NCBI GenBank assembly: GCA_025963735.1
Contig: JAOQAF010000020.1
Location: forward strand, 1-46,956
Length of the DNA stretch: 46,956 nt
Direction of reading: 5' to 3'
Origin: Bacteroidota bacterium
Lineage (GTDB): Bacteria > Bacteroidota > Bacteroidia > B-17B0 > Aurantibacillaceae
The notes beneath the pieces were generated by a model, which was not told where the DNA came from, searched no databases, and was given only the letters and a program-made list of their open reading frames with translations. This document shows positions 1 to 46,956 of the stretch, piece by piece. A program made the position numbers and the translations under genes. Position 1 is the first letter of the stretch. Each line of letters begins with the position of its first letter.

Positions 1-1
1 A

Positions 2-1021
2 GGGGATCAGGTTACCTTTACCTTCCCTATAGAGAACATAGGCGTAAAAAATTTTACTGACAGCCTTGTAGTAACTTATTGGATTGAAGATAACGCCCGC
101 AATAAAACACCACTTCCGCAAAAAATGAAATCAAAACCATTTGTGCCGGGACAATTATTTATTGATACCGTTAAAGTGAATTCATACCAGTTTGTTGGAA
201 ACAACGCCTTATGGATGTATGTAAATCCTATCGGAAACCCGAGGTATCAAAAAGAACAATATCAGTTTAACAACATCGCACGATTTGGATTTAAGGTGAG
301 CAGAGATCTTACAAATCCGTTACTTGACGTAACGTTTGACGGAGTAAGAATTTTAAATGGCGATCTTGTTTCTGCCAAACCCACCATTCTTATTACACTT
401 AAAGACGAAAACAGATTTTTACAGTTAAATGATACGGCAGCTTTCTCCATCTTTTTGGTGAGTCCGAATTCTGCAACACAGCAGCGCATTTATTTCGCGC
501 AAGGTTTACAATTCACCCCGGCCAACCTGCCTAACAACAGTTGTTCCATTACCTACAACCCTACTCTTTTACTTGACGGAAAATATAAACTTATTGTTCA
601 GGCTAAAGACAGAAGTAATAACAGGTCGGGTGCACAGAGTTATGAAATTCAATTTGAAATTAATAATAAACCAACCATCACCAATCTTCTTAATTACCCA
701 AATCCATTCAGCACAAGTACCAGGTTTGTTTTTACGTTAACAGGAAGTGAAGTGCCGGAAGTGTTCACTATTCAAATAATGACCGTTACCGGAAAGCTTG
801 TAAGGGAAATAACACGTGCTGAGCTTGGTCATTTGCATATTGGAAGAAACATTACCGATTATACCTGGGACGGCCGTGATGATTACGGAGACAAACTTGG
901 CAATGGTGTTTATTTATACAAAGTGCTTACAAAATTAAATGGTGAAAATATTGAAAAAGCCGGAACCAGTGCCGATAAATTCTTTGTAAAAGAATTCGGT
1001 AAAATGGTAATTATGCGATAA
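2..1021 (+). CDS. C-terminal part of a large PorU2-like T9SS protein (5'-truncated by the window edge)
   Basis: The frame is open from base 2, so the first ATG at 125 is internal and the gene starts outside the window. The visible 339 residues contain Ig-like beta-rich sequence with a 'FDGVRILNGDLVSAKP' stretch. A FlgD-like module follows, with 'NYPNPF', 'YTWDGRDDYGDKLGNGVYLY', and the end 'FGKMVIMR'. From memory this tail matches the very large C25-peptidase-like proteins annotated as T9SS sortase PorU2, which would act at the outer membrane in processing or anchoring secreted cargo. The catalytic C25 domain is not in the window, so the assignment rests only on the tail. The FlgD-like module is not a T9SS sorting signal itself. 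It could be another large secreted protein with a FlgD-like end. Confidence 0.6.
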   Translation, partial: GDQVTFTFPIENIGVKNFTDSLVVTYWIEDNARNKTPLPQKMKSKPFVPGQLFIDTVKVNSYQFVGNNALWMYVNPIGNPRYQKEQYQFNNIARFGFKVSRDLTNPLLDVTFDGVRILNGDLVSAKPTILITLKDENRFLQLNDTAAFSIFLVSPNSATQQRIYFAQGLQFTPANLPNNSCSITYNPTLLLDGKYKLIVQAKDRSNNRSGAQSYEIQFEINNKPTITNLLNYPNPFSTSTRFVFTLTGSEVPEVFTIQIMTVTGKLVREITRAELGHLHIGRNITDYTWDGRDDYGDKLGNGVYLYKVLTKLNGENIEKAGTSADKFFVKEFGKMVIMR

Positions 1022-1080
1022 GTCAACTCCCTCGGTTAGCGTATCTTTAAAATTTTATATATTTATATTCCGTATATATT

Positions 1081-2190
1081 ATGAACGAAGCCTTTCAATC
1101 CGCCGCTGAAACAGCGCTTACCATTAAATGTAAAAATTGCGGTGCAGCATTAAAATTTGCACCCGGCGCGCAAAGTTTAAACTTTGAGTATTGCAATACA
1201 AAAAACGAAATTGTTGTGGAGCAAACTCTTATTGTTGAAAATGATTTTAATTCTTTTCTCGATCAATATTCACAGGCTGCTGAACAACAAACCATCTCCA
1301 CCGTAAAGTGCGACGGATGTGGGGCATCAACAACCCTGGCGCTAAATGTTACTTCCGCCACTTGTCCTTATTGCGATACGCCTCAGGTAATTAAAAACGC
1401 ATCAACAAGCACCATTATAAAGCCTTCATATCTCTTACCCTTTAAAATAGAAAGATCAGAAGCAAAAAATCAATTCGTTAAATGGGTTGGTGGTTTGTGG
1501 TTTGCACCCGACAAATTAAAAGAGTACGCCAAACAGAGTGCCGAAAAACTAAGAGGCGTTTATATGCCATACTGGACCTTTGATTCATCTGCCAATACTA
1601 CCTACTCCGGTTTACGTGGCGATTATTATTACGAAACAGAAACCTACAGGGATTCAAACGGCAATACTCAAACCCGTCAGGTTCAACGCACCGCATGGTA
1701 TCCAGCCAATGGCACAGTTGATAACACGTTTGATGATATTTTAGTATGCGCCTCCTCATCTCTCCCTCAAAAGCTGGTAACGGAACTTGAACCCTGGGAT
1801 CTTCCTCAGTTAATTTCTTATAATGATCATTTTTTGGCAGGATTTATTTCAGAAAGTTACCAAACCCCGTTAAAAGAAGGATTTGAAATTGCCAAAGACC
1901 GGATGAAAGAAGTAATTGAACGAAGCGTACTTACGGATATTGGTGGCGATGTTCAGCAGATACAATCTTTAAGTACAGATTACAACACTATTAAATTTAA
2001 ACATATTCTATTGCCTTTGTGGATAAGCGCCTATCGTTTTAATAATAAAGTATACCGTTTTACCGTTAACGCACGAACGGGCGAAGTGCAGGGAGAAAGA
2101 CCTTACAGCGCCATGAAAATATTTTTATTCGTTATGGCAATAGTTGTCGCTATTGGGGCTGGTTTAATAATTTATTCCAATAATAATTAA
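1081..2190 (+). CDS. Zinc-ribbon protein with C-terminal membrane segment
   Basis: The 369-residue protein starts with two zinc-ribbon-like modules. The first has 'CKNCG' near residue 17 and a degenerate partner 'YCNTKN'. The second is complete, with 'CDGCG' near residue 78 and 'CPYCDTP' near 97. A central part of about 230 residues carries aromatic-rich 'YMPYWTFDS' and 'TAWYP' patches. A single hydrophobic segment lies at about 345-366 ('FLFVMAIVVAIGAGLIIYS'), followed by a short tail. Such proteins are often labelled replication factor Y-like or TFIIB-type zinc ribbon proteins, but there is no helicase domain, so that label is misleading. Function is unknown. The soluble part probably faces the cytoplasm, anchored by the tail. 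It is monocistronic, with an AT-rich 60-bp leader. Confidence 0.75.
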   Translation: MNEAFQSAAETALTIKCKNCGAALKFAPGAQSLNFEYCNTKNEIVVEQTLIVENDFNSFLDQYSQAAEQQTISTVKCDGCGASTTLALNVTSATCPYCDTPQVIKNASTSTIIKPSYLLPFKIERSEAKNQFVKWVGGLWFAPDKLKEYAKQSAEKLRGVYMPYWTFDSSANTTYSGLRGDYYYETETYRDSNGNTQTRQVQRTAWYPANGTVDNTFDDILVCASSSLPQKLVTELEPWDLPQLISYNDHFLAGFISESYQTPLKEGFEIAKDRMKEVIERSVLTDIGGDVQQIQSLSTDYNTIKFKHILLPLWISAYRFNNKVYRFTVNARTGEVQGERPYSAMKIFLFVMAIVVAIGAGLIIYSNNN

Positions 2191-2317
2191 AACACCGTTA
2201 AATTTTTAAGAGTTTAATAAGTCTTAAAGATTTAATTACATTGCGGTTTTTAAATACCTTGAACCAAACGAAATTTGGGTTCATCACCAAAAGCACCGAT
2301 TGTAAGCTGTTTAATTA

Positions 2318-2911
2318 TTATTTACCTGTTATACTATAACCAATCGGTTTATAAGAAAAATTATTTGACATACCTGCCGAACATGCTGTCATACCAACAA
2401 TCAGGTCCATTTTGGCTTCAAGTAAAACAAAATCTCCGGGTTTACTTTTTGGAGGTAAAACCGAAACCTTGCCAGTAGCACCATCAACGTCAACGTTCAT
2501 GAAAATGTTAAAGCAAATAGGAATGTTATCTCTTGATATCCCATACTCCGAGAGTGCCTTTGTGAGATTTCCCTCGCAACCGCAATGTGGATCAGTATCA
2601 CCGTAAATGATACGAAACATTTCAGCGCTGCAAGGCGTTAACAAAAAGTCGTGTTTACCAACAGTATCTTCAATCATTTCAAACATCACCTTACTTCTGT
2701 TAGAATAAAAGGAATGGCCTTTTGTTAAAAATATCGTTTCTGCATAATCAATTGTTCTGCCGGAAGAAAGATATTCTGCCTTATCGTTTAAATTAAAACA
2801 GGTAAGATCAGAAACCTGTTCGCCTTCAATGTCAATTACCTTCAATCGTGTGCCTTGCTTCCAAATAAAAGAAACGCCGCTACGGGGTTGGATTATTTGT
2901 ATCTGTTCCAT
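2318..2911 (-). CDS. DUF1989 / urea carboxylase-associated family protein
   Basis: The 197-residue protein has the look of the DUF1989 family: N-terminal 'GVSFIWKQGTRLKVIDIEGEQVSD', a 'SSGRTIDYAETIF' segment, and a Cys/His cluster 'DPHCGCEGN' likely to bind metal. Two DUF1989 paralogues act together as carboxyguanidine deiminase (CgdAB) in guanidine degradation, so a guanidino or amidino substrate is plausible. Here only one copy is present and no urea or guanidine carboxylase is nearby, so the reaction is inferred, not shown. The start codon lies inside the end of the upstream GntA-like gene (32-nt overlap), which suggests translational coupling. It is the last gene of a three-gene minus-strand unit. 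Confidence 0.75.
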   Translation of the reverse strand: MEQIQIIQPRSGVSFIWKQGTRLKVIDIEGEQVSDLTCFNLNDKAEYLSSGRTIDYAETIFLTKGHSFYSNRSKVMFEMIEDTVGKHDFLLTPCSAEMFRIIYGDTDPHCGCEGNLTKALSEYGISRDNIPICFNIFMNVDVDGATGKVSVLPPKSKPGDFVLLEAKMDLIVGMTACSAGMSNNFSYKPIGYSITGK

Positions 2912-3563
2912 GATTTATTTTTAAGGGGCATCGCCATTCTGTATCGTATTTGCGTCCACTGTATTGATAAACTTCCGATGATTTACCAAAATCCTCAAGC
3001 ATTGGATTAACTGAACCTGAATAAACCACATCCCGTTCTCTGATTACTTTTTTCATGTGCTCATATTGTTCCGACTCTCTTAATTTTTCAAATTGAGCAT
3101 GCGGATTAAAAACCAAAGCCGGATACTTAAACTGCCTGGCCAGCCTGCTACTGGTAGGGTGCAAACCAACAATAAAAAAAGCTTCTTCGCCAAGACTAAA
3201 ACTAAAATGCGAAGATCGCGGATTGCTGCTTACACGCTTATCAAAACAATGGCTTTTGGCATCTAAATCGGCAAGAGCCTGTAGTCTTTGCCACATCAAT
3301 CCCTCAAACATCTCTTCACCTATTATTTCCGGACCCTTAAAAATTACAGCGGCGCTATGAAAAAGTCTTTCAGACTTACGGTACTCCAAAACAAAATCAT
3401 GAAGAAATTTTAAAATGTCTTCGTCATCTTTGGGGCAGGCCATGTGATCTGCTACCAAACATTTTAACTGCCCTTTTGTTATTGCAGTTTTGGCGCCAAT
3501 ACAAGGAAATTCAATATTATTTATGAATGACATGTATTCTTCTATGAATAAATTTTGTTCCAC
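2880..3563 (-). CDS. GntA-like (YqcI/YcgG family) haem-dependent N-hydroxylase
   Basis: The 227-residue protein has features of the YqcI/YcgG family: 'EFPCIGAKTA' near residue 18, 'FHSAAVIFKGP', 'LWQRLQALADLD'-type helix (here 'LMWQRLQALADLD'), 'SFSLGEEAFFIVGLHPTSSR', and 'LVFNPHAQFEKLR'. Characterised members include GntA of guanitoxin biosynthesis and arginine N-hydroxylases, which hydroxylate guanidine nitrogens with haem and oxygen. The 'GLHPTSSR' His is a candidate haem ligand, by inference. The gene follows the ATP-grasp gene by 15 nt and overlaps the DUF1989 gene by 32 nt. Full length for the family. The substrate in this organism is unknown; no other guanitoxin genes are seen nearby. 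Confidence 0.75.
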   Translation of the reverse strand: MEQNLFIEEYMSFINNIEFPCIGAKTAITKGQLKCLVADHMACPKDDEDILKFLHDFVLEYRKSERLFHSAAVIFKGPEIIGEEMFEGLMWQRLQALADLDAKSHCFDKRVSSNPRSSHFSFSLGEEAFFIVGLHPTSSRLARQFKYPALVFNPHAQFEKLRESEQYEHMKKVIRERDVVYSGSVNPMLEDFGKSSEVYQYSGRKYDTEWRCPLKINHGTDTNNPTP

Positions 3564-3578
3564 TATATTTATTTTTAG

Positions 3579-4631
3579 TTATACAGGATATGCCGCATCC
3601 AGCTTTTTTAAACGTTGAACATGTTTATTAGCCTCTCTGAAAAAATGCCAGCCTTGTTTTAAACCCCAGTAAGGAACTCCTTTATGATTACTTGCTTTCG
3701 AAATTTTATACAACATATTCCAATGATGTAATAGAATTGAACATGCTTGAAGAAGTGTGTTGCCATTACCATATACATGATGCGGCTCTCCTCCGCTTCC
3801 ATTGTATTCTAAAATTGTAAAATTTTTCCCGTGTTTTAAATCTTCAACCGATGTGCATTTAATATCGTAACGGCCATAATAAAAATCCTTTGAGTAATTG
3901 CTTAACTGGTCAAATACCTGCAAAAGCTGTTCATCCTTTTCACTTTCCATACTAACAAGTTTGCCACCCCTGCTTAAATTCAGGGCGTGCGATAACTTAA
4001 ATGGCTTACCTTTTTCCAAAATTTCATTAAGTTTATCTTTATGCTTCAATTTCATTTCTTCAAGACGTAACCTTGCACGTGGAGACATTTCAATAAGTTG
4101 TAATACTGTTGATTTTCCATCGCCAATAACCTGAAGAGATTCTTTTTTTATAAAGCCAGTAATGACACCTTTTTTTTCGCCGGGAAATCTGTAATAAAAG
4201 GCACTTACTTCGAGAGGGTAATCAATAAACTCCTGTATAATATAATTAACGGGCATTGTTTCATGGTAGCGTTTAAGATCCGCAACATTCTCTATTTTGC
4301 GAAACATAAAACCCATTCTTCCAGTTTCAGGTTTAACAGCAGCCGGGTATTTAAAACCCTTAAGAAGGAAAAGATTTTCCACTTCGTTAAAAGGCGAATT
4401 ATTTTTAATAAATAAACTTTTAGGATAACTACCCGGGGGTAAATGTAAATACATATCTTTTTTGCTTACCCCATCAAATCCTCCAAAAACAAGCGCAGGA
4501 TTAGATGGCGTAAAAAACCATAGCGACCTTGATTTGATGCAATACCATACCCATGCAGGAATTATGGGAACATACTTTAAGCGCCAGTCCCATGCTTCCC
4601 AATGAGTAATAGTATACAGCATGTTTTTCAT
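3579..4631 (-). CDS. ATP-grasp fold ligase-like protein
   Basis: The 350-residue protein has the layout of an ATP-grasp enzyme related to carboxylate-amine ligases and D-Ala-D-Ala ligases. It shows 'YPAAVKPETGRMGFMFRKI' (nucleotide-binding lysine and glycine-rich loop) near residues 95-113, 'YIIQEFIDYPLEVSAFYYR' (hinge and acidic residues) near 130-148, and 'GRYDIKC' followed by 'FTILEYNGSGGEPHHVY' (metal-binding Glu/Asn) near 255-285. The N-terminus 'THWEAWDW' and the end 'LLHHWNMLYKIS' are typical of a Bacteroidota-specific subgroup. These enzymes join a carboxylate to an amine through an acyl phosphate. It is first in a unit with a GntA-like hydroxylase and a DUF1989 protein, which makes a small-molecule tailoring role plausible. 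A second ATG three codons in is also possible. Confidence 0.7.
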   Translation of the reverse strand: MKNMLYTITHWEAWDWRLKYVPIIPAWVWYCIKSRSLWFFTPSNPALVFGGFDGVSKKDMYLHLPPGSYPKSLFIKNNSPFNEVENLFLLKGFKYPAAVKPETGRMGFMFRKIENVADLKRYHETMPVNYIIQEFIDYPLEVSAFYYRFPGEKKGVITGFIKKESLQVIGDGKSTVLQLIEMSPRARLRLEEMKLKHKDKLNEILEKGKPFKLSHALNLSRGGKLVSMESEKDEQLLQVFDQLSNYSKDFYYGRYDIKCTSVEDLKHGKNFTILEYNGSGGEPHHVYGNGNTLLQACSILLHHWNMLYKISKASNHKGVPYWGLKQGWHFFREANKHVQRLKKLDAAYPV

Positions 4632-4792
4632 GGGTTTTAAGTAATCGATGATGTTAGATAGTGAGTCCCTAAAATTACAACGACCTTAAACTCACCCTGT
4701 TTTTATTCGTTGAATGAGGTATATGCATAGCTAAAAAAACATCCCAACCGGCTATCCTCTTTTTTTTTGTGAAGAAAAAATATGGATCAAAT

Positions 4793-4820
4793 AAAAAAGC
4801 CTTCCGGAATCCGGAAGGCT
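4793..4820 (-). terminator. Rho-independent terminator downstream of groEL
   Basis: A perfect 10-bp stem (AGCCTTCCGG / CCGGAAGGCT, 3-nt loop) at 4798-4820 is followed on the minus strand by six T residues. It would end minus-strand transcripts coming from groEL, about 250 nt past the groEL stop codon, after the tandem repeats. Confidence 0.75.
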
Positions 4821-4890
4821 AAATTATTTAGAATTTAAAACAGAAACTTTTGTCTCGATAAACGATGGTGCAATAGATTCACCACCATAC

Positions 4891-5065
4891 TCTAACCTTT
4901 CACAAAGTGAAAGCTAAGAGCCTCAAAACAAATCCTTCGACAAACTCAGGATAAGCGATCTCTAACCTTTCACAAACGTGAAATCTAAGAGCCTCAGAAC
5001 AAATCCTTCGACAAGCTCAGGATAAGCGATCTCTAACCTTTCACAAAAGTGAAAGCTAAGAGCCT
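4891..5065. repeat. 70/71-bp tandem repeat, two full copies plus a partial third
   Basis: Units start at 4891, 4961 and 5032, each with TCTAACCTTTCACAAA. Each unit begins with a small hairpin (CTTTCAC, 3-4 nt loop, GTGAAAG; the middle copy has one changed base). The two full copies continue with TCCTTCGACAAxCTCAGGA. The third stops at AGAGCCTG, three bases before the groEL stop codon. The CTTCGACAAGCTCAGG word is one I recall as a frequent intergenic repeat in many bacterial genomes. The block lies in the groEL 3' untranslated region, before the terminator. Confidence 0.85.
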
Positions 5066-5067
5066 GC

Positions 5068-6714
<1,647 letters not shown>

Positions 6715-6770
6715 TTAAAATTAAATGTTCAAAGTTAAAGTGGAGTTCAGTGTTTTTAAAAGCTTGGGTT

Positions 6771-6803
6771 AGTTTGGAGACGCTGAACTTTAAACTCCAA
6801 ACT
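6771..6803. other. Hairpin in the groES-groEL spacer
   Basis: AGTTTGGAG at 6771-6779 pairs with CTCCAAACT at 6795-6803 around a 15-nt loop. It sits between groES and groEL with no T-run, so it is more likely an mRNA processing or stability element than a terminator. Weak evidence. Confidence 0.3.
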
Positions 6804-6813
6804 CAAAACTTTA

Positions 6814-7098
6814 TTAAATGACAGCGTAAATATCGCTTTCCCGCATGATCAAGTATTCTTTACCTTCTACCAGGATTTCAGTTCCCGCGTATTTTCCATA
6901 AAGAATAGTATCACCGGGCTTTACGGTCATTGGCTCTTCGGGCTTACCGTTTCCTACAGCAATTACTTTGCCTTTCATTGGTTTTTCTTTCGCGGTATCA
7001 GGAATAATAATTCCACCGGCGGTTTTTGTTTCGGCGATTGCCGGTTCAACCAACACTCTGTCTGCCAGAGGTTTTATACTAACTTGTTGTTTTGCCAT
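6814..7098 (-). CDS. groES: Co-chaperonin GroES (10 kDa)
   Basis: This is the lid of the GroEL chamber. At 94 residues it has the family length. '[44 protein letters not shown]' covers the first strands, the mobile loop and the second core. '[29 protein letters not shown]' completes the barrel. It is first in the groES-groEL unit, with a Bacteroidota-type promoter just upstream. No CIRCE operator is visible. Confidence 0.98.
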
Positions 7099-7126
7099 AT
7101 CTTTATAAAATTTGTTTAAATTTTCG

Positions 7127-7159
7127 CAAAGTTAACGGCATAAACCGTACCAAGGCAAT
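7127..7159 (-). promoter_or_regulatory. Probable groES-groEL promoter
   Basis: On the minus strand, ATTG (7156-7159) lies 21 nt before TAACTTTG (7127-7134), close to the Bacteroidota housekeeping pattern TTTG / about 20 nt / TAnnTTTG. It is about 28 nt upstream of the groES ATG. No TTAGCACTC-type inverted repeat (CIRCE) is present, so HrcA control is not indicated. Confidence 0.6.
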
Positions 7160-7250
7160 ATATTTATCACATTTAGTCAAAAATGCACATAAAACCTTTA
7201 TCGAGCTTAAATTCTGACAGTCAGGAAATGACAAGCTGGCATTAAAAAAT

Positions 7251-8471
7251 TTACTCTTTTATAAATTTTATATAGCGGCATGAGTTTCCGGTTGAAACGA
7301 TGGCGAAATAGATACCTGGCGATAAAGTAGAAACATTAAGTGAACCATTTGCCTGATCATCAACGAATATTTTCATACCAAGTGCGTTAAGAATGTTTAT
7401 TATCTTTCCATTACTGACATTGAGACGGCCCGAAACTGGATTGGGATAAAGGAACACTTCTGATTCTTCTTCAGTAATGGCGGGTATCCCGGTCACAGTA
7501 CTCCCGGTTCGGGCAAGCCATATTGTAATATTCATGAGCAAACGCTGGTGGTTACCCGCAGCATCGGTTATATAACCGTTATATAATACATCTCCCGGGT
7601 CACCGGAGCCATCATCAGTTGGCGAACTGTCGCCAATTGCCGCGAATTTGCCATTCATGTATCTGCCATAAGCACATAAAACACTGGAAGTTCCGGCAGA
7701 AGCGCCTGTTTTAAAAATCACACCTTTAACAGAAGGGTTTTGCGCCGTGTTTAAGCTCATAGAGGTGCCACTGCTCCACATAACCTGTGTAACATTTCCC
7801 ATGGGGCCATGAATGATGGAATCATTTGCTGCGGCCACAACATTACTGCTGGTTTGGGAAAAGTTCAGAAGATCGAAACTTAAACCAAAACAATTAGGTT
7901 GTACGGTGTTTGTGGTCATTAAGTTGTTCCAAATAGTTGGCGAATCGGAACCATCATTGTTTCTATCGCTGATATCATGATCACTAATCATAAAAAGGCT
8001 ACCTCCATTCTTCACAAAATTTATAATGGCGTTTTTTTCACTGGCGGTAAATAAAATATTTGGTTCATCTACAATGTAAACCTTATAGTTACTCAGATCC
8101 TGAGGATTACTTGTTACATCATAGGTTATAGCTACATTGTAAGGAAGGGTTTCAACTATATATCCTTTTTTAGCGCAATCAACTCCCCAATTGGAAAGGG
8201 CGCCTGTCCAAAACGATTCAGGGGTGGAAGCGGTAATCCCGCTTTGTGAAGGTGTTGGAAAACGCTGAGCATTTGAATTTGTTGCACCTGCACCACAGTT
8301 AACACAGGCGTTTGGATTCCAGTTCATGTTATGAAGGTCGGCATCCATTACCCAGTCGGCATTACCGGCTGTTTGCGCTTTTGTGGCATCGAAAAGTATT
8401 TTAACCTGCGCACTATTATTATTGAATTGACAAACTATAATTAATGCCGATAAAAGTAATTTTAATTTCAT
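7251..8471 (-). CDS. Secreted protein with T9SS type A sorting domain
   Basis: The 406-residue protein starts with a signal peptide ('KLKLLLSALIIVCQF', cleavage near 'NSAQ'). The middle has a class I glutamine amidotransferase-like alternation: 'YKVYIVDEPNILFTASEKNAIINFVKNGGSLFMISDHD' resembles ThuA/DUF4350-type folds with an 'HD' turn. 'FAAIGDSSPTDDGSGDPGD' may bind metal. The last ~75 residues, from 'VFLYPNPVSGRLNVSN' to 'YIKFIKE', are a type A T9SS sorting domain, so the protein is exported across the outer membrane and cleaved. The enzymatic role is unknown. The gene is divergent from the CCA enzyme gene. Confidence 0.8.
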   Translation of the reverse strand: MKLKLLLSALIIVCQFNNNSAQVKILFDATKAQTAGNADWVMDADLHNMNWNPNACVNCGAGATNSNAQRFPTPSQSGITASTPESFWTGALSNWGVDCAKKGYIVETLPYNVAITYDVTSNPQDLSNYKVYIVDEPNILFTASEKNAIINFVKNGGSLFMISDHDISDRNNDGSDSPTIWNNLMTTNTVQPNCFGLSFDLLNFSQTSSNVVAAANDSIIHGPMGNVTQVMWSSGTSMSLNTAQNPSVKGVIFKTGASAGTSSVLCAYGRYMNGKFAAIGDSSPTDDGSGDPGDVLYNGYITDAAGNHQRLLMNITIWLARTGSTVTGIPAITEEESEVFLYPNPVSGRLNVSNGKIINILNALGMKIFVDDQANGSLNVSTLSPGIYFAIVSTGNSCRYIKFIKE

Positions 8472-8545
8472 GCCATTAATTTAATAATTAAATAAACACT
8501 TTAATTGGTTTATAGATAAGCGGTAATTATATTAATTTTACGGCG

Positions 8546-9943
8546 ATGTACTCATTTTTAAAGCAGGATATATTTAAACTGATTCAGCAAAGCGCCGACG
8601 AGCTTAATGTAGATGCCTATGCCATTGGTGGATATGTGCGTGACGTTTTTTTAAAAAGAACCAGCAAAGACATTGATGTAGTTACTATTGGCAAAGGTAT
8701 AGACCTTGCAGAAAAAGTACATGGAAAATTAGGTCCGGAGGCTTACCTCACCACCTTTAAAAATTTCGGTACCGCACAGGTTAAATTTAAGGACCTTGAA
8801 ATCGAGTTCGTGGGAGCACGCAGGGAAAGCTACAACCGCGACTCCCGTAAACCGGTAGTGGAAGACGGAAGCCTGCAGGACGACCAGAATCGCAGGGATT
8901 TTACTATTAACGCGCTTGCTATCGGATTATCGAAAAACAATTTCGGTAAACTGCTTGATCCGTTTAATGGATTAAATGATCTAGAAAATAAAACAATTAA
9001 AACTCCGTTAGATCCTGATATTACCTACAGCGATGATCCACTGCGCATGTTACGGGGTATACGGTTTGCTTCGCAACTTGGCTTTACCATAGAAGAAAAT
9101 TCTTTAAGTTCAATTTCAAAAAATAAAGAACGTATTAAGATTGTTTCTATGGAACGTATATCGGATGAATTAAACAAGATCATTCTCTCCCCTGTTCCTT
9201 CGGTGGGCTTTAAACTTTTATTTGACACGGGATTGCTCCATCTTATTTTTCCTGAAATGGTAAAATTGCAGGGCACAGAAACCATTAAAGGACTTTCACA
9301 TAAAGATAATTTTTATCATACCCTTGAAGTACTGGATAACACTGCCAGAAAAACAAACGATCTTTGGCTTCGGTGGGCCGCTATTTTACATGACATTGCC
9401 AAGCCCGCCACCAAACGATTTGAAGAGGGCCATGGATTTACCTTTCACGGGCATGAAGATAAAGGAGCGAGAATGGTCCCAAAAATTTTCACAAACCTAA
9501 AGCTGCCTTTGAATGAAAAAATGAAATACGTTCAAAAGCTTGTACAGTTACATTTGCGCCCCATTGTTTTAGCCAAAACGGAAGTAACAGACAGTGCTGT
9601 TCGCCGTTTACTGTTTGAAGCAGGTGATGATATTGATGATTTGATGATCCTTTGCGAAAGTGATATAACCACTAAAAACCCTAACAAGGTAAAACGTTAC
9701 ATGCATAACTTCGAGATAGTGCGAACAAAACTTGTAGAACTTGAAGAGAAAGACAGGCTGAGAAACTGGCAACCACCAATTGCCGGCGAAGAGATCATGA
9801 AATTATATAATCTTAGTCCGGGAAAAGAAATAGGTATTTTGAAAACCGCGCTTAAAGACGCAATACTGGATGGTGAAGTAGAAAATAATTATGAAAGCGC
9901 AAAAAAATTTCTGGATGCAAAATTTAACGCGATTAAAAAATAA
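8546..9943 (+). CDS. cca: CCA tRNA nucleotidyltransferase with HD domain
   Basis: It adds or repairs the CCA 3' end of tRNA; a poly(A) polymerase role is possible for a close paralogue. In the 465 residues the class II nucleotidyltransferase head shows 'GGYVRD' (28-33) and the catalytic pair 'DID' (42-44). 'RRDFTINALAIG' near 117 and 'DPLRMLRGIRFASQLGF' near 168 select nucleotides and bind tRNA. The C-terminal half has an HD phosphohydrolase domain ('LHDIAKP', then 'FHGHEDKGARM'). The HD domain is common in this group and gives phosphatase or phosphodiesterase activity. The next gene starts at the base after its stop (TAAATG), so they are coupled. Confidence 0.92.
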   Translation: MYSFLKQDIFKLIQQSADELNVDAYAIGGYVRDVFLKRTSKDIDVVTIGKGIDLAEKVHGKLGPEAYLTTFKNFGTAQVKFKDLEIEFVGARRESYNRDSRKPVVEDGSLQDDQNRRDFTINALAIGLSKNNFGKLLDPFNGLNDLENKTIKTPLDPDITYSDDPLRMLRGIRFASQLGFTIEENSLSSISKNKERIKIVSMERISDELNKIILSPVPSVGFKLLFDTGLLHLIFPEMVKLQGTETIKGLSHKDNFYHTLEVLDNTARKTNDLWLRWAAILHDIAKPATKRFEEGHGFTFHGHEDKGARMVPKIFTNLKLPLNEKMKYVQKLVQLHLRPIVLAKTEVTDSAVRRLLFEAGDDIDDLMILCESDITTKNPNKVKRYMHNFEIVRTKLVELEEKDRLRNWQPPIAGEEIMKLYNLSPGKEIGILKTALKDAILDGEVENNYESAKKFLDAKFNAIKK

Positions 9944-10891
9944 ATGAATTTTCATTTAAACTATATCCCTGCAAAAAGTAATTTTAATCTCACTCATAAC
10001 ACCGGGATCTTTCTTATTGGGTCTTGTTTTTCAGATCATATCGGAAGCCTGCTTCAGTCCTTTAACTTCAATCTGCTTCAAAACCCAGGCGGACTGCTTT
10101 TCAACCCCGCCAGCATTGCCACGTCGTTACAGACTATTATAACACAAGATTCTTTTAAAGAAGAATTTATTATAGAACGCGACGGGTTATTTTTTAGTTA
10201 TTTGCATCATTCTTCTGTAAATGGCCTGAGTAAAAAAGAACTGACTGACAAAATTAATCTTACAAATAAAACAGCAGGCGAATTTTTGAAAAAATCAGAA
10301 ACCCTTGTAATTACCTTTGGATCCGCATTTGTTTACAGGCATATCACATTGAATAAAACCGTTGCCAACTGCCACAAGCAGCCGGGAGCAAGCTTTCATA
10401 AAAGAATGCTGACTGTAGAACAAGTAGTAAAAAATTATTCGGTATTAATTCAGCAAATACAATTGTTTAATCCTGCGCTAAGCATAATTTTTACCGTGTC
10501 GCCCGTTAAATATCTCAGAGATGGTGTTCAGGAAAATAATTTAAGCAAGTCGGTGCTTTTACTAAGCGTTAATGAGTTGATGAAGCGTTTCAGCAATTGT
10601 TCTTATTTCCCGGCATACGAGTTGGTTAATGATGACCTTAGGGATTACCGCTTTTATAAGCCTGATATGGCCCACCCTAACGAACAAGCCATTGAGTATG
10701 TATGGGCTAAATTTTCTGATTGTTTTTTTGATGAACCAACCAGGGAGTTAAATCGTCAGATCCATAAATTAAATTTGGCGCTGGATCATCGCACACTTAA
10801 TACCGAAAGTGAAGAAAATAAAAAACTGGAGGAATTTATCGCCAGGCAAAAAGAGGAAATTCAGAAAATAAAAAAGGACATCTTATTTTAG
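9944..10891 (+). CDS. GSCFA domain-containing protein
   Basis: The 315-residue protein carries the family signature 'LIGSCFSDHIG' near residue 25, then 'NPGGLLFNPASIATSL', 'LVITFGSAFVYRH' and 'FTVSPVKYLRDG'. 'AHPNEQAIEYVWAKF' near 240 has the Asp/His-type end of SGNH-like hydrolases. This suggests a GDSL/SGNH-like fold, with the Ser of GSCFS as the possible nucleophile. The biological role of GSCFA proteins is not known to me. The last ~50 residues are charged and helical ('EENKKLEEFIARQKEEIQKIKK'), a probable coiled coil. The gene abuts cca with no spacer. Confidence 0.88.
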   Translation: MNFHLNYIPAKSNFNLTHNTGIFLIGSCFSDHIGSLLQSFNFNLLQNPGGLLFNPASIATSLQTIITQDSFKEEFIIERDGLFFSYLHHSSVNGLSKKELTDKINLTNKTAGEFLKKSETLVITFGSAFVYRHITLNKTVANCHKQPGASFHKRMLTVEQVVKNYSVLIQQIQLFNPALSIIFTVSPVKYLRDGVQENNLSKSVLLLSVNELMKRFSNCSYFPAYELVNDDLRDYRFYKPDMAHPNEQAIEYVWAKFSDCFFDEPTRELNRQIHKLNLALDHRTLNTESEENKKLEEFIARQKEEIQKIKKDILF

Positions 10892-10907
10892 ATTGTAGGA
10901 TTAAAAA

Positions 10908-10925
10908 ATCTTAATTTTTTAAGAT
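10908..10925. terminator. Short hairpin between convergent genes
   Basis: ATCTTAA / TTAAGAT with a TTTT loop lies across the stop codon of the minus-strand hydrolase gene and 17 nt past the GSCFA stop. The AT-rich stem makes it a weak bidirectional terminator candidate only. Confidence 0.35.
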
Positions 10926-11636
10926 CAATTTTAAAATTTCGTTAACCGATGCTGATCTCGTCAACGTCATCATGTGTGAACCTTTCGTAATTACATAATC
11001 CACTTCTTTAATTCCCTGCATTGGCAATGTATGATCATTGGCTCCATGAATCTGATAAATCTTATATGAGTTTTTTTTTCTATCCCAGTTAATGATCAAG
11101 CCAATTGTCCGTTTCATGTAGATACCGGATTTACATGCGAGCATTTGTTTAAAAACATTTTTACATTTATTTCTGTCGGGCTCAACAATTGGTTGAAGTA
11201 TTTTTGCCCCGGCCAATAGCAAGCTACCAGGGAACAACTTGTAAAAAGGTATTGCTTTTTGAAATTTGTACCTGAAAGGCAGGTCATTTCTATTTTTAGC
11301 GCTTGAAATAATAATTGTTTTTTCCGGATGAAGGATTTCAGATAGTTCCACGCAAATCATACCACCTAATGATACTCCCAGTAAAATAAATTTTTGAGAT
11401 GTGTCTATTTGAGCTGAAAGAAATTTTGCAAAAGTCTTTAAACTCATGTCCTTTTCAGGAGTTCCATACTCTATTATTTTAATGCTGAACGAAGGCGCGA
11501 GTTTAAGAGAGTCAAATATCCGTTTATCGGAACCCTGGCCCGGGAAACAGTAAATATTTGTTTTAATTTGTCCCACAGAATTTAAGATCAGAAATAGGTT
11601 TATGATAATAATTATGCGTTTCACTTTAATGTTCAA
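10911..11636 (-). CDS. Alpha/beta hydrolase, probably exported
   Basis: The 241-residue protein has a hydrophobic N-terminus ('IIIIINLFLILNSVGQ') that looks like a signal peptide or anchor. 'IYCFPGQGSDKRIFDSL' gives the oxyanion loop and 'LLGVSLGGMICVELSE' the nucleophile elbow (Gly-x-Ser-x-Gly). 'IHGANDHTLPM' near residue 203 supplies the Asp, and 'TKGSHMM' near 222 the His. The catalytic triad is therefore complete. The cap region is short. Substrate is unknown; esterase or lipase-like chemistry is the usual inference. Monocistronic, convergent with the GSCFA gene. Confidence 0.75.
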   Translation of the reverse strand: MNIKVKRIIIIINLFLILNSVGQIKTNIYCFPGQGSDKRIFDSLKLAPSFSIKIIEYGTPEKDMSLKTFAKFLSAQIDTSQKFILLGVSLGGMICVELSEILHPEKTIIISSAKNRNDLPFRYKFQKAIPFYKLFPGSLLLAGAKILQPIVEPDRNKCKNVFKQMLACKSGIYMKRTIGLIINWDRKKNSYKIYQIHGANDHTLPMQGIKEVDYVITKGSHMMTLTRSASVNEILKLILKN

Positions 11637-11752
11637 TCGGTATGAATTTACATATAAAATTTCCTAAAATAAATATAGAGAAATACCCGTTGAATACTGT
11701 GTCAGAATAAAATTTTAAAGCCAAAGAATATTGACTCTATTCTTTGGGTAAA

Positions 11753-12532
11753 TCATTTGTCCTTCAATTCAATCCAAACAGGCGCGTGATCACTCGACTT
11801 TTCCCAACCCCTTACCTTTTTATCAACTCCGGCAGAGAGCAGCTGTGGCGCAATAACAGGACTAAGTAAAAAATGATCGAGTCTTAAACCTGCATCACGG
11901 GCATAAGCATTACGTAAATAATCCCAAAACGTGTAAATTTTTTCTTCCGGATAAAGTTTTCGGATGGCATCGGTCCATCCCTGTTTAATCAACAGTTTAA
12001 AAGCACCGCGCACTTCTTTTCGAAACAAAGCATTGTTCACGTACTTTTCAGGTTTATAAACATCCAGTTCGGTGGGCATAACATTAAAATCACCAACAAG
12101 AATTACCGGGATTTTAAATTTAAGCAGAATCTTTGCCCTTGCACTTAATCGTTTAATCCACGCGAGCTTATAGTCAAATTTCGGTCCGGGATAAGGATTA
12201 CCATTGGGAAGGTACAAACATGCAATTAAAATAGTATTCACCATTACTTCAAGGTAGCGGCTCTGGCTATCTTCTTCATCACCGGGAAGTATACGCCCTA
12301 CTTCTTTTATGTCATATTTTTTTAATGCAAGCACAGCAACTCCATTCCAGCTTTTTTGTCCGTGCCAGATGGAATTGTAACCTGCTTTAGAAATCGCTTG
12401 TGTGGGAAATTTGCCGTTGGGTGCTTTTAATTCCTGCAGACAAACAATATCAGGCCTGGTTTCTTTAAGCCAACGCACTAACACTGAAAGCCTGCCGTTA
12501 ACACCGTTAATATTATATGTTGCAATTTTCAT
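11753..12532 (-). CDS. xth: Exodeoxyribonuclease III / AP endonuclease
   Basis: This enzyme acts in base-excision repair, cutting at abasic sites and removing 3' blocks. All the motifs of the Mg-dependent EEP fold are present in 259 residues: 'ATYNINGVNGR' (Asn), 'PDIVCLQELKAP' (catalytic Glu), 'ACLYLPNGN', 'ILVGDFNVMP' (Asp/Asn), 'LRLDHFLLSP' and the final 'SSDHAPVWIEL' (Asp-His pair). Length is normal for Xth. It is a single gene, followed on the minus strand by a 116-bp spacer and then the hydrolase gene. Confidence 0.96.
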   Translation of the reverse strand: MKIATYNINGVNGRLSVLVRWLKETRPDIVCLQELKAPNGKFPTQAISKAGYNSIWHGQKSWNGVAVLALKKYDIKEVGRILPGDEEDSQSRYLEVMVNTILIACLYLPNGNPYPGPKFDYKLAWIKRLSARAKILLKFKIPVILVGDFNVMPTELDVYKPEKYVNNALFRKEVRGAFKLLIKQGWTDAIRKLYPEEKIYTFWDYLRNAYARDAGLRLDHFLLSPVIAPQLLSAGVDKKVRGWEKSSDHAPVWIELKDK

Positions 12533-12588
12533 TTAAAGATGTATTTAGATTACTCCATTTTTATACCAGCAATACTTTACCGTTGCAA

Positions 12589-12707
12589 GCGTGAGGGATT
12601 GCAGTGAAAAGCCCACAGCCCTGCTAACATACAAGCTACCGGCCAGGGCGAGGACTTGTAACGAAAAGCCCGACCTTCCGCTTTCCATTAATATCCCAGG
12701 CGGAAGG
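12589..12707. repeat. Diverged two-part intergenic repeat with hairpin
   Basis: The part GCGTGAGGGATTGCAG then TGAAAAGCCC (12589-12613) recurs in altered form as GCGAGGACTTGTAACGAAAAGCCC (12648-12671). The second copy is followed by an 8-bp hairpin CCTTCCGC (12674-12681) / GCGGAAGG (12700-12707). The GCGTGAGGGATTG...AAAGCCC pattern is one I recall from intergenic regions of many Bacteroidota genomes, always more GC-rich than its surroundings. Its function is unknown to me. The remaining part of this 270-bp spacer carries the aspS leader. Confidence 0.65.
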
Positions 12708-12802
12708 GCACGTCCAAACTTTTCCTGTATATAAGATTTTGACAGCTTCTGAGCATCGGTTATATTGAATAAAACTGCTAATTTTACGCAAATTTAAAGA
12801 TC

Positions 12803-14572
12803 ATGTTAAGAACCAATACCTGCGGGGAACTAAGAATTGAAAACGTTAACCAAACCGTTACGCTGTGTGGCTGGGTACAAAAAATAAAAGATCTTGGAAG
12901 TCTTACCTTCATTGATTTACGCGACAGGTATGGTATTACCCAATTAAAGTTGAATATTGATTCAGATTCCTCTCTCAATCAAATTGCAAAAAACCTGGGC
13001 CGTGAATTTGTTTTGCAGGTAACAGGAACGGTGATTGAGCGCGAAAGTAAAAACAAAAATAACCCAACCGGTGAAATTGAAATTCTGGTAACACAAATTA
13101 ATATTCTTAATAAATCCATTACACCTCCGTTTACAATTGAAGACGAAACTGACGGCGGAGATGAACTAAGAATGAAATACCGTTACCTCGATCTTCGCAG
13201 AACAATTGTGCGCAAAAACCTCGAACTTCGTCACCGCATGGCACTGGAGACACGTAACTTTTTAGACAAGCAAAAATTTATTGAAGTTGAAACCCCTGTT
13301 CTCATAAAATCAACCCCGGAAGGCGCGCGGGATTTTGTGGTACCAAGCCGCATGAACAAAAATCAGTTTTATGCTTTACCTCAGAGTCCGCAAACGTTTA
13401 AACAATTATTAATGGTAAGTGGTTTTGACCGTTATTACCAGATTGTAAAATGTTTCAGGGATGAAGATCTGAGAGCGGACAGGCAACCGGAATTTACACA
13501 GATAGATTGTGAAATGAGTTTTGTGGAGCAGGAAGATATTCTTCAAACGTTTGAAAGCTTAACGAAACATCTTTTTAAAGTGGTTAAAGGAATTGATATT
13601 CCTGAAATACCTAGAATGTCTTATGCAGATGCCATGAAATTTTATGGTAATGATAAGCCCGACACACGTTTTGAAATGAAGCTCGTTGAACTTAATAACA
13701 CGGTTAAAGGAAAAAATTTTAAAGTATTTGACGACGCTGCACTGGTTGTGGCCATTTGCGCGAAAGGCGCCGCAGAATATACGCGCAAGCAACTGGATGA
13801 ACTGACAGAATGGGTAAAACGTCCGCAGATTGGCGCAACAGGACTTGTATATGCAAGGCATAATACGGATGGCACTCTAAAAAGCAGCGTGGACAAATTT
13901 TATAATGAAGAAGAATTAAAAAAATGGTCGGAATCATGCGGTTCTGAACCAGGTGATTTAATATTAGTTCTTGCAGGCGGTGAAGAAAAAACAAGGAAGG
14001 CTATAAGTGAATTACGGCTGGAAATGGGAACGCGCCTTGGTTTAAGAGACAAAAATAAATTTTCATGTTTATGGGTTATTGATTTTCCGTTACTGGAATG
14101 GAATGAAGGCGACCCTAATTTACTTGCTTCTTTAGCGGGAAGGTGGCATGCCAAGCATCATCCTTTCACTTCACCTAAACCGGAAGACATTCATTTATTG
14201 GATACTGATCCCGGAAAAATCAGGGCGAATGCGTATGACATAGTTATTAATGGCGTGGAAGTTGGTGGAGGAAGTATCAGAATCCACAACAAAGACTTGC
14301 AGGCGAAAATGTTCGAAGTTTTGGGTTTTACAAAAGAAGAAGCGCAAAAACAATTTGGTTTTTTAATGAACGCGTTTGAGTTTGGAGCACCGCCACATGG
14401 TGGCATAGCTTTTGGGTTTGACAGGTTCTGCTCATTATTTGGAGGTGCGGAGAGCATTCGCGACTTTATAGCTTTTCCTAAAAATAATTCAGGTAAAGAC
14501 GTAATGATCGACAGTCCAAGTGAAATAAGCGATGAGCAGTTGAAAGAATTATACATTAAAACATATGAATAG
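12803..14572 (+). CDS. aspS: Aspartyl-tRNA synthetase
   Basis: It charges tRNA-Asp in the cytoplasm. The 589 residues contain the N-terminal OB anticodon-binding domain ('[26 protein letters not shown]'), then the class II core. '[25 protein letters not shown]' leads motif 1, '[18 protein letters not shown]' is motif 2, and '[15 protein letters not shown]' is motif 3. The bacterial GAD insertion lies at about 290-420. Length and order are those of bacterial-type AspRS. It cannot be judged from sequence alone whether it also charges tRNA-Asn. A hairpin just after the stop may terminate it. Confidence 0.98.
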
Positions 14573-14578
14573 TTTTTT

Positions 14579-14600
14579 CTGAAAATAATTTTCAGGTAGT
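14579..14600 (+). terminator. Hairpin downstream of aspS
   Basis: CTGAAAA / TTTTCAG with a TAA loop (14579-14595) starts 6 nt after the aspS stop and is followed by GTAGTTTTTA. It resembles a short intrinsic terminator with an imperfect T-run. Confidence 0.5.
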
Positions 14601-14667
14601 TTTTATCTACAATTAAAGAGGGTTAATTCAGGCATGATGTTTTAGTTTAACTTTTTAAACTTTACAC

Positions 14668-15521
14668 ATGAAAAAATTAATATTTTCGGCTTTCATTTTA
14701 TCTTTTTTTAAAATAAGCAGTCAGTCATATACTGCAGGCACACAATATCCCGGATATGTAAATATTACGGATACGCTTTTAAATTATAAGACCTCACCAT
14801 TTACACAGGAAACCTACAGTATAGATGTATTTGGGAGCGTGGCCACTGACATTGAATTTATGGCCAGGGGATCGGTTAGTTCAGGAGGTTCCCAGGCATT
14901 TATAAGAGTTACCTCCCTTAATCCGAATGTATATATAAGTTTAGGACGCATTGATTCTGTATTTGTACCAGCGAGTTCAAATTACAATGTAACCAATATA
15001 GCCAAGCCGTTAAATGCAGGGAATGTAATTAATAGTGCGGGCGCAGTATGGGATAATACCACCCTTTATTTGACCGACCATTCAGGCAGTGGCGGTGGAA
15101 ACAAGAACGTAAATGATTTTGTTGGCGGAGATAAATATATTGGTTTGAAATTTGTTTCGCCCGGTGCAAATTCATATGGCTGGATAAGGGTAAGTTGCAT
15201 TTCTCAGGATTCGTGTACATTAAAGACTACGTAAGAGATTCGCCAACCGGAATTGCGGAAATTAAAAAGAATGAAATAACTATTTTTCCAAATCCGGTAA
15301 CAAATACATTTTATTTAAGCAATCTTAGTTTCAATTCATTTGATGTTTCCACCTTGAAAATAACAGATACCTTTGGAAAAGAAACTGCTTATACCTGCTC
15401 GCAAAATAATGAAAATGTAGAGATAAAACTTGAGCAGGGGATTGCGCCGGGATGTTATATTGTGCAGTATAAGCTAAACAACGAGTTGTTCACGAAAAAA
15501 CTTCTTAAGGGCTCCGAATAA
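14668..15521 (+). pseudogene. Secreted T9SS-cargo gene split by a frameshift near 15216
   Basis: The first frame (14668-15234) encodes a signal peptide ('KLIFSAFILSFFKISSQ') and a 188-residue domain ending '...YGWIRVSCISQDSC'. The second frame continues at once with 'YIKDYVRDSP' and a T9SS sorting domain ('ITIFPNPVTNTFYLSN' to 'KKLLKGSE', stop 15519-15521). Adding one base after the TGT at 15214-15216 would join them into one protein of about 284 residues. Either the gene is a recent pseudogene or the base is a sequencing error. Without the join the product lacks its sorting signal and would not be delivered by the T9SS. The secreted domain itself I do not recognise beyond the common 'YGWI' motif. 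Confidence 0.75.
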
Positions 15522-15531
15522 TTTAAGTATA

Positions 15532-15630
15532 AAAAAAGAGTTAATCTTTTTCTTTTCATAAAAGTAAAACCAATTACAGAAGCACCTCGATTATCTTTGA
15601 AGGAACTGAAAAATATTTTAACTCTTTTTT
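15532..15630. terminator. 13-bp inverted repeat between convergent genes
   Basis: AAAAAAGAGTTAA (15532-15544) is the exact reverse complement of TTAACTCTTTTTT (15618-15630), separated by 73 nt. The right arm covers the arsC stop codon. A-runs and T-runs on both sides fit transcription ends for both strands, but the long loop makes a classical terminator unlikely. Confidence 0.35.
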
Positions 15631-15974
15631 CTTTTCTTTAGTAGTGAAAGTACGAGAAGCGGCGGCCTGCCTATTACAGCCTTTTTGCCTTCTATTACAA
15701 TTGGCCGCTCAATTAAAATTGGATTTTCTGAAAGAATTTTTATCCATTTTGCGTCGGTGATTTTTTTTCCTTTATATTCATTAATAAATATAGGCTCCTT
15801 TTGTCTCACAATATCAAAAGGTTTACACCCAAGCTTTTGAATGAGCTCCTTTAATTCTTTTTGGCTTGGAGGCTCTGCCAGGTAATCCCTAATTTCAAAT
15901 TCACAATTATTCTCTTCCAGCAGATCTTTGGTTTGCCGGCAAGTTGAACACTTTGGATTATAATATATTATCAT
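15618..15974 (-). CDS. arsC: ArsC-family arsenate reductase (glutaredoxin-dependent type)
   Basis: The 118-residue protein starts 'MIIYYNPKCSTCRQTKDLLEEN', with the catalytic Cys in a thioredoxin-like fold. 'RDYLAEPPSQKELKELI' follows. 'ILIERPIVIEGKKAVIGRPP' near 87-106 contains the two arginines that bind the oxyanion in ArsC. This supports ArsC rather than Spx or YffB. It would reduce arsenate to arsenite in the cytoplasm. There is no ars efflux gene or ArsR nearby, so an alternative redox role is possible. It starts one base after the stop of the SpoIIE-phosphatase gene and probably belongs to that operon. Confidence 0.85.
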   Translation of the reverse strand: MIIYYNPKCSTCRQTKDLLEENNCEFEIRDYLAEPPSQKELKELIQKLGCKPFDIVRQKEPIFINEYKGKKITDAKWIKILSENPILIERPIVIEGKKAVIGRPPLLVLSLLKKRKKS

Positions 15975-15975
15975 G

Positions 15976-17937
15976 TTAAATTTTTATACCTATTAATGAA
16001 ACATCATCTGTTTGTTCGCCATTTTTCTTCCATTCACGAAACACAGATTCAAAATTAATTTTTTGCTGATCAAGAGGCAGGAAATAATTTTTTTCCATTA
16101 ATTTTTTAAAAGTGGCAAAGCCCATTTTTTTATTTTTTGCTCCTCCAAACTGATCTGAATAACCATCAGTTAAAAGATAAAAAACTGAACCGGGAATTAA
16201 AGGCAATGTATGCAAAGTAAAAGGCGTATGATTTTCATTTTTTCCTATAGGTTGCTTATCGGGCTTAATACCATACACAAGCCCGTTTTCGAAATAAATA
16301 AGTTTATTATTGGCCCCAGACCATCTTATTTGATTCAATGCCCGATCAATTAGTAATAAGGAAATATCCATTCCATCATGAACCTGTTTATTATTTTTAC
16401 TGAATGTTTCATTTACAAATAAATTAACTTTATCCAAAATTTCATTGGGTTCGCTTAATTTAAACTCGTTTACAGCACGGTTAAGCGCATTTATACAAAC
16501 CACGCTTACCATCGCCCCCGGAACCCCATGACCGGTACAATCTGCCACAGCAATCAATGTTTTTCCGGATGAAGGAAAATGATGCCACCAGTAGAAATCA
16601 CCGGCAACAATATCTTTTGGTAAATAAATTACAAATGATTCTGTAAATAACGTTTTTAGCTCTTCCGGATTAGGAATTAAAGCGTCCTGTAAATTTCGCG
16701 CGTAATTAATACTGTCGGTTATCTCTTTATTTTTTTCTTCTACCAGATGTTTTTGTTCCTCAATAATTACTTTTTGTTTTTGAGTTAAGCGATAACGGTT
16801 AAAAATAAGAAATGCAATGAATGAAATTATTATCAATGCAATGATGCCATAGACAGATTCACGTTTTTTTTGCTCAAGCTTTATATCCCTAATGACGATT
16901 TGAGTTTTATTCTGAATACTGTCATTTACCGATTGCTGCCTGTATTTATGAATTAATTCGTTACTACTGATTTCAGAGGTTCTTCCAATACTATCAAGGT
17001 AAACTCTTATTCTCTGCGTTAACTTCACGTACTTCAATTCCTGTTTTAGATCATGCATGCTTTCGTAAACTTCACTTAAACCGGAATAAATCTGATGTAA
17101 GTTTTCATCAGGACTATCCTCAGAACAAAATTCTTTTCCTTTGGAAAATAGCCTGGCGGCCTTGGTATATTCACCTTTTTTTTGTGCTATCTCCGCAATA
17201 TTCAGATAAGCGTTGGCCTTTTCTTTCTTATTCCCGTATTTCATTTTAATATCAAAGGCTATCAATGAATATTTTTCTGCATTCATTATATCACCGGAAT
17301 ATAAGTAAGTATCTGAAATATTATTATAGATGAACGCTTTGGTAATGCTGTCTTCCGGACTTTTTAAATGATATTCAAGCGCACGTAAAAAATAAGTCCT
17401 CGCCATCGGGAGGTTATTTAACTGTCCATACATGCTTCCGATATTTAAACAAACACTTGCACCTTTACTATAACGTGCAGGCATCTTATTTTTAAAAATT
17501 TCATAAGCACGAAATTCATATACTAATGCTTTTTTAGGTTGATTTAAATAGTAGTAAAGCGCCCCCAGGTTTGATAAAACATTAAATTTACCGGCATCAC
17601 TATTTGTGGCTTCAAAAATTTTTAATGCCTGGTTATAGGTTGTGTATGCGTCAGAGTATAAATGAACATCGGCATACCAGAGAGCAAGGGAATTTAAAGA
17701 CATTCCTTCAAAAAATTTATTTTGCTTTTGAATCGCTAATTTGTTGGTTCGGATTAAAAAACGTTTTTGATATGATTTAGAAACAGAATAAAGGCTATCT
17801 GAAATCCGTGAAAAAGTCACACTTGAATTTGTAGAAATAAACTTATTTATAAGATTATCGGTGCCTAAGGAGTCATATTGTGAGTATGACTTGCAGTACA
17901 AAAACAGGAAAAGAAAAACAATGTAAAAATATTTCAT
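15976..17937 (-). CDS. TPR sensor with SpoIIE-type PP2C phosphatase
   Basis: The 653-residue protein has a signal peptide ('KYFYIVFLFLFLYCKSYS'), then about 300 residues of tetratricopeptide repeats ('ANAYLNIAEIAQKKGEYTKAARLF' is typical). One membrane helix follows at ~360-380 ('GIIALIIISFIAFLIF'), then a coiled coil ('KVIIEEQKHLVEEKNKEITDSINYA'). The rest is a cytoplasmic SpoIIE phosphatase: 'DIVAGDFYWW', 'AVADCTGHGVPGAMVS' (metal-binding Asp/Gly), 'GMDISLLLID', 'FYLLTDGYSDQFGG', 'QTDDVSLIGI'. It probably dephosphorylates an anti-sigma antagonist or STAS-like partner in response to a periplasmic signal. No partner gene is visible here. Its ATG directly follows the stop of the 76-aa gene. 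Confidence 0.9.
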   Translation of the reverse strand: MKYFYIVFLFLFLYCKSYSQYDSLGTDNLINKFISTNSSVTFSRISDSLYSVSKSYQKRFLIRTNKLAIQKQNKFFEGMSLNSLALWYADVHLYSDAYTTYNQALKIFEATNSDAGKFNVLSNLGALYYYLNQPKKALVYEFRAYEIFKNKMPARYSKGASVCLNIGSMYGQLNNLPMARTYFLRALEYHLKSPEDSITKAFIYNNISDTYLYSGDIMNAEKYSLIAFDIKMKYGNKKEKANAYLNIAEIAQKKGEYTKAARLFSKGKEFCSEDSPDENLHQIYSGLSEVYESMHDLKQELKYVKLTQRIRVYLDSIGRTSEISSNELIHKYRQQSVNDSIQNKTQIVIRDIKLEQKKRESVYGIIALIIISFIAFLIFNRYRLTQKQKVIIEEQKHLVEEKNKEITDSINYARNLQDALIPNPEELKTLFTESFVIYLPKDIVAGDFYWWHHFPSSGKTLIAVADCTGHGVPGAMVSVVCINALNRAVNEFKLSEPNEILDKVNLFVNETFSKNNKQVHDGMDISLLLIDRALNQIRWSGANNKLIYFENGLVYGIKPDKQPIGKNENHTPFTLHTLPLIPGSVFYLLTDGYSDQFGGAKNKKMGFATFKKLMEKNYFLPLDQQKINFESVFREWKKNGEQTDDVSLIGIKI

Positions 17938-18168
17938 TTAAAAAATATCCCGTATTTGAATAAACATTTCATTAAAGCGTTTGCGTGTAGTTTCAATAAA
18001 CTCAGCGTTAATTTTGCTTTTAAGATTATCAACATTTTTTATATCCTCCACCGAAAATTTAAAAATCTGTTCCATTGGTCCGGCTTCAAATTTTACCATG
18101 TATTTATCATTCATATGAAAAATACTTATTGTCATGCTTTCATGCGGAATACTATCTATTATCCTCAT
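17938..18168 (-). CDS. Small conserved-looking protein, unknown function (76 aa)
   Basis: The 76-residue protein has alternating hydrophobic pattern in the first half ('MTISIFHMNDKYMVKFEAG') and an amphipathic helix in the second ('LKSKINAEFIETTRKRFNEMFIQIRDIF'). It has no membrane segment. I do not recognise a family. Its start overlaps the preceding 151-aa gene by 17 nt and its stop touches the ATG of the TPR/SpoIIE gene, so it is very likely translated in that operon. It could be a regulator or cofactor of the phosphatase, but this is position-based inference only. Confidence 0.65.
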   Translation of the reverse strand: MRIIDSIPHESMTISIFHMNDKYMVKFEAGPMEQIFKFSVEDIKNVDNLKSKINAEFIETTRKRFNEMFIQIRDIF

Positions 18169-18607
18169 CTTTTTTGGCTCCTTTTTTAAAGTTCAACAAA
18201 TTCTGCATCACACCCCAGGGACTAACATTCCTATCACCGTCTTCATGAATGCGGCTTTGAATGGCATGAGCCAGCAATACAAAATGTTTTTTATTATTTT
18301 TGTTTAATGCCTCTTCGGCCTTCTCATCTCCATTTATTATATTGGCGCATGCTGCCCAATCGTATGCTTTCGCATCCATCAAAAATTTAAACGCTTTTTC
18401 ATCTTCCCAAATGGCATTTACAAAGGCTGCCAGAACAAAATGTTTATTATCCATCAGATACTTAAAAGCGGCTTTATCATCACGTACCGCGTCAACTATC
18501 GCAAGCAGTTCTTTATATCCATTGTTCATTAACCAATTAAAACCTACAGTGTCACGTAACGTATGTCGTGTAAGCTGGTCTATCGCGTGGGCGGAATAAT
18601 GTTTCAT
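18152..18607 (-). CDS. Four-repeat helical protein, unknown function (151 aa)
   Basis: After ~22 residues the protein has four ~25-residue repeats. The first three begin 'FNWLMNN', 'FKYLMDN' and 'FKFLMDA'; the fourth, 'EEALNKNNKKHFVLLAHAIQ', is degenerate. Each repeat ends in an acidic 'DDKAA', 'EDEKA' or 'GDEKA'. This suggests a small alpha-helical solenoid or bundle for protein binding, in the style of HEAT or TPR hairpins. No signal peptide or membrane segment is seen, so it is probably cytoplasmic. It is first of a four-gene unit ending with ArsC. No known family is recognised. Confidence 0.75.
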   Translation of the reverse strand: MKHYSAHAIDQLTRHTLRDTVGFNWLMNNGYKELLAIVDAVRDDKAAFKYLMDNKHFVLAAFVNAIWEDEKAFKFLMDAKAYDWAACANIINGDEKAEEALNKNNKKHFVLLAHAIQSRIHEDGDRNVSPWGVMQNLLNFKKGAKKDEDNR

Positions 18608-18939
18608 TGTAATATTTTGAACAATAAATTTAACGTTAAAATAAGCATATTTTTGCTATCTTTTGATGAAGTGATGAGAAGCCTGTAAGGTAAATAACAT
18701 CATGATTTTAGTATGAGAGACATTACTAATACCGGATTTGTGATCAGGTTCTTGGTAAGAATTCATTAAGAATGTTAAATTAAGAAGAAGGAGCACGAAA
18801 TTTACTTATCTTAGCTACGATAAAAATCTCCAATGAACCAAATTGCACTAACTCTGAACCAGGTTTTTTTTAATAAAAACCTCTCTCACCAGATTTTATT
18901 TTTATACGTTTTATTTTTTCTGTTAAGTATTCACAGACA
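18608..18939. other. 332-bp intergenic region, with a possible 36-codon ORF
   Basis: The left part is AT-rich and is the leader of the minus-strand four-gene unit. I saw no clear hairpin or RNA gene in the region. The right part contains a small plus-strand frame (18833-18943), reported separately. The overall low GC is typical of the window. Confidence 0.5.
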
Positions 18940-18943
18940 TTAG
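18833..18943 (+). CDS. Possible small membrane peptide (36 aa), doubtful
   Basis: The frame starts ATGAACCAAATTGCA and encodes 36 residues with a hydrophobic stretch 'ILFLYVLFFLLSI'. It ends in TAG overlapping the tcdA stop region by 4 nt on the opposite strand. A TATCTTAG word about 28 nt before the ATG faintly resembles a -7 element. Chance is a real alternative in such AT-rich DNA, and no homologue is known to me. Confidence 0.2.
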   Translation: MNQIALTLNQVFFNKNLSHQILFLYVLFFLLSIHRH

Positions 18944-19674
18944 GTCTTTACTTCTTTCCATCCTGATATATCACGGATAACAACCGAAGCGCATGTTAAA
19001 CCAAACGCTGCGGGTAAATAGGATATTGTTCCATACGCCGATTTTTTAAATTTACTTCCATCCGTTTTCATGATAGAATACTTAGCGGGGAGTTCATCAC
19101 TGAATACTGATTTAATTCCTTTATAAATATTCATATATCTTAAACGTTTTCTAACGTATTGCGCCATCGGACATATACGCGTTTGCGCGATGTCAACAAC
19201 CTTTATTCTGGTCGGATCCATTTTACCGCCTGCTCCCATACTGGAAATTATTCGCTGATTATTATAGTATGCCGTTTGCAGTAAATACAACTTAGGAGAA
19301 ATACTATCAATAGCATCAATAACATAAGTAAACTTTTGTTTTAAGAACTCTTTCATATCATCCGGATTCTTAAACTCTTCAATTACATCAAGACTTATTT
19401 CCGGATTAATTAATTTAATCCGTTCTCCCATTAACTTCGCTTTGTTCATGCCGTGGGTTGTAACTAACGCCTGCAATTGCCTGTTGCGATTGGTGGGATC
19501 AACCGTATCACCGTCAATAATTGTCATTTTACCAACACCTGACCGGGCAATGGCCTCGGCAGCATATGAACCAACACCTCCCAGGCCAACAATGAGCACG
19601 TGGGCATTATTTAATTTTTCCAATCCTTTGGCCCCTACTAATAAGGACGTGCGCTCCATCCAGCTTGTATCCAT
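18940..19674 (-). CDS. tcdA: tRNA threonylcarbamoyladenosine dehydratase (ThiF/CsdL family)
   Basis: It cyclises t6A37 of ANN-decoding tRNAs to ct6A using ATP. The 244-residue protein begins 'RTSLLVGAKGLEKLNNAHVLIVGLGGVGSYAAEAIARSGVGKMTIIDGDTV', with the Rossmann Gly motif and the ThiF-type acidic end. 'TNRNRQLQAL' and 'YVIDAIDSISPKLYLL' are adenylation motifs. 'SSMGAGGKMDPTRIKVVDIAQT' and the 'CPMAQYVRKRLR' segment are characteristic of TcdA rather than MoeB or ThiF. Its ATG overlaps the TatD stop by one base (TAATG), so it is translated with TatD. Confidence 0.92.
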   Translation of the reverse strand: MDTSWMERTSLLVGAKGLEKLNNAHVLIVGLGGVGSYAAEAIARSGVGKMTIIDGDTVDPTNRNRQLQALVTTHGMNKAKLMGERIKLINPEISLDVIEEFKNPDDMKEFLKQKFTYVIDAIDSISPKLYLLQTAYYNNQRIISSMGAGGKMDPTRIKVVDIAQTRICPMAQYVRKRLRYMNIYKGIKSVFSDELPAKYSIMKTDGSKFKKSAYGTISYLPAAFGLTCASVVIRDISGWKEVKT

Positions 19675-20321
19675 TATTTTTTAATTTTAAAAATTGTTTC
19701 GAAATTACTTTGCACCTGTTGTTTTAGAATTTCCTCATCAACACCAAGAATTTCAGTAGCTTTTTTGTAAATGTATTTTATAGAAATATCGGCATCATCG
19801 GTTTCAAGGAAAAAATTTTTTCTTCCGATATTTTTCAGTGCTTTTTCTGCATTAGATTCATAACCCAGAAGAGCTTTACCGAAAGAAAAATAAAAACCGT
19901 GATTTAATAATACCTTGGCAATATTCTCATTATTATTAAAACCATGAATAATAACAGGCACTTCATTATTATTGAGATTAAGGCAATTCACAAGTTCGTT
20001 AAACGCCTTTACACAATGAATGATCATTGGCTTTTTATAATGGTTGGCAATTCTGATTTGTTCAACAAAAGCTTTTTCCTGCAAGGCAAAATTTACTTTG
20101 CTTAGTTTGTCAAGTCCGCACTCACCTATTGCAATACACCTTTTTTCATCCGCTATAATTTCGAGCTTTCGAAGGTAATCTTCATATGTAAATTCATCAA
20201 TATACCAGGGATGCAGGCCATACGAATAATAATTGGGCTTATCGCTTGAATCCATATTCAGATTCACCACCTCAATAGTGGCGTCGTAAAGTTGAAGATG
20301 TGTATGTATGTTAATAAACAG
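19674..20321 (-). CDS. TatD-family metal-dependent hydrolase; start moved upstream
   Basis: This is a TatD-type TIM-barrel nuclease-like protein. 'YGLHPWY', 'IGECGLD' (metal Glu), 'PMIIHCVKA' and 'PVIIHGF' (metal His), and 'FFLETDDAD' (metal Asp) are clear. The first in-frame conventional start, GTG at 20270, would cut off the 'HTH' metal ligands. These are present in frame upstream as 'INIHTHLQLYDATIEVVN'. An in-frame stop at 20331-20333 leaves only CTG (20321) or ATT codons as starts, so the coordinates use CTG, giving 215 residues. Short TatD proteins of this size are usual in Bacteroidota. Either a rare start codon is used or the real ATG was altered. Confidence 0.8.
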   Translation of the reverse strand: MFINIHTHLQLYDATIEVVNLNMDSSDKPNYYSYGLHPWYIDEFTYEDYLRKLEIIADEKRCIAIGECGLDKLSKVNFALQEKAFVEQIRIANHYKKPMIIHCVKAFNELVNCLNLNNNEVPVIIHGFNNNENIAKVLLNHGFYFSFGKALLGYESNAEKALKNIGRKNFFLETDDADISIKYIYKKATEILGVDEEILKQQVQSNFETIFKIKK

Positions 20322-20392
20322 AATTAATAATTATCCGGTTGAAGCATATCTTTAGAGATCAATAATAGGAAATTAACAATTACCCTCTAAAA

Positions 20393-21805
20393 ATGAGTGC
20401 CATAGATTATAACAAAGCAACGTCAATAACCTTTAAACAATTCGAGGCCATTGTTGGCGCGGGCAATGTAAGTACCGATAAGGAACAGCTTGAAAAATAC
20501 GGTCAGGATGAAACCGAAGATTTAATTTTTTTGGCCGATGTTGTTGTAAAACCACAAACAGTGGAGCAAGTGTCTGCCATCGCGAAAATTTGTAATGACA
20601 ATAAAATTCCGTTAACCACCCGTGGCGCAGGTACCGGACTAAGCGGTGCGGCGCTTCCGTTAAAAGGCGGCGTTTTATTAAGCATGGAAAAGTTTAATAA
20701 AATTTTGAAGATTGATGAAAGGAATTTGCAAGCCATGGTTGAACCGGGTGTTATTAATTACACCTTTCAGGAAGAAGTTAAAAAGCTGGGGTTGTTTTAC
20801 CCACCCGATCCCGCCAGTTGGGGAAGCTGTAGTTTAGGCGGCAACATAGCACATAGCAGCGGTGGTCCCAAGGCAGTGAAATATGGTACTACCCGGGACT
20901 ACGTTTTAAACCTTGAAGTAGTTTTAGCAAATGGCGACATAATGTGGACCGGGGCCAATACTCTAAAATATTCTACCGGTTATAATTTAACGCATTTAAT
21001 GGTTGGCAGCGAAGGCACTTTAGGCATTGTAACCAAAATTGTTTTTAAACTGATACCATTACCAAAATATGACCTGTTAATGCTGGTGCCTTTCAAAGAG
21101 GCTGAAGACGCATGCAGAGCTGTTGGACAAGTATTCAGGGCTGGTATTACGCCAAGCGCCATGGAATTTATGGAAAGGGATGCCATTGACTGGAGCATAA
21201 AATATGCTGGCGAGGTTAACTTTGAGATTAAACCTGAATGGCAGGCTTTACTTCTGATTGAAGTGGATGGTAATAACCAGGAAGTGCTGATGCAGGATTG
21301 TGAAGTGATAAGCGCGATCATGCAGGAACATAACAGTGATGAGATTTTATTTGCCGACAGCGCGGAACAAAAAAACGCTTTATGGAAAATAAGAAGAAAA
21401 GTGGGCGAAGCCGTAAAAAGCAACAGCATTTACAAAGAAGAAGATACGGTTGTTCCGCGTGCGGAGCTGCCGGCGCTTCTAAAAGGAGTAAAAGACATAG
21501 GTAGAAAATATGGCTTTAGTTCGGTGTGTTACGGCCATGCAGGTGATGGAAATTTACACGTAAATATTATTAAAGGCGATCTGAGCGATGACGTGTGGAA
21601 TAATGATCTTCCGAAAGGAATTAAGGAGATCTTTGAATTATGTAAAACCCTTAGAGGTACTATAAGCGGTGAACATGGCATTGGATTAGTTCAGAAAGAA
21701 TATTTAGATATTGTATTCCCTAAACATCAGCTTGAATTAATGCGTAACATTAAAAAAGTATTTGATCCAAATTACATTTTAAACCCTGGTAAAATTTTTG
21801 ATTAA
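20393..21805 (+). CDS. FAD-linked oxidase, GlcD/D-lactate dehydrogenase type
   Basis: The 470-residue protein has a PCMH-type FAD domain: 'PLTTRGAGTGLSGAALPLKGG' near residue 75 and 'DPASWGSCSLGGNIAHSSGGPKAVKYGTTRDYV' near 140, with 'HLMVGSEGTLGIVT'. The C-terminal cap carries 'CYGHAGDGNLHVNI' near 382 and 'SGEHGIGLVQKEYL' near 427, which hold the substrate-binding His residues. It oxidises a 2-hydroxy acid such as glycolate or D-lactate. The separate GlcE/GlcF subunits are absent nearby. Which substrate is used cannot be read from the sequence. Confidence 0.93.
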   Translation: MSAIDYNKATSITFKQFEAIVGAGNVSTDKEQLEKYGQDETEDLIFLADVVVKPQTVEQVSAIAKICNDNKIPLTTRGAGTGLSGAALPLKGGVLLSMEKFNKILKIDERNLQAMVEPGVINYTFQEEVKKLGLFYPPDPASWGSCSLGGNIAHSSGGPKAVKYGTTRDYVLNLEVVLANGDIMWTGANTLKYSTGYNLTHLMVGSEGTLGIVTKIVFKLIPLPKYDLLMLVPFKEAEDACRAVGQVFRAGITPSAMEFMERDAIDWSIKYAGEVNFEIKPEWQALLLIEVDGNNQEVLMQDCEVISAIMQEHNSDEILFADSAEQKNALWKIRRKVGEAVKSNSIYKEEDTVVPRAELPALLKGVKDIGRKYGFSSVCYGHAGDGNLHVNIIKGDLSDDVWNNDLPKGIKEIFELCKTLRGTISGEHGIGLVQKEYLDIVFPKHQLELMRNIKKVFDPNYILNPGKIFD

Positions 21806-21875
21806 GGCTGTTAAAACTATCTAAAACCAAAAACCTCTTTTCAATTTTAAAAATTAAATACTTTATCTTCAAATC

Positions 21876-22598
21876 ATGAAAAAGATTTTAATTCATTCAT
21901 TCTATCTGATTATTTTCATTGGCATACTTTCAGCAGTATTTGTTGCTACAGTTCCTGAAAAAAGTAATTCCTTCAATGAAACCAAAATGGCTGATTCGGC
22001 TAACTCGGAACAATATCGTAAAGATGTAATGGCAGAGCACGAACGTGGAATCAATCAAAAAGTGAGCAAAGAATTAAACGATATATATTTAAGTTTACAT
22101 GCAAATTTGCTGGTGATTGAACAGTCGATTATAAACCATGGCGCCTGTTCCAAAGAAGTGCATCGCCTTATCGAATCAAAAAACAATCAGGATTCTTTAG
22201 ATCTGATAAAGGTTGAACAAATAATTAATAAATATGGCTGGTTGGGCCCTGAAAGAATTGGCGCACAAAACAGCTACACTCTTTTTACAGTTATTCAGAA
22301 TGCTGATTATGATACGCAGGAAAAATACATTCCGCTTATGATGAAAGCTGTTAAATCCGGGAGCCTTGCACCGCGGATTTTCGCAGACCTTATAGACCGA
22401 AAGGCTTTGGTACAACATGGCAAACAGGTGTTTGGCACAATCTTCAGTCCAAACTTTTCAAGCGGCCAATATTCATTTGCTCCCATTGCAGATGAAGCCC
22501 TGGTTAATCAGCGCCGTTTGGAAATAGGATTAGAGCCTATTGAGGAATATGCCAAATCCTTTAACCTTAAACACCCGTTGCTTAAAAAAGAAAGCTAG
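21876..22598 (+). CDS. DUF6624-like exported protein
   Basis: The 240-residue protein has an N-terminal membrane anchor or signal ('IHSFYLIIFIGILSAVFVATV'). The core shows features I associate with DUF6624: 'IINKYGWLGPERIGAQNSYTLFTVIQNADYDTQEKYIPLMMKAV', 'LADLIDR'-like turn (here 'FADLIDRKALVQHGKQVFGT'), and 'RRLEIGLEPIEEYAKSF'. Function of that family is unknown to me. The protein is probably periplasmic. It is followed after ~107 bp by the alpha-2-macroglobulin gene, which has its own promoter. Confidence 0.65.
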   Translation: MKKILIHSFYLIIFIGILSAVFVATVPEKSNSFNETKMADSANSEQYRKDVMAEHERGINQKVSKELNDIYLSLHANLLVIEQSIINHGACSKEVHRLIESKNNQDSLDLIKVEQIINKYGWLGPERIGAQNSYTLFTVIQNADYDTQEKYIPLMMKAVKSGSLAPRIFADLIDRKALVQHGKQVFGTIFSPNFSSGQYSFAPIADEALVNQRRLEIGLEPIEEYAKSFNLKHPLLKKES

Positions 22599-22649
22599 TC
22601 TTTCTTCTTTATCATTTAAGCTTCTAACAACCCGTTAACAACTTTGAAA

Positions 22650-22678
22650 TTGCGCATTTAGAAAAAGGGTTAATTTTA
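22650..22678 (+). promoter_or_regulatory. Probable promoter of the alpha-2-macroglobulin gene
   Basis: TTG (22650-22652), an 18-nt spacer and TAATTTTA (22671-22678) fit the Bacteroidota promoter pattern loosely, 28 nt before the ATG at 22706. The spacer is slightly short and the -7 box has A for the final G. Confidence 0.45.
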
Positions 22679-22705
22679 ATCTGGATTTAAAAAAAACCCC
22701 TGAAC

Positions 22706-25700
22706 ATGTTGTTGCAAAAAATTAAATGGATGGCTGTGGGCATTGCGCTTACGGCTTCAAGTGTATGGATATATAACCACAAAGACTCTTTCAGAAGTTT
22801 TGGCGGAAGTAATCAGAACAAAGGCATTGTTAACCGCATTAATCCCGAGTTTGCTTCTTACATCTCGGCATTCACTACAGGTTATATACCAACGGGGTCA
22901 ACTATAAAAATTAAATTTGCCAGCGAATTGTCTGGGGCAACCGAATTAAACAAACCATTAGCCGAACACTATTTTTCATTTTCGCCTTCCATTGATGGAG
23001 AGGTTTACTGGAAAGATGCTCAAACAATAGAATTTAAACCCAAAGAGCGTTTAAAACCAGGACAGATCTATAAGGCTGTTTTTAATTTAAATAAGTTAAC
23101 GGAAGTAAAAAAAGAACTTCAGGAATTTGAATTTAGCTTTCAGGCCATAAAGCAATCCATACAGCTGGAAACCGGCGAACTTAAAAGTTACAGCAACAAC
23201 GACTTTAATTTTTATAGTTTATCCGGAAGTATTTCTTCGGCCGATTTTATTAAGTCAGATGACATTGAAAAAACCTTCAGATCAAAACTTGATAATAAAA
23301 TCCTTTCGGTTAAATGGATGCACAATGAAAAAGGCACAGAACATAAATTTTTAATTGATAGCATTGAACGATCCTTATCTCCATCAAAATTAACCATCGA
23401 TTGCAACACAAGCGCAATCAGTCTCTCCTATACCTCATCCAAATCATTTACTATACCTGCAAAAGCAATTTTTCAATTGTTAGGTACAAAAGCCGACAGC
23501 GATAATGAACAATTTGTTCAACTTTCGTTTTCAAATCCCATTGATCAGAACCAAAGTCTTGAAGGGCTGATAACTCTTACCAAAGCCGACAATACCAACA
23601 CACAAAATGATTATAATGAAACCAATAATAAATCCGATGATGTAAAATATGTTGTTAATAATAATCAGGTCCTCATTTATCCAAATAAACTGAAGGCCGG
23701 GTCATACCTCCTCACGGTAACAGCGGCGGTAAAGGACACTAAAGGACAGACGCTTGGCTCCGAATCAAAACACAGCATTGTTTTTAATGAAGTAAAACCC
23801 GCTATCCGTTTTGTAGGAGAAGGAAGTATTCTGCCTTCAACTGGTGGTTTAAATATTCCTTTTGAAACCGTAAACCTGCGTGCGGTTGATATTAAAATTA
23901 TAAAAGTTTACGAAAATAATGTTCTGCAGTTCCTTCAAAACAATGATTTAAACGGAAGCAGTCAATTAGCGCAGGTTGGCAAAAAAGTAGTTGAGAAGCG
24001 GCTGAACCTTGGTATTACCAATCCGGCTGATTTCGGAGTCTGGAAAAAATCATCCATCGATCTTTCTGATTTAATAAAAGCTGAACCCGGAGCCATTTAT
24101 AAAATTTATCTCGGCATGAAAAAATCTTATTCAACCTATCCTTGTTTGGGAAACAGTGATAATGAAAAATTTGAGATGGAGGAAATAACGGAAGCCAAAG
24201 AGGAAGAGGTTTCTTTTTATGGTTATTATTATGAGGATGAGTATGGCAGTAATTATTATGAAGAAGGTGATGGCGATGAAGATTATAATTGGAACGAACG
24301 TGATAACCCCTGCAAGTCATACTTCTACAAACAATATGAACGTACTGTTTCAAAAAGCATTCTGGCCTCTGACCTTGGTTTAACCTTTAAAAAAGGTAGC
24401 GACGGAAGTTATTTTGCAGTGGTTAATGATCTGGTTACAACCAAACCAATGAGTGATGTAACGATTGACTTATACGATTACCAGAAACAACTTATTCAAA
24501 CCGCACAAACAAATAAAGACGGACAAGTATTTATAACCCCGGCACAACGCCCATATTTTGTAGTTGCAAAAAAAGATAAGCAACGGGCTTATCTGAGACT
24601 CGATGATGGCACCACATTATCATTGAGTATGTATGATGTTAACGGCGAGGCAATACACAAGGGCCTGAAAGGCTTTATTTATGGTGAACGCGGCGTATGG
24701 CGACCCGGAGACAGCATTTTCCTTAATTTTATTTTAGAAGACAAGCAAGGCTCTATTCCTGCCAACCATCCTGTGGTTTTTGCATTAAGCAATCCTCAGG
24801 GTCAGTTATATAAACGCCAATTGAGCACCAAAAGTGTAAATGGCTTTTATAATTTTTCCACTCTAACCGATAAGAATGTTCCAACCGGCTTATGGAACGT
24901 AGAAGTAAAAGCCGGCGCCGTTAAATTTTCCAAAAGCATCCGCGTTGAAGCAATTATGCCTAACCGCCTAAAGATTGAAGTAAATGTTGGAGATAATAAA
25001 CTGATTGCAGGAAGCAAACCTGCCAATGTAAGTCTGCATACGGCCTGGTTAACAGGAGCTGTGGCACACGGGCTGGCCGCTAACATGGGCGTTACTTTCA
25101 GCAGTGCCGGAACTTCTTTCGATAAATTTAAAGGGTATAATTTTGATGATAACACCAACCGTTTCGAATCACAAAACCTCACCTTGTTTGACGGAAACGT
25201 GGATGACAACGGAAATACAAATTTTTCAATTACTCCCGATCTTTTGAAAAATGCACCCGGTTTTCTGAAAGCTAATTTTACCACACGGGTGTTTGAACAG
25301 GGCGGTGCATTTAGTATCGATCGTTTTTCTATGCCGTATTCGCCTTATAATTTTTATTGCGGAATCAGACTTCCGCAGGGCGAAAAAAATTCAGGAATAC
25401 TTTATACCGGTAAAGACCATTATATTGACATTGCTACAGCAGATTTTAAAGGAAACGGGGTATCAAGGTCTAATTTAAGATTTGAACTTTACAAGCTTGA
25501 ATGGCGCTGGTGGTGGGATCAATATAACAATGATATTGCTAATTATGCTACTGATGATTATCACAAAGCTGTGCAGGTAGAAAGTTTTGCATCAAAAAAT
25601 GGCACTGCAAAAATTAAGGTAAATATTAAAGAAAATCAATGGGGCAGATATTTAATCCGCGTTGTAGATCTGGATGGCGGGCATGTTTCCACGGCTATTA

Positions 25701-28393
25701 CCTATTTTGACTGGTCAAACTGGATGGACCGTGATGGGGGAAGCAATAATAAAATTATATCCAACATGCTTCATTTTACAACAGATAAAACAGCTTACAA
25801 AACAAATGAAGAAGTAGTTGTTACAATACCTTCTCCGCAAAATGGACGGGCTCTGGTTACGATAGAAAATGGTAGCCGGGTTTTGGAAGCACATTGGCTG
25901 GAAACAGAAAAAGGAAGCACTCTATTTAAATTTAAGGTAACACCGCAAATGGCGCCAAACGTATATGTACATGTGTCGCTTCTGCAACCGCATTCCAGAA
26001 CTAATGATCTTCCCATTCGCTTGTATGGAGTTGTTCCCATAAATATCGATGATCCGGAAACACATTTAAAACCTGTAATCAGTATGCCGGCTGTGTTGAT
26101 GCCTGAGAAAAAAGTAGACATAACGGTTAGCGAAGAGAACCAGAAAGAAATGGCCTTTACGTTAGCTGTTGTGGATGAAGGTTTATTGGATATTACACGT
26201 TTTAAAACCCCTAATCCCTGGAGTTCTTTTTATTCTAAGGAAGCTATTGGTATAAAAACGTGGGATGTGTATGACAATGTTATAGGCGCATTTGGCACCG
26301 AACTGGAACGTGTTTTAAGTATTGGTGGAGACGGAAGCGACATGGATAAAGAAGACGGTGCAAAGGCGAACCGCTTTAAACCAATGGTGAGATTTTTTGG
26401 TCCGTTTAATTTAAAGAAAGGTGAAAAGAAAACCATTTCATTTCAAATGCCAATGTATGTAGGGTCGGTGCGTACCATGGTAATAGCAGGAAATAAGGGA
26501 GCTTACGGCGTTGCAGAAAAAACCACACCTGTTAAAGCACCATTAATGCTGCTCGGAACATTGCCACGTGTTTTAAGCGTAACTGAAGAAGTAAAACTGC
26601 CTGTGACCATTTTTGGAGGAGATAAAAACATTGGAAGAACAGATATTAAACTTGAAGTGAACGGACTACTTCAAACAATCGGACAAACAGTAAAAAGTGT
26701 GAACATTGGAAAGAACGATGAAAAAATAGTGGTGTTTGATCTCATGGTAAAAAACATAACCGGTATTGGGAAAGCAAAGATTACGGCTACCGGTGGTGGC
26801 TTTACGGCCATTTATGAAATTGAGCTTGATGTAAGAAATCCTAATCCTTATCAGACAAGTACCAAAGACTTATTTGTTGATGCCGGAAAAGAATTAAATA
26901 AAAGCATTTCTGCAACCGGATTACCCGGCACCAACAGCGGCGTACTTGAACTTTCAACCATTCCTCCGGTTAATCTGGATGCCAGGTTGCATTACCTGAT
27001 CTCATACCCTCATGGATGTGTTGAACAAATAACATCACAAACCTTTGCGCAATTATATTTGAACGACATCATGGATCTTACCTCAGAAAAGAAAACTGAA
27101 ATAGAAAAAAATATAAAAGGTGGTATCAGCGAACTCCAGAAATTTCAGATTGCAAACGGGGGTATGAGTTACTGGCCGGGCACGAACGAAGCAAACGACT
27201 GGGGCACCAGCTATGCGGGACACTTCATGATACTTGCAGAGAAAAAAGGATATACACTCCCATCAGGATTTAAAAAGAAATGGATCTCTTATCAGCAAAA
27301 TCTCGCGTCAAATTTTGAGGTGAACAAAAACTCCTCATACAACAATGACGTATTGCAGGCCTACAGACTATATGCTTTATCCTTGTCAGGGCAACCCGTA
27401 TTAAGTGCCATGAATCGTTTACGCGAATTCAATAATTTATCTAATCAGGCGCGTTGGTTACTGGCAGCGGCTTATGCTCAGATAAGCCAGCTGGATGAGG
27501 CGGAAAAACTTATTTCAAAAGCATCGGTTAATGTAAATCCTTATACCATTAATTATTATACCTACGGTTCTTCTGAACGTGATGAATCTCTTATTCTTGA
27601 AATTTTATGTCTGTTGAATAAAAAAACGCAGGCCTTCAATCAACTCAAAAAGGTTTCAGGCTATCTTTCCTCGAACAGATATTTAAGCACACAATCAACA
27701 GCATTTGGATTAATATCTGTGGCCACCTTTATAAAAAAATATGGCGATGCTTCTGCGATGCAGGGCGTTGTTACTTTAAACGGTAAAGAAATTAAATTAA
27801 AAGGAAATTCTTCCCTGATTCAAATTCCCGTTAATTTTAAAAGCGGCACAGAAGGTAACTTTAGTATAAAAAACAATGGCCGGGGGATTCTTTATGTGCG
27901 AGTAATAACGCGGGGCAAGCCTCCTATAGGATCTGAACAGGAAGGAAATGAAAACATTAGCATGGACGTGGCATATAAGGAAATGAACGGACAGCCACTT
28001 TCGGTAAATGAACTAACGCAGGGGAAAGATTTTATGATGCAGGTAACTGTTAGAAATTCAGGACTGGCCGGAGAATTACAGAACATTGCCTTAAGCACTT
28101 ATATTCCTTCCGGATGGGAGATTCACAATTCGCGAATGGATGATGACGGCGCCGCGAAGGCGACAAATTACACTTATCAGGACATTAAGGATGACAAAGT
28201 GCTAACGTATTTCGACCTTGGGAGAACGGAAGCAAAAACATTTAATATTATTTTGAATGCCGCCTATGAAGGAAAATATTATTTACCGGCTGTAAATACT
28301 GAAGCCATGTACGATAATACTGTGTTTGCGCGAAATAAAGGGCAGTGGATAAAGGTTGTGAAAAAAGGGAACAGTGGCGTGGCTGCAAAATAA
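22706..28393 (+). CDS. Bacterial alpha-2-macroglobulin with thioester motif
   Basis: This periplasmic protease trap is 1895 residues, within the bacterial A2M range. The N-terminus 'WMAVGIALTASSVWIY' is a membrane anchor with no lipobox, unlike many family members. MG domains follow ('GFIYGERGVWRPGDSIFLNF' is the classic MG2-like start near 658). The thioester motif 'GCVEQ' has Cys1438 and Gln1441. The alpha-helical TED domain contains 'QKFQIANGGMSYWPGTNEANDWGTSY'. Between about 490 and 535 lies a highly acidic, Tyr-rich insert. The usual partner pbpC follows at 29777, now separated by a lipoprotein gene and a RAYT insertion. The pairing suggests coordination of protease defence with cell-wall repair. 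Confidence 0.96.
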   Translation: MLLQKIKWMAVGIALTASSVWIYNHKDSFRSFGGSNQNKGIVNRINPEFASYISAFTTGYIPTGSTIKIKFASELSGATELNKPLAEHYFSFSPSIDGEVYWKDAQTIEFKPKERLKPGQIYKAVFNLNKLTEVKKELQEFEFSFQAIKQSIQLETGELKSYSNNDFNFYSLSGSISSADFIKSDDIEKTFRSKLDNKILSVKWMHNEKGTEHKFLIDSIERSLSPSKLTIDCNTSAISLSYTSSKSFTIPAKAIFQLLGTKADSDNEQFVQLSFSNPIDQNQSLEGLITLTKADNTNTQNDYNETNNKSDDVKYVVNNNQVLIYPNKLKAGSYLLTVTAAVKDTKGQTLGSESKHSIVFNEVKPAIRFVGEGSILPSTGGLNIPFETVNLRAVDIKIIKVYENNVLQFLQNNDLNGSSQLAQVGKKVVEKRLNLGITNPADFGVWKKSSIDLSDLIKAEPGAIYKIYLGMKKSYSTYPCLGNSDNEKFEMEEITEAKEEEVSFYGYYYEDEYGSNYYEEGDGDEDYNWNERDNPCKSYFYKQYERTVSKSILASDLGLTFKKGSDGSYFAVVNDLVTTKPMSDVTIDLYDYQKQLIQTAQTNKDGQVFITPAQRPYFVVAKKDKQRAYLRLDDGTTLSLSMYDVNGEAIHKGLKGFIYGERGVWRPGDSIFLNFILEDKQGSIPANHPVVFALSNPQGQLYKRQLSTKSVNGFYNFSTLTDKNVPTGLWNVEVKAGAVKFSKSIRVEAIMPNRLKIEVNVGDNKLIAGSKPANVSLHTAWLTGAVAHGLAANMGVTFSSAGTSFDKFKGYNFDDNTNRFESQNLTLFDGNVDDNGNTNFSITPDLLKNAPGFLKANFTTRVFEQGGAFSIDRFSMPYSPYNFYCGIRLPQGEKNSGILYTGKDHYIDIATADFKGNGVSRSNLRFELYKLEWRWWWDQYNNDIANYATDDYHKAVQVESFASKNGTAKIKVNIKENQWGRYLIRVVDLDGGHVSTAITYFDWSNWMDRDGGSNNKIISNMLHFTTDKTAYKTNEEVVVTIPSPQNGRALVTIENGSRVLEAHWLETEKGSTLFKFKVTPQMAPNVYVHVSLLQPHSRTNDLPIRLYGVVPINIDDPETHLKPVISMPAVLMPEKKVDITVSEENQKEMAFTLAVVDEGLLDITRFKTPNPWSSFYSKEAIGIKTWDVYDNVIGAFGTELERVLSIGGDGSDMDKEDGAKANRFKPMVRFFGPFNLKKGEKKTISFQMPMYVGSVRTMVIAGNKGAYGVAEKTTPVKAPLMLLGTLPRVLSVTEEVKLPVTIFGGDKNIGRTDIKLEVNGLLQTIGQTVKSVNIGKNDEKIVVFDLMVKNITGIGKAKITATGGGFTAIYEIELDVRNPNPYQTSTKDLFVDAGKELNKSISATGLPGTNSGVLELSTIPPVNLDARLHYLISYPHGCVEQITSQTFAQLYLNDIMDLTSEKKTEIEKNIKGGISELQKFQIANGGMSYWPGTNEANDWGTSYAGHFMILAEKKGYTLPSGFKKKWISYQQNLASNFEVNKNSSYNNDVLQAYRLYALSLSGQPVLSAMNRLREFNNLSNQARWLLAAAYAQISQLDEAEKLISKASVNVNPYTINYYTYGSSERDESLILEILCLLNKKTQAFNQLKKVSGYLSSNRYLSTQSTAFGLISVATFIKKYGDASAMQGVVTLNGKEIKLKGNSSLIQIPVNFKSGTEGNFSIKNNGRGILYVRVITRGKPPIGSEQEGNENISMDVAYKEMNGQPLSVNELTQGKDFMMQVTVRNSGLAGELQNIALSTYIPSGWEIHNSRMDDDGAAKATNYTYQDIKDDKVLTYFDLGRTEAKTFNIILNAAYEGKYYLPAVNTEAMYDNTVFARNKGQWIKVVKKGNSGVAAK

Positions 28394-28448
28394 AAGCGGT
28401 GGAACAGGTTCTTTGTGGAGTATAAAGCAGGTCAACAGATTTTAAGAC

Positions 28449-29039
28449 ATGAAAAAAATTATTTTACTCTTTCTGGCCTGCCTTTTTCTATCGCTGATTT
28501 CTTCCTGTGCCATACATCGAAAATTCCCATTTATCTGTTTTAAAAAAGAATGTGTACTGGGTCAGTTAGGTTATTATTCTGCCCGTGAATCTTTTAAACG
28601 AGCTAAAATAAATGCCTCGGTAAGAAAACATAAACGTATAGTAAAACGAAATGTAAGACGAGGAAGGAAAGGATTAGACCCGCCGTATGACCTTGCCAAA
28701 GAAAAAAAACAGGCGGATTCACTTACATATCAGGGAGGATTTGCAGGAATCTGTAAAGAAATAAAAATGGTATTCTTGGAATCCACTAAGCGAGATAGTG
28801 TATTGATCACTTACAAATTTGAACAAAAAGACATTTCACCTGAAGGGAAAAAAATAATTAAAGAACTGGTTGATAAGATCGGACCTCATTCTTTTACTGG
28901 AATTACCATCTTTAATTGCCACAAAAAGAGTGTCCTTAGCGAGTATGAAGTAGTATGGATGGATGAAAGGGTTAGAAAAATAAAAAAATACCTGAAAAGC
29001 ATTGGCATAGAAAACCTCAAAGTATTTGTGGATGAGTAA
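28449..29039 (+). CDS. Putative lipoprotein with OmpA-like C-terminal part
   Basis: The 196-residue protein has a lipoprotein signal 'LFLSLISSC' with Cys at residue 20. A basic middle ('RKHKRIVKRNVRRGRKG') follows. The C-terminal part 'YKFEQKDISPEGKKIIKELVDKIG' resembles OmpA/peptidoglycan-binding domains but is short and lacks the usual 'GHTD' motif, so assignment is tentative. It lies 55 nt after the A2M gene. Its 3' end (from 28978) is duplicated 744 bp downstream, where it forms the leader of pbpC. In the ancestor its stop probably overlapped the pbpC start. Confidence 0.65.
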   Translation: MKKIILLFLACLFLSLISSCAIHRKFPFICFKKECVLGQLGYYSARESFKRAKINASVRKHKRIVKRNVRRGRKGLDPPYDLAKEKKQADSLTYQGGFAGICKEIKMVFLESTKRDSVLITYKFEQKDISPEGKKIIKELVDKIGPHSFTGITIFNCHKKSVLSEYEVVWMDERVRKIKKYLKSIGIENLKVFVDE

Positions 29040-29041
29040 CC
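28978..29041 (+). repeat. Left copy of the 64-bp duplication flanking the RAYT element
   Basis: This 64-bp segment is the end of the lipoprotein gene plus its stop (ends GATGAGTAACC). It recurs at 29722-29786 with one extra T and about five substitutions. GGCATAGAAAACCTCAAAGT is identical in both. Confidence 0.9.
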
Positions 29042-29067
29042 CGGGTCTATCCATATTAAAAAAAGGG

Positions 29068-29095
29068 CCCTTGTTGGTGTTCTCACCAACAAGGG
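29068..29095. repeat. Left REP-like hairpin
   Basis: CCCTTGTTGGTG / CACCAACAAGGG, a perfect 12-bp stem with a TTCT loop, 40 nt upstream of the transposase start. Without a T-run it is unlikely to be an intrinsic terminator of the lipoprotein gene, though it may protect its mRNA. Confidence 0.85.
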
Positions 29096-29134
29096 TGTTT
29101 ACGTTAGCAACCTCAGACTAATTATATTTGTTTA

Positions 29135-29656
29135 ATGAATTCCAAACTATATTTTAGCACATACACTAATTTAAACTGGATCAGTATTCTTAATGACGAG
29201 GAATTTAAAGACATTATAATTCGAAGCCTTCAATTTCTGGTTACTGAAAAGAGAATTGTATTGTATGCCTTTGTTATTATGCCAAACCATATGCATTTAT
29301 TGTGGTTAATTAGGGAAGACTATATTTTGAAAAATGTACAAAGAGATTTTCTGAAGTATACCGCTCAACAAATAAGATTTAAGCTCATTGAAACACAAAA
29401 TTCATTGATTGACTCTTTGACCGTCAATGCAAAAGACAGAAAGTTACAAATTTGGGAAAGAAATGGGCTTTCATTTCAGCTTATAAATAAAGAAACTATC
29501 TTCCAAAAATTTAAATACATTCATATGAATCCAATTAAAGAGAAATGGAGCCTGGCTAGTTCGCCAGAAGAATATTTTTATTCGAGTGCAAGCTATTATA
29601 AAACTGAAGTGGATAATTTTAAAATGCTAACACATATTAATGAACTATTATTCTAA
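29135..29656 (+). CDS. REP-associated tyrosine transposase (Y1, IS200-like)
   Basis: The 173-residue protein belongs to the TnpA/RAYT family of HUH single-strand transposases. 'AFVIMPNHMHLLWLI' near residues 48-62 holds the His-x-His metal site. 'FLKYTAQQI' near 92-100 contains a candidate catalytic Tyr. 'KFKYIHMNPIKEKWSLASSPEEYFYSSASYY' is the typical RAYT end. It appears intact. RAYTs copy or move short palindromic REP sequences and are usually single copy and vertically kept. It is flanked by two REP-like hairpins and by a duplicated 64-bp host segment. Confidence 0.9.
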   Translation: MNSKLYFSTYTNLNWISILNDEEFKDIIIRSLQFLVTEKRIVLYAFVIMPNHMHLLWLIREDYILKNVQRDFLKYTAQQIRFKLIETQNSLIDSLTVNAKDRKLQIWERNGLSFQLINKETIFQKFKYIHMNPIKEKWSLASSPEEYFYSSASYYKTEVDNFKMLTHINELLF

Positions 29657-29688
29657 AGTCACCATAAATTCAGGCATACTTAAAATTT

Positions 29689-29714
29689 CCTTGTTTGTGA
29701 AAACACCAACAAGG
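29689..29714. repeat. Right REP-like hairpin
   Basis: CCTTGTTTGTG / CACCAACAAGG with an AAAA loop, an 11-bp stem with one mismatch, 32 nt after the transposase stop. It has the same arms as the left hairpin. Confidence 0.8.
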
Positions 29715-29721
29715 GCGTTCC

Positions 29722-29786
29722 AAATAAAAAAATCCCTGAAAGCCCTTGGCATAGAAAACCTCAAAGTATTTTGTGGATGAATAACC
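29722..29786 (+). repeat. Right copy of the duplicated 64-bp segment, pbpC leader
   Basis: This copy matches 28978-29041 with one extra T and about five substitutions. The GGATGAATAACC end supplies the pbpC ATG at 29777. The extra T breaks the lipoprotein frame, but here it only has to serve as leader. Confidence 0.9.
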
Positions 29787-32164
29787 AGTTCCAGTCAATA
29801 TTTAAAAAATTTAGATTTGTATTAAACAGGAATAAAATAAAATTTTCTATTCTTTTAATTATAGCAGTCCTTTACTGTGCATGGTTGCCTTCAAAATTAT
29901 TTATTGTTCCATACAGCACCGTTCTCGTTGACAGTAACAATAACCTTCTGGCGGCTCAAATAGCTTCCGACGGCCAGTGGCGCTTCCCCGAAAGTGATAG
30001 CGTACCTGTAAAGTTCAGGTATTGCATCACCACTTTCGAAGACGAGTATTTTTATTACCATCCCGGATTCAATCCTGTGTCGGTCTTTAAATCCATAAAA
30101 GAAAATTTTGTCGCCGGAAAGGTAAGAAGGGGTGGAAGTACCATAACCATGCAGGTGGCAAGGATGATGGGAAATAAACCATCACGCACTTACCTGCACA
30201 AATTACTTGAAATATTACTGGCTACGCGAATCGAATGCTCTTACAAAAAATCTTCTATTTTAAACATCTACGCCAGTAATGCACCTTTTGGAAGTAATGT
30301 CGTTGGCCTGCAGGCAGCATCATGGCGGTATTTTGGCAGAGGCCCTGAAAAACTCAGCTGGGCAGAAAATGCTTTACTCGCAGTACTTCCCAATGCTCCA
30401 TCTTTAATTTATCCCGGTAAAAATCACGAAAAATTAATTGCCAAACGTAACCGGCTTTTAAAAAAACTTTATCAAAAAAATATTATTGATAAATCAACAT
30501 ATAATTTATCCCTTAATGAAGAACTTCCATTAAAGCCCTGTTCTCTTCCACAACTCGCCCCTCACCTGCTGGCAAGAGCTGTTCAGGAACACGGACCGGG
30601 TCAGTTATTCAAAAGCACCATCAATGCTAATCTTCAGATCCAGACTGATCAATTATTAAACAAACACATCCAGGGAATTTCTGCCAATCAGATCTTTAAC
30701 GCCTGCGTTGTAATTTCAGAAACCGCAACAGGCAATGTTTTGGCTTATATCGGTAATTCGTTTTCCCAAAAAAACGAACATCAAAATTACGTTGACATTA
30801 TTACTGCGCCAAGAAGTACAGGCAGTATTTTAAAACCTTTTTTATATGCCTTCATGTTAAACGAAGGAAAAATACTTCCTGCAAGTTTAATTGAAGATGT
30901 TCCCATTCAGATAGGTTCATACGGACCAAAAAATTTCAGTCTTTCTTATGATGGTCTGGTGCCAGCCAATCAGGCCATAGCGCGTTCATTAAATGTACCA
31001 GCGGTTAAAATGCTTATAGATTACGGGCCCGCACGTTTTCATTACCGGCTTAAACAATTAGGTTTTAAAACTTTCACCAAAAATACGCAGCACTACGGCT
31101 TATCTCTTATACTGGGCGGTGGCGAAGCAAGCTTGTGGGATGTAGCCTCGGCTTATTCCTCAATGGGGAGGGCACTTTTAAACTATTCCAATGCCAGATC
31201 AAAATACACTGCCGGAAATTATCGTCCTCTTAATTATTTATACAGCGCAGAGAAATCAAAACAAAATGGCTCTGAAAAAACTGACTTACTCAACGCTTCC
31301 AGTATCTGGTTCACCTTAAATGCAATGACAGAATTATTACGACCCCAGGATTATGTTGGGTGGATGCAGTTTGCAGTAAAAAACCGCATAGCCTGGAAAA
31401 CCGGAACCAGCTTCGGTTTCAGAGATGCATGGGCGGTTGGATTGAACGATAAATATACAGTGGCCGTTTGGGTTGGTAATGCCAGCGGTGAAGGACGTCC
31501 TGAATTAACAGGTACGGGCATGGCTGCTCCCTTAATGTTTTCAGTGTTCAATCTGCTTTCAAAAAAAAGCTGGTTCACAAAACCAAACTCCGATATGTGT
31601 ATTGTAAAAGTGTGCAGACAAAGTGGGTCCCGGGCCTCTGATATTTGTCCGGATGCTGAACTAAAAGAGGTTCAGAGCTCAGGAAAAAAAGCACCGGTAT
31701 GCAGTTTTCATAAAATAATTCACTTGGATCAGAGCGGGACATATCGTGTTAACAGCAACTGCTATGGCGTAGCGCAAATGCGGCACCTTCCATGGTTCGT
31801 TGTCTCGCCCGTTCAGGAATACTTTTTTAAACAACGAAGTTTTTTTTATAAATCATTACCTGAATTTTTGCCGGGATGCTCCTCAGAATCTCCATTTCAT
31901 CAGCTTGAAATTATTTACCCCCGATCCGATTTTAAAATTTATATTCCCATTGACGAAAGCGGAAAACGCAGCAAATGCATATTTAAGGCGGCACATAAAA
32001 ATACCGCAGCTATTTTATACTGGTACCTTGATGGTGAATATTTAGGAAGCACCCAAAAGTATCATCAGCTCTCCGTTGTCCCGAAAAAGGGAAGACACCA
32101 ATTATCCATCACCGATAACTCAGGTGAAACAGCGGGTTGCAATTTTGAAACAATTGATAAATAA
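29777..32164 (+). CDS. pbpC: Penicillin-binding protein 1C
   Basis: A bifunctional peptidoglycan synthase of the inner membrane. Starting at ATG 29777 it has 795 residues; an in-frame TTG two codons earlier is less likely. A membrane anchor ('FSILLIIAVLYCAWLP') is followed by the glycosyltransferase domain: 'TTFEDEYFYYHPGF' (catalytic Glu) and 'RRGGSTITMQVARMM'. The transpeptidase has 'STGSILKPF' (Ser-x-x-Lys), 'ARSLNVPAVK' (Ser-x-Asn) and 'WKTGTSFGFRDAWAVG' (KTG). A C-terminal beta domain typical of PBP1C follows, from about residue 600. It is the usual neighbour of A2M. Its leader is the duplicated segment left by the RAYT insertion. Confidence 0.95.
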   Translation: MNNQFQSIFKKFRFVLNRNKIKFSILLIIAVLYCAWLPSKLFIVPYSTVLVDSNNNLLAAQIASDGQWRFPESDSVPVKFRYCITTFEDEYFYYHPGFNPVSVFKSIKENFVAGKVRRGGSTITMQVARMMGNKPSRTYLHKLLEILLATRIECSYKKSSILNIYASNAPFGSNVVGLQAASWRYFGRGPEKLSWAENALLAVLPNAPSLIYPGKNHEKLIAKRNRLLKKLYQKNIIDKSTYNLSLNEELPLKPCSLPQLAPHLLARAVQEHGPGQLFKSTINANLQIQTDQLLNKHIQGISANQIFNACVVISETATGNVLAYIGNSFSQKNEHQNYVDIITAPRSTGSILKPFLYAFMLNEGKILPASLIEDVPIQIGSYGPKNFSLSYDGLVPANQAIARSLNVPAVKMLIDYGPARFHYRLKQLGFKTFTKNTQHYGLSLILGGGEASLWDVASAYSSMGRALLNYSNARSKYTAGNYRPLNYLYSAEKSKQNGSEKTDLLNASSIWFTLNAMTELLRPQDYVGWMQFAVKNRIAWKTGTSFGFRDAWAVGLNDKYTVAVWVGNASGEGRPELTGTGMAAPLMFSVFNLLSKKSWFTKPNSDMCIVKVCRQSGSRASDICPDAELKEVQSSGKKAPVCSFHKIIHLDQSGTYRVNSNCYGVAQMRHLPWFVVSPVQEYFFKQRSFFYKSLPEFLPGCSSESPFHQLEIIYPRSDFKIYIPIDESGKRSKCIFKAAHKNTAAILYWYLDGEYLGSTQKYHQLSVVPKKGRHQLSITDNSGETAGCNFETIDK

Positions 32165-32189
32165 AAAACTAACTGAAATTAAATTAAAA

Positions 32190-32212
32190 AGCCGCTCCTG
32201 TTTGGAACGGCT
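32190..32212 (-). terminator. Terminator between pbpC and hpf
   Basis: AGCCGCTCC / GGAACGGCT with a TGTTT loop (one mismatch) is followed on the minus strand by TTTTTAA. It most likely terminates hpf; on the plus strand it would also stop pbpC transcription, with a poor T-run. Confidence 0.7.
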
Positions 32213-32232
32213 CTCTGTTTAAATTGAGCAGT

Positions 32233-32532
32233 TTAAATCTGCATCATTTTTTCTTTATGCTTTTTAAGCTGCGTTTTTAAAGCTTCGCAGGTTAAATCTG
32301 TTGCCTCTTCAAAACTTGCGCATTGTTTTTTGGCAAAAAATTCGTGGCCCTTACAAAGCATTTTGATTTCAGAAATTTTATTCTCGCTGTTATTGCTCTT
32401 ATCAAGTTTAAGCGTTACATCGCAGCTGATAATTCCGTCATAATAAGTAGTTAACTTAGTTACTTTTTCATTTACAAATTCTAACAGTTTACTGTCGGCA
32501 TTAAAATGCACTGATTGTGTGTTGATTGTCAT
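32233..32532 (-). CDS. hpf: Ribosome hibernation factor, HPF/RaiA short form
   Basis: The 99-residue protein is of the short HPF/YfiA type: 'INTQSVHFNADSKLLEFVNEKVTKLTTYYDGI' gives the first strand and helix, 'DVTLKLDKSNNSENKISEIKMLCKG' the middle sheet, and 'CASFEEATDLTCEALKTQLKKHKEKM' the last helix. It binds the 30S decoding channel and stops translation in stationary phase. There is no long-form dimerisation tail. Gene order rpsU-xer-hpf on the minus strand is common in Bacteroidota. It has a clear Shine-Dalgarno sequence, which is rare in this window. Confidence 0.9.
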   Translation of the reverse strand: MTINTQSVHFNADSKLLEFVNEKVTKLTTYYDGIISCDVTLKLDKSNNSENKISEIKMLCKGHEFFAKKQCASFEEATDLTCEALKTQLKKHKEKMMQI

Positions 32533-32539
32533 AATTATT

Positions 32540-32546
32540 CCTCCTT
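32540..32546 (-). promoter_or_regulatory. Strong Shine-Dalgarno sequence of hpf
   Basis: AAGGAGG lies 7 nt before the hpf ATG. Most genes in this window have AT-rich leaders with no such match, so this exception is notable and may let hpf be translated differently. Confidence 0.8.
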
Positions 32547-32555
32547 ATTTTTATT

Positions 32556-33449
32556 TTAATTGCCCGACCTTGGGTGGGCTTGTTTATATGTTTTCTTTAA
32601 TTTTTCGATGGTATTATGTGTGTAAATTTGTGTTGCAGCAAGGCTGGCATGACCCAATAATTCCTTTACAGCATTAATATCCGCGCCGTTGTTTAATAAG
32701 TGGGTGGCAAAAGTGTGGCGTAAAACATGCGGACTTCTTTTCTTATTGGTTGTAACGGTGCTTAAGACTTCTTTTACAAGCTTGTTAATATAAGATATAC
32801 TTACCTGAGTATTTTTGAGGTTCACCAGCAAATGAGGGTTTGTAAGGTTTGAATCTTTTTTTACGTCCAGATAAGATTCGAGGTTTCGTTTAAGTTCTAA
32901 ACTAAAGGGTATCAGTCTTTCTTTATTTCTTTTTCCCAAAACTTTCAACTGAAGATTAAAAAGATCAATGTCACACTCTTTCAGTCCCAGCAGCTCTGCT
33001 CTTCTTACACCTGTCTGATATAAAATATCAATAAGTAACCTGTCTCTTTTACCTTCAAATCCATCCTTAAAAGAATAATTGGTAAACATCTTCTCGGTTT
33101 GACCTTCATCCATAAATACAGCTAATCGTTTAGGTGTTTTAGGCCCCTGAATTTTACCCGCAGGACTTGAAGAGATCAGTTGATTTTTAAGCAGGTATTT
33201 ATAAAACGATTTTAAAGAACTTAATTTTCGGTTTACACTCCGGGCCTGCAAACCTTTTTCCATTAAAAAAGAAATAAACCCGCGAATGTTTGACGATGAA
33301 ATATTGGTTGGCGGAATCTTACCCACCTCATCTTCTATATACTTAAAAAATTGTTCCAGATCAGATTTGTAGCTATTTGTGGTCAATTGGCTACTTCTCT
33401 TCTGCAGGTTGAGATAAGAAAGAAATTCATATACCACTATATCAACCAT
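32556..33449 (-). CDS. xerC: Tyrosine recombinase of XerC/XerD type
   Basis: The 297-residue protein has an N-terminal SAM-like DNA-binding domain ('FLSYLNLQKRSSQLTTNSYKSDLEQFFKYI') and the catalytic domain. Its residues are 'LYQTGVRRAELLGLKECDID' (Arg), 'LGKRNKERLIPF' (Lys), 'HVLRHTFATHLLNNGADI' (His-x-x-Arg), 'LLGHASLAATQIYTHN' (His and the Tyr nucleophile). All are intact. It would resolve chromosome dimers at dif. XerC and XerD cannot be told apart from sequence here, so the symbol is provisional. It lies between rpsU and hpf, a syntenic position that argues for a housekeeping recombinase, not a phage integrase. Confidence 0.88.
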   Translation of the reverse strand: MVDIVVYEFLSYLNLQKRSSQLTTNSYKSDLEQFFKYIEDEVGKIPPTNISSSNIRGFISFLMEKGLQARSVNRKLSSLKSFYKYLLKNQLISSSPAGKIQGPKTPKRLAVFMDEGQTEKMFTNYSFKDGFEGKRDRLLIDILYQTGVRRAELLGLKECDIDLFNLQLKVLGKRNKERLIPFSLELKRNLESYLDVKKDSNLTNPHLLVNLKNTQVSISYINKLVKEVLSTVTTNKKRSPHVLRHTFATHLLNNGADINAVKELLGHASLAATQIYTHNTIEKLKKTYKQAHPRSGN

Positions 33450-33456
33450 AATAAAT

Positions 33457-33496
33457 AAAAAATCCTAACCTAAATTATACAATTTAGATCAGGATT
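33457..33496 (-). terminator. Terminator downstream of rpsU
   Basis: AATCCT...CTAAATT / AATTTAG...AGGATT (33461-33496), two stacked stems with a small internal loop, is followed on the minus strand by a T-rich run. It lies between the rpsU stop and the xer start, so it would attenuate rpsU read-through into xer-hpf. Confidence 0.7.
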
Positions 33497-33530
33497 GCAA
33501 ATATAAAAAAGATAAACTTACCGAAGATGA

Positions 33531-33728
33531 CTATTTTTCAATAGCACCAATCTGCAACTTTTGCTTGTAAACAGCTTTAATCTTTGTTTCACGCAGGCGC
33601 ACAGAAGGCTTAGTGAACTTTTGACGCTCACGTAATTGCTTTACAACACCGGTTTTTTCAAACTTCTTCTTGTACTTTTTTAAGGCTTTCTCAATGGTAT
33701 CGCCTTCTTTGATCTGAACTATTAACAT
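33531..33728 (-). CDS. rpsU: Ribosomal protein bS21
   Basis: This 65-residue small-subunit protein has 'EGDTIEKALKKYKKKFEKTGVVKQLRERQKF' and the basic C-terminal 'KPSVRLRETK' tail, the family pattern. It binds near the anti-Shine-Dalgarno end of 16S rRNA. In Bacteroidota this protein is thought to help hide the anti-SD. The contrast with the strong SD of hpf just downstream is therefore worth noting. A clear promoter lies upstream. Confidence 0.97.
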   Translation of the reverse strand: MLIVQIKEGDTIEKALKKYKKKFEKTGVVKQLRERQKFTKPSVRLRETKIKAVYKQKLQIGAIEK

Positions 33729-33759
33729 GTTTAATGGTTGTATTTATAAATTCGAGGGG

Positions 33760-33792
33760 CAAATATACATATAAAATTCTTAATCTACCAAA
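33760..33792 (-). promoter_or_regulatory. Promoter of rpsU
   Basis: On the minus strand, TTTG (33789-33792) is followed by a 21-nt spacer and TATATTTG (33760-33767), a full match to TAnnTTTG. The -7 box is about 31 nt upstream of the rpsU ATG. This is the best promoter match in the window. Confidence 0.8.
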
Positions 33793-33863
33793 AAAATGGA
33801 TAGGAAAAGCGCCGAAAACCCATTCAATTTGTATCTTTAGCTCTTCCATCCTAAAATAGCCCT

Positions 33864-34862
33864 ATGCGCAAAGATAGTTTCTCCAAATTTAAAAACCTGA
33901 TAAAAAAAGCAGGCAAAATTGTTATTGTAACGCATTGGAGTCCCGACGGAGATGCAATGGGAAGCAGCCTTGCTTTGTATCATTACCTTAAATCACTCAA
34001 AAAAACAGTTAATGTGGTGGTACCCAATGAGTACCCTGAGTTTTTGCAGTGGATGCCAGGAAATAAACAGGTTCTTGTGTTTGAAAAGGATGCAGCAAAA
34101 GTTACTAAGCTCATTAATAAAGCAGATGCTATTTTTACCCTTGATTTTAATACTTTAAAAAGAATTGAAAAACTGGGTGCTGAAATTGAAAAATCTCAGG
34201 CACCAAAAATTATTGTCGATCATCATCAGCAACCGGATAATTATGCTTCATTGTATTTTCATGATGTTAAGGCATGCAGTACGTGTGAATTAATTTATGA
34301 TCTGATAGTTGGACTCGGTGGTAAAAAACAAATCGATAAAAAAATAGCGGCCTGTTTATATGTGGGATTAATGACCGATACAGGATCGTTTCGTTACTCG
34401 AGTGTAAACTCAAAAACACATTTAATTATTTCTGAACTCTTAAAAACAGGAATAACTCCAAGTGATATTCATTCGGCTATTTACGACACTTACAGCGAAT
34501 CTAGAATGAAATTATTAGGTTACGCGCTTAGCGAAAAAATGAAGATTTTAGAAGGCCTGCCAGTAGCCTACATTTCTTTTACTGAAGCCGAACTAAAAAA
34601 ATACGACTATAAAAAAGGCGATACCGAAGGTCTGGTAAACTATCCTTTCGCCATAAAAGGAATTAAAGCCTGCGCACTTTTTAACGAAGGCGAAGGTGGT
34701 GTAAAAGTTTCTTTCAGGAGTAAAGGAAAAATTGACGTTAATACTTTTGCGCGTAAGTATTTTAACGGGGGCGGTCATATTAACGCTGCCGGAGGCAAAA
34801 GCTATGAAAGTTTAGAAAAAACAGTTGCCAAATTTATTTCGCTGGCTAAAGAACTTGTGTAA
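33864..34862 (+). CDS. nrnA: DHH/DHHA1 phosphoesterase, NrnA-like
   Basis: The protein probably acts as oligoribonuclease and pAp phosphatase, finishing RNA decay. In 332 residues: 'VTHWSPDGDAMGSSLALYHYL' (DHH motif I), 'TLDFNTLKRI' (II), 'IIVDHHQQPDN' (DHH motif III), 'GLMTDTGSFRYSSV' (IV). The C-terminal DHHA1 domain ends 'GGGHINAAGGKSYES', the substrate loop. All metal ligands appear present. It starts a two-gene unit with the next gene, which begins 2 nt after its stop. Confidence 0.9.
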   Translation: MRKDSFSKFKNLIKKAGKIVIVTHWSPDGDAMGSSLALYHYLKSLKKTVNVVVPNEYPEFLQWMPGNKQVLVFEKDAAKVTKLINKADAIFTLDFNTLKRIEKLGAEIEKSQAPKIIVDHHQQPDNYASLYFHDVKACSTCELIYDLIVGLGGKKQIDKKIAACLYVGLMTDTGSFRYSSVNSKTHLIISELLKTGITPSDIHSAIYDTYSESRMKLLGYALSEKMKILEGLPVAYISFTEAELKKYDYKKGDTEGLVNYPFAIKGIKACALFNEGEGGVKVSFRSKGKIDVNTFARKYFNGGGHINAAGGKSYESLEKTVAKFISLAKELV

Positions 34863-34864
34863 AG

Positions 34865-35377
34865 ATGTTTAAGTTTATCGCTGAGTATTATACCAGATCT
34901 GCCGTTCACAAAAGCAATCACTCCAGAACAAAACAGTTTTTAAACTGGGAAAACATTCATCGCATTGCTTTAATAATTGAAAATAAACAAGGCATAAATA
35001 AAAGCGAGCTCGATAAATTTATTGAGGAAACTAAAAAACACGTTAAAGTTTTTTTGGTGGATATAAATGCGGGAGTACCTTCCTTTGCCGACTGGCAATG
35101 CTTTACACGTAAACAAAAAACACTTTTAGGTTTGCCCACCGGCGAAGTATATGCACAAATTAAAAACGACAAGTATGATCTTGTTATCAATGCCTGCCGA
35201 ACTTACAAATTGTTCGGATCTAATCTTACGGCACAATTAAATGCGGGTTACAAATGTACCTGCGTTGACTTATTTGGAGAGGCCGATCTGGTAATTGAAA
35301 GGAAAGATAAGACTGATCTTTTATCTTATTTAAAAGAGGTGAAGAAATACCTGGAGATGATAAAGACGAATAAATAA
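34865..35377 (+). CDS. Conserved Bacteroidota protein, probable DUF6913
   Basis: The 170-residue protein has 'IHRIALIIENKQGINKSELDKFIEET' then 'VFLVDINAGVPSFADWQCFTRKQKTLLGLP', 'YDLVINACRTY' and 'FGEADLVIERK'. From memory this resembles the small DUF6913 family found downstream of nrnA in Bacteroidota. It is basic, soluble, with two Cys in 'YKCTCVDLFG'. Function is unknown. It is tightly coupled to the DHH phosphoesterase, so a role in nucleotide or RNA metabolism is a guess. Confidence 0.65.
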   Translation: MFKFIAEYYTRSAVHKSNHSRTKQFLNWENIHRIALIIENKQGINKSELDKFIEETKKHVKVFLVDINAGVPSFADWQCFTRKQKTLLGLPTGEVYAQIKNDKYDLVINACRTYKLFGSNLTAQLNAGYKCTCVDLFGEADLVIERKDKTDLLSYLKEVKKYLEMIKTNK

Positions 35378-35386
35378 CCTTACCCG

Positions 35387-36589
35387 TTATTCTAAAGAGA
35401 TCTTTTTTACAATTCTGTTATTCCCTAAAACAATTTCAAGGAAATAAATTCCTTTTGGCTGTGTGCTTAAATCAATTTGTTTCACTTCCTTGTTTAAAGT
35501 GTCTTTCTGAAAAATCATATTTCCAAAAATATCATACACACAAATTGTCTGATCTATATCATCGCTGGTTGAGCTTATATTTATAATGCCTGATGTTGGA
35601 TTAGGAAAAACATTAATACCCTTATTAATTTCTGTTTTATTATTTAAACCGGTTGCAATTGCGGGTGTAAATTCCCAAAAATCTTTTTCATAATGCCCGT
35701 AATCCAAATAATAACCACCTGTTCCAACATAACCTTTACCCCCAATAACAAAGCCTATAGCGTTACCCCTACCTACTCCGCCATAACTGGTGGTCTTTGT
35801 CCATGTGTCTGTTTCCTTGTCCCATTCCCAAAAATCCTGAAGGTAATCTAAAGTAGAAATTCCGGTGCCTGCGTAGCCTTTATTGCCAATTGCAAAGGCC
35901 ACTAATTCAGCGCGGCCGCCTCCACCAAAATCAGATTTTTTAGTCCAACTATCGCTTAATTGGTTCCACTCCCAGAAGTCGCGAATTCCATCGCCTTTTA
36001 ATCCTCCCACAACATACCCATTGGTGCCAATTGAAAAACCTGCAGCAAAAGAACGTGTATCTCCCGGGAAATTGGTTCTTTGAATCCATGTATCTGACGA
36101 GGGGTCATATTCCCAAAAATCCTGCAAGCCTGTGCCATTTCCACCGGTTACAATATATCCTTTATTACCTATTGAAAACGCCACGCCTTCGGAGCGCGCT
36201 CCTCCGCCAAGATCGGCTTTCTTTGTCCAGACATCGGCTAAAGGATCATATTCCCAAAAATCTTTTTGCCATCCAATATTATCATTTCCGCCACCGCCTA
36301 CATACCCTTTACTACCTATTGAAAATGCAAAGGCGTCAAATCGTATTCCTCCCGGAAAATCTGCTTTTTTAACCCACGAATTAGTTTGTTTGTTCCACTG
36401 CCAGAAATCGTTAGTACCGTCTTTCCCAGTAAGGGTTTGGCCAGTGCCAATATATCCGAAACTATCTATTGAAAAACTAATGGCACGATACCTTTCTTCT
36501 CCACCAAAAGAAGCTTTTTGAGCCCATTGAGACTGGGCTGAAATATAAAAACCTGCAAAAGAAATGAATAAAATAAGTAGTGCTTTCAT
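35387..36589 (-). CDS. Secreted kelch-repeat protein with T9SS sorting domain
   Basis: The 400-residue protein has a signal peptide ('KALLILFISFAGFYISAQS') and six kelch-type repeats of ~48 residues. Each starts with Trp ('WTKKADLGGGARSEGVAFSIG') and ends in 'DFWEYDPxxxT'. This forms a six-bladed beta-propeller. The last ~75 residues ('INVFPNPTSGIINISS' to 'NRIVKKISLE') are a type A T9SS sorting domain. The protein is exported and cleaved; the propeller probably binds carbohydrate or protein. The repeats are strongly alike at the protein level, so the copy number may change by recombination. Confidence 0.9.
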   Translation of the reverse strand: MKALLILFISFAGFYISAQSQWAQKASFGGEERYRAISFSIDSFGYIGTGQTLTGKDGTNDFWQWNKQTNSWVKKADFPGGIRFDAFAFSIGSKGYVGGGGNDNIGWQKDFWEYDPLADVWTKKADLGGGARSEGVAFSIGNKGYIVTGGNGTGLQDFWEYDPSSDTWIQRTNFPGDTRSFAAGFSIGTNGYVVGGLKGDGIRDFWEWNQLSDSWTKKSDFGGGGRAELVAFAIGNKGYAGTGISTLDYLQDFWEWDKETDTWTKTTSYGGVGRGNAIGFVIGGKGYVGTGGYYLDYGHYEKDFWEFTPAIATGLNNKTEINKGINVFPNPTSGIINISSTSDDIDQTICVYDIFGNMIFQKDTLNKEVKQIDLSTQPKGIYFLEIVLGNNRIVKKISLE

Positions 36590-36852
36590 TTATTGATGTG
36601 GATTACTTACTAATGGAAAGGTTTGTGCCAATCAACCTAAACAGCCCGCCACTTGCGGATTTATAACATTTGTTGGGTATTCTGTTCAAATCCGTATGAA
36701 CAATTCAAAATAAAAAACACAATGTACTGAGCGCTAAAGCTATGGATAAAACATTTTAAAGATCAGTCCTCCTGCTTTGCAGAATACGAGCGGTTTTTGG
36801 AGGTCCGGATTTTATTCATTATCCCAAATCGGGAATTATACAACTCTATAAA
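36590..36852. other. 263-bp intergenic region with GC-rich patches
   Basis: Between the kelch gene and the methyltransferase. A patch around 36761-36840 (TCCTCCTGCTTTGCAG ... GGTTTTTGGAGGTCCGGA) looks unlike its AT-rich surroundings and contains the pair TCCTCC / GGAGGT. No open frame or clear hairpin is seen. It may be a degenerate repeat. Confidence 0.35.
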
Positions 36853-37617
36853 TTATAATTTCTCACAATAATAGATGATTTCCCCGGCCGGCAACCGGTA
36901 ACGATCAACCAGTTCAGGACTCAACGTTTTTACAAAATCATCAGCTTTCACTTTAAAACCTGCGGCCGTTAATTTGTCTTTATAATCCAATCCGAATAAA
37001 CGTAAATGATCTTTTTGCCAGAAATGTTCTTCCCTGGCTTGAGGCGAAGTAATGGTTTTATCTTCGTAGGTAATTTGCCTTGTGGTATCTAATGGTACCT
37101 GAAAAATACCCCAGCCCCCCGGTTTCATTATTCTGTAAAGTTCTCTCATGCACTGATCTGCATCTTCAACATGTTCGAGGACGTGATTGCAAAAAATAAC
37201 GTCGAAAGAATTATTTTCAAACGGAGCTTTATGAAGGTCAAAATGTACATCCGCAATCGGACTGTTATAATCTCCGGTTGTATACTTCAGATTTTTTTGT
37301 GCCTTGAAAATTTTATAAAAACACTGTTCAGGCGCAATGTGCAACATGGTATGTTGTTTAGTAAAAAAATTTGTTTTTTGTTTTAGGTATAACCATAAAA
37401 GCCGGTGACGCTCAAGCGAAAGACTTCCGGGGCATAATACATTTTTTCGTTTTGCCCTTCCGCCATATCCATAAGGTAAAAACTTGCGATAGGTTTTACC
37501 GGTAATAGGATCTTCGTACCGCTTTCCGTAATATAAAACCGGAGCCATTTTACTGAACATTAAACTCAGCTTAATTAAAATCGGCCTTGGAATAGTTCTT
37601 AATAAAAAATGAAACAC
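36853..37617 (-). CDS. Class I SAM-dependent methyltransferase
   Basis: The 254-residue protein has a Rossmann-type methyltransferase core: 'TMLHIAPEQCFYKIF' (degenerate motif I), 'KYTTGDYNSPIADVHFDLHKAPFENNSFDVIFCNHVLEHVEDADQCMRELYRIMKPGGWGIFQVPLD' holds motifs II-VI. 'KFLPYGYGGRAKRKNVLCPGSLSLERHRLLWLYL' upstream of it is a substrate-side segment typical of a Bacteroidota group. The substrate is unknown. The glycine-rich motif I is atypical ('IAPE'), but such variants occur. It starts 17 nt after the end of the C1 peptidase gene and is likely co-transcribed with it. Confidence 0.85.
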   Translation of the reverse strand: MFHFLLRTIPRPILIKLSLMFSKMAPVLYYGKRYEDPITGKTYRKFLPYGYGGRAKRKNVLCPGSLSLERHRLLWLYLKQKTNFFTKQHTMLHIAPEQCFYKIFKAQKNLKYTTGDYNSPIADVHFDLHKAPFENNSFDVIFCNHVLEHVEDADQCMRELYRIMKPGGWGIFQVPLDTTRQITYEDKTITSPQAREEHFWQKDHLRLFGLDYKDKLTAAGFKVKADDFVKTLSPELVDRYRLPAGEIIYYCEKL

Positions 37618-37634
37618 AAATTAAATGTTAAAGT

Positions 37635-39173
37635 TTAAAGTTTGTCTACCTCAATAATAACCGGAATAATGCTTTTCTCTTTTGTTTCCGCTTTAAAAGA
37701 AATAGAATTGCCGTTTTCAAAGTTAACATCTTCTATCTTATCATCAGCAACTAAATTCATAATTCGCTTAGAAAAGTCTGTCGTTTTATCCGCGTTTAAT
37801 TTTTCATTAAGAGCTTTATAATCCAAACGTTTTTTTGAAACCAATACGGCGAAATAATCTTTATTACCGATTTTATCAGGTTCCATGTTATAATCCCGCG
37901 GAAACAAACGCGTACCCGTAATTCCACAGTATGCAGAATGCTTGGCAGTGTAGGGGAAAAGAACATAACTGCCGTTATCGCTTTCTTTCCCAAAAATATA
38001 AACGTAACATTCAATGTTATTGGTTAAACGCATTTTGAATTTCTGACCTATTTTTAAAGGAGAAGCAACACTGTATAAATTAGGACCTTTATTTTTTAAA
38101 GTAATTTCAGATTTACTTTCTTTGTCAACCATACCAATACTGCACTGCAGCTTTGATTCATTCACGCGGCTTGGCATGGCATCAATTCCATAAGCTTCGT
38201 TTGTAAAATAAACCAGATCCTTGTAACTGATCCATGCTCTTCCGTTCTTTCCCCATTGCGGACCCCAGCTGTTCTGGATTAAAAAGGCACCGTCCTGCTG
38301 AAAAAAATTATCGTCGTAACCTATTACACAAATGCAATGTCCGCCAAAACCATTTTTTGAATAATCACTTTGGTCGGGCATCCAAACTTCCTCGCCTTCC
38401 ATGTCATGCATAAAAGTACCGCCAACACTCATACCAATAATTACCGGAGCGTTATGCGCCAGATTTTGGCGCATGGCGTTTACATCCACTGTATAATCAT
38501 CGCCGGTTAATGTCAACCGGTTTCCGCCACACATTCTGTATTTTGAAGCATCCTGTAGAATTCTTTCATCCGGTTTTTTTTCGCATGAACCAGCATCGTA
38601 AGGAAATTCATCATAGGGCACGGCGCCCTTACTTGTCATTAATTGTACGGCATCCGTTATATAAGACCCCTGGCAGCCTTGGGCTCCGATTTGATTATAC
38701 GTGAAGGCCGGACTGAATTTAATCTGATCAGGATTTTGATTGGTAATTACAGATTCAAGAACTGTTCGTCCGCAATAAGTACTACCCCAGCCTACACAAG
38801 AGCCTTGCTCGCCTTGGTTTCCGGGGCTTGGGGCAAATCGTTCCAAAGAAACTTTTTCAGGTAATGGCTCGCCATTATCCAGTGCGGCATAAACCTCATT
38901 TTTATCATACACGGCCGGATCCATATTAGCGCCTGTACCGTACGCCCCTTCTTTTTTATGTGCGCCTGCAGGACCAGAACAACCTTTTTGAGTGAAATAG
39001 TAAATACCTCCTACTATTAAAACAACAATTAAAAGTTTTGGATAACGAAACAACAAAGGAATGATCCAGCCAATTAGTGGTATACCGCCACCGCCGCCAC
39101 CACTCCCGCGTGAACCCTGATTACCTGACCACCCGCTTCCCGAGTCGTCGTCATTTGTCATTCTGATGGGCAT
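37635..39173 (-). CDS. C1 (papain-like) cysteine peptidase with N-terminal membrane anchor
   Basis: The 512-residue protein starts with a Gly/Ser-rich cytoplasmic tail ('SGSGWSGNQGSRGSGGGGGG'). One membrane helix follows near 45-60 ('LLIVVLIVGGIYYF'). The peptidase has 'GNQGEQGSCVGWG' with oxyanion Gln120 and catalytic Cys126, 'FGGHCICVIGYDD' (His) and 'FLIQNSWGPQWG' (Asn). The C-terminal ~150 residues look like a DUF4384-type beta domain ('LYSVASPLKIGQKFKMRLTNN'). The Val after Cys replaces the usual Trp. It is probably a periplasmic enzyme held by the helix. Confidence 0.88.
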   Translation of the reverse strand: MPIRMTNDDDSGSGWSGNQGSRGSGGGGGGIPLIGWIIPLLFRYPKLLIVVLIVGGIYYFTQKGCSGPAGAHKKEGAYGTGANMDPAVYDKNEVYAALDNGEPLPEKVSLERFAPSPGNQGEQGSCVGWGSTYCGRTVLESVITNQNPDQIKFSPAFTYNQIGAQGCQGSYITDAVQLMTSKGAVPYDEFPYDAGSCEKKPDERILQDASKYRMCGGNRLTLTGDDYTVDVNAMRQNLAHNAPVIIGMSVGGTFMHDMEGEEVWMPDQSDYSKNGFGGHCICVIGYDDNFFQQDGAFLIQNSWGPQWGKNGRAWISYKDLVYFTNEAYGIDAMPSRVNESKLQCSIGMVDKESKSEITLKNKGPNLYSVASPLKIGQKFKMRLTNNIECYVYIFGKESDNGSYVLFPYTAKHSAYCGITGTRLFPRDYNMEPDKIGNKDYFAVLVSKKRLDYKALNEKLNADKTTDFSKRIMNLVADDKIEDVNFENGNSISFKAETKEKSIIPVIIEVDKL

Positions 39174-39228
39174 ATTACATTTATTAAATTATTTAGATTG
39201 AGTTGCAGATACTGAAACAGTGTGATAC

Positions 39229-40407
39229 TTATCTTTTTAATTGAACATCAGTACCTAATTTTTTTTCCAGAACCTTATCATAAAAGTAAAGAATCATGCC
39301 AGCAATCATGTCCTGATCAGTGTTTGAGGTGTTATTTGTAATACAGATAAGTTCATATTTATGATCCGCAAACATAGGGATACCTTCACTACCAGAATAA
39401 TTATCAATATTTTCAATACCGGTATTAGCCGTATTATTTTTTACATGAGAACTAAATATTACAGTTCCGGTAGTCAGATCTTTTAAACTTAATGAAATAC
39501 AATAAGGTTGAACATGAACGCTGGCATAATGTAATGTTGTATTGTAATTGAGGTGAATCATTGATGTAACATTGAATTTTACGGTGTCAGTTATTTGAGG
39601 AATAAGCCAATGCCCTGTGTATCTTTCTCCGGAGTTTTGCTGATTGAATAGCACGGTTGAATCAGCGGGCCTGTAATTTTTTTTGGAGCCATTAAGAGAA
39701 TCTTGAATAGGATCGGCTGAACTTACAGGGACAAACACATTTATGGTACGTTTAAATAAAGGCTTTAACGCTTTTTTAATGTTTTTGTTTCTGATAAAAC
39801 CGAGGATTATTTTGTGTCGAATATCCAGCGTATCGTTCTTTAAATTATAATTCACTGCCTGCGTGGTTACCGAAATATTATCAAGCGATAAAAACGGAAG
39901 GCCAAATCCATCTGGGATGTGCATTGCAGTATGACCCTGAGATACCATAGCTAAACGGTTACTGAAAACTTCTTCCTGCCGGTGAACTAATTCTGAAAAC
40001 GCAATGTCGAGATTGGAATGACCGATAAAATTCTGCGGCAGATTCAGTTGATTTTCTTTATCAAGCACTTGAACAGAATAATCTGTTAGCCAGATCAATT
40101 CACTTTTAGGCGAGTTATCAGGTTTAAAATAAAAAGTTTGAACGGGGCCGGAATTTGAATTGTAAATTTTATTTATATGAATAACAGGCGATATTATTTC
40201 CACTTGTTGTTTCTGAGTGAAATAAGGATTGTTTTCATCCGAACATTTCCTCTCAATAACCCAGCTGTTCTCTTTGTTCATTGAAAATGAACGTACCTTT
40301 TCTTTAAGATAATTAATATTAAAACTGCACACTAATACCAATAAAAAAACAGAGACTAATATAAAGGTCCGGTTAAAGGGGTGTTTTTTATCAGGCAATT
40401 TGGTCAA
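39229..40407 (-). CDS. Membrane-anchored protein resembling PHM-type copper monooxygenase domains
   Basis: The 392-residue protein has a short cytoplasmic tail, one membrane helix (~14-28) and a large exported part. 'SQGHTAMHIPDGFGLPFLSLDN' (157-178) and 'TLHYASVHVQPYCISLSLKDLTTGTV' (291-316), with 'EGIPMFADHKYELICITNNTSNTDQDMIAGMILYF' near the end, resemble proteins with the two-domain fold of copper type II monooxygenases. There the usual ligands are His-x-His and a late Met. Here the second His of 'HxH' is Gln ('HVQP'), so copper binding may be altered. This is recognition from memory, low certainty. It follows the membrane protein gene with a 12-nt gap. Confidence 0.4.
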   Translation of the reverse strand: MTKLPDKKHPFNRTFILVSVFLLVLVCSFNINYLKEKVRSFSMNKENSWVIERKCSDENNPYFTQKQQVEIISPVIHINKIYNSNSGPVQTFYFKPDNSPKSELIWLTDYSVQVLDKENQLNLPQNFIGHSNLDIAFSELVHRQEEVFSNRLAMVSQGHTAMHIPDGFGLPFLSLDNISVTTQAVNYNLKNDTLDIRHKIILGFIRNKNIKKALKPLFKRTINVFVPVSSADPIQDSLNGSKKNYRPADSTVLFNQQNSGERYTGHWLIPQITDTVKFNVTSMIHLNYNTTLHYASVHVQPYCISLSLKDLTTGTVIFSSHVKNNTANTGIENIDNYSGSEGIPMFADHKYELICITNNTSNTDQDMIAGMILYFYDKVLEKKLGTDVQLKR

Positions 40408-40419
40408 TCAATTCTTATT

Positions 40420-41877
40420 TTAATATTTCCGTGGAAGAGAAATTTGTTTTACAAACAGGTTTTTAAATAACGGCAAGGTAAAAATAAAGACGCCGATGCC
40501 AAAATATTTCATCAACGTAATCCATCGGTTATATTCTTCCGCCCAATATTGATAATTCAGGTTACTTAACTGAGCATCATATTGCGTTACAATTGAAGTG
40601 GCTTGTTCACCATCATGGCCTCTGTCATAATTCCAGTAATTACTGTAATGAAAAACATTGGTATTATCGTGAAGAAACAAAACAACTAACAGCGGTGAGT
40701 AAATTAAAGTAATATAAAATAATTGGTTTAACACATTGTAAAACGGTTTGAAACACCTGTTATTTTTGATCGTAACAAACAAACTTACCATACTAAAAAT
40801 AATCAACGCCAACATGCTTGTTTCAAAAAATGTGGAGCCTCTTATAGTATTACTATAGGGTACAAGCTGAGAAAATATAAACATTATCAAAGGATATAAA
40901 AGCAGTACTACCAGCGTAATTAAATACTGCTTCCAGCCAGTAATTTTAAAAAGCAAAAGAAACGCTACAATAGAGATTATTACATAAAACATTACCCACA
41001 AATAATCTATGGAAAAAATGAAAAGGGTTTTAAATTTGGCCTCACAAAGGTTATTAAAAATTGTGCTAAGTTCGTAATGGTAGCTGTAACCATAAAATTC
41101 AGATGTTGGGATCTTGTCCCGGGCAAGCAAAGAAAGATATCTTTCAGCAATAACTTTTGCCGATTCATTAACACGACAATTATACTTTTCGGCAACAACA
41201 ATAAATTCTTCTATTTTACGCTGTAAAACAGAAATATCTGTTATGGGTTTATACTGTTTATATAACTGAAAATCTGTAAGCAATCCGGGATATTTAGCCG
41301 AATCGGACCTCAGGTAATAAGGTGTATAATAATTCCCTCCTACAGGATTCAAATGTCTGACGTTAAAATACTGAACCTTTGTTATGGAGTCATACCACGA
41401 GTAATAGTAATTAGTAGAATTAGCAAGGTAAGGATCACGCTCATTAAGTGTATTAATATCCTGCAGCACTTCCCCATCCGTGTACAGGGCCGCTACACGC
41501 TGATTATAAATCATTTCAAAGGGCCATGGAACAAGTAAAAAAATTGCTGTTGCGAAAAAAACCAGAATAAAATTTTTGTATTCATCAGAAAACTTTTTAG
41601 ATCCGTAATCTTTTTCCTTGTTAAAAATAACAAAGCGGTAAATCCAGAAACAAAGAATAACCAGCCCTAATACAGTAAATAAAAAATACCATAAACCGTA
41701 TTCAATATTTCCTTTCAGATTTATTGGAATTATATATCCGAGTACGGCCGAAATTATCCAAAGTAACGCTCCGTGCCAAATAGCGTAATGAATTTTACTC
41801 ATCCAAAGAACCGGATGATTCCTGAGCAAATACGTGTCGAGCTGGTTTATAAACTTTGGAGTTATAGATTTAAACAT
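40420..41877 (-). CDS. Polytopic membrane protein, partner of an ABC ATPase
   Basis: The 485-residue protein has about eight to ten membrane helices: 'ALLWIISAVLGYII', 'YFLFTVLGLVILCFWIYRFVIF', 'FILVFFATAIFLLVPW' in the first third, then about 150 exported residues ('YTDGEVLQDINTLNERDPYL...'). A further cluster follows from ~280 ('LWVMFYVIISIVAFLLLF', 'YLITLVVLLLYPLIMFIFSQLV', and others) to 'FGIGVFIFTLPLFKNLF'. A polytopic protein with a large loop between helices 3 and 4 fits an ABC permease, as in ABC-2-type or lipoprotein-type exporters. No known family is recognised. It lies 2 nt from the ATPase gene. Confidence 0.7.
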   Translation of the reverse strand: MFKSITPKFINQLDTYLLRNHPVLWMSKIHYAIWHGALLWIISAVLGYIIPINLKGNIEYGLWYFLFTVLGLVILCFWIYRFVIFNKEKDYGSKKFSDEYKNFILVFFATAIFLLVPWPFEMIYNQRVAALYTDGEVLQDINTLNERDPYLANSTNYYYSWYDSITKVQYFNVRHLNPVGGNYYTPYYLRSDSAKYPGLLTDFQLYKQYKPITDISVLQRKIEEFIVVAEKYNCRVNESAKVIAERYLSLLARDKIPTSEFYGYSYHYELSTIFNNLCEAKFKTLFIFSIDYLWVMFYVIISIVAFLLLFKITGWKQYLITLVVLLLYPLIMFIFSQLVPYSNTIRGSTFFETSMLALIIFSMVSLFVTIKNNRCFKPFYNVLNQLFYITLIYSPLLVVLFLHDNTNVFHYSNYWNYDRGHDGEQATSIVTQYDAQLSNLNYQYWAEEYNRWITLMKYFGIGVFIFTLPLFKNLFVKQISLPRKY

Positions 41878-41879
41878 TC

Positions 41880-43085
41880 TTAAATATCTTTATGAAATAA
41901 TTTCCGTGTTGATTGGCTTATGTCTCTTATATAACTCAACTCTAGCTGATTTTCTTTTAAAATAGTAGTCACCGTATAAATTGTGCAATTAATACTGGTT
42001 GTAATTATAAAAGATGTACCGGCATTTTCTACTTTAAATTCAGGATAATTAGCGAAAGCTTTTACAAGTGTATCCAGATCAAACTTCCCGGTAACTTCAA
42101 AACTATTCTGCTGACGATCGAAAGCAAAATTATTTTGAGCGCCGTTATAAATAGTTTTTCCCTGGCGGATAAAAATAATATTGTCGGCAACGCGCTCTAT
42201 TTCATGAAGATTTTGAGAACTTAAAATAATACTTACGGGGTGAGAAACCGATTGCGTAAAAAATTTCAGATCCTGTAAAAAAAGTTGTTGGGCATTAATA
42301 TCAAGATTAGCCAGAGGTTCATCAAGTATCAGCAATTTCGGTTTCCATAACAACATTTTAGCCAATTCAAAACGTAAACGGTATCCACTGGATATTTCAC
42401 TCCATTTAAGATCACGGAATTTATCCAGTCCTAAACGGTACAGTATGTAATCAATATGATAATCATTATCGGTTCCTTTTAAATTATGAATGGTGGCATA
42501 AAACCTAAGATTATCAAGCAATGTGCCATGCCATTTGTTTATTCTCTGCGGGATAAAAGCAAAATGGTGTTTAATGGCATACCAATCATTATCTGGGGCC
42601 CTTAAGGCCGGATAAAAAATAGTCCCTGTATCGGAATTCAGTTCTCCTGCCAGTATTCTGAGGAGGGTAGTTTTGCCATTTCCGTTTTCGCCAACAACCC
42701 CGGTTATTTCACCAAATTTTAATTTAACGTCGAGCGCATGCAGATGAAAAGGTTGTCGCCCGCTGGAAAATTGTTTTGAAATTCCGTTAGCGCTTATTAA
42801 TAATTCATCAGAAACTAATCCTTCGTTTTTATGAACAAGACTTTTAGATTTAAAATCTTCGAGAAGCGCTTTTGTTCTATCAATGGTTGTTGCCGGTAAA
42901 ATGGCCTGACTCTCTTTATTTTCAAGGTTCAGATAGGTGCGCCGTAATTCAAAAATTTCTTCCCGTGTAATATCACTTACTTTGTACTCTTCACAAAAAT
43001 CCATCAGGCGCCGGGTTAAAAGACTGAAGTTGTTATGGTGCAAACTACTTTCTACCTCGGCAATAAATTTTTGTTGTAAAAGCAT
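41880..43085 (-). CDS. ABC transporter ATP-binding protein with N-terminal extension
   Basis: The 401-residue protein has an extra ~95-residue helical N-terminal domain before the nucleotide-binding domain. That domain has Walker A 'GENGNGKTTLLRILAG' (132-147), the signature 'SSGYRLRFELAKMLLWKPKLLILDEPLANLD' (here 'SSGYR' replaces LSGGQ) with Walker B, and a His switch region ('IILSSQNLHEIE', no clear His). About 110 residues follow that may be regulatory. It is the first gene of a minus-strand unit with the membrane protein and the PHM-like protein. This arrangement is like an exporter or a NosFY-type maturation system, but the substrate is unknown. Confidence 0.85.
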   Translation of the reverse strand: MLLQQKFIAEVESSLHHNNFSLLTRRLMDFCEEYKVSDITREEIFELRRTYLNLENKESQAILPATTIDRTKALLEDFKSKSLVHKNEGLVSDELLISANGISKQFSSGRQPFHLHALDVKLKFGEITGVVGENGNGKTTLLRILAGELNSDTGTIFYPALRAPDNDWYAIKHHFAFIPQRINKWHGTLLDNLRFYATIHNLKGTDNDYHIDYILYRLGLDKFRDLKWSEISSGYRLRFELAKMLLWKPKLLILDEPLANLDINAQQLFLQDLKFFTQSVSHPVSIILSSQNLHEIERVADNIIFIRQGKTIYNGAQNNFAFDRQQNSFEVTGKFDLDTLVKAFANYPEFKVENAGTSFIITTSINCTIYTVTTILKENQLELSYIRDISQSTRKLFHKDI

Positions 43086-43161
43086 ATTTTAAAGATAACA
43101 ATAAAAGCACTACCAACTGATATGAGAATGCAGCGATACTTCCTTTGAGGGTTACGTAGTT

Positions 43162-44508
43162 TTACTCTGTAGGCGTTAAAACCCAATCACTTTCAAACTT
43201 GCACAGGTATTCCGGATCAAGCTTTATGTAAGTCACTTTCGATCGTTTTTTTGTCCATTCTTTTACCTGCTTTCTGTTTTTATCATTAGAGGCCATCACG
43301 GATAATTTCTGATAATCGTCTTTTAGATTTGTTTTATGAGGATCGATCCGGTTTTTTAATTTTATTAGTCTAAAAGCCGGCTTGCCATCCGTAACACCGG
43401 TAAACTGCATAGGTTTACTTACTTCCCCAAGTTGCATAGCGTTAATGGTAACAATCATATTCTGATCCATCTGACTAAGATCTTCATTGTCAAACTTGGT
43501 ACTTGCTGTAGCCGGGTTAATCATTAGTCCCCCATTTTGTTTTGTTTCCTTATCATCGCTGAATTTACGTGCGGCTTCTTCAAAAGTAATTTTACCTTCT
43601 TTAATCTCTTCGTAGAGTGAATCAAGTTGTTGCTTGCTTCTGAAAAAATCATTGTTGGTCATTTTCGGAATAACAAGAATGTGACGTAAATCAAGAAGAT
43701 CTCCTTTACGCTGAACCAATTCTATAAAATGATAACCGTAAGCTGTTTCAAAAACAGTTGACACTTCGCCGTTCTTTAATTTAAACGCCACAGCTTCAAA
43801 CTCCGGAACCATCATACCCCTGCCAACGTTGGCTATGTAACCGCCGTCCTTAGCCGAACCCGGATCTTCGCTGTAAAGTATAGCCAGCTTTTTCATTGTC
43901 TCTCCTCTTAAAACTCTCTCACGATACCCCTCCAGTTGCTCCCTCGCTTCTTTTTTAGCCTCAACGCTAAAGCCCGGCTTTTTTACAATTTGCTGGAGTT
44001 CCACTTCTGAGTTAATTAAGGGCAGACTGTCTTCAGGGATAGTTTTATAAAACATCCTGACTTCGGCCGGGGTTAATTTTACTTCGCCATTAATTTTTCC
44101 AAGCATTTTTTGAGCAAGAAGTTGTTCTTTAATATCCGCGCGCAGATCGTCTTTTATAACATTTGTGCGTTTACCGTAATAGTTTTCAAGTTTTTCTTCG
44201 CTGCCGAATTGCTGAATAAAATAAGCCATCCTTCTGCTGAGTTCATTTTCCACTTCCGCATCGCTAACCGTTACACTATCACGATCTGCTTGGGCCACCA
44301 AAAGCTTTTGAAAAAGCAACAGTTCCATGGCCTTGCATTTATTAACCGACTGTTCGCGTTTATCCTGATCGAGCATTGTATTTTGCAGATCGCTTAAAAG
44401 AATGGGATACTTTCCAACAACGCCGATTACTTTATCGATGATGACTTCCTGGGCAGAAACAAATTGAGAAAAAAGAATGGCAAGGAGTATAAATTTAATT
44501 TTTAGCAT
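43162..44508 (-). CDS. surA: Periplasmic peptidyl-prolyl isomerase / chaperone SurA
   Basis: Outer membrane protein folding chaperone. The ATG at 44508 is preferred over 44538 because 'LKIKFILLAILFSQFVSAQ' then forms a clean signal peptide. After it, the N-terminal domain 'VIIDKVIGVVGKYPILLSDLQNTM' is typical of SurA. Two parvulin domains follow: 'YSEDPGSAKDGGYIANVGRGMMVPEFEAVAFKLKNGEVSTVFETAYGYHFIELV' and 'FSDDKETKQNGGLMI...'. The end has the usual basic C-terminal helix. The 448-residue length is normal. It is separate from the ABC operon by 76 nt. Confidence 0.92.
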   Translation of the reverse strand: MLKIKFILLAILFSQFVSAQEVIIDKVIGVVGKYPILLSDLQNTMLDQDKREQSVNKCKAMELLLFQKLLVAQADRDSVTVSDAEVENELSRRMAYFIQQFGSEEKLENYYGKRTNVIKDDLRADIKEQLLAQKMLGKINGEVKLTPAEVRMFYKTIPEDSLPLINSEVELQQIVKKPGFSVEAKKEAREQLEGYRERVLRGETMKKLAILYSEDPGSAKDGGYIANVGRGMMVPEFEAVAFKLKNGEVSTVFETAYGYHFIELVQRKGDLLDLRHILVIPKMTNNDFFRSKQQLDSLYEEIKEGKITFEEAARKFSDDKETKQNGGLMINPATASTKFDNEDLSQMDQNMIVTINAMQLGEVSKPMQFTGVTDGKPAFRLIKLKNRIDPHKTNLKDDYQKLSVMASNDKNRKQVKEWTKKRSKVTYIKLDPEYLCKFESDWVLTPTE

Positions 44509-44584
44509 GCCCGGTAAAAATAAGCAAATATCCCTCACAGCAACCCTGCCATTTCTTAAAAAAATACAATAATATTAAAAGGTT

Positions 44585-45736
44585 TTAACTGTATTGCTTT
44601 ACATCCCCGGGCGAAATTTCTTTGCCTCCCAAAATAATTAAACGCTCAATAACGTTTCTGAATTCGCGGATATTGCCCGTCCATGATCGTTGCTGAAGGG
44701 CTTTAACAGCTTCGGGGTGCACAACTTTTTTAGCAATACCCATTTCACCGCAGATCATATCCATAAAGTGTTCTGTTAACAGCGGAATGTCTTCTTTCCT
44801 GTCGTCAAGTGATGGCACATGAATAGGGATAACATTTAAACGATGAAACAGATCGCGTCTGAAGGTCTCCTTTTCAATTTCTTTTTCAAGATCTTTATTT
44901 GTAGCCGCAATAACCCTTACGTTCACTTTAATTTCTTTATCGCCGCCAACGCGTGTGATTTTATTTTCCTGAAGAGCGCGTAATACTTTAGCTTGCGCGC
45001 TCAGACTCATATCCCCTATCTCATCTAAAAACAATGTTCCGCCTTCGGCCAGTTCAAACTTTCCTTTCCGTTGTGCCACGGCACTTGTAAAAGAACCCTT
45101 TTCATGGCCGAACAGTTCACTTTCAATTAATTCAGAAGGAATGGCTGCGCAATTCACTTCAATTAAAGGTCCGTTGGCCCGGTTACTTTTTTCGTGGAGC
45201 CATCTGGCCACCAATTCTTTTCCGCTTCCGTTGCTTCCGGTTATTAGAACCTTGGCATCTGTTGGCGCCACCTTTTCAATTATATCTTTTATCGATTGAA
45301 TGGCTGTTGAATTGCCGATCATATCAACTGTTTTGGTTATTTTCTTTTTAAGAAAACGGGTTTCACTCACCAGGTCGCTTTTCTCGAGTGCGTTACGAAC
45401 GCAAACCAACAAACGGTTAAGATCGATGGGCTTGGCCAGATAATCGTAAGCGCCTTTTTTTACAGCGTCTACCGCGGTTTCAATGTTACCATGCCCGCTC
45501 ATAATAATGATGGCGCTGGTAATATGGTTTTCAATTAGTTTTTGTAACAGCTCAATACCATCCAGCTTCGGCATTTTAATATCGCTTAAAATAACATCGT
45601 AGTTATTTTTAAGGGCCATGTTAAGGGCCATGTTACCTTCTTCAGCTTCTTCTACCTGGTGTTTTTCAAATTCAAGAATTTCTTTGATGGATCTGCGGAT
45701 CGCCTTTTCATCATCAATGACCAAAATCTTCGCCAT
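44585..45736 (-). CDS. Sigma-54-type response regulator lacking DNA-binding domain
   Basis: The 383-residue protein has a receiver ('LVIDDEKAIRRSIKEIL', phospho-Asp in 'DVILSDIKMPKLDG', Lys in 'YLAKPIDLNRLL') and an AAA+ domain. Walker A is 'GSNGSGKELVARWLHE', Walker B 'GGTLFLDEIGDMS'. The sigma-54 loop GAFTGA is 'GSFTSA'. After 'WTGNIREFRNVIERLIILGGKEI' it ends in 'SPGDVKQYS', with no Fis-type helix-turn-helix. Such forms are common in Bacteroidota. It probably activates from solution or by a novel mode. The histidine kinase partner is not nearby. It lies 14 nt after ppx. Confidence 0.9.
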   Translation of the reverse strand: MAKILVIDDEKAIRRSIKEILEFEKHQVEEAEEGNMALNMALKNNYDVILSDIKMPKLDGIELLQKLIENHITSAIIIMSGHGNIETAVDAVKKGAYDYLAKPIDLNRLLVCVRNALEKSDLVSETRFLKKKITKTVDMIGNSTAIQSIKDIIEKVAPTDAKVLITGSNGSGKELVARWLHEKSNRANGPLIEVNCAAIPSELIESELFGHEKGSFTSAVAQRKGKFELAEGGTLFLDEIGDMSLSAQAKVLRALQENKITRVGGDKEIKVNVRVIAATNKDLEKEIEKETFRRDLFHRLNVIPIHVPSLDDRKEDIPLLTEHFMDMICGEMGIAKKVVHPEAVKALQQRSWTGNIREFRNVIERLIILGGKEISPGDVKQYS

Positions 45737-45750
45737 ACCTTATTTAAATA

Positions 45751-46683
45751 TTAACCGGGATTATTTATGAAATCAAACAACGCTCCTTCTTTTAGTGAAA
45801 AAGTGGAAACACGCATTTTATTTATATTAAACTCTTCCAAAACAAAATCAATTAAGAGGCATGATATTACAATCATGTCAAAACGCATTGGTGTAAGACC
45901 TTTAATTGCTTTGCGTTGCTCGAGGTCGGAGTTTTTTAAAAGCTCAGCCACTTTAGCGTATTGATCCAGATCAACTTCATAACCGGTTTTTGTCTCTACC
46001 ATTTCCTCACCGCCGTGTTCACCATGAATTATTTCAACTACTGAATCAAAAGCTCCGGAAGAACCGATTAATTCAGCCGGTTGGTATTTTTGTATCGCTT
46101 CGTATAAAGGTGCAACATTTTCCTTTAAATATTTTTTTATTGAAGAGATCTCTTCGTGTGGAATGGGGCTTGATGGCTGAAAGCGTTGAAGCAAGCGCGC
46201 CGCACCCAGATTAAAACTTTGCTTCCAGAATATTTGATTCTGGTTGGCAAGAATAAATTCTGTGCTTCCTCCGCCAATATCAACTATTAAAGAAATTTGT
46301 TCAGATAGAGGAAGAGCCTGCCTGTTTCCCAGATAAATTAATTCTGCTTCCCTGTCTCCATCAATTATTTCAAGTTCTATCCCCAGTTCATCTTTTGCGC
46401 TTTGGGCGAAATCTTTTCCGTTAGCCGCGTCTCTTATAGCCGAAGTTGCAAATGCCAGTACTTTCTCTACATTGAACTCCACAAGATGTTCCTTAAATTT
46501 TTTGAGAGCATCCATTCCTCTTTTAAAAGGACCTGCGGTAATAATACCATTATTAATGGAACCTTCTCCTAGTTTAACGGACACGCGGGTACTAAAGACT
46601 TTTGAGTAATTACCGTCAGAAGACATGTCTACGATCAATAAATGGAACGTGTTGGTTCCGCAGTCTATAATTGCAAGTCTCAC
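45751..46683 (-). CDS. ppx: Exopolyphosphatase / pppGpp phosphohydrolase (Ppx/GppA)
   Basis: Hydrolyses polyphosphate or the 5' phosphate of pppGpp. The 310-residue protein has the two actin-like ATPase-fold loops: 'AIIDCGTNTFHLLIVDMS' at the N-terminus and 'LIVDIGGGSTEFILAN' near 128. 'SAIRDAANGKDF' supplies the active-site Glu/Asp region, and 'VIDGDREAELIYLG' is family typical. It is the short form without the C-terminal HD domain. Which activity dominates cannot be told. First of a two-gene unit with the sigma-54 regulator. Confidence 0.9.
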   Translation of the reverse strand: MRLAIIDCGTNTFHLLIVDMSSDGNYSKVFSTRVSVKLGEGSINNGIITAGPFKRGMDALKKFKEHLVEFNVEKVLAFATSAIRDAANGKDFAQSAKDELGIELEIIDGDREAELIYLGNRQALPLSEQISLIVDIGGGSTEFILANQNQIFWKQSFNLGAARLLQRFQPSSPIPHEEISSIKKYLKENVAPLYEAIQKYQPAELIGSSGAFDSVVEIIHGEHGGEEMVETKTGYEVDLDQYAKVAELLKNSDLEQRKAIKGLTPMRFDMIVISCLLIDFVLEEFNINKMRVSTFSLKEGALFDFINNPG

Positions 46684-46718
46684 GGCTTTAAAGATACAGT
46701 AAAATTCATCTAATAAGT

Positions 46719-46749
46719 TTTGTTTGTTAGCGCAAAAATTATATTTTTA
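46719..46749 (+). promoter_or_regulatory. Probable promoter of the last gene
   Basis: TTTG (46719-46722), 19-nt spacer, TATTTTTA (46742-46749), 20 nt before the ATG at 46770. It matches the Bacteroidota pattern except for the last G of the -7 box. Confidence 0.6.
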
Positions 46750-46769
46750 ACTAATTAATAATAACGTAA

Positions 46770-46956
46770 ATGAAAAAATTTTTATTCTTTTTATCTGTAA
46801 GCACGCTTTGTAATTGGCTCACTGCACAAACAGTTTATAATAACTATGTAGATGGTCAGGTATATGTAAAATTCAGCAGCGCAGCATTAAAGCAGGTAGC
46901 CAAAGAAGATCCGACAAATATTCCGGTTTCAAAGTTAACTTCGGTAAATAAAATTC
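46770..46956 (+). CDS. N-terminus of a secreted protein (3'-truncated by the window edge)
   Basis: 62 codons are visible. A signal peptide ('KKFLFFLSVSTLCNWLTAQ') is followed by 'VYNNYVDGQVYVKFSSAAL'. The 'YVDGxVYVKF' pattern occurs, from memory, at the start of T9SS-exported S8 (subtilisin-like) peptidase proregions in Bacteroidota, but so little is visible that only export is well supported. The gene has a good promoter of its own and is divergent from ppx. Confidence 0.7.
   Translation, partial: MKKFLFFLSVSTLCNWLTAQTVYNNYVDGQVYVKFSSAALKQVAKEDPTNIPVSKLTSVNKI

Follow-up and report, generated by a model that had tools for sequence, protein, structure and literature searches.

The window, i.e. 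the whole stretch of 46,956 nucleotides that was analysed, is an entire contig of a source genome assembled in 269 contigs. On its plus strand, genes for an alpha-2-macroglobulin, a lipoprotein-like protein, a RAYT and PbpC follow one another in this order. The features of the locus are the following:

22706..28393, plus strand: alpha-2-macroglobulin-like gene, the upstream neighbour (Pfam A2M/MG domains)
28449..29039, plus strand: lipoprotein-like gene, 196 amino acids, intact open reading frame; the final 62 bp lie inside the left repeat copy
28978..29064, plus strand: left copy of the putatively duplicated target, with the lipoprotein 3' end, its stop codon and what would be the old pbpC start (alignment)
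29065..29721, plus strand: inserted element of 657 bp between both copies
29067..29096, plus strand: left terminal hairpin with a 13-bp stem and a 4-nt loop (DNA fold z -5.7)
29135..29656, plus strand: RAYT, an HUH/Y1 transposase of 173 amino acids with His52-x-His54 and Tyr128 (open reading frame, profile, alignment, fold)
29689..29714, plus strand: right terminal hairpin, an inverted copy of the left one (inverted repeat of 93% over 28 nt; fold z -2.7)
29722..29809, plus strand: right copy of the putatively duplicated target, holding the pbpC start in use and a lipoprotein remnant shifted out of frame (alignment)
29777..32164, plus strand: pbpC, penicillin-binding protein 1C (NCBIfam PBP_1c, 674 bits, cut-off 494), its ATG lying inside the right copy

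Both the lipoprotein gene and pbpC are intact at this locus, and the lipoprotein-like gene matched no Pfam or NCBIfam family. The initial annotation had recognised that the 3' end of the lipoprotein gene recurs before pbpC with the RAYT in between and that the right copy carries an extra T. Both observations were confirmed, while the reported duplication length of 64 bp turned out to be an underestimate. Local alignment of positions 28978-29064 with 29722-29809 yielded a direct repeat of 87/88 bp with 88% identity and a score of 52, the shuffle maximum being 12.5-14. The initial 50 bp of the repeat (28978-29027 and 29722-29771) are 92% identical. Past the lipoprotein stop the copies are less alike, and the pbpC part shows a much lower likeness than the lipoprotein part. 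Judged from the sequences, the likeness in this stretch is nevertheless unlikely to be due to chance, as an equally high score was reached by 23 out of 5000 shuffles and by 37 out of the 6562 24-mers of the window. The duplication would thereby extend some 11 codons into pbpC. Moreover, a 22-mer from the repeat occurs at just two places in the window when three mismatches are allowed (expected 0.01).

An overlap of the lipoprotein stop with the pbpC start (ATGARTAA), previously described for the right copy, is indeed there and is also present in the left copy. In the left copy it reads ATGAGTAA (29032-29039), with the TAA of the lipoprotein gene at 29037-29039, and the ATG at 29032 would be the old pbpC start. 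In the right copy it reads ATGAATAA (29777-29784) and begins with the ATG of pbpC at 29777; the extra T shifts the lipoprotein remnant by one. The presence of the 8-nt gene overlap in both copies means that the overlap is older than the duplication. Both copies have drifted since. At one codon the left copy has changed to Ile, with Leu kept in the right copy and in the relatives; at another, the right copy has changed to Ser, with Tyr kept in the left copy and in the relatives. The duplication is therefore not recent. The two copies differ by about 12%, which, together with the window being a whole contig of a 269-contig genome, might point to strain mixing, misassembly or a donor allele imported by recombination, any of which could have brought two junction versions together. 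However, numerous unrelated genomes show this arrangement as well, one of them assembled in about 20 contigs (G019, see below), and such an origin is very unlikely.

The hairpins are separated from the repeat edges by 3 nt and 7 nt. The 657 bp between the copies consist of an intact RAYT gene with a hairpin at each end, the two hairpins being in inverted orientation. The enzyme contains the motifs HMH at positions 52-54 and YIHMNP around the tyrosine at 128, and the residues H52, H54, Y128, N132 and P133 are invariant in an alignment of 22 homologues. The curated RAYT model NF047646 (NCBIfam) scored 75.8 bits over positions 9-146 of 146, slightly below its cut-off of 80, and Pfam Y1_Tnp scored 22.4, below its cut-off of 23. 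The AlphaFold model of the protein (pLDDT 87.7) has its best PDB match in 4er8 (E 1.1e-5), a structure of the E. coli RAYT in complex with a REP hairpin. The RAYT gene is present as a single copy in the source genome. With at most one mismatch, the hairpin was detected in 2 of 40 genomes of the genus and exclusively at RAYT loci, namely at both element ends in the source genome and in G004, which harbours a RAYT with the same hairpin. This confinement to RAYT loci indicates that the hairpins are the ends of the element and not, at one mismatch or fewer, a scattered REP family. The tetranucleotide GTAG/GTGG, looked for by eye, is absent from the foot of both hairpins.

Two looser look-alikes of the hairpin are located elsewhere in the source genome, on contigs C251 and C167. 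The one on C251 (L082; G000, contig C251, 1123-1147) is part of an array of TTCGACTACGCTCA-type short repeats and has a repeat of about 113 bp on either side. As this lone hairpin-like site sits inside the short-repeat array, its flanking repeats carry no weight as evidence. At the left end of the RAYT element in G004 (L056, about 1284-1475), several near-copies of the terminal hairpin stand in a row, as if multiplied.

Relatives of the lipoprotein were found in 12 of the 60 genomes searched. In two genomes of the same genus, G003 and G022, the lipoprotein gene is located between the alpha-2-macroglobulin gene and pbpC with no RAYT in between, and no RAYT match was found in either genome. Each of them has a single junction; thus, relatives that lack the element and still carry two copies were not seen here, and the earlier proposal that the RAYT insertion duplicated the junction and preserved both genes is supported. 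The ancestral overlap of both genes that had been postulated along with it stands for both copies in the window, but it is not universal: the junction of G003 (TAATG) overlaps by 1 nt, and that of G022 has no overlap, the nearest in-frame start being a TTG 6 nt past the stop. Both genomes are too diverged from the window for a base-by-base view of the repeat edges. The lipoprotein gene is found between the macroglobulin gene and pbpC in only some genomes of the genus (compared: window 28449-29039, L003, L004, L030, L032, L033); at L030, L032 and L033, which belong to other genomes of the genus, the macroglobulin gene directly precedes pbpC with no lipoprotein match between them.

Since the hairpins abut the repeats and relatives possess a single junction and no element, the reading of an insertion accompanied by a duplication holds. 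We consider it probable that the window element inserted as a hairpin-ended RAYT transposon that duplicated its target, the left copy completing the lipoprotein gene and the right copy completing pbpC.

Besides the window, one exact empty site was available (L061). In G019, a genome of the same genus, a RAYT element of 751 bp lies between 92-bp repeats, so that the left flank, 92 bp, the element, 92 bp and the right flank follow one another. The protein encoded next to it is 98% identical in G021, 96% in G006 and 88% in G034, and no RAYT match was found in these three genomes. In all of them, exactly one 92-bp copy joins the left flank to the right flank without a base gained or lost. In layout, G019 differs from these relatives solely by the element plus one extra copy of the target. 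The right 92-bp copy contains the final 39 nt of the neighbouring gene including its stop codon. The copies differ at 11 of 92 sites, which about equals their difference from G021, and the insertion is therefore about as old as that split. Alternatively, the element could have been lost from the three relatives by recombination between the repeats, which is possible but less economical. From their empty sites, both L061 and the window are taken as target duplications.

To place these two cases in a wider context, the 450-bp stretches upstream and downstream of RAYT genes were compared and a direct repeat was counted at a score of at least 25. Among loci with long flanks, 18 of 39 have such a repeat vs 0 of 156 control positions placed 1.9-2.8 kb away within these loci. 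For RAYT loci of named genomes, taken from the best 80 among the matches listed after six with short flanks were left out, the counts are 24 of 74 vs 2 of 261 shifted positions. Pooled, long flanking repeats are present at 42 of 113 Bacteroidota RAYT loci vs 2 of 417 shifted controls. In a wider set, which was picked from ranked lists and is not a random sample, 64 of 163 RAYT loci have a long repeat and 99 do not. The initial calls at L064 and L068 were short-locus artefacts and were redone, and L067 was set aside because its repeat reaches the RAYT open reading frame itself. Five plasmid records have a RAYT match, and two RAYT-bearing Bernardetia plasmids showed no long repeats.

Instead of target DNA, the repeats could also belong to the mobile unit itself or be REP/REPIN-like repeats of a dispersed kind. 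This is true of L153 and L122, at which RAYTs of family f45, another RAYT clade, lie between direct 200-bp REPIN-like repeats (3733-3936 and 4521-4724; 3758-3960 and 4581-4794), a flank type unlike that of the window. Both were rejected as target duplications; the corresponding sites of their relatives lack the 200-bp repeats, which look dispersed. Thus, two of the four repeat loci tested with relatives (L061, L137, L153 and L122) are dispersed repeats; at L137, the relatives hold just the gene-end part of the repeat. Moreover, 27 of the 64 repeats resemble element ends and 37 do not. Neither L153 nor L122 had been removed by the element-end filter. In view of these two loci, the raw repeat count was not accepted as a gauge of target duplication; the survey counts mix target duplications with dispersed repeats. 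For the window, however, such an origin is extremely unlikely: its repeat is host coding sequence that is also found in the element-free genomes G003 and G022, the 22-mer occurs there just twice, and the repeat of L061 is present in three element-free relatives.

A stricter anatomy, in which the inner repeat edge on both sides has a hairpin 2-8 nt away, was observed at 7 of the 163 RAYT loci, the window included. The repeat lengths are 48 bp (L056), 52 bp (L230), 87 bp (window), 92 bp (L061), 157 bp (L200), 165 bp (L208) and at least 219 bp (L164). It could be argued that the junction had been duplicated in tandem by slippage or unequal exchange before a RAYT inserted precisely between the two copies; no intermediate state was seen, and the window taken by itself would fit either order. 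This sequence of events is nonetheless unlikely, given that hairpins abut the repeat at seven loci with different targets, that such repeats occur at just 2 of 417 shifted positions and that G021, G006 and G034 have one copy and not a tandem pair.

The duplicated sequence varies by locus and comprises gene starts, gene ends, a terminator-like hairpin (the duplicated 40 bp of L055) and AT-rich spacer. At L156, whose RAYT is 65% identical to that of the window, the start of the 195-bp repeat precedes the ATG of a DUF2238 gene by 1 nt; this gene is complete (Pfam, 1-140 of 140), and its left copy breaks off at the hairpin. At L164, a gene for a 213-aa protein matching no Pfam family is whole on the right and truncated in the left copy, the repeat starting at the contig end. 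Genes are thus restored in the window, at L156 and at L164, as would be expected if the element carried a fixed gene end that restores its target like some integrase-borne islands. However, the targets differ between loci, and therefore no fixed gene end is carried by the element; we give this explanation next to no credence. tRNA genes were not detected in L231, L156, L061 and L001. A target duplication is likely at L156, L164 and the other strict loci, as suggested by their repeat structure.

The initial annotation had stated that the length of the duplication is beyond the expectation for an IS200/RAYT-type enzyme. This applies in comparison with true IS200 loci (over 125 bits), of which 0 of 5 have a long repeat, but not among Bacteroidota RAYTs, in which long duplications recur; further RAYT copies with long flanking duplications, which it had proposed to look for, were thus found. 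Of the 30 loci retrieved with the IS200 model, 27 were compared and three with short flanks were left out. Long direct repeats, which may include dispersed ones, flank 9 of the 22 weaker Y1 relatives; these are Bacteroidota loci with 54-274 aligned bp (L240, L241, L243, L249, L250, L255, L259, L261 and L263).

The best reading of these data is a hairpin-ended RAYT transposon that, on insertion, duplicates its target over a long and variable stretch of about 40-220 bp. In this reading, the insertion in the window is one example of a wider set of RAYT units in the phylum whose insertion is accompanied by a long target duplication. Y1 enzymes act by cutting and joining single strands, and much of their substrate comes from the lagging strand, an important source (PMC6006769). 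For a duplication of this size, from 48 bp to more than 200 bp, the two ends must have been joined to target points equally far apart and the gap filled. In the proposed mechanism, the HUH/tyrosine chemistry of the RAYT would join each element end to a target strand, with tens to about two hundred nucleotides between the two points; single-stranded DNA at a replication fork or gap would be the probable setting. The host polymerase would then fill in, the distance between the joins would set the length of the duplication, and a gene would stay whole if its start or its end falls within the duplicated stretch. We cautiously favour the general view that the Bacteroidota RAYT units are live transposons and not domesticated genes, and that they move by a route of their own, in which a HUH/Y1 enzyme attaches the hairpin ends to target strands at the replication fork, at points 40-220 nt from each other. 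The resulting target duplication, long and variable, would let insertions close to gene ends spare the genes.

A real insertion could also have been followed by host repair, e.g. strand-break repair off the sister chromosome, and it would then be this repair and not offset joining by the RAYT that generated the duplication. The widely varying repeat lengths at the strict loci (48 to at least 219 bp) would fit this possibility, and so would the edges, since visual inspection of the repeat ends at 13 loci revealed no shared target tetranucleotide. However, the narrow spacing of 2-8 nt between edges and hairpins argues for a defined reaction at the element ends, and we regard host repair as a tentative, less probable explanation than offset joining.

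The findings bear on how RAYTs act and whether they move. According to one paper, evidence for tnpAREP mobility is lacking (PMC8266576), and another describes RAYTs at novel chromosomal sites in some strains (PMC3686654). The empty site corresponding to the G019 locus adds a base-exact case, and the footprint would now be that of a unit that moves with its hairpins while a long piece of the target is copied. If true, this provides a simple account of tolerated insertions between tightly packed genes, and the long target duplication could serve as a signature for young insertions. No report of a long target duplication by RAYT or Y1 enzymes was found in the literature searched (including PMC2817692, PMC6006769, PMC8266576, PMC8049555, PMC3116915, PMC3686654 and PMC2266710), which was largely without subscription papers. 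The footprint is unlike the IS200/IS605 route and would need a joining step beyond the published models that were found.

The window unit resembles RAYT/TnpAREP systems in its HUH and Y..NP motifs, in the inverted hairpins on both sides and in a fold that is nearest to the E. coli RAYT 4er8, but it differs in that it evidently inserted with a long target duplication. Unlike canonical REP/RAYT systems, the source genome has no scattered REP hairpins at one mismatch or fewer, only the two element ends, and the hairpin feet are devoid of GTAG/GTGG, a motif named in PMC3686654. With IS200/IS605 elements (IS200, IS608, ISDra2), the unit shares a related HUH/Y1 enzyme acting on hairpin ends. However, these elements insert without a larger target duplication, according to PMC2817692, in contrast to the 87/88-bp repeat described here, and their tyrosine context is Y...Q, as given in PMC6006769, vs YIHMNP in the window RAYT. 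Long and variable direct repeats of 8-514 bp, depending on the copy, are also known from IS1549/IS1634 of the IS1634 family, for which no mechanistic model had been proposed at the time of PMC2266710. The IS1634 family comprises DDE transposases of an IS4-related group, whereas the enzyme of the window has an HUH/Y1 fold; thus, the window element is alike in outcome and not a member of this family.
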